From positions 1 to 64,000 of the forward strand of contig CACPFY010000001.1 of NCBI GenBank assembly GCA_902633335.1: DNA of 64,000 nt, read 5' to 3'. Source of the stretch: an uncultured Pelagibacteraceae bacterium (GTDB lineage: Bacteria > Pseudomonadota > Alphaproteobacteria > Pelagibacterales > Pelagibacteraceae). Below are positions 1 through 64,000 of the stretch, one piece after another. Numbering within the stretch: position 1 is the first letter of the stretch; every line of letters starts with the position of its first letter. The position numbers and the translations under genes are program-made. Under the pieces are notes generated by a model. That model saw only the letters and a list, made by a program, of their open reading frames with translations. It did no database searches and was not told the DNA's origin.

Positions 1-592
1 TGTCAAAAATATTGTCTAAATTAATTTTTTCTAAGTTGTTTTGATTTTTTTTAATTGTCTCAATGGTTTCTAAGTTCTCTATGGGAAACAAATATTCAAT
101 ATTTTCAGTTTTTTTGTCTTCCTTTTCCTCTAACCAATTTTCATAGAAGAAATTATTGTCATAAATATAGATTTCTTCATTTAATAATAAAACTGGTAAA
201 ATTTTTAAAATTTTGCCACTTACATCACTATATCTAATATTATTTTGACTATAAAAATTATACATTTTATCTCTTTTAAAATATAAATTTATTATTTCAA
301 AATTCCTATTTTTTTGATCTTTATTTTTTACTATTTGATAATGAGACACTAAATTTTTTATATTTTTAAGGTTTGTATTTTTCAATTTTTTGAAATCCTT
401 CTCCAGTAAAATTTTACTATTTAGCTTTTCAAATCCTTTTTTAAAAGCTATGTTTATTAATTCCTCTTTATTTTTAAAGGCATTTTTATTTACCTCTATA
501 TTATTAACAGTAAAAATACTCTCAACACATAAAACATTTCCAGTTTTGAATAAAATGATTACAATAATAAATATAAATTTTATATTTTTCAT
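1..592 (-). CDS. DUF2066-like secreted/periplasmic protein, partial (3' end runs off the window)
   Basis: Open minus-strand frame from ATG at 592 (MKNIKFIFIIVIILFKTGNVLCVESIFTVNNIEVNKNAFKNKEELINIAFKKGFEKLNSKIL...) with signal peptide; absent from the ORF track because it has no stop in the window; position next to purM fits DUF2066 genes in alphaproteobacteria. Confidence 0.6.
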   Translation of the reverse strand, partial: MKNIKFIFIIVIILFKTGNVLCVESIFTVNNIEVNKNAFKNKEELINIAFKKGFEKLNSKILLEKDFKKLKNTNLKNIKNLVSHYQIVKNKDQKNRNFEIINLYFKRDKMYNFYSQNNIRYSDVSGKILKILPVLLLNEEIYIYDNNFFYENWLEEKEDKKTENIEYLFPIENLETIETIKKNQNNLEKINLDNIFD

Positions 593-617
593 ATTTTATT
601 AATTATCATTATTATTC

Positions 618-1633
618 ATGAAAAAAAAACTCTATAGTTATAAAAATAGCGGCGTAAATATTTCTTTGGGAAATAAATTTGTAAAACATGTCGGTAAACT
701 AACCAAAAAAAATGTCAAAAAAGCGAACTTAAGTGAGATAGGCTCATTTGCCTCTTTTTATGATATAAATCAGCTTGGCATAAAGGACCCGGTAATTGTT
801 TCTTGTACAGATGGTGTTGGAACAAAATTAGAATTATCAGATAAATATAATAAATTAAATACAATAGGAATTGATCTTGTGGCAATGTGTGTAAATGATT
901 TGATAGTTCAGGGAGCAAAACCATTATTTTTTTTGGACTATATTGCCATAGATAAGGTTAATCTTTCAAAATTAAAAAAAATTTTAAATGGAATTTTAAA
1001 AGGGTGCAAATTAGCTAACTGCTCACTAATAGGAGGTGAAACTGCTGAAATGCCAGGAATATATAAAAAAATAAATTTGATTTAGCTGGATTTAGCACCG
1101 GCGTTGTATCTAAAAAAAAAATTCTAAAAAAAGAGAATGTTAAAAAAGGAGACATTATATTTGCTATACCATCTTCGGGAATACATTCTAATGGCTATTC
1201 TTTGGTTAGAGATATTTTAAAAAAAAATAAATTACCATTTATAATTAAAAAGAATTTACTCAATCCAACAAAAATTTATGTAAATGAAATATTAAATTTA
1301 AATAAAAAAAAACTAATTAATTCAGCTGCGAATATCACCGGCGGTGGAATAATTGAAAATGTTATTAGGTCAATTCCTAATAATCTAACAGCCAATATTG
1401 ACTTATCCAAAATTAAAGTTCAAAAAATTTTTTCTTGGCTTAAATCTAAAAATATATCAGATAAGGAGATGTTAAGGACATTTAATTGTGGTGTTGGATT
1501 TTGCATTATAGCAAAAAGAGAAAATTTTAAAAAAATAAAAAAATATTTTTCAAAACAGTTTCACCCTTACGAAATAGGCTTTATTTCTAAAGGTACTAAA
1601 AGGCTAAATTTATATAATAAATTAAAATGGTAA
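618..1633 (+). CDS. purM: Phosphoribosylformylglycinamidine cyclo-ligase (AIR synthetase), interrupted by an apparent -1 frameshift near 1065-1071
   Basis: ORFs 618..1085 (…GGETAEMPGIYKK) and 1202..1633 are two halves of one PurM; adding one A to the A7 run gives ...GIYKKNKFDLAGFSTGVVSKKKILKKENVKKGDIIFAIPSSGIHSNGYSLVRDILKKN... Confidence 0.9.
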
Positions 1634-2184
1634 AAGTAAATACTTGTGTTTTTATATCTGGAAAAGGATCAAATTTAAAAAAACTTATTCTTAATTCAAA
1701 TAATTACAACTTCCCAATTAAAATAAAACTGGTTGTAAGTAACAATAAAAAAGCCGAAGGCCTTAAATTTGCAAGAAAGTGGTCAATTCCCTATTTGATA
1801 ATAAATAACAAACAAAATCTTTCCGAAGATAAAATATTAATAAAAATTAAGTACTATAAAGTAAATTTAATTTTATTAGCCGGTTATATGAAGATTTTAT
1901 CTAAAAACTTTATACGCTCTTTTGGGAAATCTATAATTAATATTCACCCGTCCCTTTTACCAAAATTTAAAGGACTAAATACTTTTGAAAAAGCATTAAG
2001 TCAAAAAGAAAAAAAAACAGGATGTACTGTGCATTACGTAACAGAAAAACTTGACTCAGGTAGAATAATTTTAAAAAAATTCTTTTATATAGACAACAAA
2101 GACAATATTGAGACCTTGAAAAAAAAGACCCAAAGACTTGAGTATAATGCGTTTTCTGAGGCTATTATCAAAATAATTAAGTAA
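1627..2184 (+). CDS. purN: Phosphoribosylglycinamide formyltransferase
   Basis: FISGKGSNLKKLI, NIHPSLLPKFKG, GCTVHYVTEKLDSG motifs; directly after purM. Confidence 0.95.
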   Translation: MVKVNTCVFISGKGSNLKKLILNSNNYNFPIKIKLVVSNNKKAEGLKFARKWSIPYLIINNKQNLSEDKILIKIKYYKVNLILLAGYMKILSKNFIRSFGKSIINIHPSLLPKFKGLNTFEKALSQKEKKTGCTVHYVTEKLDSGRIILKKFFYIDNKDNIETLKKKTQRLEYNAFSEAIIKIIK

Positions 2185-2185
2185 T

Positions 2186-2596
2186 CTACTTATTAAAAAA
2201 AAAATTTATTTCATTTTTTGCGTTATCTACAGAGTCTGAGCCGTGGACAGAATTTTTATCAATAGAGACACCAAAAAGCTTCCTTATGGTCCCATCTTTT
2301 GCATTTTTTGGGTCGGTAGCACCCATCAATTCCCTATTCTTTAAAACAGCGTTTTCACCCTCTAAAATCATAACTTCTATTGGTCCAGATGATAAATAAC
2401 TACAAAGTTGATCGTAAAATGGTTTAGACTGATGAACTTTATAAAATTCAGCTGCTTCGTCTTTTGATATATGAAGTTTTTTAGTATCTTTAACTAAGAG
2501 GTTATTTTTTAAAAAAATTGATTTAATTTTTTCTGACAAATTTCTTTCTACTGCATCAGGTTTAATAATCGAAAGTGTTCTTTCTAAATTATTCAT
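2186..2596 (-). CDS. ndk: Nucleoside-diphosphate kinase
   Basis: ERTLSIIKPDAVERN; MGATDPKNAKDGTIR; NSVHGSDS active-site region. Confidence 0.96.
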   Translation of the reverse strand: MNNLERTLSIIKPDAVERNLSEKIKSIFLKNNLLVKDTKKLHISKDEAAEFYKVHQSKPFYDQLCSYLSSGPIEVMILEGENAVLKNRELMGATDPKNAKDGTIRKLFGVSIDKNSVHGSDSVDNAKNEINFFFNK

Positions 2597-4046
2597 AATT
2601 TTCTTCAACAAGTTGATTTAATAATCTAACACCGAACCCTGTTGCACCACTTGAATTTAAAGCCCCCCCATACTTTGAGAATGCCATTCCTGCGATATCA
2701 AGATGAGCCCAAGGGGTTTTATTTAATATGAATCTTTGTAAAAACTGAGCTGCAGTCGTTGATCCAGCGCCACCAGTGTAGTTTATATTTTGCATATCAG
2801 CATTTTTTGAATTCATAAGCTTATCATAATTTTTGTGGAGAGGCATTCTCCAAACTTTCTCCTCAACTTTTTTGCCTGCATTATAAATTTGTTCTGATAG
2901 TTTATCATCATTTGAAAAGAGTCCTGCATATTCTGATCCAAGACAAACTATTATAGCTCCTGTTAAAGTTGCTAAATCAACAATAAATTTGGGTTTGAAT
3001 TTTTTTTCAGTGAAAGTTAAAGCATCTGCTAAAACTAATCTACCTTCTGCATCCGTGTTTAAAACCTCTATAGTTTTGCCACTATAAGATTTAACAATAT
3101 CTCCCGGTCTTTGGGCATTTCCACTTACCATATTTTCTACAAGACCAACAACTCCGACAGCGTTAACCTTGGCTTTTCTTAAAGCTAGACTTTTCATTAA
3201 ACCAACTACTGTGGCTGAACCCGCCATATCATATGTCATGTCCTCCATAAATTTTGCTGGTTTCAAAGAATATCCACCTGTATCAAAACAAACACCTTTT
3301 CCAACAAAAGCCAAAGGTTTAGAATTATTTTTTGCTCCATTCCATTCCATTGTTACAAGATATGATCCCCTAATACTTCCTTGGCCTACTCCAAGTAATG
3401 CATGCATACCAAGTTTTTTTAATTTTTTTTCATCATATATATTAACCTTCAAACCATCTTTCTTAAGTGAATTTAATCTTTTTGCATACTCGTCAGGATG
3501 TAAAATATTTCCTGGTTCTGAAACCAAGTCTCTCGCATAAAATGTACCCTCTTCTAGAGCTTTAAACTTTAATTGACTTTTTTCAGAAGGTTTATTTTTA
3601 TTACCAGTTACATTTATATTGATTAATCTTGTATCCTTTTTTGTTTTATACTTGTTAAACTCATAAGATTTTAATTTTAAACCATGTAGGAAATGACCCA
3701 AAAAATTGTCATGTTTAGTCTTGACGCTGTCAGAAAAAATAAAATACTCACTATTTTTACCGTAATTAATTCGTCCAAAAAATTCTGCTCCTAAGTTTTC
3801 AATGTCTGAGTTTTTATGATTATTTTTAATAGATATTATAACTATTTTTTTATTTGAATTAAGTTCAAAAACTAATAAATTTTTTTTTAAGTCGCTAGTT
3901 TTTAACAAATCATTGATATAAGAAAATTCAGAGTCTGATAGAAATTTTTTTAGACTGTTTAAATTGAATTTTTCATCGGAGAATAAAACTAAATTGGAAG
4001 AGTTTTTGCTCGCAGATTTATTAGAATAGTTAATTTTTACAGACAT
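2589..4046 (-). CDS. pepA: Leucyl aminopeptidase (M17)
   Basis: VGKGVCFDTGGYSLKP, NTDAEGRLVLADAL motifs. Confidence 0.95.
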   Translation of the reverse strand: MSVKINYSNKSASKNSSNLVLFSDEKFNLNSLKKFLSDSEFSYINDLLKTSDLKKNLLVFELNSNKKIVIISIKNNHKNSDIENLGAEFFGRINYGKNSEYFIFSDSVKTKHDNFLGHFLHGLKLKSYEFNKYKTKKDTRLININVTGNKNKPSEKSQLKFKALEEGTFYARDLVSEPGNILHPDEYAKRLNSLKKDGLKVNIYDEKKLKKLGMHALLGVGQGSIRGSYLVTMEWNGAKNNSKPLAFVGKGVCFDTGGYSLKPAKFMEDMTYDMAGSATVVGLMKSLALRKAKVNAVGVVGLVENMVSGNAQRPGDIVKSYSGKTIEVLNTDAEGRLVLADALTFTEKKFKPKFIVDLATLTGAIIVCLGSEYAGLFSNDDKLSEQIYNAGKKVEEKVWRMPLHKNYDKLMNSKNADMQNINYTGGAGSTTAAQFLQRFILNKTPWAHLDIAGMAFSKYGGALNSSGATGFGVRLLNQLVEENYE

Positions 4047-4176
4047 AAGTTTAAATAAATAGATTTAAATGGTATATATGTTCAAAAGTATAATATTTCA
4101 ATGGATTATTAGTCATAGTGTACTATCATAGGTTGAGTTTTAACCAAAGTTGCATTATTTTATATATCAAATTCTC

Positions 4177-5319
4177 ATGTTTAAAAACAAGATTTATAAC
4201 TACATATCTTTAGAATTTATAAAGTCTTTTGTACTTATATTATTTTCGCTATCATTGATAGCTTGGACGGTAAGAGCTGTAAATTTTTTAGATCTTATTG
4301 TAGATAGTGGGTACTCTACCTCTACATATTTTATCTACTCTCTTCTTAATTTAACAAATATTATGACAAAATTTATTCCGTTAAGTTTTTTATTAGCTTT
4401 ATTATTAACCATAATTAGATTAGAGCGGCAAAATGAACTTTTGGTTTTATGGACATCAGGGATAGCAAAATCAAAAATGACTAAATTGTTCTTTCTTCTT
4501 TCAGTATCAACAATGTTATTTTATATAATATTTTCTACAATAATTACCCCAACCGCTTTAAATAAATCTAGAAGTCTAATTAAGCAATCTGGGGTTGATA
4601 CAGTTACCAACCTTTTAAAACCAAACGCTTTTTCTGACGCTTTTAAAGGATTAACTTTTTATATAGGTGAAAAGGAGGACAACATAATAAAAAATATTTT
4701 TATAAAAGATGATGCAAATAATTTAAATAGTTTATTACCTGAAAATTCTTCAGCTAAAAATAAAACGGTCATAGCCAAAAAAGGAATAGTAAAAAAAAAT
4801 AAAATTATTCTAGAAAATGGTTTTATTCAATCGTATGAAAATGAAGATACTGTTAAAATTATTCAATTTAATAAAACGCTTTTAAATTTTAATAATCTAG
4901 ACAACCGAGTTATCAAAGATGTAAAAATCCAAGAAACTTCTACTTATAAAATTTTAAGTTGTTTAAAAGACCATTATTTTAATCAAGTTTCTGAAACGTA
5001 TGTAAAAAATTGTCCTAAAAATAATATTGCGATAGTTATAGAAAATTTTTCAAGAAGGTTTCTTATGCCTCTTTACATTCCTGTGGTATCGATTTTAATT
5101 TCATTTATAATGATTTATAAAAAAAATAAAAAAATAAAAATCTTTAATAGATATATTTTTTTTTTACTAAGTTTTATACTGCTAGTTTTATCAGAATTGT
5201 TAGTTAGATACTCTGGAATTTCAAATATTGGTTTTTATATTTACTTTTTAACGCCAATCGCTCTACTACCAATACTTTATTTAATCTTATTAAACAAGTT
5301 TTCGAAAGAATTAAAATGA
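4177..5319 (+). CDS. lptF: LPS export ABC transporter permease LptF
   Basis: YjgP/YjgQ-type permease with terminal TM bundles; paired with lptG and lptD; internal ATG at 4177 preferred over the TTG at 4150. Confidence 0.85.
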   Translation: MFKNKIYNYISLEFIKSFVLILFSLSLIAWTVRAVNFLDLIVDSGYSTSTYFIYSLLNLTNIMTKFIPLSFLLALLLTIIRLERQNELLVLWTSGIAKSKMTKLFFLLSVSTMLFYIIFSTIITPTALNKSRSLIKQSGVDTVTNLLKPNAFSDAFKGLTFYIGEKEDNIIKNIFIKDDANNLNSLLPENSSAKNKTVIAKKGIVKKNKIILENGFIQSYENEDTVKIIQFNKTLLNFNNLDNRVIKDVKIQETSTYKILSCLKDHYFNQVSETYVKNCPKNNIAIVIENFSRRFLMPLYIPVVSILISFIMIYKKNKKIKIFNRYIFFLLSFILLVLSELLVRYSGISNIGFYIYFLTPIALLPILYLILLNKFSKELK

Positions 5320-6407
5320 ATAATAAAATTAATAACTATTTGATAAATTATTACTATAAAATTTTATTTAACGCAATTTTGATATCTTTTTGTTTGGGTT
5401 TAATTTTAAATCTTTTTGAAGAAGTAGAATTTTTTAAAAATTCAAATGAAAGTTTGTTATTACCCATAGTACTAACTTTATCATATATTCCAAATTTAAT
5501 TTTCATAAACTTAATGCCTTTTATAATTTTTGTTTCAGCAATGTGGTTTTTTATTTCTATAAAACACAATAATGAGCTATTAACTTTAAAAGTATTTGGA
5601 TATTCAAATGCTAAAATTATTTTATTAATAAGTGTTTTATCTTTTTTTTGGGGGCTTTTAATTTTAATACTTATAAACCCTGTAACATCAAATATGGTCA
5701 AATATTATGAAAAGACCAAATCTAATTATTCCAAGGACACTGATCATCTTGTGACAATTAATAGGAATGGCGTTTGGATTAAAGAGGCAAAAAAAAATAA
5801 TTTATATATAATTAATGCTGCAGGATTGGAAAACAACCATTTAATTGATGTTTCAATAAGTGTAATTTCGGAAGAGAATATCATTACAAAAAGAATAGAG
5901 TCTAAAAAAGCTAATATTTTAAATAATGAGTGGGACATTAAAAATGCAAAAATTTTTAATTTTGATAAAGAAGGCAATATGACTATTGAAAAATTTAAAA
6001 ATTTGGAATTTGTCTCTTTTTATAATGTTGATAAATTAAATAGTCTTTTTAAGAATTTAGATACCATCTCCTTTATTGAATTACTTACTAGGGAAAAAAA
6101 TTTGATTATGAGAGGATACGAAAAAACAACGATATCTGAAAAAATTAATTCATTTTTTGCATTGCCTTTTTTTCTTAGTTTAATGGCTATTTTAGCAGCA
6201 ATTTTTACAATAAATACTCGAAATTCAAACAATATAAATTATTTAATGATAGCTGTTCTTACGTGTGCAGTAATTTATTATATGAAAGATTTATCTGTTG
6301 CTTTAGGAAAATCTGACAGAATTGCACCAGAAATATCAGTATGGATTCCAATAATCGTTATAGGTTTAATAAATAGTGTAGGATTACTTCAAATTAATGA
6401 AAAATAA
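5316..6407 (+). CDS. lptG: LPS export ABC transporter permease LptG
   Basis: Second YjgP/YjgQ-type permease, overlaps lptF by 4 nt. Confidence 0.85.
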   Translation: MNNKINNYLINYYYKILFNAILISFCLGLILNLFEEVEFFKNSNESLLLPIVLTLSYIPNLIFINLMPFIIFVSAMWFFISIKHNNELLTLKVFGYSNAKIILLISVLSFFWGLLILILINPVTSNMVKYYEKTKSNYSKDTDHLVTINRNGVWIKEAKKNNLYIINAAGLENNHLIDVSISVISEENIITKRIESKKANILNNEWDIKNAKIFNFDKEGNMTIEKFKNLEFVSFYNVDKLNSLFKNLDTISFIELLTREKNLIMRGYEKTTISEKINSFFALPFFLSLMAILAAIFTINTRNSNNINYLMIAVLTCAVIYYMKDLSVALGKSDRIAPEISVWIPIIVIGLINSVGLLQINEK

Positions 6408-8733
6408 TTTTATAATAAAAGTCCTTTTTTTCCTTTTTTTTTCGTCTAATTTGTGCGCCACAAATTTAGAAATTAGTTCGTCTGAAGTAAAATTAAATAA
6501 AAAAGAATCAAAAATTATTTTTAAAGGAAATATCGAGGCAAAAGATGAAAGTAACAATATTTTAAAAGCTGAAGAAGCAAACTATTCAAAGGGAGACGAC
6601 TTACTTAAAAGTATTGGATTAACTACAATTATAACAAGTGAAAACTATTTTTTTGAAAGTCAAAATGTTATCTTCGATAACAAAAATAAAATTATAAAAT
6701 CAGATTTTCCTACAAAAATTATAGATCCAGATGGAAATATAATTTTAGTAAATATGTTTAATTATAATTCCGTTAAAAATATTCTTTTCTCTAAAGGAGA
6801 TATCGAATTAGAGGATAAAAAAAAAAATATTTATAGATTTGAACAGCTTTATATTGATGAAAAAAAGAAAAAAATTGTAGGTTCAGATGCTAAAATATTT
6901 TTAAATGACAATTCTTTAAAAGTTGACGTGAGAAATAATCCTAGAATTTTTGCAAATAGTGTATCAATAAATGAAGATGTATCATCAGTACAAAAAGGCG
7001 TTTTTACTTTTTGTGAATACAGAGAAAATGAAAAGTGTCCTCCATGGGAACTTAGAGCAAAACAAATAAAACATAATAATTCGAAAAAAACTGTTTATTA
7101 TGAAAATGCAATTTTAAAGATTTATGATTTTCCAATATTTTATTTTCCTAGATTGTCACACCCAGACCCTACGGTTGATAGAAGGTCAGGCTTCCTTGTT
7201 CCAATTTTTTCTAACAGCACAACTTTAGGAGCAGGTATAGATATGCCCTATTTTTGGAACATATCAAAAGATAAAGATATTACTTTTACACCGAGACTTC
7301 ACGCAAGTAATAACCCTCTATATCTTACAGAGTATCGACAAGATTTTGCAAATTCCTCATTAGTAATCGATACTGGATTTACAGAGGGTTATAAAAAAAA
7401 ATCAAACACTAAATCATCCGGAGCAAGAACGCATTTTTTCACTAAGTTCAATACTTCATTTATTGAAGAAACAGATTCTTCAAGTAATTTGGAAGTAAAT
7501 TTACAACATGTATCTAACAGCACATATCCAAAAATAAATAGATTACAAACATCTTTAGTAGATTATTTAGATGACACAATCAAAAATACTGTTGAATACG
7601 GTTATCAAAAAAAAGATCTTTTCTTTAATACAAAAATTTCAGCTTTTGAGAATCTTTCAAAAATAGGTAATGAAAGATTCGAGTATATTTATCCAGAAGC
7701 TTCTCTTGAAAAGAATATATTTATGGATGACGATCTAGGTATAGTTGATTTGAAATCAGAAATTTTAGTTAAAAATTATGATGTCGATAGACAATTAGAT
7801 GTAGTTTCTAATGAATTTAATTGGGTCTCAAATAGTTGGATAAACAAATTTGGTTTTGAAAATGAATTTCTAGGATTATTTAAGAATGTAAATTATCAAG
7901 CAAAAAACGCAAGATTTTATAAAAACGAAAATCCAGTTTCTGAGTTTTATGGAGCATTAGGCTTCAAATCAGAATTAGGATTATTTAAATTTCGAGAAAA
8001 TAATAAGCTCAATACATTTAAACCAAAACTATTAGTAAAACTTTCTCCTAACGATTCTAGAAATATTTCAAAACATTCATCAACGTTAAGTTATTCAAGA
8101 TTATATAAATTAAATAAGGTTAAAACTATTGATAAATTTGATACAGGCTCAAGCATTAGCTTAGGGTTTGATTTTAAAATCAATAATACAAATGACAATA
8201 ATGAAATCAAAAATGAGCAATTTAAGTTTAGTCTGGGTCAAGTCATAAGCGCAGAAGAAAATCGTGATATGCCTTCAACATTAACATTAAACGAAAAAAT
8301 GTCTGATATTGTTGGTGAAACTGCTATAAGATTATCCGACAATGCAAAAATTAAGAATAATTTTAACCTCGATCAAAATCTAGAGAAATTTAACAGGAAC
8401 CAAATAGCACTTGATTTGGTGTATCCTAAAACAAATTTTAACATAAGCTTTTTAGAGGAAAATCAACATATTGGTAATAAAAAATTTGTAGAGACAAATG
8501 CAGGATTTAATTTTAATAACGGTTTGATTTCTTTCGGTGCAAAACGTAATTTACTTACAAACTCTGCAGAATTTTATGATTTGAGCTATGAGTATATTAA
8601 TGATTGTTTAAGAGCTGGTGTTGCTTTCAGAAGAGAATTTTATAGAGATAGGGACCTAGAACCAGAAGACTCGCTTATATTTAAAATAACTTTTTCACCT
8701 TTAGGTACTGTTACAGCGCCTACAGCACAATAA
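6397..8733 (+). CDS. lptD: LPS-assembly protein LptD
   Basis: Signal peptide, OstA-like N-terminus, FPIFYFPRLSHPDPTVDRRSGFLVP motif, beta-barrel C-terminus. Confidence 0.9.
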   Translation: MKNNFIIKVLFFLFFSSNLCATNLEISSSEVKLNKKESKIIFKGNIEAKDESNNILKAEEANYSKGDDLLKSIGLTTIITSENYFFESQNVIFDNKNKIIKSDFPTKIIDPDGNIILVNMFNYNSVKNILFSKGDIELEDKKKNIYRFEQLYIDEKKKKIVGSDAKIFLNDNSLKVDVRNNPRIFANSVSINEDVSSVQKGVFTFCEYRENEKCPPWELRAKQIKHNNSKKTVYYENAILKIYDFPIFYFPRLSHPDPTVDRRSGFLVPIFSNSTTLGAGIDMPYFWNISKDKDITFTPRLHASNNPLYLTEYRQDFANSSLVIDTGFTEGYKKKSNTKSSGARTHFFTKFNTSFIEETDSSSNLEVNLQHVSNSTYPKINRLQTSLVDYLDDTIKNTVEYGYQKKDLFFNTKISAFENLSKIGNERFEYIYPEASLEKNIFMDDDLGIVDLKSEILVKNYDVDRQLDVVSNEFNWVSNSWINKFGFENEFLGLFKNVNYQAKNARFYKNENPVSEFYGALGFKSELGLFKFRENNKLNTFKPKLLVKLSPNDSRNISKHSSTLSYSRLYKLNKVKTIDKFDTGSSISLGFDFKINNTNDNNEIKNEQFKFSLGQVISAEENRDMPSTLTLNEKMSDIVGETAIRLSDNAKIKNNFNLDQNLEKFNRNQIALDLVYPKTNFNISFLEENQHIGNKKFVETNAGFNFNNGLISFGAKRNLLTNSAEFYDLSYEYINDCLRAGVAFRREFYRDRDLEPEDSLIFKITFSPLGTVTAPTAQ

Positions 8734-8734
8734 A

Positions 8735-9661
8735 ATGAAATTCAAAAAAATTCTTTTTCTATTATTTTTTTTTATAAATATCACTAACTATATTTATGCA
8801 AATATAAATGATAAAATCATAGCGAAAGTAGGAAATGAAATTATTACAAACTACGATATCATAAATGAAATTAATACTATTTTAGCCTTATCAAACAGAG
8901 TCGCAAATCCTGAAGAATTTGATAATTTGCGATCATTAGCTTTTGCAAGTATTAAAAAAAAAATTATTAAAAAAGCTGAAATTGAAAAATTCAAAATTGA
9001 TAAATATAACGAGTCAGATGTTAATAATTATATTAATTCTATTGAAAAAAGTTTGAGACTTCAAAATCTCAGCTTGGAAGATCAATTTAAAAGATATGGG
9101 GCAAATTATAAATTATATATCGAAGGAGTGATATTGGGCTTTAAATGGAATACATTGATTTATTCTTTATACAGAAAACAATTAGATGTTGATGAAGAAC
9201 TAATAAAATCAGAGCTTAATAAACAAATTGAAAAAAAAATGGAAGTTCATGAGTATAACCTGTCTGAGATTGTTTTAGAAAACTATGATGAAAATAAATT
9301 AAATATTATTTTAGAAAGTATAAAAACAAATGGATTTGAAAAAACTGCAAAAATTTACAGTAATTCTATTTCTTCAACCCAAGGAGGATCAATAGGATGG
9401 GTTTCTTCACAGTCAATTTCAGAAAGTTATCTGAAAGAAATATTAAAGTTAAGCAAAATGCAAACATCAGAACCTATAAAAATAAATAATAATATTGTTA
9501 TAATAAAACTTAATGATAAAAGAACTTTGAAGCAAAAAAACATGAATATCGCAAAGATTGAAAGAGATATAATTCAAAGAAAGAAAGAGGAAAAATTAAA
9601 TATTTTCTCAGACTCTCACTATTTAGATATAGAAAAAAAATCTTATATTGAAATTAGATGA
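8735..9661 (+). CDS. surA: SurA-like periplasmic peptidylprolyl isomerase
   Basis: Signal peptide, parvulin segment (TQGGSIGWVSSQSISESYLKEI); between lptD and pdxA. Confidence 0.8.
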   Translation: MKFKKILFLLFFFINITNYIYANINDKIIAKVGNEIITNYDIINEINTILALSNRVANPEEFDNLRSLAFASIKKKIIKKAEIEKFKIDKYNESDVNNYINSIEKSLRLQNLSLEDQFKRYGANYKLYIEGVILGFKWNTLIYSLYRKQLDVDEELIKSELNKQIEKKMEVHEYNLSEIVLENYDENKLNIILESIKTNGFEKTAKIYSNSISSTQGGSIGWVSSQSISESYLKEILKLSKMQTSEPIKINNNIVIIKLNDKRTLKQKNMNIAKIERDIIQRKKEEKLNIFSDSHYLDIEKKSYIEIR

Positions 9662-10608
9662 AAAATTTTGGAATTATCTTGGGTGAACCAAATAGTATAA
9701 ATTCAGAAATATTAGCTAAGTCAATTGCTTATAAAAAGAAAACGATTATTATAGGTAATTATAATCTACTTAAATCACAACTGAAAATTTTAAAAATTAA
9801 AAAAAAGGTAAAAAAAATAAAAAAACTCGAAGATTTAAAAAAAAATGCCAAAACTTTGAATGTATTGGACGTACCCTTAAAGTTTAAAAAAGCTTTTTCT
9901 GTGAGCCCAAAAGAAAGTTCAGTCTATATTAAGAAGTGTTTTGTTTTAGCTCACGAATTATGTTTGAAAAGAAAAATAGGTGGCATCATTAATTGTTCTA
10001 TAAATAAGAGAAATATATTTAAAAATAAAAACCTAGGTGTAACAGAGTTTTTAGCCAAAAAAAATAATGTTTATAACTCAGAGGTTATGATGATTTATAA
10101 TAAAAAACTGTCTGTAGTGCCGTTAACAACTCATATAAAAATCAAAGAAATTCCAAAATTTCTTAATAAAAATTTAATAATTAATAAGATAAATACGCTA
10201 AATAAAGTTTACTTTAGATATTTTAATAAAAAACCTCGTATTGCGGTCTTAGGTTTAAATCCACATAATTTCGAGTTAAAAGGGAACTCAGAAGAAGTCA
10301 AAATAATTATTCCTGCTATTAAAAATTTGAAAAAAAAATTGAGTATCTCAGGTCCCTACCCCTCTGATACAATTTTTTTTAAAAACAATTTAAAAAAATT
10401 TGATGTTATCGTGGGTATGTACCACGATCAAGTTTTGACTCCCTTTAAAGCATTATTTGGATTTGATGCAGTGAATATAACTTTAGGATTACCTTATATT
10501 AGAATGTCACCTGATCATGGAATTGCTGAAGATAAAAAAAAACTTAATATCTCTAGTCCAGAAAGTCTTAATAGGTGTATTGAGATAATTTCTAAGCTTA
10601 TTAAATGA
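9658..10608 (+). CDS. pdxA: 4-hydroxythreonine-4-phosphate dehydrogenase
   Basis: GPYPSDTIF, GMYHDQVLTPFKALFGFDAVNITLGLPYIRMSPDHG. Confidence 0.93.
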   Translation: MKNFGIILGEPNSINSEILAKSIAYKKKTIIIGNYNLLKSQLKILKIKKKVKKIKKLEDLKKNAKTLNVLDVPLKFKKAFSVSPKESSVYIKKCFVLAHELCLKRKIGGIINCSINKRNIFKNKNLGVTEFLAKKNNVYNSEVMMIYNKKLSVVPLTTHIKIKEIPKFLNKNLIINKINTLNKVYFRYFNKKPRIAVLGLNPHNFELKGNSEEVKIIIPAIKNLKKKLSISGPYPSDTIFFKNNLKKFDVIVGMYHDQVLTPFKALFGFDAVNITLGLPYIRMSPDHGIAEDKKKLNISSPESLNRCIEIISKLIK

Positions 10609-11399
10609 ATTTTAAAAAATCCTTAGGACAAAATTTATTGATAGACAAGAATATTTCTAAGAAAATTCTTTCATTAACATCATTAAAAAATAAACAAGTT
10701 ATTGAGATAGGCGCTGGTACAGGTAATTTAACTAAAGAAATATTAAAATTAATACCAAAAGAAATAATTTGTATAGAAAAAGATAAAGTATTTGTTAAGA
10801 AACTAAAAACTATTTTTCAAAATGAAAAAAATTTAATTGTAATGAGTGGTGACATATTAAATTTGAGCCTAAAAAAAATAATATCTAAAGATGCAATTAT
10901 TTTAGGAAATTTACCTTACAATATTTCAACTCAAATTTTGATAAAATTTTTAAAACTTAATCCTTGGCCACCAAAGTTTAAAAAATTAATATTTATGTTT
11001 CAAAAAGAAGTTGGTGAAAAAATAATTGCAAATTTAGGAAGTAAAAACTATTCCAGATTATCAATTATAACAAAATCTAGATTCAAAATTTTAAATTATT
11101 TTTATGTGTCAAAAAATTGTTTTTTTCCAAAACCAAAGGTGGACTCAATAGTGATAGAATTTTTACCAATTTTACGAAAAGAAGTAACATTTAATTCAAT
11201 AAATAATTTAGAATATATAACAAATATTTTTTTTTCAAACAAAAGAAAGATGGTAAACAAAACATTTAAAAAACTAAAAATGGAAAACGACAAGTTTATT
11301 AAAAATTTAAATATCGACTTTACACTAAGGCCTGAAAAAATAAGTGAAAACTTATTTTATAAAATTACTGAACATTACGAAAAAAAACTAATTAAATGA
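10605..11399 (+). CDS. rsmA: 16S rRNA (adenine1518-N6/adenine1519-N6)-dimethyltransferase
   Basis: KKSLGQNLLIDKNI, EIGAGTGNLT, GNLPYNIS. Confidence 0.95.
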   Translation: MNFKKSLGQNLLIDKNISKKILSLTSLKNKQVIEIGAGTGNLTKEILKLIPKEIICIEKDKVFVKKLKTIFQNEKNLIVMSGDILNLSLKKIISKDAIILGNLPYNISTQILIKFLKLNPWPPKFKKLIFMFQKEVGEKIIANLGSKNYSRLSIITKSRFKILNYFYVSKNCFFPKPKVDSIVIEFLPILRKEVTFNSINNLEYITNIFFSNKRKMVNKTFKKLKMENDKFIKNLNIDFTLRPEKISENLFYKITEHYEKKLIK

Positions 11400-11967
11400 A
11401 AGATTCTTTCTTTTTTTTGTGACTTTCTATTATTTTTTCTATTTGGCTAAAGCAACTTTCTAGATCATTATTAATTACAACATAGTCATAGTCGAACCAA
11501 TGCTGTACATCATTTTCATATTGTTTCAATCTTTTTTCAACAATTTGATCATTGTCTTGGTTTCTTTTAACAAGCCTTTTTTTTAACTCTTTTTTATCTG
11601 GTGGTAAAATAAATATTTTTATTAAGTTTAATTCTTTAAATTTAGATAATTGTTTTGTTCCTTGCCAGTCAATGTCAAAAATGACATCGTAATTTTCTTC
11701 ATGTAATGTATTAACAGATTTTTTAGATGTTCCATAATAATTGTCAAAAATTTTTGCATGCTCATAAAAATTATTCTCTTTGATAAGTTTTTTGAACTTA
11801 TCTTTACTAACAAAATGATAATCTACTCCGTCTATCTCGTTAGGCCTTGGCTTCCTTGTGGTGTGAGAAATAGAAATTTTAATATTCGGATATTTTTGAC
11901 TTATTTTTTTCGTAATTGTGGTTTTGCCGGCACCTGAAGGTGAAGATAATACAATATTGAAACTCAA
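11392..11967 (-). CDS. gmk: Guanylate kinase
   Basis: SSPSGAGKTTI; SISHTTRKPRPNEIDGVDYHFVS. Confidence 0.96.
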   Translation of the reverse strand: MSFNIVLSSPSGAGKTTITKKISQKYPNIKISISHTTRKPRPNEIDGVDYHFVSKDKFKKLIKENNFYEHAKIFDNYYGTSKKSVNTLHEENYDVIFDIDWQGTKQLSKFKELNLIKIFILPPDKKELKKRLVKRNQDNDQIVEKRLKQYENDVQHWFDYDYVVINNDLESCFSQIEKIIESHKKKKESFI

Positions 11968-11984
11968 AACTTATCCTTTTGAAC

Positions 11985-12227
11985 TTATTGAGTGGACTTA
12001 CTCTCAATAAATTTTATTGCATCACCTACAGTTAAAATTTTTTCCGCTTCACTATCAGATATTTCTGAGCCAAACTCTTCTTCAAAGGCCATTACTAATT
12101 CTACAGTATCTAAACTGTCTGCACCAAGATCATCAATGAAGCTAGCTTCATCAACAACCTTCTCCTCTTCAACACCTAGATGATCGGCAACTATTTTTTT
12201 AACTTTTGATCCTATTTCTTTTGACAT
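11985..12227 (-). CDS. acpP: Acyl carrier protein
   Basis: [24 protein letters not shown] phosphopantetheine motif. Confidence 0.98.
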
Positions 12228-12281
12228 GAATTTTCCTTGTTTTAGTTATTACAATCTTACTAAGATTATTAATACAAATTG

Positions 12282-13016
12282 TCAAGCCATATACATTCCA
12301 CCGTTAACATGAATTGTTTCCCCTGTTATATAAGAAGCTTCATCAGAACTTAAAAAAGCTACACAATTAGACACATCATCCCCTGAACCCATTTTTCCCA
12401 TGGGAATTTTAGATAAAAGAATTGATTTAATTTTTTCTGGGATGCTACTTGTCATGTCTGAAACTATGAAACCTGGTGAGACACAATTTATGGTAATATT
12501 TTTCTTTGCGTATTCTATTGAAAGACTTTTTGACATACCTACTGTCCCTGCTTTTGAAGCAGCATAATTTGATTGACCTATGTTTCCAGTATGACCGACT
12601 ATTGATGTTATATTTATAACCCTTCCTGAGTCACCTTTAAGCATTTTTTTTATTGCATACTTAGATAATAAAAATGTTGATGTTAAATTAATATCAATCA
12701 CTTTTTGCCACTCATCATCTTTCATTCTTAATGACAAATTATCTCTATTTATACCGGCATTGTTTACAAGAATATCCAAGCCACCCAATTCCTCCGAGAC
12801 TTCGTCTATAAATTTTTCTATATTTGAGTGTAATGAGATATCAAATTTCTTGATTTTAATTTTACTAAAATTTTTTTTAAGACTTTCAAGTTTTTCGGTA
12901 TTTGTGCCTGTTCCTAATACTTCAGCATTGAGTGATAAAAATTTTTTTACTAAAGCGCCACCTATCCCACCAGTAGCACCGGTAATTAAAACTTTTTTAT
13001 TTTTTAAATTAATCAT
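12282..13016 (-). CDS. fabG: 3-oxoacyl-ACP reductase
   Basis: TGATGGIGGA; NNAGINRDNL; YAASKAG; between acpP and fabD. Confidence 0.95.
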   Translation of the reverse strand: MINLKNKKVLITGATGGIGGALVKKFLSLNAEVLGTGTNTEKLESLKKNFSKIKIKKFDISLHSNIEKFIDEVSEELGGLDILVNNAGINRDNLSLRMKDDEWQKVIDINLTSTFLLSKYAIKKMLKGDSGRVINITSIVGHTGNIGQSNYAASKAGTVGMSKSLSIEYAKKNITINCVSPGFIVSDMTSSIPEKIKSILLSKIPMGKMGSGDDVSNCVAFLSSDEASYITGETIHVNGGMYMA

Positions 13017-13939
13017 TATAAATTTTTGATGTCATCAATGTTATTAATACTTCTAGTCAATACCTTAGCATTTGTTCGTTTTACAAGTCCACTTAATACT
13101 TTTCCAGGTCCAATTTCAATAAAATCATTTATACCATTATTTATCATGTATTCTACAGTTTCTCTCCATCTGACTTGAGAAAATATTTGTTTGTATAACA
13201 AATCTTTTATATCACTATCTTTTTCAACAGGTAAGGCTGTAACATTGCTTACAAGTTGCAAACTTGGGTCTTTAAATTCTGTTTTTTGTAAAAACAATTT
13301 CATATTCTCAGCAGCAGATTTCATAAGTGAACAATGAAATGGAGCACTTACTGGTAAAAAAATCGATCTTTTTTTTTCGTTTTTTAAAATATTGCTAAAA
13401 TTTGTTAAAGTATCTTTACTACCACTTAAAATTATTTGTCCTGGAGAGTTATCATTAGCGATTTCACAGACACCTGTCTTTTTGTCAAATTTGTTTAAAT
13501 AAAAATTTAATCCTTTTGTATCAAGACCCATAACGGCTAACATAGCTCCTTGACCCTCAGGAACTGCAGCTTGCATTTGTTTTCCTCTTTCATGTACTAA
13601 AGTAACTGCATTTTCCAAAGACAATGATCCTGAAGCAACTAAGGCACTATACTCTCCCAGTGAATGGCCTGCCATAAATTTGATTTTGGATACATCAAAA
13701 TTAAACTCTTGTTTTAATACACTGAATATTGCAAAACTCGTTGTTAAAATTGCTGGCTGTGTAATCTCTGTTTTTTTGAGATCATCATCTGATCCACTTA
13801 AAATAACTTTTGATAAACTAAATTTAAGAGCTTCATCAACTCTTTCAAAAATATCTTTAACTACCTTAAAATTGCTTTCAAATTCAGATGCCATACCTGC
13901 TTTTTGAGAACCTTGCCCTGGAAATATAATTGTTTTCAT
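13016..13939 (-). CDS. fabD: Malonyl-CoA-ACP transacylase
   Basis: FPGQGSQKAGM; GHSLGEYSALVASGSL. Confidence 0.96.
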   Translation of the reverse strand: MKTIIFPGQGSQKAGMASEFESNFKVVKDIFERVDEALKFSLSKVILSGSDDDLKKTEITQPAILTTSFAIFSVLKQEFNFDVSKIKFMAGHSLGEYSALVASGSLSLENAVTLVHERGKQMQAAVPEGQGAMLAVMGLDTKGLNFYLNKFDKKTGVCEIANDNSPGQIILSGSKDTLTNFSNILKNEKKRSIFLPVSAPFHCSLMKSAAENMKLFLQKTEFKDPSLQLVSNVTALPVEKDSDIKDLLYKQIFSQVRWRETVEYMINNGINDFIEIGPGKVLSGLVKRTNAKVLTRSINNIDDIKNL

Positions 13940-14024
13940 TTTAATTGATATACATGCTTATAATTCATGTTGAAATGACTTTTTTATAATAGTATAAAAC
14001 GCCCTAAATATTGATACTTTTTAT

Positions 14025-14351
14025 ATGAATTTCTACGAGCACACAGTTATAGCTAAGCAGAATCTTTCTCAAAAAGATGTTGATGCTATTGAAACAAAAT
14101 ACCAAGAAATAATTAATAAAAATTCGGGAAAAGTACTCAAAATTGAAAAGTGGGGATTGCTTAATTTTAAGAGAAAAATAAAAAATTATACAAAAGGCTA
14201 TTTTTTACATTTCAAGTTAAAAGGTGATAATAAAACACTAGATGAAATTAAATCTAAAACAAAACTAGATAGTAATATCGTAAGATTTCTTACAGTTAGA
14301 TATAAAAATTTAGATCTTAAAACAGAGTATTTTTCAAAAAATAAAAGCTAA
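14025..14351 (+). CDS. rpsF: 30S ribosomal protein S6
   Basis: NFYEHTVIAKQNLS..., KIEKWGLLNFKRKIKNYTKGYF. Confidence 0.94.
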   Translation: MNFYEHTVIAKQNLSQKDVDAIETKYQEIINKNSGKVLKIEKWGLLNFKRKIKNYTKGYFLHFKLKGDNKTLDEIKSKTKLDSNIVRFLTVRYKNLDLKTEYFSKNKS

Positions 14352-14620
14352 TGAAAAAAAGAAAAAAAAACTTCAAAAATTCAAAAAATTCTCTAAATAA
14401 ATTGAGTCTTTTCCAAAAGAGTGATGCAAGATTCTCAAGAAAATGTCCATTTTCAGTAAAAAATGCTCCAGTTATAGATTACAAAAATATAGCGCTACTT
14501 CAAAAATATATTACGGAAACTAATAAAATCATTACTTCTAAAATAAGTAATGTCTCTTTAGGAAAACAAAAAAAACTTGCTAGAGAAATAAAGAAAGCAA
14601 AAATTTTAGGAATAATATAA
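14351..14620 (+). CDS. rpsR: 30S ribosomal protein S18
   Basis: IDYKNIALLQKYITETNKI...KQKKLAREIKKAKILGII. Confidence 0.95.
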   Translation: MKKRKKNFKNSKNSLNKLSLFQKSDARFSRKCPFSVKNAPVIDYKNIALLQKYITETNKIITSKISNVSLGKQKKLAREIKKAKILGII

Positions 14621-14627
14621 AAATATT

Positions 14628-15092
14628 ATGCAAGTTATCTTATTAGAAAATATCTCCAAACTAGGAAAAATTGGTGATCTTGTAAAAGTTAAAAACGGTT
14701 ACGCAAGAAACTTTTTACTTAAAAAAAATAAAGCTTTAAGAGCTAATAAAGAAAATATTGAGTTAGTTAACAAAAATAAATCAGAATTAAATAAGAAAAA
14801 TACAGAAATTAAAAACAAATTCATAGAGAAAGCAAACAAAATTAAGAATAAAAAAATAAAAGTTTACAAAGCAATAAAAGAAAACGGTGATTTGTATGCA
14901 ACAATAAAACCAAAAGAAATATCTAAAATAATATTTGATGAGTTGAAAACTGAAATTGGACCATCTGAAATAATAATAAAAAAAGAGATAAATAAAATTG
15001 GCCAGTTCGATATAAATATTGTGCTTCATTCTGAAGTCCAAACCAAAATATCAGTCATAGTAGAAAAATTGGATAAACTCCAAAGTAAATAG
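14628..15092 (+). CDS. rplI: 50S ribosomal protein L9
   Basis: MQVILLENISKLGKIGDLVKVKNGYARNFLLKKNKA. Confidence 0.96.
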   Translation: MQVILLENISKLGKIGDLVKVKNGYARNFLLKKNKALRANKENIELVNKNKSELNKKNTEIKNKFIEKANKIKNKKIKVYKAIKENGDLYATIKPKEISKIIFDELKTEIGPSEIIIKKEINKIGQFDINIVLHSEVQTKISVIVEKLDKLQSK

Positions 15093-15165
15093 TTTTTTCC
15101 ACAGGTTGAAAAAAGGGTGTGTAACTTAAAGTTTAAAATACTTAAATTTATAATAATATCAATTA

Positions 15166-16590
15166 ATGGAAAAGTTAGAAATTGCAAAAAGTGTCAAACA
15201 AAATCAAGAGATTCCATCTAATATAGAAGCCGAACAACATTTATTGGGATCGGTTTTAGTAAATAACGATATCATAGATGAGATCGCTAACATTATAAAC
15301 TCTGAAAAATTTTATGATCCAATTCATGTTAAAATTTATGAAGTTATCGAAAATTTAAATAGTAAAGGAATGATAGCCAATCCAATTACTCTAAAAAATT
15401 ATTTTGAAAAAAATCAAGGTCTCGATGATGTAGGTGGTGTTGAATATTTAGTTAAATTAACAAGATTTTCCTCTTCCGTTAAACAAGCTATAGACTATGC
15501 AAAAATAGTTCATGAAAATTTTGTCAAAAGAGAACTAATTCAGATATCTCATCATATTAAGGATGATTCTTTAAATTCTGAAGAAGATAAATCATCTGAT
15601 TTAATTATAGAAGACGCTGAAAAATTATTATTTGATTTAGCTGAAAGAGGATCTTTCTCTCAATCATTTATGAAATTTAATTTAGCCCTTGATCAATCAA
15701 TTTCTATGGCAGAACAAGCAATGAAAAATGACCAAGGTATAGTTGGGGTCCCTACTGGTTTAACTGACTTAGATGAAAAGCTTGGTGGGCTTCATAAATC
15801 TGACTTGATAATAATTGCAGGTCGCCCATCTATGGGTAAAACAGCTTTAGCAACTAATATTGCTTATCACGCATCCAAAAATATTCAATTAAAAGGTTTA
15901 AAATCTTCAGTAGCTTTTTTTTCACTAGAAATGTCATCTGAACAATTGTCAACAAGAATATTATCAGAACAATCTAGAATCAAGTCCAATGATATTAGAA
16001 GAGGAAAAGCAACAGAGGAGGAGCTGGGGCGTTATATTGAAACATCAAGAGACATCTACGAACTTCCTTTGTACATAGATGAAACTCCAGCGATTACAAT
16101 ATCAACTTTAAGTAATAGAGCTAGAAGAATTAAGAGGTTATTTGGTTTAAGCCTTATAGTGGTTGATTATATTCAATTAATGAGAAGTAGCTCAAAAAGA
16201 AATGATGGAAGAGTTCAGGAGATTTCTGAGATTACTCAAGGCCTAAAAGCTTTAGCAAAAGAACTCAGCGTTCCTGTTCTTGCTTTATCTCAGTTATCCA
16301 GAGCAGTTGAGCAAAGAGATGATAAAAAACCACAATTAGCTGATTTAAGAGAATCTGGATCTATAGAGCAGGACGCTGATGTTGTTTTGTTTGTTTTTAG
16401 AGAAGAATATTACGAGGAAAAAAAACAACCAAAGTTAGGTTCAATTGAACATGCGGAGTGGCAGTCAAAAATGAGTGATATTGCTGGATTAGCGGAAATA
16501 TTAATAGGTAAACAAAGACATGGACCAACAGGAAATATCCAAGTGGAATTTGAAGGAATGTACACAAAATTTAAAGATTTGAAATCTTAA
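15166..16590 (+). CDS. dnaB: Replicative DNA helicase
   Basis: NIEAEQHLLGSVL; AGRPSMGKTALATNIA; LSQLSRAVEQR; LRESGSIEQDADVV. Confidence 0.97.
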   Translation: MEKLEIAKSVKQNQEIPSNIEAEQHLLGSVLVNNDIIDEIANIINSEKFYDPIHVKIYEVIENLNSKGMIANPITLKNYFEKNQGLDDVGGVEYLVKLTRFSSSVKQAIDYAKIVHENFVKRELIQISHHIKDDSLNSEEDKSSDLIIEDAEKLLFDLAERGSFSQSFMKFNLALDQSISMAEQAMKNDQGIVGVPTGLTDLDEKLGGLHKSDLIIIAGRPSMGKTALATNIAYHASKNIQLKGLKSSVAFFSLEMSSEQLSTRILSEQSRIKSNDIRRGKATEEELGRYIETSRDIYELPLYIDETPAITISTLSNRARRIKRLFGLSLIVVDYIQLMRSSSKRNDGRVQEISEITQGLKALAKELSVPVLALSQLSRAVEQRDDKKPQLADLRESGSIEQDADVVLFVFREEYYEEKKQPKLGSIEHAEWQSKMSDIAGLAEILIGKQRHGPTGNIQVEFEGMYTKFKDLKS

Positions 16591-16644
16591 ATGAAATAAC
16601 ATTTTTCATTTTTTTCAATAATAATATATATCATTTATTTGCAA

Positions 16645-19122
16645 ATGTTTTTAAAACTTTATAGCAAATTAGTCTCAGATTTTCATAAATTTACGTTATT
16701 ACTTATTTCTATAATTATTTTAGTTTCTTTCTATTTTTCAAAAAATTTCAACCTAGATGCGTCGTCAGATGCTCTTTTATTAGAGGGCGATAAAGATCTA
16801 AAATATCTTCGTGAAATTAATAATAGATATGGATCAAAGGATTTTCTTTTTTTAACATATTCGCCGGTGACGAGTTTTACTGATGAAGACACAATTATTA
16901 ATATTCAGTTGTTAAAATCCAAAATTGAAAAACTTGCTTGGGTAGATAGTATTATTACAATTATTGATGTTCCTTTGCTTAAAAGTAGTGACGAACCATT
17001 AATGGAAAGGTTAAAAAATTATAAAACATTATCCTATCCAGACCTAGATAAAAATCGAGGATTTCAAGAAATACTTAATAGCCCAATTTATCAAGATTAC
17101 GTTATCAGTAAAGATGGAAAAACTTCCGGTATAGTAATTTATTTAAAAAAAGACGAGCGATTAAATGAATATATAAAATTAAAAGAAAAATATTATTTTG
17201 AAAAAAAGGAAAAAAACCAAAGTAATTTAGAAAAAAAGAAGTATAAAGAATTTCTAAAAGAATATGAAGATTACAAAAATCTGTACAATAAAAGAAACCA
17301 TCAAAATATTTCAGAGATTAGAGAAATAATAAGTAAGTATGGTGAAAATGCTAAAATTCACTTAGGAGGAATACCTATGATAGCTGACGATATGATGGGT
17401 TATATTAAAAGTGATATTGCAGTTTTCGGTATTGGGGTTTTTATTTTTATTATAATTACTTTATGGTTTATTTTCAGAAATATAAAATGGGTGATAATGC
17501 CATTATTAGGTTGTGCAACGTCTGTTATAATTATGATCGGTTTGTTGGGTTTTATTGGATGGAAAGTAACAGTAATATCTTCAAATTTTATTGCCTTAAT
17601 GCTTATACTAAACATGGCAATGAATATTCATTTAACAGTAAGATTTCTTCAACTTAAAAAAGAATTTCCCAACTTATCTAGAAATGATGCGGTGCTAGAG
17701 GCAAGTAAAAAAATGATGTTACCAATTCTTTATACTGTTTTAACAACTATTTGCGCATTTTTATCTTTAATTTTTAGTGAAATTAAACCAATAATTGACT
17801 TTGGTTGGATGATGACTTTAGGATTAATAGTTTCTTTATTAGTAACTTTTCTTCTCTTGCCTTGCTTATTGAACATTTTTTCTTCAGAAAATGAGATAAA
17901 TATTAAAGATACAGAGAAATCTGCAATTACTAAATTTCTTGGCTCAATAGCAAAAAAAAACAATAATCTTATTTTTGGGTTAACTCTTATAATTGTTGTA
18001 GCAAGTATTGTAGGAATATCCAAGTTGGAAGTTGAGAATAGTTTTATTAATTACTTTGATAAAGAAACAGAAATTTACAAAGGAATGAAGAAAATTGATG
18101 ATGATCTTGGAGGAACTACCCCATTAAATGTAATTATAAAATTTCCCACAAAAAAAATTCAAGAAAAAGATGATGATGAATTTGCTGAGTGGGATGAAGA
18201 TATTGAAAACAAAGAAGATAAATCGAAATATTGGTTTACAAGAGATAAGATGGATAAAATTTTAAAAGTACATGATTATTTAGAGTCCTTGCCCGAAATA
18301 GGAAAAGTTCTCTCATTTGGCTCGATCTTAAGAGTAGCAGAGGATTTAAATCGAAAAGAACTACAAAGCTTAGAAATAGCTGTTCTATACAGTAAGATTC
18401 CAGAAGAGATAAAAAGAGAGATAATTTTGCCTTATATATCGGTTGAAGAAGACGAAGCTAGAATTTCTGTTAGAATAAGAGACTCTCTAGAAAATTTAAG
18501 AAGAGATGAATTAATTAAAAAAATTAATAATGATCTTAATACTGAATTGGGTTTAAGTAAAGATGAGTTCAAATTAGCAGGTGTATTAATTTTATTTAAT
18601 AATTTATTACAAAGTTTATTTAAATCTCAAATTCTCACCCTTGGAATTGTTATGCTGGGTATTTTTTTGATGTTTTTGGTGTTATTTAGAAACGTTACTT
18701 TGTCATTGATTGGTGTTGTCCCAAATTTTATAGCTGCTTTTTTTATACTTGGTATAATAGGTTTAATGAGTATCCCTTTAGATATGATGACAATTACTAT
18801 AGCAGCAATAACTATTGGTATAGCTGTAGATAATAGTATTCACTATATTTATAGATTTAAGGAGGAGTTTAAGAAAATTAATAACTATAATGAAACTTTA
18901 GATAGATGTCATAGCACAGTGGGAATTGCTATTTTAAACACTTCAATAACAATTGTTTTTGGATTTTCAATTTTGATTTTGTCTAATTTCATTCCTACTA
19001 TATATTTTGGTGTTTTCACTGGTATTGCAATGTTACTGGCTATGATATCAGTTTTAACTTTACTGCCAAAATTATTATTAATTTATAAACCTTTTGGTGA
19101 TGAAGTTGAAAAACTCATATAA
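16645..19122 (+). CDS. MMPL/RND-superfamily transporter
   Basis: Two repeated six-TM lobes with large exported loops; MMPL-type TITIAAITIGIAVDNSIHYIYRFKEEF. Confidence 0.85.
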   Translation: MFLKLYSKLVSDFHKFTLLLISIIILVSFYFSKNFNLDASSDALLLEGDKDLKYLREINNRYGSKDFLFLTYSPVTSFTDEDTIINIQLLKSKIEKLAWVDSIITIIDVPLLKSSDEPLMERLKNYKTLSYPDLDKNRGFQEILNSPIYQDYVISKDGKTSGIVIYLKKDERLNEYIKLKEKYYFEKKEKNQSNLEKKKYKEFLKEYEDYKNLYNKRNHQNISEIREIISKYGENAKIHLGGIPMIADDMMGYIKSDIAVFGIGVFIFIIITLWFIFRNIKWVIMPLLGCATSVIIMIGLLGFIGWKVTVISSNFIALMLILNMAMNIHLTVRFLQLKKEFPNLSRNDAVLEASKKMMLPILYTVLTTICAFLSLIFSEIKPIIDFGWMMTLGLIVSLLVTFLLLPCLLNIFSSENEINIKDTEKSAITKFLGSIAKKNNNLIFGLTLIIVVASIVGISKLEVENSFINYFDKETEIYKGMKKIDDDLGGTTPLNVIIKFPTKKIQEKDDDEFAEWDEDIENKEDKSKYWFTRDKMDKILKVHDYLESLPEIGKVLSFGSILRVAEDLNRKELQSLEIAVLYSKIPEEIKREIILPYISVEEDEARISVRIRDSLENLRRDELIKKINNDLNTELGLSKDEFKLAGVLILFNNLLQSLFKSQILTLGIVMLGIFLMFLVLFRNVTLSLIGVVPNFIAAFFILGIIGLMSIPLDMMTITIAAITIGIAVDNSIHYIYRFKEEFKKINNYNETLDRCHSTVGIAILNTSITIVFGFSILILSNFIPTIYFGVFTGIAMLLAMISVLTLLPKLLLIYKPFGDEVEKLI

Positions 19123-19667
19123 TGAGCAGTTTTTTTGAAAACATCTTTAACAATTTAAATCTATTCGATATATGTGTATCAATAATTTTTATTTATTCTG
19201 TAATTCAGTGTTATTTAAAAGGTTTTTCTTTGAGTCTTATATCTTTTATGAAATGGGTTATATCTATAGTAATTACAATTATATTAGTTCCAAAACTTCA
19301 GCCTACAGTAAGTGATTATGTTGAATCGCAATTTATTAATAATTTTGGTCTTGGATTTGCAATTTTTGTTTTCACTCTTTTTTTAACCATAGTAATTGGA
19401 AAAACTTTAGGAAAAGCCATTACTTGGACTGGGGTGGGTTCTATAGATAAAACTTTTGGTATTTTATTTGGAATTTTTAAAGGTTATGTAGTTTGTGTGT
19501 GTATATTTTCTATATTAAATTGGTTTTATCCTTTTAAAAATTGGGGTATATCAGCAGAAGAAGCAATAACATTTAAATTTATAAATAAAGGAAGTGAAAT
19601 ATTGGTAGAGGAATTTCCATCAAACGAAGATTTTATTGATACGAAAGAAAAAATTGAAAAAATTTAA
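19122..19667 (+). CDS. cvpA: CvpA family membrane protein
   Basis: Four-TM protein with FDICVSIIFIYSVIQCYLKGFSLSLIS; immediately upstream of purF. Confidence 0.85.
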   Translation: MSSFFENIFNNLNLFDICVSIIFIYSVIQCYLKGFSLSLISFMKWVISIVITIILVPKLQPTVSDYVESQFINNFGLGFAIFVFTLFLTIVIGKTLGKAITWTGVGSIDKTFGILFGIFKGYVVCVCIFSILNWFYPFKNWGISAEEAITFKFINKGSEILVEEFPSNEDFIDTKEKIEKI

Positions 19668-21105
19668 CTCAGATAAATTAAAGGAAGAGTGTGGAATTTT
19701 TGGGATTTCTAACCATGCAGACTCGGCAAGATTAGTAGCATTAGGATTACACTCTTTACAACATCGAGGACAAGAGGGATGTGGAATAGTCTCTTTTGAC
19801 GGAAAAAGTTTTCACTCTGAAAAAAGACAAGGTTTGGTTGGAGACCATTTTACTAATATTGAAACTATTAAAAAATTACCTGGTAACTCTGCAATTGGAC
19901 ATAATAGGTACTCTACTACCGGAGAAACATCGCTCAGAAACATTCAGCCTTTTTTTGCTGATTTATACCATGGAGGTTTAAGTATTGCACATAACGGAAA
20001 TTTAACAAATGCAATTACTTTAAGAAATGACTTGGTTAAAAATGGTTCTATTTTCAGAACAACAAGTGACACAGAAACCATCGTACAATTAATAGCTAAG
20101 TCAAAAAGGGAAAAAATAATAGATAAAATAACCGAGACTTTATTTAAAATCCAAGGTGGTTACGCAATTGTAATTTTAACAAACAAAAAATTGATAGGTA
20201 TAAGAGATCCTCTTGGAATAAGACCCCTTGTAATCGGTAAATTAGGTAACTCATATATTTTTGCGTCAGAAACTTGTGCTTTAGACATTGTCGATGCAAA
20301 ATTCGTTAGAGAAGTAGAAAATGGAGAAATGGTAGTAATTGAAAATAATGAGTTAAAAAGCTTTAAACCTTTTAATAAAATAAAACAAAGACCATGTGTT
20401 TTTGAATATATTTATTTTGCTAGACCGGACAGTATTCTAAACGGTGAATGCGCCTATGAATATAGGAAAAGACTTGGTATCGAGCTTGCAAAAGAGTCAG
20501 GTGTTGATGCTGATATAATTATTCCTGTACCTGATTCTGGAGTACCAGCAGCAATAGGTTATTCACAATCCTCAAAAATAAAGTTTGAACTTGGATTAAT
20601 TAGAAATCACTATGTAGGAAGAACGTTTATTGAACCCACTCAAAATATTAGAAGTTTTGGAGTAAAACTCAAGTTAAGTACTACAAAAAGTATTTTGAAA
20701 AATAAAACAGTTATTTTAATTGACGACTCATTAGTACGTGGAACAACTTGTGGTAAGATAGTTAAAATGCTTTATAAAGCTGGAGCAAAAAAAGTTCATG
20801 TTAGAATAGCTTGTCCAGAAATTAAATATCCTGATTTTTACGGAATAGATATGCCTACTAAGAAAGAATTACTTTCTAGTGAAAAAAATACAGACGAAAT
20901 TTCTAAATTTGTTGGTTCAGCTAGTTGTAAATTTTTAAGTATTGATGGTATGTACAAAGCTTTGTTAAATGAAAAAAGAAATAATAATTATCCTCAATTT
21001 AGTGATCACTATTTTACAGGAGAGTATCCAGTAAAGGCACTTGATAAGTTGGGAAATGAAAAGATCACTCAGCTTTCTTTGTTAAGCAATAAATCAAGCT
21101 CTTAG
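19636..21105 (+). CDS. purF: Amidophosphoribosyltransferase
   Basis: ECGIFGI; LHSLQHRGQEGCGIVSFD; VILIDDSLVRGTTCGKIV. Confidence 0.97.
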   Translation: MIRKKKLKKFNSDKLKEECGIFGISNHADSARLVALGLHSLQHRGQEGCGIVSFDGKSFHSEKRQGLVGDHFTNIETIKKLPGNSAIGHNRYSTTGETSLRNIQPFFADLYHGGLSIAHNGNLTNAITLRNDLVKNGSIFRTTSDTETIVQLIAKSKREKIIDKITETLFKIQGGYAIVILTNKKLIGIRDPLGIRPLVIGKLGNSYIFASETCALDIVDAKFVREVENGEMVVIENNELKSFKPFNKIKQRPCVFEYIYFARPDSILNGECAYEYRKRLGIELAKESGVDADIIIPVPDSGVPAAIGYSQSSKIKFELGLIRNHYVGRTFIEPTQNIRSFGVKLKLSTTKSILKNKTVILIDDSLVRGTTCGKIVKMLYKAGAKKVHVRIACPEIKYPDFYGIDMPTKKELLSSEKNTDEISKFVGSASCKFLSIDGMYKALLNEKRNNNYPQFSDHYFTGEYPVKALDKLGNEKITQLSLLSNKSSS

Positions 21106-22430
21106 TTTACTTTAAAAATTCTTTTTGAGTCGGACACAAAAATCATTTCATTTTTTATAAATATAATATTACTTACAATATTGAATGGGTTTTTTTTAAT
21201 TGAACTTACATTAATAGTATTCTTTATTTCCATTTCAATGAAATAAGAATTGTCTGAAATTAACAATAATTTGTTATTAGCAAGATAAATATGATTAATT
21301 TTTCCGATTTTTTTTTGAAAATTTTTTTTGAAATCTTTTATTAGCATCAAGTTTATATCATTAGAAAATAAAATTTTACCTGAATTTTTATCAATCAATA
21401 TTAAATAATTATCATTATTAATTGTAAAAATAATATCCCCTGAAATGACAGGTGAAATATTTGATTTAATCTTTTTCTCCCAAATTAATTTACCATTTAA
21501 ATTAAGTAAAAAAATATTATTTTTTGTAGATATTAATATTTTATCCTCTGAAATAATAACGGGGTTACCATCAAAAACTATATCATTTTCCGATTTAAAA
21601 TTTTGTATCCAATTGATAAGTTTTTTATTTATTAAATTTAATGAATATAAAGATCCATCAGTTGATAGAAATAATAAATTGTTATTTTTATCTATCGCAA
21701 GATTGCTTTCAAACTTTGAAACAGTTTTTGATGGTTGTGTGTAAAATTCTTCAATCTTTTTTCCATTTTCTGTATCAATTAAAATAATTTTATTTTTTTC
21801 ATCTGACAAAAATAATATATTTTCTATTATTTTCAAATTTGATCTGAAAGGAACTAAAAAGTTTTTTGCCCATATAAGTTTATTTTTTTTAAAGTCAATT
21901 GAGTAAACATAGCCAAAATTATCGGCGGCAATTATAAAATCGTTTTTAAGAATTAATTTTATATTTTTATTCGTTCTTTTAAATTTTTTTTTATAAAAGT
22001 TAAAATTAAAAATTAATTTATTCTGGCTTAAAGAAAAGATACCAATATTTCCTTTGCGGTCAGAAAAAAATAGTTTATCTTCTTTAACTAGAATATTTGT
22101 ATTTACATCTGCTTTAGCTATTTTAGAGAATTTTTTATAATTTCCATCATTTAAAAAAGAGACATTGCTTATATAATTTGCTTGATTTTGAAAACTTTGA
22201 CCCCATGCCAAATAAGAATTAGGCTTATCAAAATTTAACTTTGTATTTGGTGATAATTCTACTTTCTCAACAATAGTATTTTGTTTTTTAAAGATATACT
22301 CTAAATTTTGATCTGTATTTGTTTTATTTTTAGATATTTTATCACTTCCGGTCCAAATACCGGTTTTGTTATCAAATGAACAACTATTTAAAATAAAAAA
22401 AAGAATAATAAAATAACTTATTATATTCAT
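21102..22430 (-). CDS. bamB: BamB-like lipoprotein, PQQ-type beta-propeller
   Basis: Lipobox-like ILNSCSFD; repeated propeller blades (…LIWEKKIKSNISPVISGDIIFTINNDNYLILIDKNSGKIL). Confidence 0.75.
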   Translation of the reverse strand: MNIISYFIILFFILNSCSFDNKTGIWTGSDKISKNKTNTDQNLEYIFKKQNTIVEKVELSPNTKLNFDKPNSYLAWGQSFQNQANYISNVSFLNDGNYKKFSKIAKADVNTNILVKEDKLFFSDRKGNIGIFSLSQNKLIFNFNFYKKKFKRTNKNIKLILKNDFIIAADNFGYVYSIDFKKNKLIWAKNFLVPFRSNLKIIENILFLSDEKNKIILIDTENGKKIEEFYTQPSKTVSKFESNLAIDKNNNLLFLSTDGSLYSLNLINKKLINWIQNFKSENDIVFDGNPVIISEDKILISTKNNIFLLNLNGKLIWEKKIKSNISPVISGDIIFTINNDNYLILIDKNSGKILFSNDINLMLIKDFKKNFQKKIGKINHIYLANNKLLLISDNSYFIEMEIKNTINVSSIKKNPFNIVSNIIFIKNEMIFVSDSKRIFKVN

Positions 22431-22993
22431 TTAATTATTGTAGTTTCAAATTCTTTGGCTTTATTAAATTCACCTCTGGATCGATAGTATTTTTTTATAT
22501 AATCTAAAACTGTGTTTTTCCAAAGAGAATCTGACTTTAAAATAGGTTTCAAACTACTAATAAGTTCATTTTCCTCAATCTCATCTCCAATAAAAATTAT
22601 TTTTTTGAAAATAAATAAATTTTTTGTTTCTTGTTCTAATTTACTTTTTGATATTATTTGATCATAATATGATAAGATTTTAGTTTTGTCTTTTATCAAA
22701 TTGTTATCTATAATTAAATTTAATGCAGACGGGGAATAGAACTTATTATTTTTATTTATGATATTTTCTAAAATCACAACCGCTTCGTTAAAATTTTTTT
22801 TTTCAATTAAAATTTTAGCTGTATTATAATTTTTTGAAATTTCGATATTTTGTTTTTTTTTAAGTTCATTCATTATAATAATAACGAAAACGATTAAAAT
22901 AATACAAAAAACAATTCCAAAAATCTTTTTTTTATTTCTACTAAAATATTCTTTAAAATTTAGATTTGGTTTATTTTCAATTTCTTTTTCCAT
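22427..22993 (-). CDS. YfgM/TPR-like membrane-anchored protein
   Basis: N-terminal TM anchor then helical repeat region; overlaps bamB start by 4 nt. Confidence 0.6.
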   Translation of the reverse strand: MEKEIENKPNLNFKEYFSRNKKKIFGIVFCIILIVFVIIIMNELKKKQNIEISKNYNTAKILIEKKNFNEAVVILENIINKNNKFYSPSALNLIIDNNLIKDKTKILSYYDQIISKSKLEQETKNLFIFKKIIFIGDEIEENELISSLKPILKSDSLWKNTVLDYIKKYYRSRGEFNKAKEFETTIIK

Positions 22994-22994
22994 A

Positions 22995-23768
22995 TTAAAA
23001 GCTATTATTGTTATTCGGAAATTTTTTAGATATAATTTCTTTTTTATATTTTTTTATTGAATTTTCAATTATCTTTTCCAAATTAACAAATTTTTTTACA
23101 AATTTAGGATAAAAACCACTAATTCCTAACATATCATCTGTTACTAATATCTGGCCGTCACAAACATTAGATGAACCTATACCTATGGTTGGAATTTTAA
23201 GTAACTGAGTAATTTTATTTGCTGTTTTTTTTGATATACATTCTAATACAATAGAAAATGCTCCAGCCTTTTCTATATTTTGGGCTTGTCTTAGTAGTTT
23301 TATTTGTTCTTTTCTATTTTTGCCCTCAGCTTTAAATTTCTTTTTAAATTGAGGTGTGTAACCTATGTGTCCCATAACATCAATTTTTGATTTTTTTAAA
23401 GCTTTAACAATATTTAAATTATATGAATTATTTTCAATTTTAATCGCATCACAACCTGTTTTTTTTATAATTAACTTTGCATTTTTAACAGCTTGATTTG
23501 GATTTTTATAACTATTTTTAGGCATATCTACAACGAGTAAAGAATTTTTTGTACCGAGTTTTACAGATTTTGCATGGTCAATCATTGTTTCTAATTTTAA
23601 ATTATGGGTAGTTTTCATTCCATATAAAACATTCGCTAATGAGTCTCCTACTAAAATTAAATCACAGTATTTATCCAATATTCTGGAAATAGATTTAGCA
23701 TACGATGTTAAACAAATTAATTTTCTTTTATTTTTTTTGTTTAAAAAATTTTTAATTTTAGTTTTCAT
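22995..23768 (-). CDS. panB: 3-methyl-2-oxobutanoate hydroxymethyltransferase
   Basis: LTSYAKSISRILDKYCDLILVGDSLANVLYGMKTT; VMGHIGYTPQ; GIGSSNVCDGQILVTDDMLG. Confidence 0.95.
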   Translation of the reverse strand: MKTKIKNFLNKKNKRKLICLTSYAKSISRILDKYCDLILVGDSLANVLYGMKTTHNLKLETMIDHAKSVKLGTKNSLLVVDMPKNSYKNPNQAVKNAKLIIKKTGCDAIKIENNSYNLNIVKALKKSKIDVMGHIGYTPQFKKKFKAEGKNRKEQIKLLRQAQNIEKAGAFSIVLECISKKTANKITQLLKIPTIGIGSSNVCDGQILVTDDMLGISGFYPKFVKKFVNLEKIIENSIKKYKKEIISKKFPNNNNSF

Positions 23769-25339
23769 TATTCTAATTCAATAGTACTCGGTGGTTTTGA
23801 AGTTATATCATAAACTACTCTGTTGATGCCTGAAACGCCATTAATTATTTTGTTTGATACCTGAGTTAAGTACTCATTTGTAAAGTTGTACTTAGCTGCT
23901 GTCATCCCATCTTCAGAAATTACCGCTCTTAATAGGCAGGTGTATTCAAACGTCCTTGTATCTCCCATTACTCCAACTGTTTTAATTGGTAGAAGAGCAG
24001 CGTAAGCTTGCCAAATTTTATCATAAAGATTGTTTTTAATTAAGCTATTTATAAAAATATCGTCAGCTTCTTGTAAAATTTTAATTTTGTTTTCGGTAAT
24101 TTTTCCTAAAATTCTGATAGCTAACCCTGGGCCGGGAAAGGGATGTTTTTTTAGTATAAGATTATCAAGTCCTAGTGATTTACCTAAAATTCTTACTTCG
24201 TCCTTAAATAATTCATTAAGAGGTTCTATTAATTTCAATTTCATTTTTTTAGGAAGACCGCCAACATTATGGTGGGACTTAATTTTTGAGGATTTACTGC
24301 CAGTGGAAGATCTACTTTCAATTATGTCAGGGTAGAGAGTGCCTTGAGCCAGGTACTTTACATTTTTAAATTTTTTAGCTTCTTTCTCAAATATCTTTAT
24401 AAATAAATTTCCAATAATTTTTCTTTTCTTTTCTGGATCAATAATATTTTTGAGTCTTTTGTAAAAAAGATTTTTGGATTTAATCAGCTTGATATTTAAT
24501 TTATATTTATATTTAAAGAGTTTATAGGATTTTTTAAACTCGTTTTTTCTTAAAAGACCAGTATCAACCATTATGCATCTTAAATTTTTTTTAATAGCCT
24601 TATTTATAAGCAGTGCTACAACACTACTATCTACACCGCCTGAAAGAGCACAAATAACTTTATCTTTTTTTATCTCTTTTTTTAAATCTTTAATAATTCT
24701 GTTTTTTTCAATTCCTATCACCCAATTTTTTTTGATCTTACAAATATCTAAAATAAAATTTTTAATAATTTTAAATCCTTTTTTTGTATGAGTTACTTCA
24801 GGATGAAATTGTATACCAAAAATCTTTTTATTTTTATTTTCTATAGCTGTATATTTAGAGTTATTCGTAGATGCTATATTTTTAAAACCTTTTGGAATTT
24901 TATAAACTGCATCCTGATGACTCATCCAAACACTGGCTTTTTTATTTATAAAAAAATTTTTAAATAGAATTGACTTTGATTTTTCTAATAAAATTGCTTC
25001 TCCAAATTCTCTTTTTTTTTGTAACATTTTAATTTTTCCACCAAAGCTCTTTGCTATCAGTTGAAGTCCATAACAAATACCCAATATAGGGATATTTTTG
25101 CTAAAAACATTTTTTGATATTTTAGGATATGCTCTTTGATTTACCGTTGAAGGTCCCCCTGATAAAATAATGCCCTTCACCCCCTTAAAATTTTTAATTT
25201 TTTTTAATTCTTTTAAATTTATCACTTCACAATAAACTTTTAACTCTCTAATTCTTCTAGCTATTAATTTTGTTACTTGAGATCCGAAATCTATTATGAG
25301 TATCTTATTTTTCTTTATAAAATGACCTTTTAACGGCAT
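23768..25339 (-). CDS. guaA: GMP synthase (glutamine-hydrolysing)
   Basis: [55 protein letters not shown]. Confidence 0.98.
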
Positions 25340-25762
25340 TTATTTTTTTATTACTGAATTTAATTTATTTTGTAAATCAGATTGTTTTTGACAAAGTTTT
25401 TTACAAACTTTTTTGAAATTTTTTATCAATTTTTTTGTTTCTTCATAATTCGATTTTCTGATTTTTAGAAGAGCAAGATTAAAAATGGCTTCCTCATTTT
25501 TTGGATTTAATAATATTACAGTATTTAAATTTTTTTCTTCTTGGTTGTCATCTTTTTTAAAATTATAAATTTTCGCCAAATAAAGATAGGAAGTTTCATT
25601 TTTTGGGTTAAAAACAATATCTTGTTCAAATTTAAATTTCGCTAAATTATATTTTTTTTCATTAAAAAGATTTTTCCCTTTCTCAAAATTTGTAATTTCG
25701 GCTTTTACAACTGAAAAGGAAAAAACAATTATTATTAAATTAAAAAATTTTATGTTTCTCAT
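25340..25762 (-). CDS. Secreted TPR-repeat protein
   Basis: Signal peptide; FNEKKYNLAKFKFEQDIVFNPKNETSYLYLAKIYNFKKD repeats. Confidence 0.65.
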   Translation of the reverse strand: MRNIKFFNLIIIVFSFSVVKAEITNFEKGKNLFNEKKYNLAKFKFEQDIVFNPKNETSYLYLAKIYNFKKDDNQEEKNLNTVILLNPKNEEAIFNLALLKIRKSNYEETKKLIKNFKKVCKKLCQKQSDLQNKLNSVIKK

Positions 25763-26838
25763 AATTTATAATTTATTGTGCTCTTTATTGTTTCAACACT
25801 ATGAACCATGCTTTCGTAAAATCCAGCTTTTGTAATTTTTATAAATTTAGATTTTTTGCGCACCTCCTCTAATTTTTGTGCACCTATGTATCCCATAGAA
25901 GATCTAAGACCCCCTTGAAGTTGATAAATTATTTTTGAAACTTTTCCTTTATAATGTACACGACTTTCTACCCCTTCTGGAACGAACTTAGATTTATCTT
26001 TATAATTTTTTTGAAAATATCTTTCAGATGAACCTGACGACATAGCTCCAATAGAACCCATTCCTCTATAAAGTTTATAAAACTTATTATTTTTTTTAAA
26101 TATTTTTCCAGGACTTTCATCTGTTCCTGCAAATATCGAACCCATCATAATTGCGTCCGCTCCAGCTGCAATTGCCTTAATTATGTCTCCAGAAAACTTA
26201 ATTCCGCCATCAGAAATGATTTTTATTTTTTTTTTATTCATAGCTTTTTTAACATTTAATAATGCAGTAATTTGAGGCACTCCAATTCCTGCGACTATTC
26301 TAGTAGTACAAATAGACCCTGGTCCTATTCCAACTTTTAATATATCAGCACCAGAATTATAAAGAAGTTTTGCGGCATCTCCTGTAGCTATATTCCCAAC
26401 GCAAATTGTAATTTTTTTTGAAAATTTTTTGATTTTATTTAACATTTCAAGCACATTCTTACTATGACCATGAGCAGTGTCTATAACTATCATATCTACA
26501 CCAAAGTCGATTAAATATTTTGCTCTGGTTAATTCTGCCTGAGAGGTTCCGATTGCCGCTCCAACTTTTAATCTAATTTTTTTTACTTTTTTAATTTCGT
26601 TGCATTGTTTTTTAATATCTAAATTTCTATGTATAACACCAATTCCACCATTTTTAGCTATTGTTATAGCCATTTTCGATTCGGTAACAGTATCCATAGC
26701 TGAGGATAAAAAAGGAATTTTTAAATTTATAGAGTCTGATAAACTTACATTTATATTAGTATTTGCAGGCACAATTGAAGAGTATTGCGGTAATAATAAA
26801 ACATCATCAAAAGTTAGAGCTTCTTTTATTGGTTCCAT
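25759..26838 (-). CDS. guaB: IMP dehydrogenase lacking the CBS (Bateman) module
   Basis: [41 protein letters not shown]; no CBS insert between [18 protein letters not shown] and [10 protein letters not shown]; 359 aa. Confidence 0.93.
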
Positions 26839-26864
26839 ATAAACTTATATACAATTTTATAAAT

Positions 26865-27482
26865 TTATAAAGTCTTAATTCCTGAGCAGTGTACATAAGT
26901 CTCTTTAGAATAATCTCTACTAGACTCAGGTTTGAAAAAATTTACTTTATGAAATTTATTTTTAGCTAAATTTTTAACATTTAAGAAATCTGTGCCATTA
27001 AAGACTTTAGAAATTACAACCCCATTTTCCTTTATTATAGAGCTTGAAAACTCAATGACTTCAGCGCATAATGCATTAGTTCGTATACAATCAAGATCCT
27101 TATTACCTGTGGTATCAGCAGCCATGTCTGAAACTAACAAATCTGCTTTATCATTAAGCTCTTTCAATATTTTTTCTTTTGATTCTTCTTTACGAAAATC
27201 ACAAAGTAAAAAATCTACACCTTCAATTTTTTTCATTTTCTTTATATCTACAGATAAAATTTTGCAATTTTTAAGACTTTTTTTTAGTATTTGCGACCAA
27301 CCTCCTGGATAGCTACCGAGATCGATAGCTGTTTTACAATTTTTAAAAAAATTAAATTTTTTATTTAGTTCTAAAAGCTTATATGCTGACCTTGATCTAA
27401 ACCCTGCACTTTTTGCTTGTTTAAAATATTGATCTCTATGTTGTTGAATGATCCAATCTTTTGAGCTTTTGTTTTTTCTCAT
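26865..27482 (-). CDS. rlmE: 23S rRNA (uridine2552-2'-O)-methyltransferase (FtsJ/RrmJ)
   Basis: FRSRSAYKLLELNKKFNFF; AIDLGSYPGGWSQIL; SDMAADTTGNKDLD. Confidence 0.93.
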   Translation of the reverse strand: MRKNKSSKDWIIQQHRDQYFKQAKSAGFRSRSAYKLLELNKKFNFFKNCKTAIDLGSYPGGWSQILKKSLKNCKILSVDIKKMKKIEGVDFLLCDFRKEESKEKILKELNDKADLLVSDMAADTTGNKDLDCIRTNALCAEVIEFSSSIIKENGVVISKVFNGTDFLNVKNLAKNKFHKVNFFKPESSRDYSKETYVHCSGIKTL

Positions 27483-28270
27483 TATAAAATATCTTCATGT
27501 TCGTCCTCAGAATTATCGACATTAACAGCTTTTTTATTATTTAAATAAGTAAAACAAGCCATAGGTATTGATAAAATATATAAAAAACAAAAAGCTAATA
27601 ATGTTTCAAAGGTAAAAAACATTAAAGTTACAAAAGATATTCCAATTCCTAAGAGTATAAAAACCGTTAATGCCGGCTTTATCTTAATATTTTTAAATGA
27701 ATATGTTGGGACTTTACTAATTAAAAGCACAGCTATAATTAAAGTAAATAAAGGAGCAAAATAATTTTTATTTAATGAAAAATTAAATTCCGTAAGCTCT
27801 AAAACTAAAGGAGATAAAATCAATAAAGCGCCAATTGGAGAAGGCACACCCTCAAAATAATTTTGTTTCCAAGTTTCTTCAGGTTTAAATTTTGTTAAGT
27901 TAAATCTTGCTAATCTAAGAACGCAACAAACAGAATATATTAAAGTGATGGCCCAACCTAATTTGCCATATTTATTAAGTTCCCAAAAGTAAACTATAAA
28001 TGCTGGAGCAATTCCAAAACTTACAAAATCGGTTAAAGAGTCCAATTCTTTGCCAAAGTCAGACGTTCCTTTTATCATTCTAGCTATTCTACCATCTAAA
28101 GCGTCAAGAATAGCTGCTAACGTAATAAAAATAACAGCCATTTTAAAATTTAAATCTAGTGAAAATTTTATTGAACTGATACCTAAGCATACTCCAGCTA
28201 TGGTCAAGATATTTGGTAAAATATACCTTGTTTTTTTTGACTCAACTATTTTAAATTTTTTTTCTTCCAT
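27482..28270 (-). CDS. pssA: CDP-diacylglycerol-serine O-phosphatidyltransferase
   Basis: CDP-alcohol transferase motif DALDGRIARMIKGTSDFGKELDSLTDFVSFG; adjacent to psd. Confidence 0.93.
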   Translation of the reverse strand: MEEKKFKIVESKKTRYILPNILTIAGVCLGISSIKFSLDLNFKMAVIFITLAAILDALDGRIARMIKGTSDFGKELDSLTDFVSFGIAPAFIVYFWELNKYGKLGWAITLIYSVCCVLRLARFNLTKFKPEETWKQNYFEGVPSPIGALLILSPLVLELTEFNFSLNKNYFAPLFTLIIAVLLISKVPTYSFKNIKIKPALTVFILLGIGISFVTLMFFTFETLLAFCFLYILSIPMACFTYLNNKKAVNVDNSEDEHEDIL

Positions 28271-28926
28271 TATTCTTTTGCTAATAAACTTTCACCTGCT
28301 ATAACATTTTGCCCAAGTTTTGCTAATATTTTTTTATTACTAAAGAAAAGATCTACTCTACTTCCAAATCTAATCATTCCTATTCTTTCTCCTTGTTTCA
28401 AATTTTGATCTTTGCTTACTTCACAAACAATTCTTCTTGCGATTAAACCTGCAATTTGAACAATTATGATTTCCTCACCTTTAGTGGATATAATTTTATA
28501 GTAATTTCTCTCATTTTCTTTGCTCGCTTTATCTAGTGATGCATTAAAAAATTTTCCAGGTTTATAAAAAATTTCTTCTACTTTTCCCTCGATTGGAGTT
28601 CTATTAACATGACAATTAAATACATTCATAAAAACACTTATCCTTGTATATTTTTTATTCTCCAAACTTAATTCCTCAGGGCCGTTTATCTCGGATATAT
28701 CTGTAATAAGACCGTCAGCTGGGCTTACGATAAAAGAATTATCGTTTATCGATATTCTTTCTGGATCTCTAAAAAAATAATAAACCCAAACTGTTATCAA
28801 CACCATTATTGTTGCAAGAAAATTTGAGAAAAGCCAAACAATAAAGGTTATAATTATTGAAATAGCTAAAAATTTATAGCCCTCTTTATGTAGTTTTGGA
28901 AAAATGTTGTCTATCATAATTGTCAA
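28270..28926 (-). CDS. psd: Phosphatidylserine decarboxylase
   Basis: PADGLITDI; FMNVFNCHVNRTPIEG; RFGSRVDLF (GS pyruvoyl cleavage site). Confidence 0.93.
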   Translation of the reverse strand: MTIMIDNIFPKLHKEGYKFLAISIIITFIVWLFSNFLATIMVLITVWVYYFFRDPERISINDNSFIVSPADGLITDISEINGPEELSLENKKYTRISVFMNVFNCHVNRTPIEGKVEEIFYKPGKFFNASLDKASKENERNYYKIISTKGEEIIIVQIAGLIARRIVCEVSKDQNLKQGERIGMIRFGSRVDLFFSNKKILAKLGQNVIAGESLLAKE

Positions 28927-28984
28927 TAAAGTTTGATAATTTCCACTAATATGTATAAAAATCTCACATAATCAAATTATTTTT

Positions 28985-30199
28985 ATGGCAAAAATTAAGG
29001 TTAAAAATCCAATAGTTGAGCTAGATGGTGACGAAATGACTAGAATAATATGGTCATTTATTAAAAAAAAACTAATTGAGCCCTATCTTGAATTAGATAT
29101 CAAATATTTTGATTTGGGAATAGAAAGTAGAGACAAAACCTCTGATCAAATAACTGTTGATTGTGCAAAAGCAATTAAAGAATTTGGGGTTGGTATTAAA
29201 TGTGCGACTATCACTCCTGATGAAGCAAGAGTAGAAGAGTTTAAATTAAAAAAAATGTGGAGATCGCCCAACGGTACAATTCGAAACATACTTGGTGGTA
29301 CCGTTTTTAGAGAGCCAATTATTTGTAAAAATGTACCGAAGTTAGTTCCTGGATGGACTAATCCAATTATTATTGGCAGGCATGCTTTTGGAGATCAATA
29401 TAAAGCTACAGATTTTCTTGTTCCAGGAAAAGGAAAGTTAGAAATAAGATGGACATCTGCTGATGGAAAACAAAAAAAAGAATTTGAAGTATTTAATTTC
29501 CCAAGCTCAGGTGTTGCTTTATCAATGTATAATTTAGATGATTCAATAAGAGATTTCGCAAAAGCTTGTATGAATTACGGTCTTCAAAGAAATTATCCAG
29601 TTTACATGTCAACAAAAAATACAATTTTAAAAGGTTACGACGGAAGATTTAAGGACTTGTTTCAAGAAGTTTTTGATAAACAATTCAAAGAAAAATTTCA
29701 AAAAGCAAAATTAACTTACGAACACAGATTAATAGACGATATGGTAGCATGTGCAATGAAATGGAATGGTGGATACGTATGGGCTTGTAAAAATTATGAT
29801 GGAGATGTTCAGTCCGACACCGTTGCGCAAGGATTTGGTTCTTTAGGATTAATGACTAGTGTTTTAATGACACCTGATGGAAAGACAGTGGAGTCAGAAG
29901 CAGCGCACGGCACAGTTACTAGGCATTATAGGATGCATCAACAAGGAAAAGAGACATCAACGAATCCAATTGCATCTATATTTGCTTGGACTAGAGGTTT
30001 AGCACATAGAGGAAAGCTTGATAATAATGATGAATTAATCAAATTTTCTAAAAGTTTAGAAGAAGTCTGCATTAATACAGTTGAGAGTGGCTCAATGACA
30101 AAAGATTTGGCAATATTGATCGATAAATCTACAAAGTATTTAACTACTAATCAGTTTTTAGAGGCTATAGATAGTAATCTAAAAAAAAAGCTTAATTAA
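28985..30199 (+). CDS. icd: NADP-dependent isocitrate dehydrogenase
   Basis: [52 protein letters not shown]. Confidence 0.97.
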
Positions 30200-32867
30200 T
30201 TGTTTTTGATATCTCTTTAAAAGCTTTCTCAACTTTATCCTTATCTACTCCTCCTGCTTGGGCAAAATCTTTTCGCCCACCACCACCTTTTCCGCCTAAC
30301 GTTTTAGATGCAATTTTAACTAAATTTACAGCATCATACTTTGAGGTTAGATCTTTTGAAACGCCCACGGCTACGCCAACTTTATCCTCAAAAATTGAAA
30401 TACAAATTATAATTCCTGATTTAATTTCTTTCTTACCTTGATCAATAATTCCCCTAAGTTCTTTTGACGGGAAGTCTTTTAATAATTGTTCTCTTATCTT
30501 TATTTTACCTATTTTTCTCTCTTTAATTATATTTTTACTTTTATCTTTTTTGATATTTTCAATTCTAACTAGACTCAATTGTTTGCTTAAATTTTTTAGG
30601 TTCTCAGATAAATTTAATTGATCCCTATAATCTGGTGTTATTTTTAAAAATTGAAGTTCTTTTTTTATTTTTTCAATTTCTTCATTTAAATTTTTCTCTT
30701 TTAAAGACTTGTTTTGTTTTAAATGTTTTTCATGTTTTTCTAATTGCTTATCTCTCAAAGCTTCTACTCTTCGCACTCCAGAAGCAATTGACGACTGACT
30801 TATAACTTTAAATTTTCCCACATCTTTTGTATTTTTTACATGTGTACCACCACATAACTCTGTTGAGAAAAAACCATTATTTTCTTTTCCCATAAATACC
30901 ACTCTCACCTCTTCTCCATATTTTTCACCAAACAGCGCTAGGGCACCCAATTTTACTGCTTCTTTTGGTGTCATAATTCTTGTTTGAACATCGCTACCGC
31001 CATCAACAATTTCATTTACCGCTGCATTAATTTTTGTCATCTCGCTTTCATCAATTGGTTTGTTATGACTAAAATCAAACCTTAATCTCTCAGGTGAAAC
31101 TAAAGAACCTTTTTGAGTAACATGTTTTCCAAGAGTTCTACGTAAAGACTCATGTAGTAAATGCGTGGCTGAGTGATTTGCTCTTGAATTATTTCTTTTT
31201 TCAATATCTATTTCCAAATTTACACTTTGTCCTACTTTAATTTTTCCTTTTTTAATATCTCCATAATGAACAAAAAGATCTCCCATTTTTTTTTGAGTAT
31301 CTTTAATATTTATTTCACACCCTGATGTGTAGATTATACCTTGATCTCCTACTTGACCGCCAGACTCACCATAAAAAGGGGTCTGATTTGTTATTATTTC
31401 AATTTTGTCTCCATTGCTTGCAGTATCAACAAATTTATTATCTTTTGATATTTTTAAGATAACTCCTTCTGCTTTATCAAATTCATATCCTAAAAATTCT
31501 GTTGGTTTTAATTCTTCTCTGATTTTAAACCATCTTTCTTCAACAGATTTATCTCCAGATCCTTTCCAGTTTGCTCTTGCTAAAGCTTTGCTTTTTTCCA
31601 TTTCTTTTTCAAAGGAATAACTATCAACTTTAATATTTTTTGTTCGTAAAATATCAGCAGTTAAGTCAACCGGGAAACCATAGGTGTCATATAATTTAAA
31701 AGCTACTGAACCTGGTAGAATATTATTTTTTACTTTGGACAAATTATCTTCAAGAATTTTCATACCTCTTTCAAGAAGTGAAGAAAACTTTTCTTCCTCG
31801 TTTTTTAAAGTTTCAATAATAAGATCTTTACCATTTGTTAATTCTGGATAACTATTTTTCATCTCGTCTGACAAAACACTGAAAAGTTTGTGAAAAAGCG
31901 GTGATTTACTTCCAAGAGAATGAGCGTGTCTCATACCTCTTCGCATTATTCTCCTTAAAACATAACCTCGACCTTCGTTTGAAGGCAAAATTCCTTCAGC
32001 AATTAAAAAACTACTAGCTCTAAGATGATCGGCTATAACTCTATGACTAGCTATAGTTTTCTGATTGATTGGAGTTTTAGTTATTTCTGATGATGATGCC
32101 ATTATTTTTCTAAAATGATCTATTTCATAATTATCGTGTGTACCTTGTAGTACAGCAGTCATTCTCTCAAGACCCATGCCTGTATCTACTGAAGGTTTAG
32201 GAAGATTAATTCTTTTTTCTTTAGAAACTTGTTCGTATTGCATAAAGACGAGATTCCATATCTCAATAAATCTATCTCCATCTTGTTCTGGGCTTCCAGG
32301 TGGTCCTCCTTTTAATTTTTCTCCATGGTCATAAAAAATTTCAGAACATGGTCCACACGGTCCGGTGTCACCCATCGACCAAAAGTTATCTGCTGTTGAA
32401 ATTCTTATTATTTTACTTTCACTCAGCCCAGCTATTTTTTTCCATAAATTAAAAGATTCATCATCTTCATGAAAAACAGTCACAGAAAGTTTGTCTTTAG
32501 GTAATTTAAAATCTTTTGTTAGTAAATTCCAAGCATGATGTATTGCTTGCTCTTTAAAGTAATCACCAAATGAAAAATTTCCTAGCATCTCAAAAAAAGT
32601 ATGGTGTCTTGGTGTATAGCCTACGTTTTCAAGATCATTATGTTTTCCCCCTGCTCTTACACATTTTTGTGATGTCGTTGCTGTTTTGTATGGTCTTTTT
32701 TCTAGCCCGGTGAAAACATTCTTAAATTGTACCATTCCAGAATTAGTAAACATTAAGGTCGGATCGTTGTTAGGCACAAGATTACTTGAGTCTACTATTT
32801 GATGATTATTTTTCTTAAAATACTCTAAAAACTTTTTTCTTACATCTGTAAGTAAAATTTGGCTCAT
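30192..32867 (-). CDS. alaS: Alanyl-tRNA synthetase
   Basis: [81 protein letters not shown]. Confidence 0.98.
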
Positions 32868-32910
32868 ACTTTATTAAATACAGATATTTGTAAGGTTGTC
32901 TATATAGAGA

Positions 32911-33267
32911 TTAATTAGTTTTTGATTTATCGTTATCAACTACCACACAAATTTCTGATTTAGTGAGAAATCTTTGTCCAGTCCCATTATCAAGTGAAAA
33001 CATGCCTCCAATACCTTTGACGGCATCAATAGTTAAATCTGTATGTTTCCATTTCTCATACTGGTCTTCATTCATATAAAAGGGTGTCCCATCAACTTCT
33101 CCCAACTTTACATCGCTATTTCCAACCATATATTCTTTAGCCGGATAACACATAGGTGCGCTTCCGTCACAACATCCTCCAGATTGATGAAATAAAAGAT
33201 CATCTCCATGAACCTCTTTAATCTCACTTAGTAGTTTTTTTGCTGATAAAGTGAATGATACTTTCAT
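32911..33267 (-). CDS. DUF779 domain protein, likely ALDH partner
   Basis: LLFHQSGGCCDGSAPMCYP; downstream of ALDH as in exaC-type loci; start moved to MKVSF because the listed start lies inside a hairpin. Confidence 0.85.
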   Translation of the reverse strand: MKVSFTLSAKKLLSEIKEVHGDDLLFHQSGGCCDGSAPMCYPAKEYMVGNSDVKLGEVDGTPFYMNEDQYEKWKHTDLTIDAVKGIGGMFSLDNGTGQRFLTKSEICVVVDNDKSKTN

Positions 33268-33278
33268 TTTATTATTTC

Positions 33279-33303
33279 GGCCCATGATTAAGAATCATGG
33301 GCC
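33279..33303 (-). promoter_or_regulatory. Perfect 11-bp stem hairpin between ALDH and DUF779
   Basis: GGCCCATGATT-AAG-AATCATGGGCC; no clear U-tract on the minus strand. Confidence 0.7.
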
Positions 33304-33318
33304 ATTATATATTATTGG

Positions 33319-34872
33319 TTAAAAGAAGCCTAATTTTTTCTCACTGTAAGACACGTGTAAATTTTTCACTTGTCTGTAATGATTTAACATCATTTTGTGA
33401 GTCTCTCTTCCTATACCAGATTGTTTATATCCTCCAAAAGCAGCATGAGCAGGATAAGCGTGGTAACAGTTTGTCCAAACTCTTCCAGCTTGTATCTCTC
33501 TTCCCATTCTGTATGCAAGATTTCCATTTCTAGTCCAAACACCTGCGCCTAAACCGTAAAGTGTATCATTAGCTATTTCTAATGCCTCTTTTTCATCTTT
33601 GAACTTTGTTACTGAAACAACTGGTCCAAAAATTTCCTCTTGGAATATTCGCATTTTGTTATTTCCTTCAAAAATAGTTGGTTGGATATAATTTCCTTTT
33701 TCCAATCCACTATTTAATTTAGCTACACTGCCTCCAGTTAGAACTTTGGCACCTTCTTTCTTACCAAGATCTAAATAAGATTTGATCTTCTCCATTTGTT
33801 CCAAAGAAGCTTGGGCCCCTATCATAGTTTCCATTTTTAAAGGATTGTCTTGTTTAACAGCTTTTGTTCTAGCAATAGCCTTTTTCATGAATTTATCATA
33901 AATTGACTCTTGTACTAAAACTCTGCTCGGACAAGTACAAACTTCACCTTGGTTAAGTGTAAACATTGCAAATCCTTCTAGACATTTGTCGAAGAAGTCA
34001 TCATCTTTATCCATAACATCTTCAAAGAAAATGTTTGGAGATTTACCACCTAATTCCAATGTAATTGGTATAAGGTTTTGTGATGCATATTGCATGATTA
34101 GCCGACCAGTAGTTGTTTCTCCAGTAAAAGCTATCTTCTTTATTCTTTTAGAAGAAGCTAATGGTTTACCTGCCTCAAGGCCGTAACCACTAACTACATT
34201 AACAACACCTTTCGGTAATAAATCACCAATCAGTTCCATCATTATCATGATAGAAGCTGGCGTTTGCTCTGCTGGTTTTAAAACCACACAGTTTCCTGCC
34301 GCAAGTGCTGGTGCTAATTTCCATGTAGCCATAAGCAATGGGAAGTTCCAAGGTATAATTTGTCCAACTACTCCAAGTGGTTCGGGTATGTGATAAGAAT
34401 ATTCACTATTACTTATCTCAGCTACCGACCCTTCCTCTGCTCTAATCACTCCAGCAAAATATCTCCAGTGATCAATGACCAATGGTAAATCTGCAGCCAT
34501 ACATTCTCTTATAGGCTTACCATTATCTAAACATTCTGCTGTCGCTAGTAAGTTAAGATTTTTCTCTATGACATCAGCAATTTTATTGAGGATATTTGAT
34601 CTCTCAGTAATTGAAGTCTTTCCCCAAGCTGGAAAAGCTGCATGTGCTGCGTCTAAAGCAAAATCAATGTCTTTTTCGTTCGATCGTGGCACCTGACAGA
34701 TAACTTCATTTGTAATTGGTGTTGTATTATCAAAATACTTTCCAGATTTTGGTTCTACAAACTTTCCATTTACATAGTTCCCGTATTTTGCCTTAAACGG
34801 AAACTTCACTTTTAAGTGTGAGGTATCTAGGCTGGGTGACATTTTCGAGCTACTTGATTGTTGTGTACTCAT
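33319..34872 (-). CDS. Aldehyde dehydrogenase (ExaC/AldB-like)
   Basis: [70 protein letters not shown] upstream of ATG. Confidence 0.93.
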
Positions 34873-34929
34873 TTCCCCTCCTTGTTAATATTTTAATTAA
34901 ACCCAATATTGACAAACTTGTACAGACTT

Positions 34930-34950
34930 AATTGATAATTATTTTCAATT
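34930..34950. promoter_or_regulatory. Fur-box-like inverted repeat upstream of ALDH
   Basis: AATTGATAAT-T-ATTTTCAATT; the core TGATAATTATTTTCA differs at one position from the 7-1-7 pattern TGATAATnATTATCA. Confidence 0.35.
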
Positions 34951-35005
34951 ACAATTATAAGTTGATTCAATTAATAGTTGCTTAATATTTCATGGGAAAC
35001 GAGAA

Positions 35006-35026
35006 TTGGGGGTCAATGACCCCCAA
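35006..35026. promoter_or_regulatory. G/C-rich palindrome/hairpin between recA stop and ALDH promoter, possible recA terminator or operator
   Basis: TTGGGGGTCA-A-TGACCCCCAA, perfect 10+1+10 inverted repeat with A7 adjoining on the + strand. Confidence 0.6.
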
Positions 35027-35040
35027 AAAAACTTAGATGA

Positions 35041-36141
35041 CTATTTTTCCTCGTCTTTGCTAATCTTTTCTTTAGGTGAAGGATTGCCTTCAAGCTCTTT
35101 AGATATCGCTCCGGCCTTTTCTCTCACAGCTTTCTCGATTTCATCTGCAATGTTAGGATTTTTTTCCAAATATAATTTGGCATTCTCTTTCCCTTGCCCA
35201 ATTTTTTCACCTTTGTATGCGTACCAAGCGCCTGACTTCTCAATTATGTCTGCTTTAGCGCCTAGGTCGATTAATTCACCATTTTTACTGATACCTTTTC
35301 CATACATTAAATCGAACTCTACAACCTTAAAAGGAGGAGCTACCTTATTTTTGATAACTTTCACTCTTGTCGTATTTCCAATGATTTGATCTTTGTCTTT
35401 TATAGCACCAATTCTTCTAATATCCATTCTAACGGAAGAATAAAACTTTAATGCATTTCCACCTGATGTAGTTTCTGGATTTCCAAACATAACTCCAATT
35501 TTCATTCTAATTTGGTTTATGAAAATTACCATTGTATTTGACTTTGCTACTGAACCAGTAATTTTTCTTAATGCCTGACTCATTAATCTTGATTGCAAGC
35601 CTACATGGTGATCTCCCATTTCACCTTCTAATTCTGCTTTCGGTGTTAAGGCTGCTACAGAGTCTACTACTAACACTGAAATGGAACCTGATTTAATTAG
35701 AGTATCTGTTATTTCTAAAGCTTGCTCACCTGTATCAGGTTGAGAAATTAGCAGTTCATCAGTTTTAACTCCTAGCTTTTTTGCATAAGCAGGATCCATT
35801 GCATGCTCAGCATCAACAAAAGCACATATTCCTCCAGCTTTTTGAGCTTCAGCTACTACCTGTAAAGCCAAGGTTGTTTTACCTGAAGACTCTGGACCGT
35901 AAATTTCTATTATTCTTCCTTTTGGCAGTCCTCCAATACCTAATGCTAAATCTAAGCTCAAAGAACCTGTCGAAATTGCCTCTACGTCTAAAGCTTCTTG
36001 TTGGCCAAGTCTCATCACAGAGCCTTTTCCAAAATTTTGATCAATTTGGCTTATTGCTGCTTCTAAAGACTTGTTTTTTTCTTTTATTTCCTGAGTTTTT
36101 TTGTTGTCTGATTTAACAACTTTTAAATTATTTTTTGTCAT
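35041..36141 (-). CDS. recA: Recombinase A
   Basis: [51 protein letters not shown]. Confidence 0.99.
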
Positions 36142-36234
36142 TTTTTATCCTTTTTTGTTCTTCGAATCGTTAATTTAAATGTACACATTTTGTTCTTTTT
36201 ATCAAGTAAATAAAATTGTGATTTTTTTTATGTT

Positions 36235-37530
36235 TTAAGGTGTTTTGAAAGCCCTAATGTCCAGTCCCCCGATTTGGCTAAGTAATCTTAATTTTGAGAT
36301 TATAAGGTTCTTTTTTGCTTCCGCATTGGATATTCTGGCTTCTAAAAGTAAGCTTCTAGATTGAATAACTTCAAGGGTAGTTCTAGTATTTCCAGAGTCA
36401 TATTCCAAGGTTATGCCCTCATTAGCAATCTCAGCAGCTTTTAGTTGGGCCTCTGTAGAAGTTAAAACACTTTCGGCAGATTGATAAAAAGACCAAGAAT
36501 TTGATGTCTGAGTTTTAATCTCATTCTCCTTATCAACTAATAAAAGAGCATTTTGCTCCTTTTTATGTTTAAATTTTTTAATTGAGGAAAAATTTTTACC
36601 TCCTTGTATTATTGGCCAAGTAACAGTTGCTTTTACGGTTTCTTGCTCATCCTCATCAACAGTGGCGCTTAAATCTTTATTCTCAGTTTTTGAGTAGTTA
36701 AGATTTGCAGAAGGAGAGAGCTTTGCTTTTTCTACGCTCAATTCTCTCTCTGAAATTGCAAGATTAATCCTTGCGATTGCGAGGCTGGGGTTATTTAAGC
36801 TTGAAAGTTCCAGAGCACTTTTTAAATTTTGAGGCATTAAAAGAGAGATTTCAGAATTATCATTTAAATTTTTAGGGGCCTTAATTCTGTTGATTCTTTC
36901 AAACTCAGCTATAGCTGATGTGTATTCAGTATCAGCTTTAATAAAATCAGCTTGTGCTCCAGCCAATGAGGACTCGGACTGAGCTAAATCTGTCAAACTT
37001 ATTTCTCCCTTTTGAAGTCTAGACCTGTCAGACTCCACTTGACGTTCAAATAAATCAACATTAGCTAAATTAAAATCTTTGCTTTTGCTTTTAAAAATTA
37101 AATCGTAGTATGCTGATATCGAATTTAAAATAGTATCTTGTTCAACAATTTTATATTCATTTTGAGCTTTCTCAAATTCCAATCTTGATTTTTTTAAGTT
37201 GTTGTAACCTTGGAATCCTTGAAAAATTTTTTGATCTACCGAAATTTTCTTAGTTTCTGTATTTCTTTTTGTATTCCCAGATTGAGATCCAGATTGATCT
37301 ATTATATTTGAAGTTTCTTTACTTGATTGAGAACCAGAAATAGTTAGGCTAGGTAAAAACTCACTTATTGATATATTTTCGTTTTCTTTAATAGCTTTTA
37401 AATTTTCTCTTTCAGCGTTTAATTTTGGATTGTTCTTTAAAGCAGACTCAACATAAAAAAGAGCGCTATTATCTGCTAGCAAAATATTAAATTGGAATAT
37501 TGTAAAAAATATAATTATTTTTTTATACAT
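36235..37530 (-). CDS. tolC: TolC-family outer membrane efflux protein
   Basis: Signal peptide; duplicated helical OEP domains (FQGFQGYNNLKKSRLEFEKAQNEYKIVEQDTILNSISAYYDL). Confidence 0.88.
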   Translation of the reverse strand: MYKKIIIFFTIFQFNILLADNSALFYVESALKNNPKLNAERENLKAIKENENISISEFLPSLTISGSQSSKETSNIIDQSGSQSGNTKRNTETKKISVDQKIFQGFQGYNNLKKSRLEFEKAQNEYKIVEQDTILNSISAYYDLIFKSKSKDFNLANVDLFERQVESDRSRLQKGEISLTDLAQSESSLAGAQADFIKADTEYTSAIAEFERINRIKAPKNLNDNSEISLLMPQNLKSALELSSLNNPSLAIARINLAISERELSVEKAKLSPSANLNYSKTENKDLSATVDEDEQETVKATVTWPIIQGGKNFSSIKKFKHKKEQNALLLVDKENEIKTQTSNSWSFYQSAESVLTSTEAQLKAAEIANEGITLEYDSGNTRTTLEVIQSRSLLLEARISNAEAKKNLIISKLRLLSQIGGLDIRAFKTP

Positions 37531-38421
37531 TTAAAATTTTATTTGTTTAATTTTATGTCTCTTATCTATAAAAAAAACAAAATCATTATCTTGATATCTC
37601 GTCGACATATTTTTTGTTAATCTCTCATAAAACATAATAAATCTCTTCATCTGTTTTGTATTCATAGTTCTCTTTTTTTTTGACCTTGATCTTAACTTTT
37701 TTTCTTGAAGAAGCCTCCATTTAAGAACATACTTAAAATTCGGAACTTTTAAATAGATCTTTTTATCTATTAAATCATAAATCTTCTTATAACTTGTCTT
37801 CAATTCATTATTTACTTTTTTCCTCCAAGTCAACTTGGTGTCCTCATATTTTTCTAAAATATTTACTGGTTTTTTCAATTCTTCTAATTTCTGAGGTTTT
37901 GCACCAACGCACCATCCTTCTAATATTATTATGTCCGGTTTTTTAAGAATTTTCTGCCAATATCGAAACTTAAATCTGTCATCTATTGATTTATCAAATT
38001 TAGGTATTCTTACACTTTTAAAATTTTTTTTTAAAAGTGCTTTTAAAACATTGTAAAGCATTTTACAGTCATGAGTTCCTGGAACACCGCGAGTCAAAAA
38101 CAAAGGGTGCACAGAATTTGACATTTTTCGTCTCTCTAAAGCAGTTTTATAGAAATCATCAATTGAGAAACAAGCTACATTTAAATTAAAATAATAATGA
38201 AATATTATTTTTAAAATTTGAGAAATTGTTGATTTTCCAGATCCTTGGCCCCCTGATAAACCTATTATAAAAGGTCTATTTTTAAATTTATAAAGCTCGA
38301 ATATTTTTTTGCAAAAAGGAAGGTAGAAATATTTTAATTGTTTTTGTTTATCTTGAAATTTTTCACCAATATGTTCCTGTTTTTTTACAAATTTTAAATA
38401 TTTTTTTTTAAAATCCGACAT
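37531..38421 (-). CDS. P-loop kinase, D-glycerate 3-kinase (GLYK)-like
   Basis: FIIGLSGGQGSGKSTISQIL; SIDDFYKTALERRKMSNSVHPLFLTRGVPGTHD. Confidence 0.8.
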   Translation of the reverse strand: MSDFKKKYLKFVKKQEHIGEKFQDKQKQLKYFYLPFCKKIFELYKFKNRPFIIGLSGGQGSGKSTISQILKIIFHYYFNLNVACFSIDDFYKTALERRKMSNSVHPLFLTRGVPGTHDCKMLYNVLKALLKKNFKSVRIPKFDKSIDDRFKFRYWQKILKKPDIIILEGWCVGAKPQKLEELKKPVNILEKYEDTKLTWRKKVNNELKTSYKKIYDLIDKKIYLKVPNFKYVLKWRLLQEKKLRSRSKKKRTMNTKQMKRFIMFYERLTKNMSTRYQDNDFVFFIDKRHKIKQIKF

Positions 38422-38437
38422 TGTCCAAGTTTTTTTA

Positions 38438-38803
38438 TTATTTTTTTTTGTCTAAAGGATGATTGTTTCCATCTGCCACACTAACATTATCCAGTTTAAA
38501 GGTGTCAATTTCGTCTATACATCCAACATTGAAACCTGTTAATGCTGGATTTATTCTTGGATTATGATGTGTATATATACCGCAATTTGAGCAAAAAAAA
38601 TGTTTAGCTGTTTTAGAGTGAAATTGATACATTTTTAAATTCTCTCTGCCTTTTGTGATTTTAAAATCCTCATTTTTGACCATAGACATAATCGCTCCTT
38701 TTCTTTTACAAATAGAACAGTTGCATCTTATTGTTTTTGCTAATTGGTCAGGTACGTTTATTTCTGCTTCCACTTCACCACAATGACATTTAAGTTTTCT
38801 CAT
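38438..38803 (-). CDS. GFA-family (glutathione-dependent formaldehyde-activating-like) zinc protein
   Basis: LKCHCGEVEAEI; RCNCSICKRKG; HFFCSNCGIYTHH. Confidence 0.88.
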   Translation of the reverse strand: MRKLKCHCGEVEAEINVPDQLAKTIRCNCSICKRKGAIMSMVKNEDFKITKGRENLKMYQFHSKTAKHFFCSNCGIYTHHNPRINPALTGFNVGCIDEIDTFKLDNVSVADGNNHPLDKKK

Positions 38804-38925
38804 ATTAAATTATAACTCATTTTCTTGATGCAACGTAACAATTATAAACACTGAAAATATTATGATTTATAATGTTCTCGTTTTGATTCTCTTTTGACTC
38901 TATTTTAGACTCTAAATTCAACTTT

Positions 38926-39798
38926 TTAGTGTATTACTTTATCTGTGTCTACCAACTCTAAGTCCATATTTTCTAATATTTTTTTGTTCGATTTTGTAGA
39001 AATCATATAAATAAAAATATTAAATATAACAATTGTAATTTGAAGTATTGTAGAAATCAGTCCAACATAGGGTTGCAGATATGAAAGTAAAACTAAAAAA
39101 AGCGCAGATCTAATAAATACGTTCATTTTAAATACAGCAATAATTGAGAAAGAATGAATTATTAATTTAAATAATGACATTTTGGATGGACCAAAATATC
39201 TTTTTCCTCTTATACAATTAATGTTTCCAAGATTTGCAATTTTATTTTTCAGAGTGCTGGCAAAACAATAGATAATTGTTGGCTCTTTTATAATTGTTTT
39301 AGCATCATTTTTAGTTATCAAACTATAATGCCCAAAATTCATTAATTTTCCGGTAAATATTAATGTAAGTGCTTTATGTAGAGAGTAAAAAAAAGTAAAT
39401 ATTGGACCCTCAGATCTTTTTACTCTTTTGGCTACTACTGAAACATTTTGTAATTCCTTCGCTTTAAAAATCAAATCAGATATTTCTTCTGGTCTATCTT
39501 CTCCGTCTGCATCCATTAAGATTAAATTATCAAGTTGATAATTTTTCAGAGCATATTTAATACCATTAGCTATGCAAATTGCATGTCCTTGATTTATCCT
39601 CATATTTAAAATTTCAATCATCTTAAGATTTGAAGGCAATGACAGTGAAGGAGCTTTCTCTTTAGAGCCATCATTTATTGCTATTAAGCTAAAAGAAATA
39701 TCTTTAAACGCTGATGTCACCTTGTTAATTTCATTTACCAATTTCGTAAATGATTCCCAGTCATTATATACCGGAGTTATAATAACAATATTTTTCAT
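38926..39798 (-). CDS. Family 2 glycosyltransferase with C-terminal TM helices
   Basis: VIITPVYNDWESFTKLV; LMDADGEDRPEEI; start set at MKNIVI. Confidence 0.85.
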   Translation of the reverse strand: MKNIVIITPVYNDWESFTKLVNEINKVTSAFKDISFSLIAINDGSKEKAPSLSLPSNLKMIEILNMRINQGHAICIANGIKYALKNYQLDNLILMDADGEDRPEEISDLIFKAKELQNVSVVAKRVKRSEGPIFTFFYSLHKALTLIFTGKLMNFGHYSLITKNDAKTIIKEPTIIYCFASTLKNKIANLGNINCIRGKRYFGPSKMSLFKLIIHSFSIIAVFKMNVFIRSALFLVLLSYLQPYVGLISTILQITIVIFNIFIYMISTKSNKKILENMDLELVDTDKVIH

Positions 39799-41168
39799 TT
39801 TGCTCCTATCATACAAATTCCTATAGGCTTAATAGTACCATATATGCCTGGGCAAAATTTTTTTAAAATTTTTGGATTACCAGTATATATAACACCTGTA
39901 TCTGAAGTAATTAAAGATAAATTATTTTCAATGGTATTATACCATGTTGGTCTTGAACTTAGATGGTAAGATAAATTACCTGCATACCATTCATCGCCAA
40001 CTACAATTGAAATATTATTAGTAAAATTTTTATCCCATCTTCTTTGAACCAATTCTGATATTTCTTTACCCGGGTAGTCAGTTCTTTTGAATTCATTTGA
40101 AAGAGATACAAATATATAACTTGTTGGAGACAAAATAAAAAATATAGAAAAGACAATAAAAAACTTTTTGAAATTATTTTTATTTATATATTCCCTACAA
40201 ATTTGAATTAAAAGAACGCCTAAAAATAAATAAAAAGGTGTCATCCACATAGTCCTTATTTTTGCTCCTGAAATAATTGAGGTTAAAAATATTAAAATTA
40301 CTGGAATAATATTTATGAATAATAAGAAATAATTATTTTTATTTAAGATATCAAATTTTATTTTTTTTATTTTTACTAATGTAAATAACATTATAAAGAT
40401 TGGAATTAATATCCCCACCTGTTTTATAAAAAATAAGAGAGGGTTGTAAAAATGGTTAATGAGGTTATCTTCCTCTATGCCTGTTCTATTAAAGGCGTAG
40501 GTAACAGTTGTAAAATTATTTTGAAATAACCAATGAATATGAGGTAACAAAAATAATATAAATATAATTCCAGGTATAAGTATTTTAATTTTAAAGTTTT
40601 TTTTCTTTATAATATTAAAAATAAAAATGATTTTAACTGCCAAAATCAAATAAACAAAAAGATATTTAGTCAGAAAACCTATAGACATAAAAATACCTAA
40701 TAATATTAAATCTGAAGTTTTTTCGTAATTTATTGACCTCCAAGAATAAAAAACTACGAGTGCCCAAAAAGGTAGTTGACAAACGTTTACGTTAAACTCG
40801 GGTGAGGTAAAATTGAAAAAAAATATGCCCTCTAATAATAAAACCGAACATAAAGAATATAATCTATTTTGAAAAATAAGATTTGAAAACTTCCATACGT
40901 AGATAAAAGCTACTATTATGCATAATTGACTTAAAAAATAATAAGCCCAATCTTGATTACCAAAGAAATTAAAAATCAACTCGGCCATAAATGCGCTTAC
41001 AGGGGGATGTTTTAAATATCCCCATGATAAATTGCTGCCCCAGGCTAAAGCTTCAATCGTATCAAGGGGTAAATTTACATTTGATATAGACGGAGTTATT
41101 GTCCAAACTATTAAATGTGACAGTAAAAATATATAAAATAAAGTTGTATAATTATTTTTAATCAACAT
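39795..41168 (-). CDS. Family 39 (ArnT/PMT-like) membrane glycosyltransferase
   Basis: Multi-TM protein with AWGSNLSWGYLKHPPVSAFMAELIF and GFLTKYLFVYLI; paired with the GT2 gene. Confidence 0.8.
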   Translation of the reverse strand: MLIKNNYTTLFYIFLLSHLIVWTITPSISNVNLPLDTIEALAWGSNLSWGYLKHPPVSAFMAELIFNFFGNQDWAYYFLSQLCIIVAFIYVWKFSNLIFQNRLYSLCSVLLLEGIFFFNFTSPEFNVNVCQLPFWALVVFYSWRSINYEKTSDLILLGIFMSIGFLTKYLFVYLILAVKIIFIFNIIKKKNFKIKILIPGIIFILFLLPHIHWLFQNNFTTVTYAFNRTGIEEDNLINHFYNPLLFFIKQVGILIPIFIMLFTLVKIKKIKFDILNKNNYFLLFINIIPVILIFLTSIISGAKIRTMWMTPFYLFLGVLLIQICREYINKNNFKKFFIVFSIFFILSPTSYIFVSLSNEFKRTDYPGKEISELVQRRWDKNFTNNISIVVGDEWYAGNLSYHLSSRPTWYNTIENNLSLITSDTGVIYTGNPKILKKFCPGIYGTIKPIGICMIGAK

Positions 41169-41241
41169 AATTGTTAAATTAATACAATTTTAAACCTATT
41201 GACACGCTTAAATTCAAATCTATACTCCCCCGAATTCACAA

Positions 41242-41664
41242 ATGGTAAAAAAAACTAGTAATAAAAAATACACTCCAAGTCAAAAGGAAAAATATATGTG
41301 TGCAAAGCACAAAAAATTCTTTTCTGATCAATTAGTCAAATGGAAAAAGGATATAATTAAAGCTAATAATCTTGGAAATCTATTAAACTCTTCGGACGAT
41401 AGTATGTCCTCCGCAGATATAGTCGATCAAGCGTCTTCGTATACAGATAAGTCTGTAGAAATGAAAGCTTTAAACCGAAGTAGAAAATTAATTGCAAAGA
41501 TAGATATGGCTCTAAGACGGATCAAAGAAGGAACTTATGGATTCTGTGAAGAGTCAGGAGAGCCTATAGGTTTAAAAAGATTGATGGCAAGACCGATTGC
41601 CACGTTAACTATCGAAGCTCAAGAGAAGCACGAGAGAGACGAAAAAATATTTGTTGATGATTAG
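41242..41664 (+). CDS. dksA: DksA/TraR family transcription factor (degenerate zinc finger)
   Basis: DMALRRIKEGTYGFCEESGEPIGLKRLMARPIATLTIEAQEKHE. Confidence 0.92.
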   Translation: MVKKTSNKKYTPSQKEKYMCAKHKKFFSDQLVKWKKDIIKANNLGNLLNSSDDSMSSADIVDQASSYTDKSVEMKALNRSRKLIAKIDMALRRIKEGTYGFCEESGEPIGLKRLMARPIATLTIEAQEKHERDEKIFVDD

Positions 41665-42287
41665 ACTTTAGGTATTTCTTCACCTTTTTTAAGAAGATCG
41701 TAACCTTTTTTAACTTTGTCACGAGAAGAAACTTCATTGTACCATCTCAATAAATTTTTAAACTTTTTAAGACCAATATCATGCCACTCATGTCTCGCTA
41801 TCCAAGGAAAAGTAGCGATATCAGCAATGGTATATTCATCATAAGCTAAATATCTTGAATTTTTTAATCTCATATCTAACTCTAAGTAAATTCTTTCACA
41901 AATTTTAAAATATCTATCTTCTCCAAATTTACTTTTTCCAGGGTTGTAATGATGAAACTGATGATGTTGTCCTAACATTGGTCCAACATAAGCCATTTGA
42001 CCAATTAGCCATTGATTTATAATAGTTCTTTTATTTTGATCATAAAATTTTCCACTTTTTTCAGCCAGATAAATTAATATAGCTCCAGACTCAAACAGGC
42101 TAATATTTTTTTCATGATCAATTATAACTGGAATTTTTCTAAATGGACTTATTTTTTGAAAATCTGGTTTAAATTGCTCGTCTTTATTAATATTAATTTT
42201 TGTGATTTTATATTCATAACCAATCTCTTCAAGCATAATAGTTATTTTTTTACCATTAGGAGTATTTGAAGTTAAAACTTCAATCAT
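41661..42287 (-). CDS. Glutathione S-transferase family protein
   Basis: N-terminal thioredoxin-like fold with ...FRKIPVIIDHEKNISLFESGAILIYLAEKSGKF; C-terminal YTIADIATFPW. Confidence 0.88.
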   Translation of the reverse strand: MIEVLTSNTPNGKKITIMLEEIGYEYKITKININKDEQFKPDFQKISPFRKIPVIIDHEKNISLFESGAILIYLAEKSGKFYDQNKRTIINQWLIGQMAYVGPMLGQHHQFHHYNPGKSKFGEDRYFKICERIYLELDMRLKNSRYLAYDEYTIADIATFPWIARHEWHDIGLKKFKNLLRWYNEVSSRDKVKKGYDLLKKGEEIPKV

Positions 42288-43299
42288 TTTTTTACGCCAA
42301 GTCTATCATGAATTTCTTTAGAGGAGGTGGTGAACTGAAATCTATATTTTTCGTTAGGTCGGGCTCTTTTAAAACATTCAACTGACGCCAAGGCAGCTTC
42401 ATGAAAACCTGAGAGTATTAATTTAAGTTTTCCAGGATAACTACAAATATCTCCAACCGCATATATACCCTGTTTGTTTGTTTGAAAGTTTTCAGTATTT
42501 ACCTGTATTGTTTTTTTGTTCATATTCAAACCCCATTCTGCTATCGGGCCAAGTTGCATGATCAAACCAAAAAAACCTAAGATTATATCTGTCTCAATTT
42601 TTTCAGTTTTTTCATCATCATTTTTTATTTTAATAAATTTTATTTCTTTTCCTTCATTAATAGAGTCTATTTGAAACGGTGTTTTAATTGTTATTTTTCC
42701 ATCTGCTTTTAATTTTTCTAATTCTTTTAAAGTATGAGGTGCACCTCTAAATTCATTCCTTCTATGAATTAACGTAACTTTTGAATATTTTGAGAATTCT
42801 AATGCCCAATCTAATGCGGAGTCTCCGCCACCAAATATAGAGATTTTTTTATTTTTAAATAAAGTTTTATCAGTTACTGAGTAAAAAACTGATTTACCTT
42901 CAAACTTTGTAAGCTCTTTTAAAGGCAATTTTCTTGGTTCAAATGATCCTACGCCGCCAGCTATAATTATGTTTGGGGTGGCAAAGGTTTTATTGTTACT
43001 TGTTTTTAAAATCCATAAACCTTTGTCTTCTTTTATTTCCTGAACTCTTTCATTTAAATGAATCTTGGGCTTAAAGGGTTTTATCTGTTCTAATAAATTA
43101 TCTGTTAAAGACTTACCGCTGCATTCAGGAACAGCTGGAATATCATAAATTGGTTTATCAGGATAAAGTTCTATGCATTGACCGCCAGCTTTATCAAGAT
43201 TATCAATTACTTCTGACTTCAATCCTTTTATACCAAGTTGATGAACTGAAAAAAGGCCTACGGGCCCAGCTCCTATTATAACAACATCTGTTTTAATCA

Positions 43300-43300
<1 letters not shown>
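42284..43300 (-). CDS. Ferredoxin-NADP reductase / thioredoxin reductase-like flavoprotein
   Basis: VIIGAGPVGLFSVHQLGIKG; IFGGGDSALDWALE; YAVGDICSYPGKLKLILSGFHEAALA; lacks the CxxC of TrxB; downstream of ferredoxin. Confidence 0.9.
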
Positions 43301-43686
<386 letters not shown>

Positions 43687-43697
43687 TTATGATCTAA

Positions 43698-44468
43698 TTA
43701 TCTAGATGCTAATCTTGTATTTTGCATCGCAGCTGCCCAAATCACAAGACCAAAAGCGATCTTATTAATAAAGTCAGCAAGGTTGTAAATAATGTTTAAT
43801 GCATTAGCATCAACACCACCAGTTAAATAACCGAATACATATCCTAATGGATATATAGCCCAACCGATTGTTACGATAATTCTCATAGCGCTAAACGCAG
43901 TTGACATAGCCTTGTTACCAGACTTAGCAGCCGCAGTTCCAGCTTCACCTGAGAATATTTCAAACAAGATGTAAATCCATCCAGCCATTCCTATTACGAA
44001 ACCTACAAATGGTTGTATGTAACCAGCTTCACCTAAGTATCCACCGATTAACATTACTAAAGAACCAATTAATAGTTTCCAGAATATAGAAGTTGGCACC
44101 TTTCTTACAGCTGCCAAGATTAGATAGAATTCTACCATTTGAAGTGGAACAGTAATTAACCAGTCAATATATCTGTATACTGTTGGTGTATCACCAGTTG
44201 TCACCCAAACGTCTCGCATATACATGTAATGGATAAACGCAACACCAGTAACTAATCCAGCTACTGAAATTGATGTTCTCCAAGATGCTGCTACCGTACC
44301 TCTTTCTGCGAAAAAGAATACTGTAGTTGCGATCATACCCATTGACACAAGCCAGAAAGATATTCCTACGAAATCTCCTGTCTCAAGCATAGGCGTCGCA
44401 GCGTTAGCTGAACCAGTAATACCTAAAAAGGCAACTGCCGCTAAAGCTATTAGACTTAATTTTCTCAT
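43698..44468 (-). CDS. Proteorhodopsin (proton-pump type; Gln at the spectral tuning position)
   Basis: YRYIDWLITVPLQMVEFYLILAA (D97/E108 equivalents, Q105) and YNLADFINKIAFGLVIW (retinal Lys); signal peptide, seven TM helices. Confidence 0.98.
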   Translation of the reverse strand: MRKLSLIALAAVAFLGITGSANAATPMLETGDFVGISFWLVSMGMIATTVFFFAERGTVAASWRTSISVAGLVTGVAFIHYMYMRDVWVTTGDTPTVYRYIDWLITVPLQMVEFYLILAAVRKVPTSIFWKLLIGSLVMLIGGYLGEAGYIQPFVGFVIGMAGWIYILFEIFSGEAGTAAAKSGNKAMSTAFSAMRIIVTIGWAIYPLGYVFGYLTGGVDANALNIIYNLADFINKIAFGLVIWAAAMQNTRLASR

Positions 44469-44500
44469 GAAAACCTCCCTCGTTAGTTAGTTTTCTATTT

Positions 44501-44543
44501 TAGTTTATTAATAAACTATCTAGCAAATGACTAATTAGTCATT
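44501..44543. promoter_or_regulatory. Tandem perfect 18-bp palindromes in the proteorhodopsin upstream region
   Basis: TAGTTTATTAATAAACTA (44501-44518) and AATGACTAATTAGTCATT (44526-44543), each identical to its reverse complement. Confidence 0.6.
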
Positions 44544-44695
44544 ACTAGATTAGCTGGTCGGAACCATAATAAAAATCAGTGTTACAGTGAAGTCTTTTTT
44601 TTAAAAAAAAAGCCCATATTTATTGGTTTTTTTGGTTTTTTTTGGGGATATTTCTGTTTAGTATGGTTTAAACACATAATTTCATAGGAGACGAT

Positions 44696-46594
44696 TTGCA
44701 GGGCAAATATAAGGAAATATACGATTCTTCAATTAACCAGAAAGAGAGTTTTTGGAAAAATGTTGCTAAAGATATATTTTGGTACAAGAAACCATCAAAA
44801 ATTTTAAATTCATCAAACCCCCCTTTTTATAAATGGTATGAAGATGGAACTACTAACACTTGTTATAATGCAATAGATTTTCATATAGATAATGGTAGAG
44901 GGGAAAAGTTAGCTATTATTTACGATAGTCCAATTACAAACTCAAAAAAAACTTTCACTTACAATCAACTTAAAGAAAAAGTTTCTTTGTTCGCTGGAGC
45001 ACTGAAAAATCAAGGAATTAATAAAGGAGATCGTGTAATTATTTATATGCCGATGATACCAGAAGCTGTGATAGCAATGTTAGCTTGTGGAAGAATAGGC
45101 GCAGTTCATTCAGTTGTCTTTGGTGGTTTCGCCGCAAACGAATTAGCAAGCAGAATAGACGACTCTAAAGCAAAAATTATTGTTTCCGCCTCTTGCGGTT
45201 ATGAACCTGGACGAGTTGTTGAATATAAACCATTGCTTAACAAAGCTTTAGAACTTTCTAAGCACAAGCCGAATAAATGTATAATATTTCAAAGAGAGAA
45301 AAATAAAACAGTCTTAGACTCTAAAATTGATATTACATGGGATGATGCACTTAAAGGTGCAAAAAAAGAAGATTGTGTAGAAATGAATGCTAATGATTAT
45401 GCTTACATACTTTATACATCTGGGACTACTGGTCTACCAAAAGGTATTGTAAGAGATATAGGTGGACATATAGTGGCTCTTAAGTGGACCATGAAAAATA
45501 TTTACAACATTAATCAAGATGATGTTTGGTGGTCAGCAAGTGATATTGGATGGATAGTTGGTCATTCTTATATTGTATACGCCCCGTTATTTTACGGATG
45601 TACTACAATCCTGTTTGAAGGAAAACCAGTTGGAACTCCAGACGCTGGAGTTTTTTGGAGAGTAATATCTGAACATAAAGTAAAATCTTTATTTACAGCT
45701 CCAACTGCTATCAGAGCGATTAAGAAAGAGGATCCAGATGGTAAATTTTTCAAAAAATATGATTTAACTAATTTTGATACATTATTTTTGGCTGGAGAAA
45801 GAGCTGATCCTGATACTATTAAATGGTTTGAGAACTTATCAAATTCACCAGTAATAGATCATTGGTGGCAAACAGAAACTAGTTGGGCAATAACATCAAG
45901 TTGTACAGGCATAGAAAAATTTCCTGTAAAATATGGATCTGCTTTTAAACCTGTACCAGGATACGATCTAAAAGTTTTAAACTCTGAAGGAAAAGAAGTT
46001 GGGCCAGGAAAAATGGGAGACATCGTTGTGAAACTACCTCTGCCTCCTGGCACGTTTCCAACCTTATGGGGTGCAGATAAAAGATATAAAGAAAATTATA
46101 TGACAAATTATCCAGGTTATTATCAAACATACGATGCAGGACATATTGATGAAGATGGATATGTTTGGATTATGTCTAGAACTGATGACATCATTAACGT
46201 TGCTGGCCACAGGCTTTCAACTGGGGCAATTGAAGAAGTTCTTGCTGAACATAAATCTGTTGCTGAATGTGCAGTGCTTGGTATCGCTGATAAACTTAAA
46301 GGACAATTGCCAATTGGGCTTTTAGCGCTTAAAGCTGGAGTAAAACAAAAAAATGAGGAAATTATAAAAGAATGTGTCTCAATGGTTAGAGAAAAAGTTG
46401 GTCCTGTTGCAGCCTTTAAAATAGCTATTGTTGTAAAAAGATTACCAAAAACAAGATCAGGAAAAATATTAAGAGGCACTGTAAGAAAAATTGCAGATAA
46501 TGAACCTTATAAAATGCCCGCTACAATAGATGATCCTGCAATTCTTGATGAAATTAAAGAAGATTTAATTAAAAATAATATTTTAAAAACTTAA
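44696..46594 (+). CDS. prpE: Propionyl-CoA/acetyl-CoA synthetase (PrpE-like)
   Basis: AMP-binding YILYTSGTTGLPKGIVRDIGGH; DHWWQTETSWAI; RLPKTRSGKILRGTVR; TTG start with GGAG upstream. Confidence 0.88.
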   Translation: MQGKYKEIYDSSINQKESFWKNVAKDIFWYKKPSKILNSSNPPFYKWYEDGTTNTCYNAIDFHIDNGRGEKLAIIYDSPITNSKKTFTYNQLKEKVSLFAGALKNQGINKGDRVIIYMPMIPEAVIAMLACGRIGAVHSVVFGGFAANELASRIDDSKAKIIVSASCGYEPGRVVEYKPLLNKALELSKHKPNKCIIFQREKNKTVLDSKIDITWDDALKGAKKEDCVEMNANDYAYILYTSGTTGLPKGIVRDIGGHIVALKWTMKNIYNINQDDVWWSASDIGWIVGHSYIVYAPLFYGCTTILFEGKPVGTPDAGVFWRVISEHKVKSLFTAPTAIRAIKKEDPDGKFFKKYDLTNFDTLFLAGERADPDTIKWFENLSNSPVIDHWWQTETSWAITSSCTGIEKFPVKYGSAFKPVPGYDLKVLNSEGKEVGPGKMGDIVVKLPLPPGTFPTLWGADKRYKENYMTNYPGYYQTYDAGHIDEDGYVWIMSRTDDIINVAGHRLSTGAIEEVLAEHKSVAECAVLGIADKLKGQLPIGLLALKAGVKQKNEEIIKECVSMVREKVGPVAAFKIAIVVKRLPKTRSGKILRGTVRKIADNEPYKMPATIDDPAILDEIKEDLIKNNILKT

Positions 46595-47896
46595 AGGTTT
46601 CCCCTTTGACTCAATTAGTATTTTGCCATCAGACATCACTAAAATACCGTTTATAATTGTTCCTACTGGAAAGCCTTTGACTTTATAATTATGAAATGGT
46701 GTCCAGCCACATTTACTAGCTATCATCTCATTTTTAATCGTCACTTCTTTATTCATATCAACTATAGTCAAATCGGCATCATAACCCTCTTTAATAAATC
46801 CTTTATTCTTGATTCCAAATATTCGACAAGGGTTTTCGCACATTAAACTAATGAGTTGATTTAAAGTAAGTTTTTTATTGTTAACATGATCAATCATAAC
46901 TGGAAAAATAGTTTGAACCCCAGGCATTCCTGAAGGAGAATTTGGATACTCTTTATCTTTATTCACTTTTAGATGAGGAGCGTGATCAGAGCCAAGCACA
47001 TCAACAATATTATTCTTTATAGCCATCCAAAGACGATCATAGTGCTCTTTACCACGCAATGGAGGATTCATTTGAGCATAAGTTCCTAATTTATCATAAC
47101 AATCTGGAGCATATAATGTTAAATGCTGCGGAGTGGTCTCAAAAGTAACATTTTTTTTATGCATTGCTAAAAAGTCTACTTCTTCTTTCGTTGTAACATG
47201 TAAAACATGAATTTTTTTATTATATCTCTCTGCAATTTTTACTACTCTACGTGTAGAAGACATTGCGCATTCAACGTTTCTCCACTCATGATGTGAATGA
47301 ACATCGCCTTTTCTAATAAATTTTTTTCTTAGTTTAATAATATCCTCATCTTCAGAATGAATAGAAACAACTCTGTCACTGCTCGATATTACTTTTTCAA
47401 TATCTGCTTCTTTATCTACTAATAAATTTCCAGTAGAAGAACCTGCAAATAATTTTACTCCACAACATCCTTCAACATTTTTTAATTGTGCGAGTTGATC
47501 AGTGTTTGTTGGAGTGGCTCCAAAGTAAAAAGCATAATTACTATGCATTCTATTTTTTGCTGCTTTAAGTTTTTTTTCAAATTCCACTAAATTTGCTGTT
47601 GGCGGATTAGTATTAGGCATTTCAAATAAAGATGTGACACCTCCCAATACAGCTGCTCTACTTCCACTTTCTAAGTCTTCGGCATCAGTTGAGCCAGGCT
47701 CTCTAAAATGAACCTGAGTATCTATAATACCAGGTAAAACGATCTTATTATCTGCATCGTAAACTTTGTGGTTATTTAGATCTGCTTTTCCAATAGATTT
47801 TATTTTTCCGTCAGATACAGTAATATCTGTTTTTACCAGTTTTCCTTCTATGTAGCAGTTTCCATTTTTAATGATGAGACTATTATTATCAGACAT
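46583..47896 (-). CDS. pyrC: Dihydroorotase / cyclic amidohydrolase
   Basis: VLPGIIDTQVHFREPG; GSDHAPH; FEMPNTNPPT. Confidence 0.85.
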   Translation of the reverse strand: MSDNNSLIIKNGNCYIEGKLVKTDITVSDGKIKSIGKADLNNHKVYDADNKIVLPGIIDTQVHFREPGSTDAEDLESGSRAAVLGGVTSLFEMPNTNPPTANLVEFEKKLKAAKNRMHSNYAFYFGATPTNTDQLAQLKNVEGCCGVKLFAGSSTGNLLVDKEADIEKVISSSDRVVSIHSEDEDIIKLRKKFIRKGDVHSHHEWRNVECAMSSTRRVVKIAERYNKKIHVLHVTTKEEVDFLAMHKKNVTFETTPQHLTLYAPDCYDKLGTYAQMNPPLRGKEHYDRLWMAIKNNIVDVLGSDHAPHLKVNKDKEYPNSPSGMPGVQTIFPVMIDHVNNKKLTLNQLISLMCENPCRIFGIKNKGFIKEGYDADLTIVDMNKEVTIKNEMIASKCGWTPFHNYKVKGFPVGTIINGILVMSDGKILIESKGKPLSF

Positions 47897-47934
47897 AAAT
47901 TTTATGTATACTATACAATAATTAAAAAATTTAA

Positions 47935-48810
47935 ATGAAAAAAAATTTAATAAACATTCTTAAAGACAGGGGAATAATTTTAGTTTCAGGAAAAGATTCT
48001 AAAGAATTTCTTCAAAATATTGTAACCAACGATATAAATAGTGTAAAAGAGACTAACAGTATCTTTTCTGGCATTTTTACCCCGCAAGGAAAGTATTTAT
48101 ATGAATTTTTTATTTTAAAGTCAGATGATGGTTATTTATTAGATTGCCCAGATGAATTTACAGAGGAAATAATAACTTTTTTAAATAAATATAAATTAAA
48201 TTCAGAAATTCTAATTAAAAATATTTCAGATAAATTCGTAGTTGGTATAATTTCTAATGAAAAGTTTGAAGAAATAAAAAAAAATGAAAATAAATTTACC
48301 CAGACAATTATTTATAGATTGAGTCCGATTTTTCAGGATCCAAGATCAACGAGGTTGGGAACAAGAGTAATATCAAATTTAGAGAAATTATACTTAACTA
48401 TTAAAAAATTATCTTTAAATATTCAAGGAAATAACGATTATTTTACCAACGCTCATGAGGCAGGCGTACCAATTAAAAAATTAAAAAATTTACAGAATAA
48501 TTTATTTGGACTTGAGGCAAACTTTGAGGAATTTAAAGCAATTGATTTTAAAAAAGGTTGCTACATAGGACAGGAAAATACTGCGCGAATGAAATTAAAA
48601 AATAAATTAAGAAAAAAATTATTTGCTTTAAATTCCGACTCAAGTTTAAAAGTTGGAAGTGAAATTACCCTCGAAAATAATATAATAGGTAGACTTTTAA
48701 TTAACAATCCCTATCCTTTTGGATTATTAGATACAACTAAGATAGATTTTACAAAAATAAAAAACAAAGAAGTTTTAGTTGGCCAACATAAAGCAAAAAT
48801 AGTCTTATGA
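47935..48810 (+). CDS. ygfZ: YgfZ/GcvT-like folate-binding protein
   Basis: KGCYIGQENTARMKLKNKLRKKLFAL (YgfZ signature KGCYIGQE). Confidence 0.88.
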   Translation: MKKNLINILKDRGIILVSGKDSKEFLQNIVTNDINSVKETNSIFSGIFTPQGKYLYEFFILKSDDGYLLDCPDEFTEEIITFLNKYKLNSEILIKNISDKFVVGIISNEKFEEIKKNENKFTQTIIYRLSPIFQDPRSTRLGTRVISNLEKLYLTIKKLSLNIQGNNDYFTNAHEAGVPIKKLKNLQNNLFGLEANFEEFKAIDFKKGCYIGQENTARMKLKNKLRKKLFALNSDSSLKVGSEITLENNIIGRLLINNPYPFGLLDTTKIDFTKIKNKEVLVGQHKAKIVL

Positions 48811-49505
48811 TAGGAATTTTAGGAGGAATGGGAACACAAGCTGGCTTAGATTTTTCAACTAAGTTAGCAAAGTTGTACAGGGGAAAACTTGATCAAAAAT
48901 ACCCACTATTTATTCTTTATAATAAATCTAATGTTCCGAAGCGGTTAGCTGATAATAAATCTTATAAAAAAGTTTTGAAAAGTCTGTTGGAAGGATGCTT
49001 ATTTTTACAAAAAAATAAATGTAAATTCATAGCTATTCCCTGTAACACAGCGCATCATTGGTATAAAGATTTAAATAAAAAGTTAAAAATTCCAATTATA
49101 AGTATGCCGAATGAAGTTTTTAATTATGCAAAAAAAAATTGCTCCTTCAAATCTAAAATTGGAATATTGGCAACAGAAAGTACTATTAAAACAAAAATTT
49201 ATCATAAAATTTTTGAAAAAAAATATAAGTTAATTGAACCTACAAAATTACTTCAATCGAATTCGGTGAATAAAGCAATTACATTTGTTAAAAAGGGTAA
49301 AGTAAAAGATGCTGAAAAAATAATAAAACCGGCAGTAAATTATTTATTAAAAAGTAATTGTAAAAAGATCATCCTTGCTTGCACTGAACTTCCAGTTGCA
49401 ATATTTGCTTATAAATCTTTTAAAAAGGTAAAATCATCAAAAACTTTTTTAGACCCAAATTTGATATTAGCTAAAGCTTCTATGAAAAATTATAAAAAAT
49501 ACTAA
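48807..49505 (+). CDS. Aspartate/glutamate racemase family protein
   Basis: GILGGMGTQAGLDFSTKL; AIPCNTAHHWY; ILACTELPV. Confidence 0.9.
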   Translation: MIGILGGMGTQAGLDFSTKLAKLYRGKLDQKYPLFILYNKSNVPKRLADNKSYKKVLKSLLEGCLFLQKNKCKFIAIPCNTAHHWYKDLNKKLKIPIISMPNEVFNYAKKNCSFKSKIGILATESTIKTKIYHKIFEKKYKLIEPTKLLQSNSVNKAITFVKKGKVKDAEKIIKPAVNYLLKSNCKKIILACTELPVAIFAYKSFKKVKSSKTFLDPNLILAKASMKNYKKY

Positions 49506-50221
49506 TTTTTTTTAAATTTTCCAAATACCACCTCTGGAGCATTTTCATATTTACATGCCAATATCAAATCATAATCCTTTAATTTCGACTCTGAAAAATT
49601 GTGAAATGCTCTGCATTCATCAGTACTAAATTGATCAAAAATAAAATAATAATTTTGAAAATATTTATCTAATTCAAATAATGTAAACAGTGTTGCTGAG
49701 TAAAGTACAGCATCAAAATATATAACAACAGTTTTTTTTTTTGAATTTTCACTTAAATTTTTTAAAAAACCAGGTAATGTATCCTGGAACAACCCTTTTA
49801 CGAATTTCACTCTGCTGTCACTGATTTTTGGAAAATTCCCCCCAGTATCGTAGTGTCCTTTTTTTAACCAGCGCCAAGTTGTGGGCATTCCAGTGAAGGT
49901 ATCAAAACCATAAAATTCTGAGTTTTTATTTTTATATTTGTCAGCAAAATATTTAATAGACCTTCCCGTCCAAGTGCCAAATTCAAGATATAAGATTTCC
50001 TCATTCTCGTTTACGATCTCTGGAATATGTTCCCAAGCTTTAACTCTTACCTTTTCATCCCATTGATCTTCTTTAATATATCCAGTAATTGAAGCAGTTA
50101 TTTTCGGTTTTTTTTTCTTAATGATTTGATCCCAAATTACCACGTGAGAAACTCTTTCAAGAGTTTTTAAATTAAAGAACTTTTTAATAGACTCTTTTAC
50201 CAATTTCGAAACTATAGACAT
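49502..50221 (-). CDS. SAM-dependent methyltransferase (TylF/MycF-like)
   Basis: YLEFGTWTGRSIKYFADKYKNKNSEFYGFDTFTGMPTTW; VKGLFQDTLPGFL. Confidence 0.7.
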   Translation of the reverse strand: MSIVSKLVKESIKKFFNLKTLERVSHVVIWDQIIKKKKPKITASITGYIKEDQWDEKVRVKAWEHIPEIVNENEEILYLEFGTWTGRSIKYFADKYKNKNSEFYGFDTFTGMPTTWRWLKKGHYDTGGNFPKISDSRVKFVKGLFQDTLPGFLKNLSENSKKKTVVIYFDAVLYSATLFTLFELDKYFQNYYFIFDQFSTDECRAFHNFSESKLKDYDLILACKYENAPEVVFGKFKKN

Positions 50222-50287
50222 AAATTCTAAAGATACTTACCACATAAATAGAAAATTTATAGTTAAAAAAATGCCAAATTTTCACAC

Positions 50288-50407
50288 CTATAAGGCATTA
50301 AGTAATCTTGATAATGAAGCAAGTATCCCATAACCACTTAATTCTATAAAAAGCACTATCAAAATTATTAATATTATTTTTTTTCTTTTTTGAAAAAACT
50401 CAAACAT
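50288..50407 (-). CDS. Putative 39-aa small membrane protein
   Basis: ATG at 50405-50407, TAG at 50288-50290: MFEFFQKRKKIILIILIVLFIELSGYGILASLSRLLNAL; one predicted TM helix; below the ORF-track length cutoff. Confidence 0.45.
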   Translation of the reverse strand: MFEFFQKRKKIILIILIVLFIELSGYGILASLSRLLNAL

Positions 50408-50499
50408 ATTTTAACTAATATCATACTTAATATAATAGCTGAATTTAATTTTAAATTCATTTGTATACATAAGTTTAAATTTTATATATAGGATGGCAG

Positions 50500-52185
50500 A
50501 TGAGCAAAATAATGTCTGATATTGAAATTGCAAGAGCTTCAAAGATGAAGCCGATTGGAGACGTGCTTAAAAAATTCAATATTCCAGATGATCCTTTATC
50601 GTTTAGCCCAATGGGAAGACATATTGCAAAATTAAATTTTGCGTATTTTGACAAACTTAAAGATAAACAAAGCAATCTTATATTAGTGACTGCAATTACA
50701 CCTACCCCAGCCGGAGAAGGAAAAACAACTACTTCAGTTGGATTAAACGATGGATTAAATAAAATAGGTAAAAATTCTATAGTATGTTTAAGAGAACCAA
50801 GCCTAGGTCCATCATTTGGTATGAAAGGTGGAGCAGCTGGAGGAGGATACGCTCAGGTCGTACCGATGGAACAGATCAATTTACATTTTACTGGGGATTT
50901 TCATGCAATTACTTCAGCTCACAATTTGTTATCAGCTTTAATTGATAATCATATATATTGGGGAAATAAACTTAATATAGATAAAGAAAATATAGTTTGG
51001 AAAAGAGTAGTTGATCTTAACGACCGTAGTCTAAGAAAAATTAAAATAAATCTTGAAAAGTTAAAAGCAAATACTCCAAGAAACGATAGTTTCGATATTA
51101 CAGTTGCTTCTGAGGTCATGGCTATATTTTGTCTTTCGAACAATATAGAAGAATTAGAAAAAAAAATTGGAAATATTACTGTTGCGTATACAAAAGAAAA
51201 AAAGCCTATTTATGCAAAAGATTTAAATGCTCATGGTCCAATGACAGTTTTGTTAAAAGAAGCTATTAGACCGAACGCAGTTCAAACACTTGAAAATAAT
51301 TTAGCAATTATTCACGGTGGTCCTTTTGCAAATATAGCACATGGTTGTAATTCTATTTTAGCGACGAAAACTGCAATGAAATTGTCTGAATACGTGGTAA
51401 CTGAAGCAGGATTTGGTGCGGACTTAGGTGCGGAAAAATTTTTAGACATAAAATGTCGTAAGGCAAATATTCAACCAAGTTGCGTTGTACTCGTCGCTAC
51501 CATTAGAGCTCTTAAAATGCATGGTGGATTAGAAAAAGATAATCTTAAAGAAGAAAATTTAGAAGCACTTAAAAAAGGATTGCCAAATCTTAATAGACAT
51601 GTGGAAAACATAAAAAAATTTGGCCTTGAACTCGTTGTTGCTATTAATCATTTTATTACTGATACAGATAAAGAAATACAACTTGTTAAGGATCATTGTG
51701 CAAAACTTAAAATTAAAGTAAGCCTCTGTACTCATTGGGCAGATGGAGGAAATGGAGCAAAAAGCTTAGCAAATGACGTTGTAGAATTGTGTAAAAATAA
51801 CAAAAGATCAAATTTTAAATACCTTTATTCAGATGAAAATTCTCTGTTAGAAAAAGTAGAAAAAATTGCTAAAGAAATTTATCGTGCTGACAGCCTAGAA
51901 ATAGAAGATGAGACTAAAACGAAAATGAAACTAATTGAACAAGCAGGATTTGGAAGGTTTCCAGTTTGTATTGCAAAAACACAATACAGTTTCTCGACTG
52001 ATCCTAAGCTTAAGGGCGCGCCAACTGGTCATAAATTGCAGATAAGAGAAGTCAGATTATCTAGTGGAGCTGAATTTATTGTTGTTGTTTGTGGATCTAT
52101 AATGACTATGCCAGGTCTACCAAGAGTTCCCGCAGCTGATAATATCAAATTGAATAAAAAAGGTGATATAGAGGGATTGTTCTAA
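50500..52185 (+). CDS. fhs: Formate-tetrahydrofolate ligase
   Basis: [55 protein letters not shown]. Confidence 0.98.
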
Positions 52186-53385
52186 TTATTTTTTTTTATA
52201 CCTCGCTGCTTCTTCAGATCCGCCTGTTGCGCTTCCTTTACTGTAAGAATGTGCTCCCATCCCTGCAAGTTGACCATCTTTTACAATTAAATATTGTTCT
52301 CTTATTGGCTTTTTATCAAAGAAACATTCTAAAATTTCTCTAACTCCAGCAGCATATCTGTATTGAGCGGATAATGAAGTTCCTGATGTATGAGGAGTCA
52401 TTCCATGGTTAGGCATAGATCTCCATACGTGATCGTTTGGTGCTGGTTGCGGAAACCAAACATCTCCAGCATACCCACTTAATTGACCAGATTTAAGAGC
52501 TTTAGCTATAGCTTCCCTATTACAAATTTTACCTCTAGCGGTATTAATTATATATGCGCCTTTTTTCATTTTATTAATTAATTTATCATCAAACAAATTT
52601 TCTGTTTCTGGGTGAAGAGGACAGTTGATAGTTACGACGTCACAAACTTTTACCAAGGACTCTACTGATTCATGAAATGTTAAATTTAATTCTTTTTCGA
52701 CTGAGTCAGGTAATTTATGTCTATCGAAGTAATGAAGCTGAACATCAAAAGGTTTCATTTTTCTTAATGCATCTAAACCTATTCTACCAGCTGCAACTGT
52801 TCCAACATGCATACCTTCTACGTCATATGATCTTTGAACTGCATCAGCTATATTCCAACCACCATCTTTAACTATGGCATGTTGATTATGATAATCTCTA
52901 ACTAGTGACAAAATCATCATTACAATATGTTCAGCTACAGATCGGGAATTGCAATAAGTTACTTCAACAACATCTATTTTATTATCCATAGCTGCTTGTA
53001 AATCTACGTGATCAGAACCTATACCAGCAGTAATTGCCATTTTTAGATTTTTAGCTGTTTTAATTTTTTCTTTAGTTAAATAATAAGGCCAAAAAGGTTG
53101 TGATATTACAATATCTGCATCAACAAGTTCTTTATCTGCTTTACAGCCTTTTGCATCTTTGTCTGAAGTCACAACTAAAGTATGGCCGTTAGACTCTAAA
53201 AATTTACGTAAACCTAATTCTCCTGATACACATCCTAATAATTCCCCAGGCTTAAAATCTATACTTTTTGGAGATGGTAAAGTCATTCCATCAGGATATT
53301 TATCTAATTTTGGTAAACTTGATAAAGGATAGCTTTTCGGCATCCCTTTTTTTGGATCATCGTAAAGAACACACAGTATTTTCAT
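52186..53385 (-). CDS. fdh: NAD-dependent formate dehydrogenase
   Basis: ITAGIGSDHVDL; VTYCNSRSVAEHIVMMIL; VGTVAAGRIGLDALRKM; PHTSGTSLSAQYRYAAG. Confidence 0.93.
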   Translation of the reverse strand: MKILCVLYDDPKKGMPKSYPLSSLPKLDKYPDGMTLPSPKSIDFKPGELLGCVSGELGLRKFLESNGHTLVVTSDKDAKGCKADKELVDADIVISQPFWPYYLTKEKIKTAKNLKMAITAGIGSDHVDLQAAMDNKIDVVEVTYCNSRSVAEHIVMMILSLVRDYHNQHAIVKDGGWNIADAVQRSYDVEGMHVGTVAAGRIGLDALRKMKPFDVQLHYFDRHKLPDSVEKELNLTFHESVESLVKVCDVVTINCPLHPETENLFDDKLINKMKKGAYIINTARGKICNREAIAKALKSGQLSGYAGDVWFPQPAPNDHVWRSMPNHGMTPHTSGTSLSAQYRYAAGVREILECFFDKKPIREQYLIVKDGQLAGMGAHSYSKGSATGGSEEAARYKKK

Positions 53386-53450
53386 TTAATAATTTGACTA
53401 TTAACTACAGTCAAAGTCAATTAATATTTAATCAGTATTCAAAAGGTTTT

Positions 53451-53535
53451 TGGTGCGGTCGGAGAGACTCGAACTCTCATGGGAAAACCCACACGGCCCT
53501 CAACCGTGCCTGTCTACCAATTTCAGCACGACCGC
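53451..53535 (-). tRNA. tRNA-Leu(GAG), CCA encoded
   Basis: Minus strand GCGGTCGTGCTGAAATTGGTAGACAGGCACGGTTGAGGGCCGTGTGGGTTTTCCCATGAGAGTTCGAGTCTCTCCGACCGCACCA: 7-bp acceptor stem, CACGG-TTGAGGG-CCGTG anticodon arm, long variable arm, GTTCGAG T-loop. Confidence 0.97.
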
Positions 53536-53595
53536 TTGTTTATGCGACAATAAATGAATGACAATTATTGTTCAAGTTGATAGACTGAAATTAGT

Positions 53596-54585
53596 ATGTC
53601 TGCTCAACAAGAAAGTGTTAAAAATTCAGAAGAGATTTACAAAAAAATCTCAAAATTTGTGCCTGATGTTGAGTGGAAGATACATCAGCCACTTATAGAA
53701 AAAATAAATAAACTCAAAAAAGAAAAAAATACAATAATTTTAGCCCATAATTATCAAACACCAGAAATTTATCATGGTGTAGCCGATATTGCAGCTGACT
53801 CTTTAGCTCTTGCTGTTGAGGCTTCAAAAACTTCAGCAGATAAAATAATTATGTGCGGAGTTCACTTTATGGCTGAAACTGCAAAACTGATGAGTCCCAA
53901 TAAAAAAGTTTTTTTACCAGATATGAAAGCTGGTTGTTCATTATCTACATCAATAACAGGTGCAGACGTGAGAATGTTAAAAGAAAAATATCCAGGTGTT
54001 CCAGTCGTCTCATATGTAAACACTTCAGCAGACGTTAAAGCAGAAACTGATGTTTGTTGTACATCAGCAAATGCAGTGAAAGTTGTTGAGTCACTTAATG
54101 TTGAAAAAGTAATTTTTTTACCAGACCAGTATTTAGCTGACTATGTTTCAAAAAACACAAAAGTTAAAATTATTTCTTGGAAAGGAACTTGTATAGTGCA
54201 CGAGCAATTTAGTGCAAAAGAGATTCAAGATATTAAAAAACAAAATCCTGGTATCAAAGTTATTGCTCACCCTGAATGTCCTCCAGATGTTATAAAGGCT
54301 TCTGATTTTACTGGATCAACTTCTGGTATGATAAATTATGTAAAAGATAATCAGCCGAAGAAAGTAATGTTAGTAACAGAATGTTCTATGAGCGATAATG
54401 TTGAAGCAGATAACCCAAATGTAAGTTTCATTAAACCTTGTAATCTTTGTCCATATATGAAGAAAATAGATTTAAAGAAAATACTTGATTGTTTAGAGAA
54501 TGAAACCAATGAAATTATATTGGATGATAAAACAATTGAGGCTGCAAGAAAATCTGTAATTAGAATGACTGAAATTGGTCGTTAG
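53596..54585 (+). CDS. nadA: Quinolinate synthase
   Basis: ILAHNYQTPEIYHGVADIAADSLALA; MCGVHFMAETAKLMSP; CNLCPYMKKI. Confidence 0.97.
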   Translation: MSAQQESVKNSEEIYKKISKFVPDVEWKIHQPLIEKINKLKKEKNTIILAHNYQTPEIYHGVADIAADSLALAVEASKTSADKIIMCGVHFMAETAKLMSPNKKVFLPDMKAGCSLSTSITGADVRMLKEKYPGVPVVSYVNTSADVKAETDVCCTSANAVKVVESLNVEKVIFLPDQYLADYVSKNTKVKIISWKGTCIVHEQFSAKEIQDIKKQNPGIKVIAHPECPPDVIKASDFTGSTSGMINYVKDNQPKKVMLVTECSMSDNVEADNPNVSFIKPCNLCPYMKKIDLKKILDCLENETNEIILDDKTIEAARKSVIRMTEIGR

Positions 54586-54589
54586 GTCA

Positions 54590-55420
54590 GTGCAAAAAAT
54601 AAATCAAAAGTATATTAGTTCTGTAGTTAAAAAAGCCTTAGATGAAGATCTTAAACCCATGGGCGATATTACAACTAAACTTATAAAATTCAGTAATAAG
54701 AAAATTAAAGCTAGAATAATAGCCAGACAGAATGGAATAATAGCTGGGATAGAATTCTGCAAGAAAGCATTTAAATTAATTGGAAAAGAGTCGATTTTTA
54801 AGTCTAAAGTGAAAGATGGAAAATTTGTAAAAAAAAATAAAGTGATAGCTGAAATTTTAGCAAATACGAAAACAATACTTACAGCTGAAAGAACAGCTTT
54901 GAATTTTTTAAATCATGCATCAGGTATTGCTACAATTACAAATAGTTTTGTTGAAAAAGCAGGAAAAAAAACAAAAATTTGTTGTACAAGAAAAACAACC
55001 CCTAACTTAAGATTATTAGAAAAGTATGCTGTTAAAAAAGGCGGGGGTTTTAATCATAGATATAATCTAAGCGATGAAGTTTTAATTAAGGACAATCATA
55101 TAAAAGCGGCTAGAGATTTAGAAAAACTTGTTACTAGAGCTTCCAAATCTAAAAAAGTTGTTACGGTTGAAATTGAAAAAATAGGACAATTAAAAAAAAT
55201 ATTAGGATTAAAATTTAAAAGAATACTTTTTGATAATATGAGTATTTCTCAATTAAAAAAATGCCTCAAACTCTGTAATAAAAAATACGAAACTGAATAT
55301 TCTGGCAATGCTAATTTAGGTAATATAAAAAAAATTTCTAGAACTGGGATTAACAGAATTTCAGTTGGCGCAATAACTCATAGCGCTAAAACTTTTGACA
55401 CTAGTTTATTGCTTGGATAA
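54590..55420 (+). CDS. nadC: Nicotinate-nucleotide pyrophosphorylase (carboxylating)
   Basis: DEDLKPMGDITTKLI; ERTALNFLNHASGIAT; CCTRKTTPNLRLLEKYAVKKGGGFNHRYNLSDEVLIKDNHI; GTG at 54590 preferred. Confidence 0.95.
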   Translation: MQKINQKYISSVVKKALDEDLKPMGDITTKLIKFSNKKIKARIIARQNGIIAGIEFCKKAFKLIGKESIFKSKVKDGKFVKKNKVIAEILANTKTILTAERTALNFLNHASGIATITNSFVEKAGKKTKICCTRKTTPNLRLLEKYAVKKGGGFNHRYNLSDEVLIKDNHIKAARDLEKLVTRASKSKKVVTVEIEKIGQLKKILGLKFKRILFDNMSISQLKKCLKLCNKKYETEYSGNANLGNIKKISRTGINRISVGAITHSAKTFDTSLLLG

Positions 55421-58069
55421 CTCTGCTTGTGCTGCAGCTAGTCTTGCTACCGGTACTCGAAAAGGAGAGCAAGATACGTAGTCTAAACCGGTCTTAGAAC
55501 AAAATTCTATACTTTTAGGATCACCTCCGTGCTCACCACAAATACCGAGTTTAATTTTTTTATTAGTTTTTCTACCTCTCAAAGAAGCAATCTCAACAAG
55601 TTCGCCTACTCCACTTTGATCTATACTCACAAAAGGATCTACGTCGAAGATTTTATTATCTATATAGTCATTTAAAAATTTACCAGCGTCGTCTCTGCTT
55701 ATACCGAAAGTGGTTTGAGTTAAATCATTTGTACCAAAACTAAAAAAGTCTGCATGCTTAGAAATATTTTTAGCTTGTAAAGCAGCTCTAGGTAATTCAA
55801 TCATTGTCCCTACGATATAATCTAATTTAGCTTTGTTTTGTTTTTCAATTTGATGAGCAACACGATTAACTAATGAACGCATTATTCTTAATTCAGATTC
55901 TGTTGATATTAATGGGATCATAATTTCTACAAAAGCAGATTTTATTTTATCTTTTTTAAGTTCTATTATAGCCTCAAAAATAGCTCTACATTGCATTTCA
56001 TAAATCTCAGGAAAAGATATCCCTAATCTGCACCCTCTATGGCCGAGCATCGGATTTTCTTCATGTAGTTCTGCTATTCTATCTCTAATTTCTTTGGAAG
56101 CTAAATTCAAAGACCTTGCAACCTCATCAACATCTTTTTCAGCCTTGGGTAAAAACTCATGAAGTGGTGGATCTAATAATCTTACTGTAACAGGTAAGCC
56201 TGACATTACTTTAAATATTTTTTTGAAATCTTCTTTTTGATAAGGCAAAAGTTTTGATAGAGCATGATTTCTGTCTTCATTTGATCTAGATAGAATCATT
56301 TGTCTTACTGATAATATTCTTTTTTCATCAAAAAACATGTGTTCAGTTCTACATAGTCCTATTCCTTCTGCCCCAAAATCTATAGCTGTTTTGCTATCTT
56401 GTTCAGTCTCAGCATTAGTTCTTATCTTTAATTTTCTAAATTCATCTGCCCATTTCATTATTGTTGAAAAATATCCTGAAATTTCAGGTTTAACTGTTGG
56501 AACCAAACCTTTCATAACCTTACCACTTCCCCCATCGATTGTTATGATGTCACCTTCTTTTATAATTTCGTTACCTGCTTTAAATTGTTTGTTGTCATAA
56601 TCAATTGTTATCTCGCTAGATCCTGAAACACATGGTCGACCCATTCCTCTTGCGACTACAGCAGCATGACTGGTCATTCCACCCCTAGCGGTTAATATAC
56701 CTTTGGCTGCATGCATTCCATGTATATCTTCTGGGGATGTTTCTAATCTTACTAAAATAGTATCTTGCATCATGTTATTAAGTTTTTCTGCTTCATCAGC
56801 GGTAAAAACGACTTTGCCACTTGCTGCACCAGGTGAAGCAGGTAATCCAGATGCTACAACTTCTTTTTTAACTCTATCATCTAAAGTTGGATGTAAAAGT
56901 GTGTCAATAGTGTTTGGATCTATTCTTAGTATTGCTTCTTTTCTTGAAATTAATTTTTCCTTAACCATATCAACTGCAATTTTAATTCCCGCTTTAGCAG
57001 TTCTTTTTCCAGATCTTGTTTGAAGCATCCAAAGTTTATTATTTTCAACAGTAAATTCAATATCTTGCATATCTCTATAATGTTTTTCTAATTTGATAAA
57101 AACTTTTTCTAACTCCTTATAAGCTTTCGGCATTGCTTCTTGCATTGAAAGTTCTTTTGAGCCTGATTCTTTTTTAGATTTCTTTGTAATATATTGTGGT
57201 GTTCTTGTACCAGCAACTACATCCTCACCTTGAGCATTAATTAAATATTCCCCAAAAAATGAATTTTCACCAGTAGATGGGTTTCTTGTAAAAGCTACTC
57301 CAGTAGCACAGTCACTACCCATGTTTCCAAAGACCATAGCTTGAACATTGACAGCTGTTCCCCATTCATCAGGAATTCTATTAAGTTTTCTATATGTTTT
57401 TGCTCGTTGACTCTCCCAAGATCTAAAAACTGAGCTCACAGCCTCTATCAATTGCTCATTAACATCTTGAGGGAAATTTTTCCCAGTTTTTTCTTTTACC
57501 AGTTTTTTAAAGTTTTCTATAAGTCCGTCCCAATCAAAAGCATCAATTTCTGTGTCTTGTAGTACACCTTTTGTAAGTTTGAAATTATCTATCATTTCTT
57601 CAAATAAATGACCTTCTACTCCCATTACTACGTTGCTAAACATTTGAATAAATCGTCTGTAACTATCTTTTGCAAAGCGAGGATTATTAGATTTTGAAGC
57701 TAACGCGTTTACTGTTTTATCATTTAATCCTAAATTTAAAATAGTATCCATCATTCCAGGCATCGAAATTCTTGCACCAGATCTAACAGAAACTAAAAGT
57801 GGGTTTTTCAAATCTCCAAATTTTTTTGATGTTTTTTTTTCAATTTTTTTAATCTCAGCCTTAATTTGAGATAAAATTTTAGTAGGCAATTTTTTTTTAT
57901 TTGAATAAAAAATATCGCAGACTTCTGTGGTAATTGTAAAACCTGGGGGTACAGGTAAGCCAAGCTTACCCATTTCAGCTAGATTTGCTCCTTTGCCGCC
58001 TAATAAATTTTTTTTATTTTTAATTTTACTAATTTTTTTATCATCAAAACTGAAAATAAATTGTTTCAC
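55406..58069 (-). CDS. ppdK: Pyruvate, phosphate dikinase
   Basis: LLGGKGANLAEMGKLGLPVPPGFTITTEVC; LTARGGMTSHAAVVARGMGRPCVSG; LGICGEHGGDPKSIEF. Confidence 0.98.
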   Translation of the reverse strand: MKQFIFSFDDKKISKIKNKKNLLGGKGANLAEMGKLGLPVPPGFTITTEVCDIFYSNKKKLPTKILSQIKAEIKKIEKKTSKKFGDLKNPLLVSVRSGARISMPGMMDTILNLGLNDKTVNALASKSNNPRFAKDSYRRFIQMFSNVVMGVEGHLFEEMIDNFKLTKGVLQDTEIDAFDWDGLIENFKKLVKEKTGKNFPQDVNEQLIEAVSSVFRSWESQRAKTYRKLNRIPDEWGTAVNVQAMVFGNMGSDCATGVAFTRNPSTGENSFFGEYLINAQGEDVVAGTRTPQYITKKSKKESGSKELSMQEAMPKAYKELEKVFIKLEKHYRDMQDIEFTVENNKLWMLQTRSGKRTAKAGIKIAVDMVKEKLISRKEAILRIDPNTIDTLLHPTLDDRVKKEVVASGLPASPGAASGKVVFTADEAEKLNNMMQDTILVRLETSPEDIHGMHAAKGILTARGGMTSHAAVVARGMGRPCVSGSSEITIDYDNKQFKAGNEIIKEGDIITIDGGSGKVMKGLVPTVKPEISGYFSTIMKWADEFRKLKIRTNAETEQDSKTAIDFGAEGIGLCRTEHMFFDEKRILSVRQMILSRSNEDRNHALSKLLPYQKEDFKKIFKVMSGLPVTVRLLDPPLHEFLPKAEKDVDEVARSLNLASKEIRDRIAELHEENPMLGHRGCRLGISFPEIYEMQCRAIFEAIIELKKDKIKSAFVEIMIPLISTESELRIMRSLVNRVAHQIEKQNKAKLDYIVGTMIELPRAALQAKNISKHADFFSFGTNDLTQTTFGISRDDAGKFLNDYIDNKIFDVDPFVSIDQSGVGELVEIASLRGRKTNKKIKLGICGEHGGDPKSIEFCSKTGLDYVSCSPFRVPVARLAAAQAELSKQ

Positions 58070-60123
58070 GATATTCCTTCTAGTTTAGAAAAGTTAATAA
58101 AATTGTTAAAAGTATTACAAAACATTTTTAATAACTCTAGCCTATTATTTTTAATATCATTATTGTCATCATTTACAATAACATTATCGAAAAATTTATC
58201 AGTGAATATCTTAACTTCTGATAGGCTTAAAAGTAATTTTTCATAATCTTTATCTTGTTCATTTACTGTAAAAGATTTTCGAATCTCATTAAGCTTTTCA
58301 AATAAGTGTTTTTCTTCATCCTTTCTAAATAAAACAGCATCTGGTCTACCTGATAAATTTTCTTTTGCGCTTTCCACAATATTAAATGCTCTTTTGTAAG
58401 AACTAATTGCATTAATTCCAGCTTCTTTATTTATATATTTGTTCATTAAAGTGTTTTTTTTGTAGAGGTCAAAATAATTGTCGCTAAAGTATGAACTTAT
58501 AGATGCTTCAATAATATCGTTTTTTATATTTTTGTCTTTTAAAATATTTTTCATTCTTTCCTTGAGAAAATTTAATATTTCATTTTCAGAATTTTCATTA
58601 GTCTTTCTTACCCCTTGTTCCTCAAGTAATTTAATATTGTAACTTATTAAATTTCTGAGTTTTAAATTTAATTTATTATCAATAATAGTTCGTAATAATC
58701 CAATTGCCGATCTTCTCAAAGCAAAAGGATCTTTTGAACTAGTTGGTTTTTCATTAATTAGAAAAAATCCAACTAAAGTATCAATTTTATCTGATATCGC
58801 CACAATATAACTGATTGGTTTTTTAGAAGTCATAGAATTATTTCCTAATGGAAGATAATGATCACTTACTGCATTTGATACATCCTCCTCAAAACCTTGG
58901 CTTAAAGCAAAATATTTTCCCAAGAGTCCTTGTAGATCAGGATATTCATTTACCAAGTCCGAACATAAATCAGATTTAGAGATGGATGCTGCTATCTCTG
59001 CTTTCTCCTTGTTTAAATTAAACTCATCAGCCAACATACCACTCAATTTTCTTAATCTCTGAGTTTTGTCATAAACAGAACCAAGTCCCTCATAAAATTT
59101 TACATCTTTAAGTTTTGCAATTTGTTTAATTAAATTTTTTGATTTATCTTTATCCCAAAAGAATTTGGCATCTGCTAATCTAGCCTCTACTACTCTTTTG
59201 TTTCCATCCTTAATAAGATTATTTGTATCTTTTTTATTTGTGACTACTAAAAAGAAGTTAGTGATTTCGTCTTTTTTATCTATAATAGGGAAATATCTTT
59301 GATGATTTTGTAATGTGGAAATAATAATTTCTTTTGGTAATTCTAAATATTTTTTGTCAAAATCAATTAAAAGTACTTGAGGGTCTTCTACGATATTGGT
59401 TACCTCTTTTATAAGTTTAAGGTCATAAAGATTCTTAAAATTTTTAACTTTATAAAAACTTTCAAATTTTTTGATTATCTTTTGCTCTCTTTCTTCATGA
59501 TTAAGTATTATATTATTATTTAATAATAATTTTTGATAATCCTTAATAGTTTTCACTTTAACAACTTTGGTATCGAGGTCTTTTTCTATTACAGTACAGT
59601 CGCTAGCTCTTAAGTGACCATAGCTAAAAGCAAGTATTTCTCTATTATATACTGCTAAAATAGATCTAAGAGGTCTTCCCCATAATAAGTCTGTATCAGA
59701 CCACCTCATTGATTTTTTCCATTTTATTGAAGCAATACTATTTACAACTATTTTTTTTAACACTTCTGAAGTTAAAACTTCCTTGCTTTTAGTTTTAATA
59801 TAGTAAAATTTTCCTTTATCGTTCTGCTTTTCCATAAGATCTTTTCGAGATGAGTTATGTGCTTTTAAAAAATTATTTATAACATCTTCCATAACACCGA
59901 CTTTTGGACCTCTTATCTCTTTGGATGGAATTTTAATTTTTTCCGAAAAATCTTTGAGAAATATTGTGAGTCTTGTTGGAGATGAAAAAGCTTTTAAAGA
60001 TCCAAATTTTAAGTTTTCCTCTATTAAAGAGCTTTTAATTTTTGTTTCTAGATCATTTCTTGCATTAATTTGTAGATTGGGCGGTATCTCTTCACTATAA
60101 AGTTCTAATATAAATTCTGACAT
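58066..60123 (-). CDS. glyS: Glycyl-tRNA synthetase beta subunit
   Basis: FILELYSEEIPP; LQNHQRYFPI; VVEARLADAKFFWDKD; DPFALRRSAIGLLR. Confidence 0.96.
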   Translation of the reverse strand: MSEFILELYSEEIPPNLQINARNDLETKIKSSLIEENLKFGSLKAFSSPTRLTIFLKDFSEKIKIPSKEIRGPKVGVMEDVINNFLKAHNSSRKDLMEKQNDKGKFYYIKTKSKEVLTSEVLKKIVVNSIASIKWKKSMRWSDTDLLWGRPLRSILAVYNREILAFSYGHLRASDCTVIEKDLDTKVVKVKTIKDYQKLLLNNNIILNHEEREQKIIKKFESFYKVKNFKNLYDLKLIKEVTNIVEDPQVLLIDFDKKYLELPKEIIISTLQNHQRYFPIIDKKDEITNFFLVVTNKKDTNNLIKDGNKRVVEARLADAKFFWDKDKSKNLIKQIAKLKDVKFYEGLGSVYDKTQRLRKLSGMLADEFNLNKEKAEIAASISKSDLCSDLVNEYPDLQGLLGKYFALSQGFEEDVSNAVSDHYLPLGNNSMTSKKPISYIVAISDKIDTLVGFFLINEKPTSSKDPFALRRSAIGLLRTIIDNKLNLKLRNLISYNIKLLEEQGVRKTNENSENEILNFLKERMKNILKDKNIKNDIIEASISSYFSDNYFDLYKKNTLMNKYINKEAGINAISSYKRAFNIVESAKENLSGRPDAVLFRKDEEKHLFEKLNEIRKSFTVNEQDKDYEKLLLSLSEVKIFTDKFFDNVIVNDDNNDIKNNRLELLKMFCNTFNNFINFSKLEGIS

Positions 60124-60127
60124 AATA

Positions 60128-61004
60128 TTACTGACTTTCTAACCATAATTTTCCAGAACCTTTTGATAGCTCTCTTATTCTGTCAATGTAGTTTGCTCTT
60201 TCTGCTACCCCTATAACTCCCCTTGCATCTAATAAATTAAATATGTGACTAGCTTTTAAACATTGGTCATATGCTGGGAGAGCAAGTTTTTTATTCAAAA
60301 GAGATTTACATTCATTTTCAGCATGCTCAAAATTTGACAGTAAAATTTTAGTATCTGCATATTCAAAATTATATGCCGAAAATTCTTTTTCTGATTGATG
60401 ATAAATATCTTTATATTTAACTCCCTCGCTATTCCATTCAATGTCAAAGACATTTTTCTTCCCTTGTACAAACATACATAGTCTTTCTAAACCATATGTA
60501 AGTTCAACCGGAACAGGTTTGCAGTCTATACCAGTCATTTGCTGAAAATAAGTAAATTGAGTTATCTCCATGCCATCGCACCAAACTTCCCAACCTAACC
60601 CAGCAGCTCCTAGCGTAGGGCTTTCCCAATCATCTTCTACAAATCTTATGTCATGTTTTTTTACATCTATTCCAATAGCCGCTAGACTTTTTAAATAAAT
60701 ATTTTTAATATTTTTTGGCGAAGGTTTTATTATTACTTGAAATTGATAATAATGTTGTAATCTATTTGGATTTTCTCCATATCTTCCATCGGTAGGTCGT
60801 CTTGATGGTTGAACATAGGCCGCTTTCCATGGATTAGGACCTAAAGATCTTAGTGTGGTAGCGGGATGAAATGTTCCTGCTCCTACTTCTAAATCATAAG
60901 GTTGAAGCAATACACATCCATATTTTCCCCAGAACTTTTGCAGACTCATTACTATTTCTTGAAATGTCTGACCTTTAGAATTATCGTTTTTTCTTTTTTA
61001 GCAT
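60128..61004 (-). CDS. glyQ: Glycyl-tRNA synthetase alpha subunit; conserved frame begins upstream of the ORF-track start (60949), probable 1-nt frameshift near 60987-60999
   Basis: [48 protein letters not shown]; in-frame upstream [13 protein letters not shown] matches the GlyQ N-terminus but has no in-frame start codon; an ATG abuts the sppA stop at 61002-61004. Confidence 0.85.
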
Positions 61005-61817
61005 TTATAAACCAAATCTTTGCCATAAACTTTTTTCTTCTAGGTTGTTCAAAATACTTTCGATTTGATTATCAATTGATGAAGATAATTTTTTTGCTAA
61101 AAATCCCTTTTGTTTTTCAAATTTTTTAATAATTACTTTATCTCCAAATTTTTCTCTTAATACTTGATCTGCGTTTCCTATCCCGTCAATTAATCCAAGT
61201 TTAAGCGCCACCGATCCTGCCCAAAATTCACCAGTAAATATATTATTTTTTTCTGGATCTTTAATTTTATCTCCCCTACTTTGCTTTACAATTTTTATGA
61301 AGTCTGAGTGCAAGTCTAATTGTATTTTTTTCAATCTTTCAACATCCTCTTGCTTCTCTTCTACAAAAGGATCTAGAGTACTTTTATTTTTACCTGCTGT
61401 ATAAATTCTTCTTTCAACCCCAATCTTTTTAATTAGATCTTTGAAACCAAATGACGCCGATATTACCCCAATAGATCCAATTATAGAACTTGAATTAGCG
61501 TAGATTTCGTCTCCAGCGCATGCAATAAAATAACCACCTGATGCAGCTACATCCTCGGCAAATATAATAACTTTAGTCTTATTTTTTTGAGCTAATTGTC
61601 TGATATAGCTATAAATCAAATGTGATTGAACTGGTGATCCACCTGGAGAATTAATTGAGATCGCTACAGTTTTTGCTTTTTTGTAAGAAAATGCTTTTTT
61701 AAGAATTTCCTGCTGGTTAGCTAAATCTATACCTTGTTTAAATCTTCCAACAGACCCTATCACTCCAGTCATCCTGACATGAGGTATAATTATTTTTTTT
61801 TTAAATAATGAAAACAT
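61005..61817 (-). CDS. sppA: Signal peptide peptidase SppA / S49 family peptidase
   Basis: SINSPGGSPVQSHLIYSYIRQ; AEDVAASGGYFIACAGDEIYANSSSIIGSIGVI. Confidence 0.93.
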   Translation of the reverse strand: MFSLFKKKIIIPHVRMTGVIGSVGRFKQGIDLANQQEILKKAFSYKKAKTVAISINSPGGSPVQSHLIYSYIRQLAQKNKTKVIIFAEDVAASGGYFIACAGDEIYANSSSIIGSIGVISASFGFKDLIKKIGVERRIYTAGKNKSTLDPFVEEKQEDVERLKKIQLDLHSDFIKIVKQSRGDKIKDPEKNNIFTGEFWAGSVALKLGLIDGIGNADQVLREKFGDKVIIKKFEKQKGFLAKKLSSSIDNQIESILNNLEEKSLWQRFGL

Positions 61818-61959
61818 AAACGAGTATTAATATTTTACTTATATCAATACTATAAAAAATTTTAATCAATTATTACGCTACTCCTAGTTGAATTGAAGGT
61901 GCGGCAACAGGTTTTAAATAAGATTATAATATTTCGGTTAGGTTGTGTAAAAACTATCT

Positions 61960-62973
61960 ATGGGATCAGTTATTCCACTTAAAAATTCTGCTAATTCTGC
62001 TTATCTTGATTTAAGAAATCTAGTAACTAACAAACTAGAAAAGGTTGAGGAATTAATTAATCTCAAGCTTGAGAGTAAGGTTGATCTTATTCAGAAAATG
62101 ACAAAACATCATTTAAATTCAGGTGGCAAAAGACTAAGGGCTCTTTTAACTTTAGGCTCAGCTAAATTGGCTGGTTATGATTTGGGGGACAGAGATATTA
62201 ATCTGGCTAGTTGTGTTGAATTAATTCATTCTGCAACTTTATTACACGACGACGTAATTGACGAGAGCGATTTGAGAAGAGGAAATAAAACCACAAACAA
62301 TATTTGGGGTAATCAATCTTCAATTTTGACTGGGGATTATCTATTAAGTAGATGTTTTGAAATTATGGTAGATGATGGAGATTTAGAAATATTAAAATTA
62401 TTATCTTCTACTTCTTCCAAAATTGCACAGGGAGAGGTGCTGCAATTACAACACAAAGGTGAAGCAGATCTTTTGGAAGAGACATATACAAAAATTATCA
62501 ATTTAAAAACAGCAGCTTTATTTTCTGCAGCAACTAAAACAGGTGCTTGTTTAGGTAAACTTGACATTAAGGAAAAGGAGGCATTAGCTTCTTATGGAAA
62601 AAATCTCGGTCTGGCTTTTCAAATTGCTGACGATGCTTTGGATTACTTTGCCAAAGAAATTTTATTTGGAAAAGAAGTTGGAAAAGATTTTTACGAAGGT
62701 AAAACTACCTTGCCATTGATAATAATTTTTCAAAGAGCAAATGATGAGGAAAAAGATTTTCTAAAAGAAATATTTAAGAAAGAAAAAAGAAATGAAGATG
62801 ATTTTAGCGAAGTATTATCACTTATTAATAAATATAAAGCAGTAGAAGAAAGTTTAAAAAGAGCCGAATATTTTGTAAACGTTTCAAGAGACGCTTTAGC
62901 AATTTTTCCAAATAGTAGAGAAAAAAATATTTTACAAAACTTATCAAGTTTTAGTTTAAATAGATCATTCTAA
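61960..62973 (+). CDS. ispB: Polyprenyl diphosphate synthase (octaprenyl-type)
   Basis: GGKRLRALLTL; LLHDDVIDESDLRRG; GLAFQIADDALDYF. Confidence 0.92.
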   Translation: MGSVIPLKNSANSAYLDLRNLVTNKLEKVEELINLKLESKVDLIQKMTKHHLNSGGKRLRALLTLGSAKLAGYDLGDRDINLASCVELIHSATLLHDDVIDESDLRRGNKTTNNIWGNQSSILTGDYLLSRCFEIMVDDGDLEILKLLSSTSSKIAQGEVLQLQHKGEADLLEETYTKIINLKTAALFSAATKTGACLGKLDIKEKEALASYGKNLGLAFQIADDALDYFAKEILFGKEVGKDFYEGKTTLPLIIIFQRANDEEKDFLKEIFKKEKRNEDDFSEVLSLINKYKAVEESLKRAEYFVNVSRDALAIFPNSREKNILQNLSSFSLNRSF

Positions 62974-63599
62974 GGATACAAAAGTTCTTTTTTCCAACTT
63001 CCGTTTTCTTTTTTATAATTTAATCTCTCATGTATTCGGCCCTCTCCATCTAACCAGAATTCAATTTGAGACGGCATTAATCTCCACCCAGACCAATGCG
63101 AAGGTCTAGGCACGTTATTAGATGGATATTTTTTTTCATAAGTTTTTATTTTTTTTATAAAATCATCCCTTTTATCTAAAATTTCAGATTGGGAAGAAGC
63201 CCATGCACCAATTTTATTTTTATATGGTCTTGAATTATAATAATCATCCGCCTCTTTATCTGTAACTTTTTCAACTTCTCCGACTATTCTTATTTGTCTT
63301 CTAATACTTTTCCAATGAAAACACATAGATGATTTTTTGTTAATCTTTAAATCACTTCCTTTTTTACTATTAAAATTTGTATAAAAGACAAATCCTTTAT
63401 CACTCAACCCTTTAAGAAGGACCATTCTTACACTTGGTTGATTGTGGTCATCCACTGTAGCAACCGCTACAGCATTTGGGTCATTAATTTCAGTCTCCTC
63501 GGCTTTAGCGAACCATTTTTTGAATAATTCTATTGGATTATTGGCTTCTTCAAAGCATTTATCCAAGCCTAGAGAGTTTTTGCCATTATTTTGATTCAT
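62970..63599 (-). CDS. pdxH: Pyridoxamine 5'-phosphate oxidase
   Basis: NAVAVATVDDHNQPSVRMVLLKGLSDKGFVFYTNFNSKKG; RPSHWSGWRLMPSQIEFWLDGEGRIHER. Confidence 0.96.
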   Translation of the reverse strand: MNQNNGKNSLGLDKCFEEANNPIELFKKWFAKAEETEINDPNAVAVATVDDHNQPSVRMVLLKGLSDKGFVFYTNFNSKKGSDLKINKKSSMCFHWKSIRRQIRIVGEVEKVTDKEADDYYNSRPYKNKIGAWASSQSEILDKRDDFIKKIKTYEKKYPSNNVPRPSHWSGWRLMPSQIEFWLDGEGRIHERLNYKKENGSWKKELLYP

Positions 63600-63633
63600 A
63601 ATTTATTTAAAATAATTTATACATTAAATAACT

Positions 63634-64000
63634 ATGTCTTTTAATACTTTTGGAAAAATTTTTAGGTTTACAACTTGGGGGGAATCGCATGGGCCTGCTA
63701 TTGGCTGTATAGTTGATGGTTGTCCACCAAATATTCCTATTTCTGAGAAAGAAATTCAAAAAGATATGGATAAGAGAAGGCCTGGGCAGTCAAAATTTAC
63801 TACGCAAAGGAAAGAAAGTGATAAAGTTTCGATTTTATCTGGCGTCTTCCAAGGTAAAACTACGGGAACTCCTATTTCAATGATTATTTATAATGAGGAC
63901 AAAAGATCTAGAGATTATGAGTCAATCAAAGATAAATTTAGGCCGGGACATGCTGACTTCACGTATTTTAAAAAGTACGGTGTAAGGGATTATAGAGGCG
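63634..64000 (+). CDS. aroC: Chorismate synthase, partial (runs off the right edge)
   Basis: ATG at 63634: [85 protein letters not shown]...; missing from ORF track because no stop is in the window. Confidence 0.97.

Follow-up and report, generated by a model that had tools for sequence, protein, structure and literature searches.

SAR11 bacteria are the most abundant bacteria of the ocean, and their rhodopsin gene is among its most abundant light-harvesting genes. In the stretch of SAR11 DNA analyzed here (64 kb; hereafter, the window), the region upstream of a proteorhodopsin gene carries two adjacent palindromes of 18 bp, raising the question of whether these are operators of a dimeric regulator, stem structures of the 5′ untranslated region (5′UTR), or products of chance in A/T-rich DNA. 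Both are perfectly self-complementary: the proximal palindrome, TAGTTTATTAATAAACTA, occupies positions 44501-44518, and the distal one, AATGACTAATTAGTCATT, positions 44526-44543, with a gap of 7 nt between them. They end 33 and 58 nt upstream of the rhodopsin ATG (position 44468, minus strand), as the original prediction had it. That prediction also correctly located the CTAG tetranucleotides flanking the distal palindrome (44520-44523 and 44545-44548); these are, however, not separate sites but the basal pairs of a longer stem.

Chance does not account for the pair. Dinucleotide shuffles do yield about 1.3 perfect palindromes with half-sites of at least 9 bp per 64 kb, and the window contains only these two, but a pair separated by no more than 20 bp appeared in none of 60 dinucleotide shuffles of the window. 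Similarly, when the local 132-bp region was shuffled, one such palindrome arose in 0.15% of the shuffles and two in 0 out of 20,000. Since the shuffles yield no tandem pair, the pair exceeds chance even at 29% G+C, and the original observation is confirmed. The exact proximal sequence is present in a single copy in the 949-kb genome. Conservation refutes the chance reading altogether, making it vanishingly improbable: a perfect palindrome of 14-22 bp occupies the place of the proximal one in 163 of 164 distinct rhodopsin leaders, compared to 1% of shuffled stretches.

To characterize this conservation, we collected the rhodopsin upstream regions of relatives and aligned 108 distinct ones. Read on the rhodopsin (minus) strand, the distal palindrome belongs to a hairpin designated P1 and the proximal one to P2, followed by a third hairpin, P3, just before the ATG. 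The locus comprises the following features:

44566..44571, minus strand: predicted −10 element TATTAT, conserved among relatives and placed as in HTCC7211
44466..44553, minus strand: whole leader including the ATG, the single match in the genome to covariance model R1 (E 2.8e-13)
44518..44550, minus strand: P1 stem-loop, which holds the distal palindrome 44526-44543 and both CTAG as basal pairs (sense-strand fold, G-U bias, covariation)
44502..44517, minus strand: P2 hairpin, corresponding to the proximal palindrome (AGTTTA-TTAA-TAAACT; full palindrome 44501-44518; palindrome conservation)
44469..44495, minus strand: P3 hairpin, GAAAAC-loop-GTTTTC
44474-44481, minus strand: Shine-Dalgarno sequence GAGGGAGG, in the P3 loop except for its last G
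43698..44468, minus strand: proteorhodopsin coding sequence (256 aa), downstream of the leader

The P1 hairpin bears the signature of RNA rather than of DNA. Its sequence is not conserved across clades and its loops have no sequence in common between them, yet the stem is still formed (9-15 bp in the examples listed). A DNA dyad or cruciform would treat G-U and A-C alike, whereas a stem in the sense RNA accepts only G-U. Consistently, in 95 of 108 leaders, P1 folded alone is more stable on the sense than on the antisense strand (mean folding energy −12.4 vs −7.4 kcal/mol; mean z −3.4 vs −2.1), with 224 G-U pairs on the sense and 31 on the antisense strand. When 89 leaders were aligned by sequence alone, 77 G-U and 0 A-C cells fell in the five basal pairs of P1; such cells are not independent events, so that these counts give a direction and not exact probabilities. 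The same sense-strand bias is found in 50 out of 54 further leaders from other genera. Dimeric-repressor operators share with the leader palindromes perfect dyad symmetry near a promoter, but P1 preserves pairing rather than half-site sequence between relatives and tolerates wobble on one strand only, and the operator reading of the distal palindrome was accordingly abandoned. In the leaders of one clade (L150-L157), the P1 loop contains GAGGGAG, the letters of the downstream Shine-Dalgarno sequence.

Covariation leads to the same structure, with the strongest support for P1. The P1-P2-P3 structure pairs 96.4% of cells in a set of 18 sequences from a single clade, compared to about 33-55% in slid-structure controls, and the observed number of double changes was reached in 0 of 500 shuffles. 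Across 78 distinct model-aligned leaders, both sides changed in 18 of 25 pairs, with 246 both-side-change cells against 60 in shuffles, the alignment in this case leaning towards the model. A mixed-clade alignment (A1, RNAalifold) lost P1, as MAFFT had shifted its 5′ arm between clades; P1 was recovered with a single-clade alignment (A2) and the covariance model. P3 covaries weakly because its helix has few variants, the longest being GAAAAC/GTTTTC in 92 leaders, AAAAAC/GTTTTT or AAAAAAC/GTTTTTT in 60, and GAAAC/GTTTC in 2. The comparison among relatives, which the original prediction had proposed as its own refutation test, thus returned half-sites that are conserved or covarying, the opposite of the refuting outcome. 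Between 10 and 25 °C, P1-P2-P3 is the minimum-energy fold of the predicted transcripts of the window and of the HTCC7211 match; P2 of the window is lost at 37 °C. P2 and P3 are A/U-rich, weak hairpins, with mean pair probabilities at 20 °C of 0.68 and 0.53, respectively (162 leaders), and the Shine-Dalgarno sequence in the P3 loop is 42-57% paired in the ensemble. A search for an intrinsic terminator or attenuator was negative: no stem rich in G+C precedes a run of T, and the sequence after P2 is A-rich.

A published transcription start shows that the hairpins are part of the message. An mdRNA-Seq study places the PB7211_669 transcript of Pelagibacter sp. HTCC7211 at 529616-530457 (PMC5069720, Table 2). 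The rhodopsin stop codon of genome G206 ends at 530457, precisely the end listed for this transcript, and from the matching coordinates we infer that G206 is HTCC7211. The listed coordinates include the 5′UTR, because the 2325 nt given for glcB equal a 162-nt 5′UTR plus 2163 nt (PMC5069720). With the rhodopsin ATG of G206 at 529690, the 5′UTR is 74 nt long and begins ATCTT-GGTTTAGG-TAAA-CCTAAGCC-TAGTTTATATAAACTA. The in situ start thus lies 5 nt upstream of P1, and therefore all three hairpins are transcribed in the G206/HTCC7211 match. The −10 element TATTTA, with TGT in front of it, ends 7 nt before this start, which ranks tenth among SAR11 starts in situ (PMC5069720). By analogy, transcription in the window is predicted to start near position 44558, giving a 5′UTR of approximately 90 nt. 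Of the two possibilities raised originally, operators or stems, the 5′UTR stems are upheld by the covariation, the sense-strand G-U pairs, and the HTCC7211 start upstream of both palindromes.

Several further features surround the leader in the window. The motif CTTCACT (44586-44592, minus strand), located approximately 15 nt 5′ of the predicted −10 element, shows strong conservation within the clade of the window; its distance from the −10 element is shorter than is normal for a −35 box, and it may be an activator site. Another conserved block, TTATCCCCAAAAAAAAAC (minus strand), lies at 44600-44660, between the leader and a divergent gene starting near 44696. Directly 3′ of the rhodopsin gene, ferredoxin-like and thioredoxin-reductase-like genes, identified by eye, follow with short gaps (42284-43656, minus strand) and possibly form an operon with it behind the same leader.

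Of 297 genomes of the order searched with R1, 211 contain the leader; these belong to genera g1, g33, and g36, and those listed have one match each. Matches with E above 0.01 and three antisense matches were taken as noise. All 60 same-family matches fetched stand directly before the rhodopsin gene. In a class-wide sample of 289 genomes, only two gave matches, that of the window and another of the same family. Locus similarity to named records places genomes of the HIMB058 and AAA795-E07 types in the window's clade. Rhodopsin genes of a second family of the order (f2) do not have the leader. Their upstream regions (L089, L170-L189) display an A/T palindrome, TAATTTTATAAAATTA, TAATTTTTAAAAATTA, or TAATTTATAAATTA, directly before the Shine-Dalgarno sequence, followed by AGGGG; the center of this palindrome varies, with symmetry kept in most. 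No Rfam family scored above its gathering score for the leader, we found no description of a SAR11 rhodopsin leader in the open-licence literature, and rhodopsin goes unmentioned in the 2009 paper that screened P. ubique for structured RNAs (PMC2704228). The kind of element, a structured mRNA leader, is known; the RNA family itself appears to be new.

P2 presents a different picture from P1. Of the 108 distinct upstream regions, 107 have a perfect palindrome of 14-20 bp that lies 25-35 nt upstream of the ATG, and the sole exception among all 164 leaders (L081) has a change in an arm. The arms are AGTTTA/TAAACT in nearly all of the 108 aligned leaders, and the core is TTAA, TATA, ATAT, or AATT depending on the clade, cores of 2 and 6 bp being rare. 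On the rhodopsin gene tree, the core state has changed at least 12 times, an approximate count from a quick tree with many open forks and with recombination ignored. When 397 genomes were scanned with the core left free, no asymmetric core was encountered among the leader-like matches listed, and the three matches listed with other cores lacked the rest of the leader. A plain hairpin gives no account of this symmetry, as loop bases need no self-complementarity; candidate causes are a symmetric binding partner, pairing between mRNAs, or templated repair of the palindrome.

Under one such reading, which we regard as markedly unlikely, P2 would be, additionally or instead, the DNA site of a symmetric, rhodopsin-specific dimeric regulator, P1 remaining RNA. 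Invariant arms and the persistence of a self-complementary core despite about 12 changes do look like selection on dyad symmetry, the inner P2 pairs contain no G-U, and a gene-specific regulator would need no further genomic sites. However, P2, like P1, lies within the transcript, downstream of the start, its half-sites are separated by 2, 4, or 6 bp rather than by a fixed spacing, and P2-like sites show no excess over a reversed-pattern control in ten genomes, disposing of a P2 regulon; in its own genome, a two-mismatch scan retrieved even fewer sites than the control (234 vs 288). A classical operator is thus disfavored, and the operator reading of the proximal palindrome is unlikely, even though its symmetric core is otherwise unaccounted for. 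Alternatively, the symmetry could be mutational, with template switching during replication repairing imperfect palindromes and no symmetric partner involved. Such repair of quasi-palindromes is known in other bacteria, and the two halves of the core change in concert, no intermediates having been observed; but the neighboring P1, an inverted repeat of comparable kind, has many mismatches and wobbles, and repair alone does not give sequence-conserved arms, leaving this a rather unlikely explanation. There is, finally, an outside chance that P2 is selected for full self-complementarity including its loop, in which case paired rhodopsin mRNAs or a symmetric protein would make the leader self-sensing, with rhodopsin output depending on the level of its own message.

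A comparably small probability as for mutational symmetry attaches to the leader being a riboswitch or an RNA thermometer. In fourU and ROSE thermometers, a weak A/U hairpin lies at the ribosome-binding site, and P3 is likewise a weak A/U hairpin at that site; the letters of its Shine-Dalgarno sequence, however, are mostly in the loop and not in the stem, and mostly unpaired in the predicted fold. A switch by alternative P2/P3 pairing is improbable in silico, with a probability of approximately 0.015. SAR11 bacteria do have riboswitches on other genes (PMC2704228, PMC5069720), and the cis-regulatory RNAs of P. ubique (SAM-V riboswitch and the rpsB, ffh, and pntA elements; PMC2704228) resemble the rhodopsin leader in being conserved structured RNAs before a SAR11 gene. 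The latter, in contrast, has no conserved ligand-type loop letters, the P1 loops differing between clades.

Collectively, these results establish a conserved, transcribed, rhodopsin-specific mRNA leader of three hairpins, and the palindromes are very probably hairpins of this structured 5′ leader of the SAR11 proteorhodopsin mRNA, with putative roles in protecting the message and controlling ribosome entry. A precedent is provided by ompA-type leaders, in which 5′-terminal stem-loops stabilize mRNAs; as in SAR11, the ribosome-binding site of a highly expressed membrane-protein gene follows a hairpin located at, or close to, the 5′ terminus. The SAR11 leader differs in having three hairpins, the middle one self-complementary and the last enclosing the Shine-Dalgarno sequence, and its effect on decay is putative. 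P1, at or close to the 5′ terminus of the mRNA, would together with P2 shield the message from 5′-end-dependent decay, whereas P3, with the Shine-Dalgarno sequence in its loop beside the start codon, would set the ease of ribosome entry. The combined effect would be to fix rhodopsin output at a high level, tuned post-transcriptionally; temperature might adjust it, as might RNA chaperones such as cold-shock proteins, which have been proposed as translation regulators in SAR11 (PMC2864753). Such a mechanism fits a gene that is highly expressed and, in culture, reportedly constitutive and not light-responsive (PMC3090418), in bacteria whose protein levels often diverge from mRNA levels (PMC2864753). 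The invariant P2 arms, the always self-complementary core, and the weakness of P2 and P3 count against this explanation.

These findings suggest that SAR11 rhodopsin is tuned after transcription, with the conserved leader on its mRNA offering a concrete, testable site for such control. The leader is also an additional RNA element, not represented in the Rfam release searched and carried by most of the genomes sampled from a dominant marine order.
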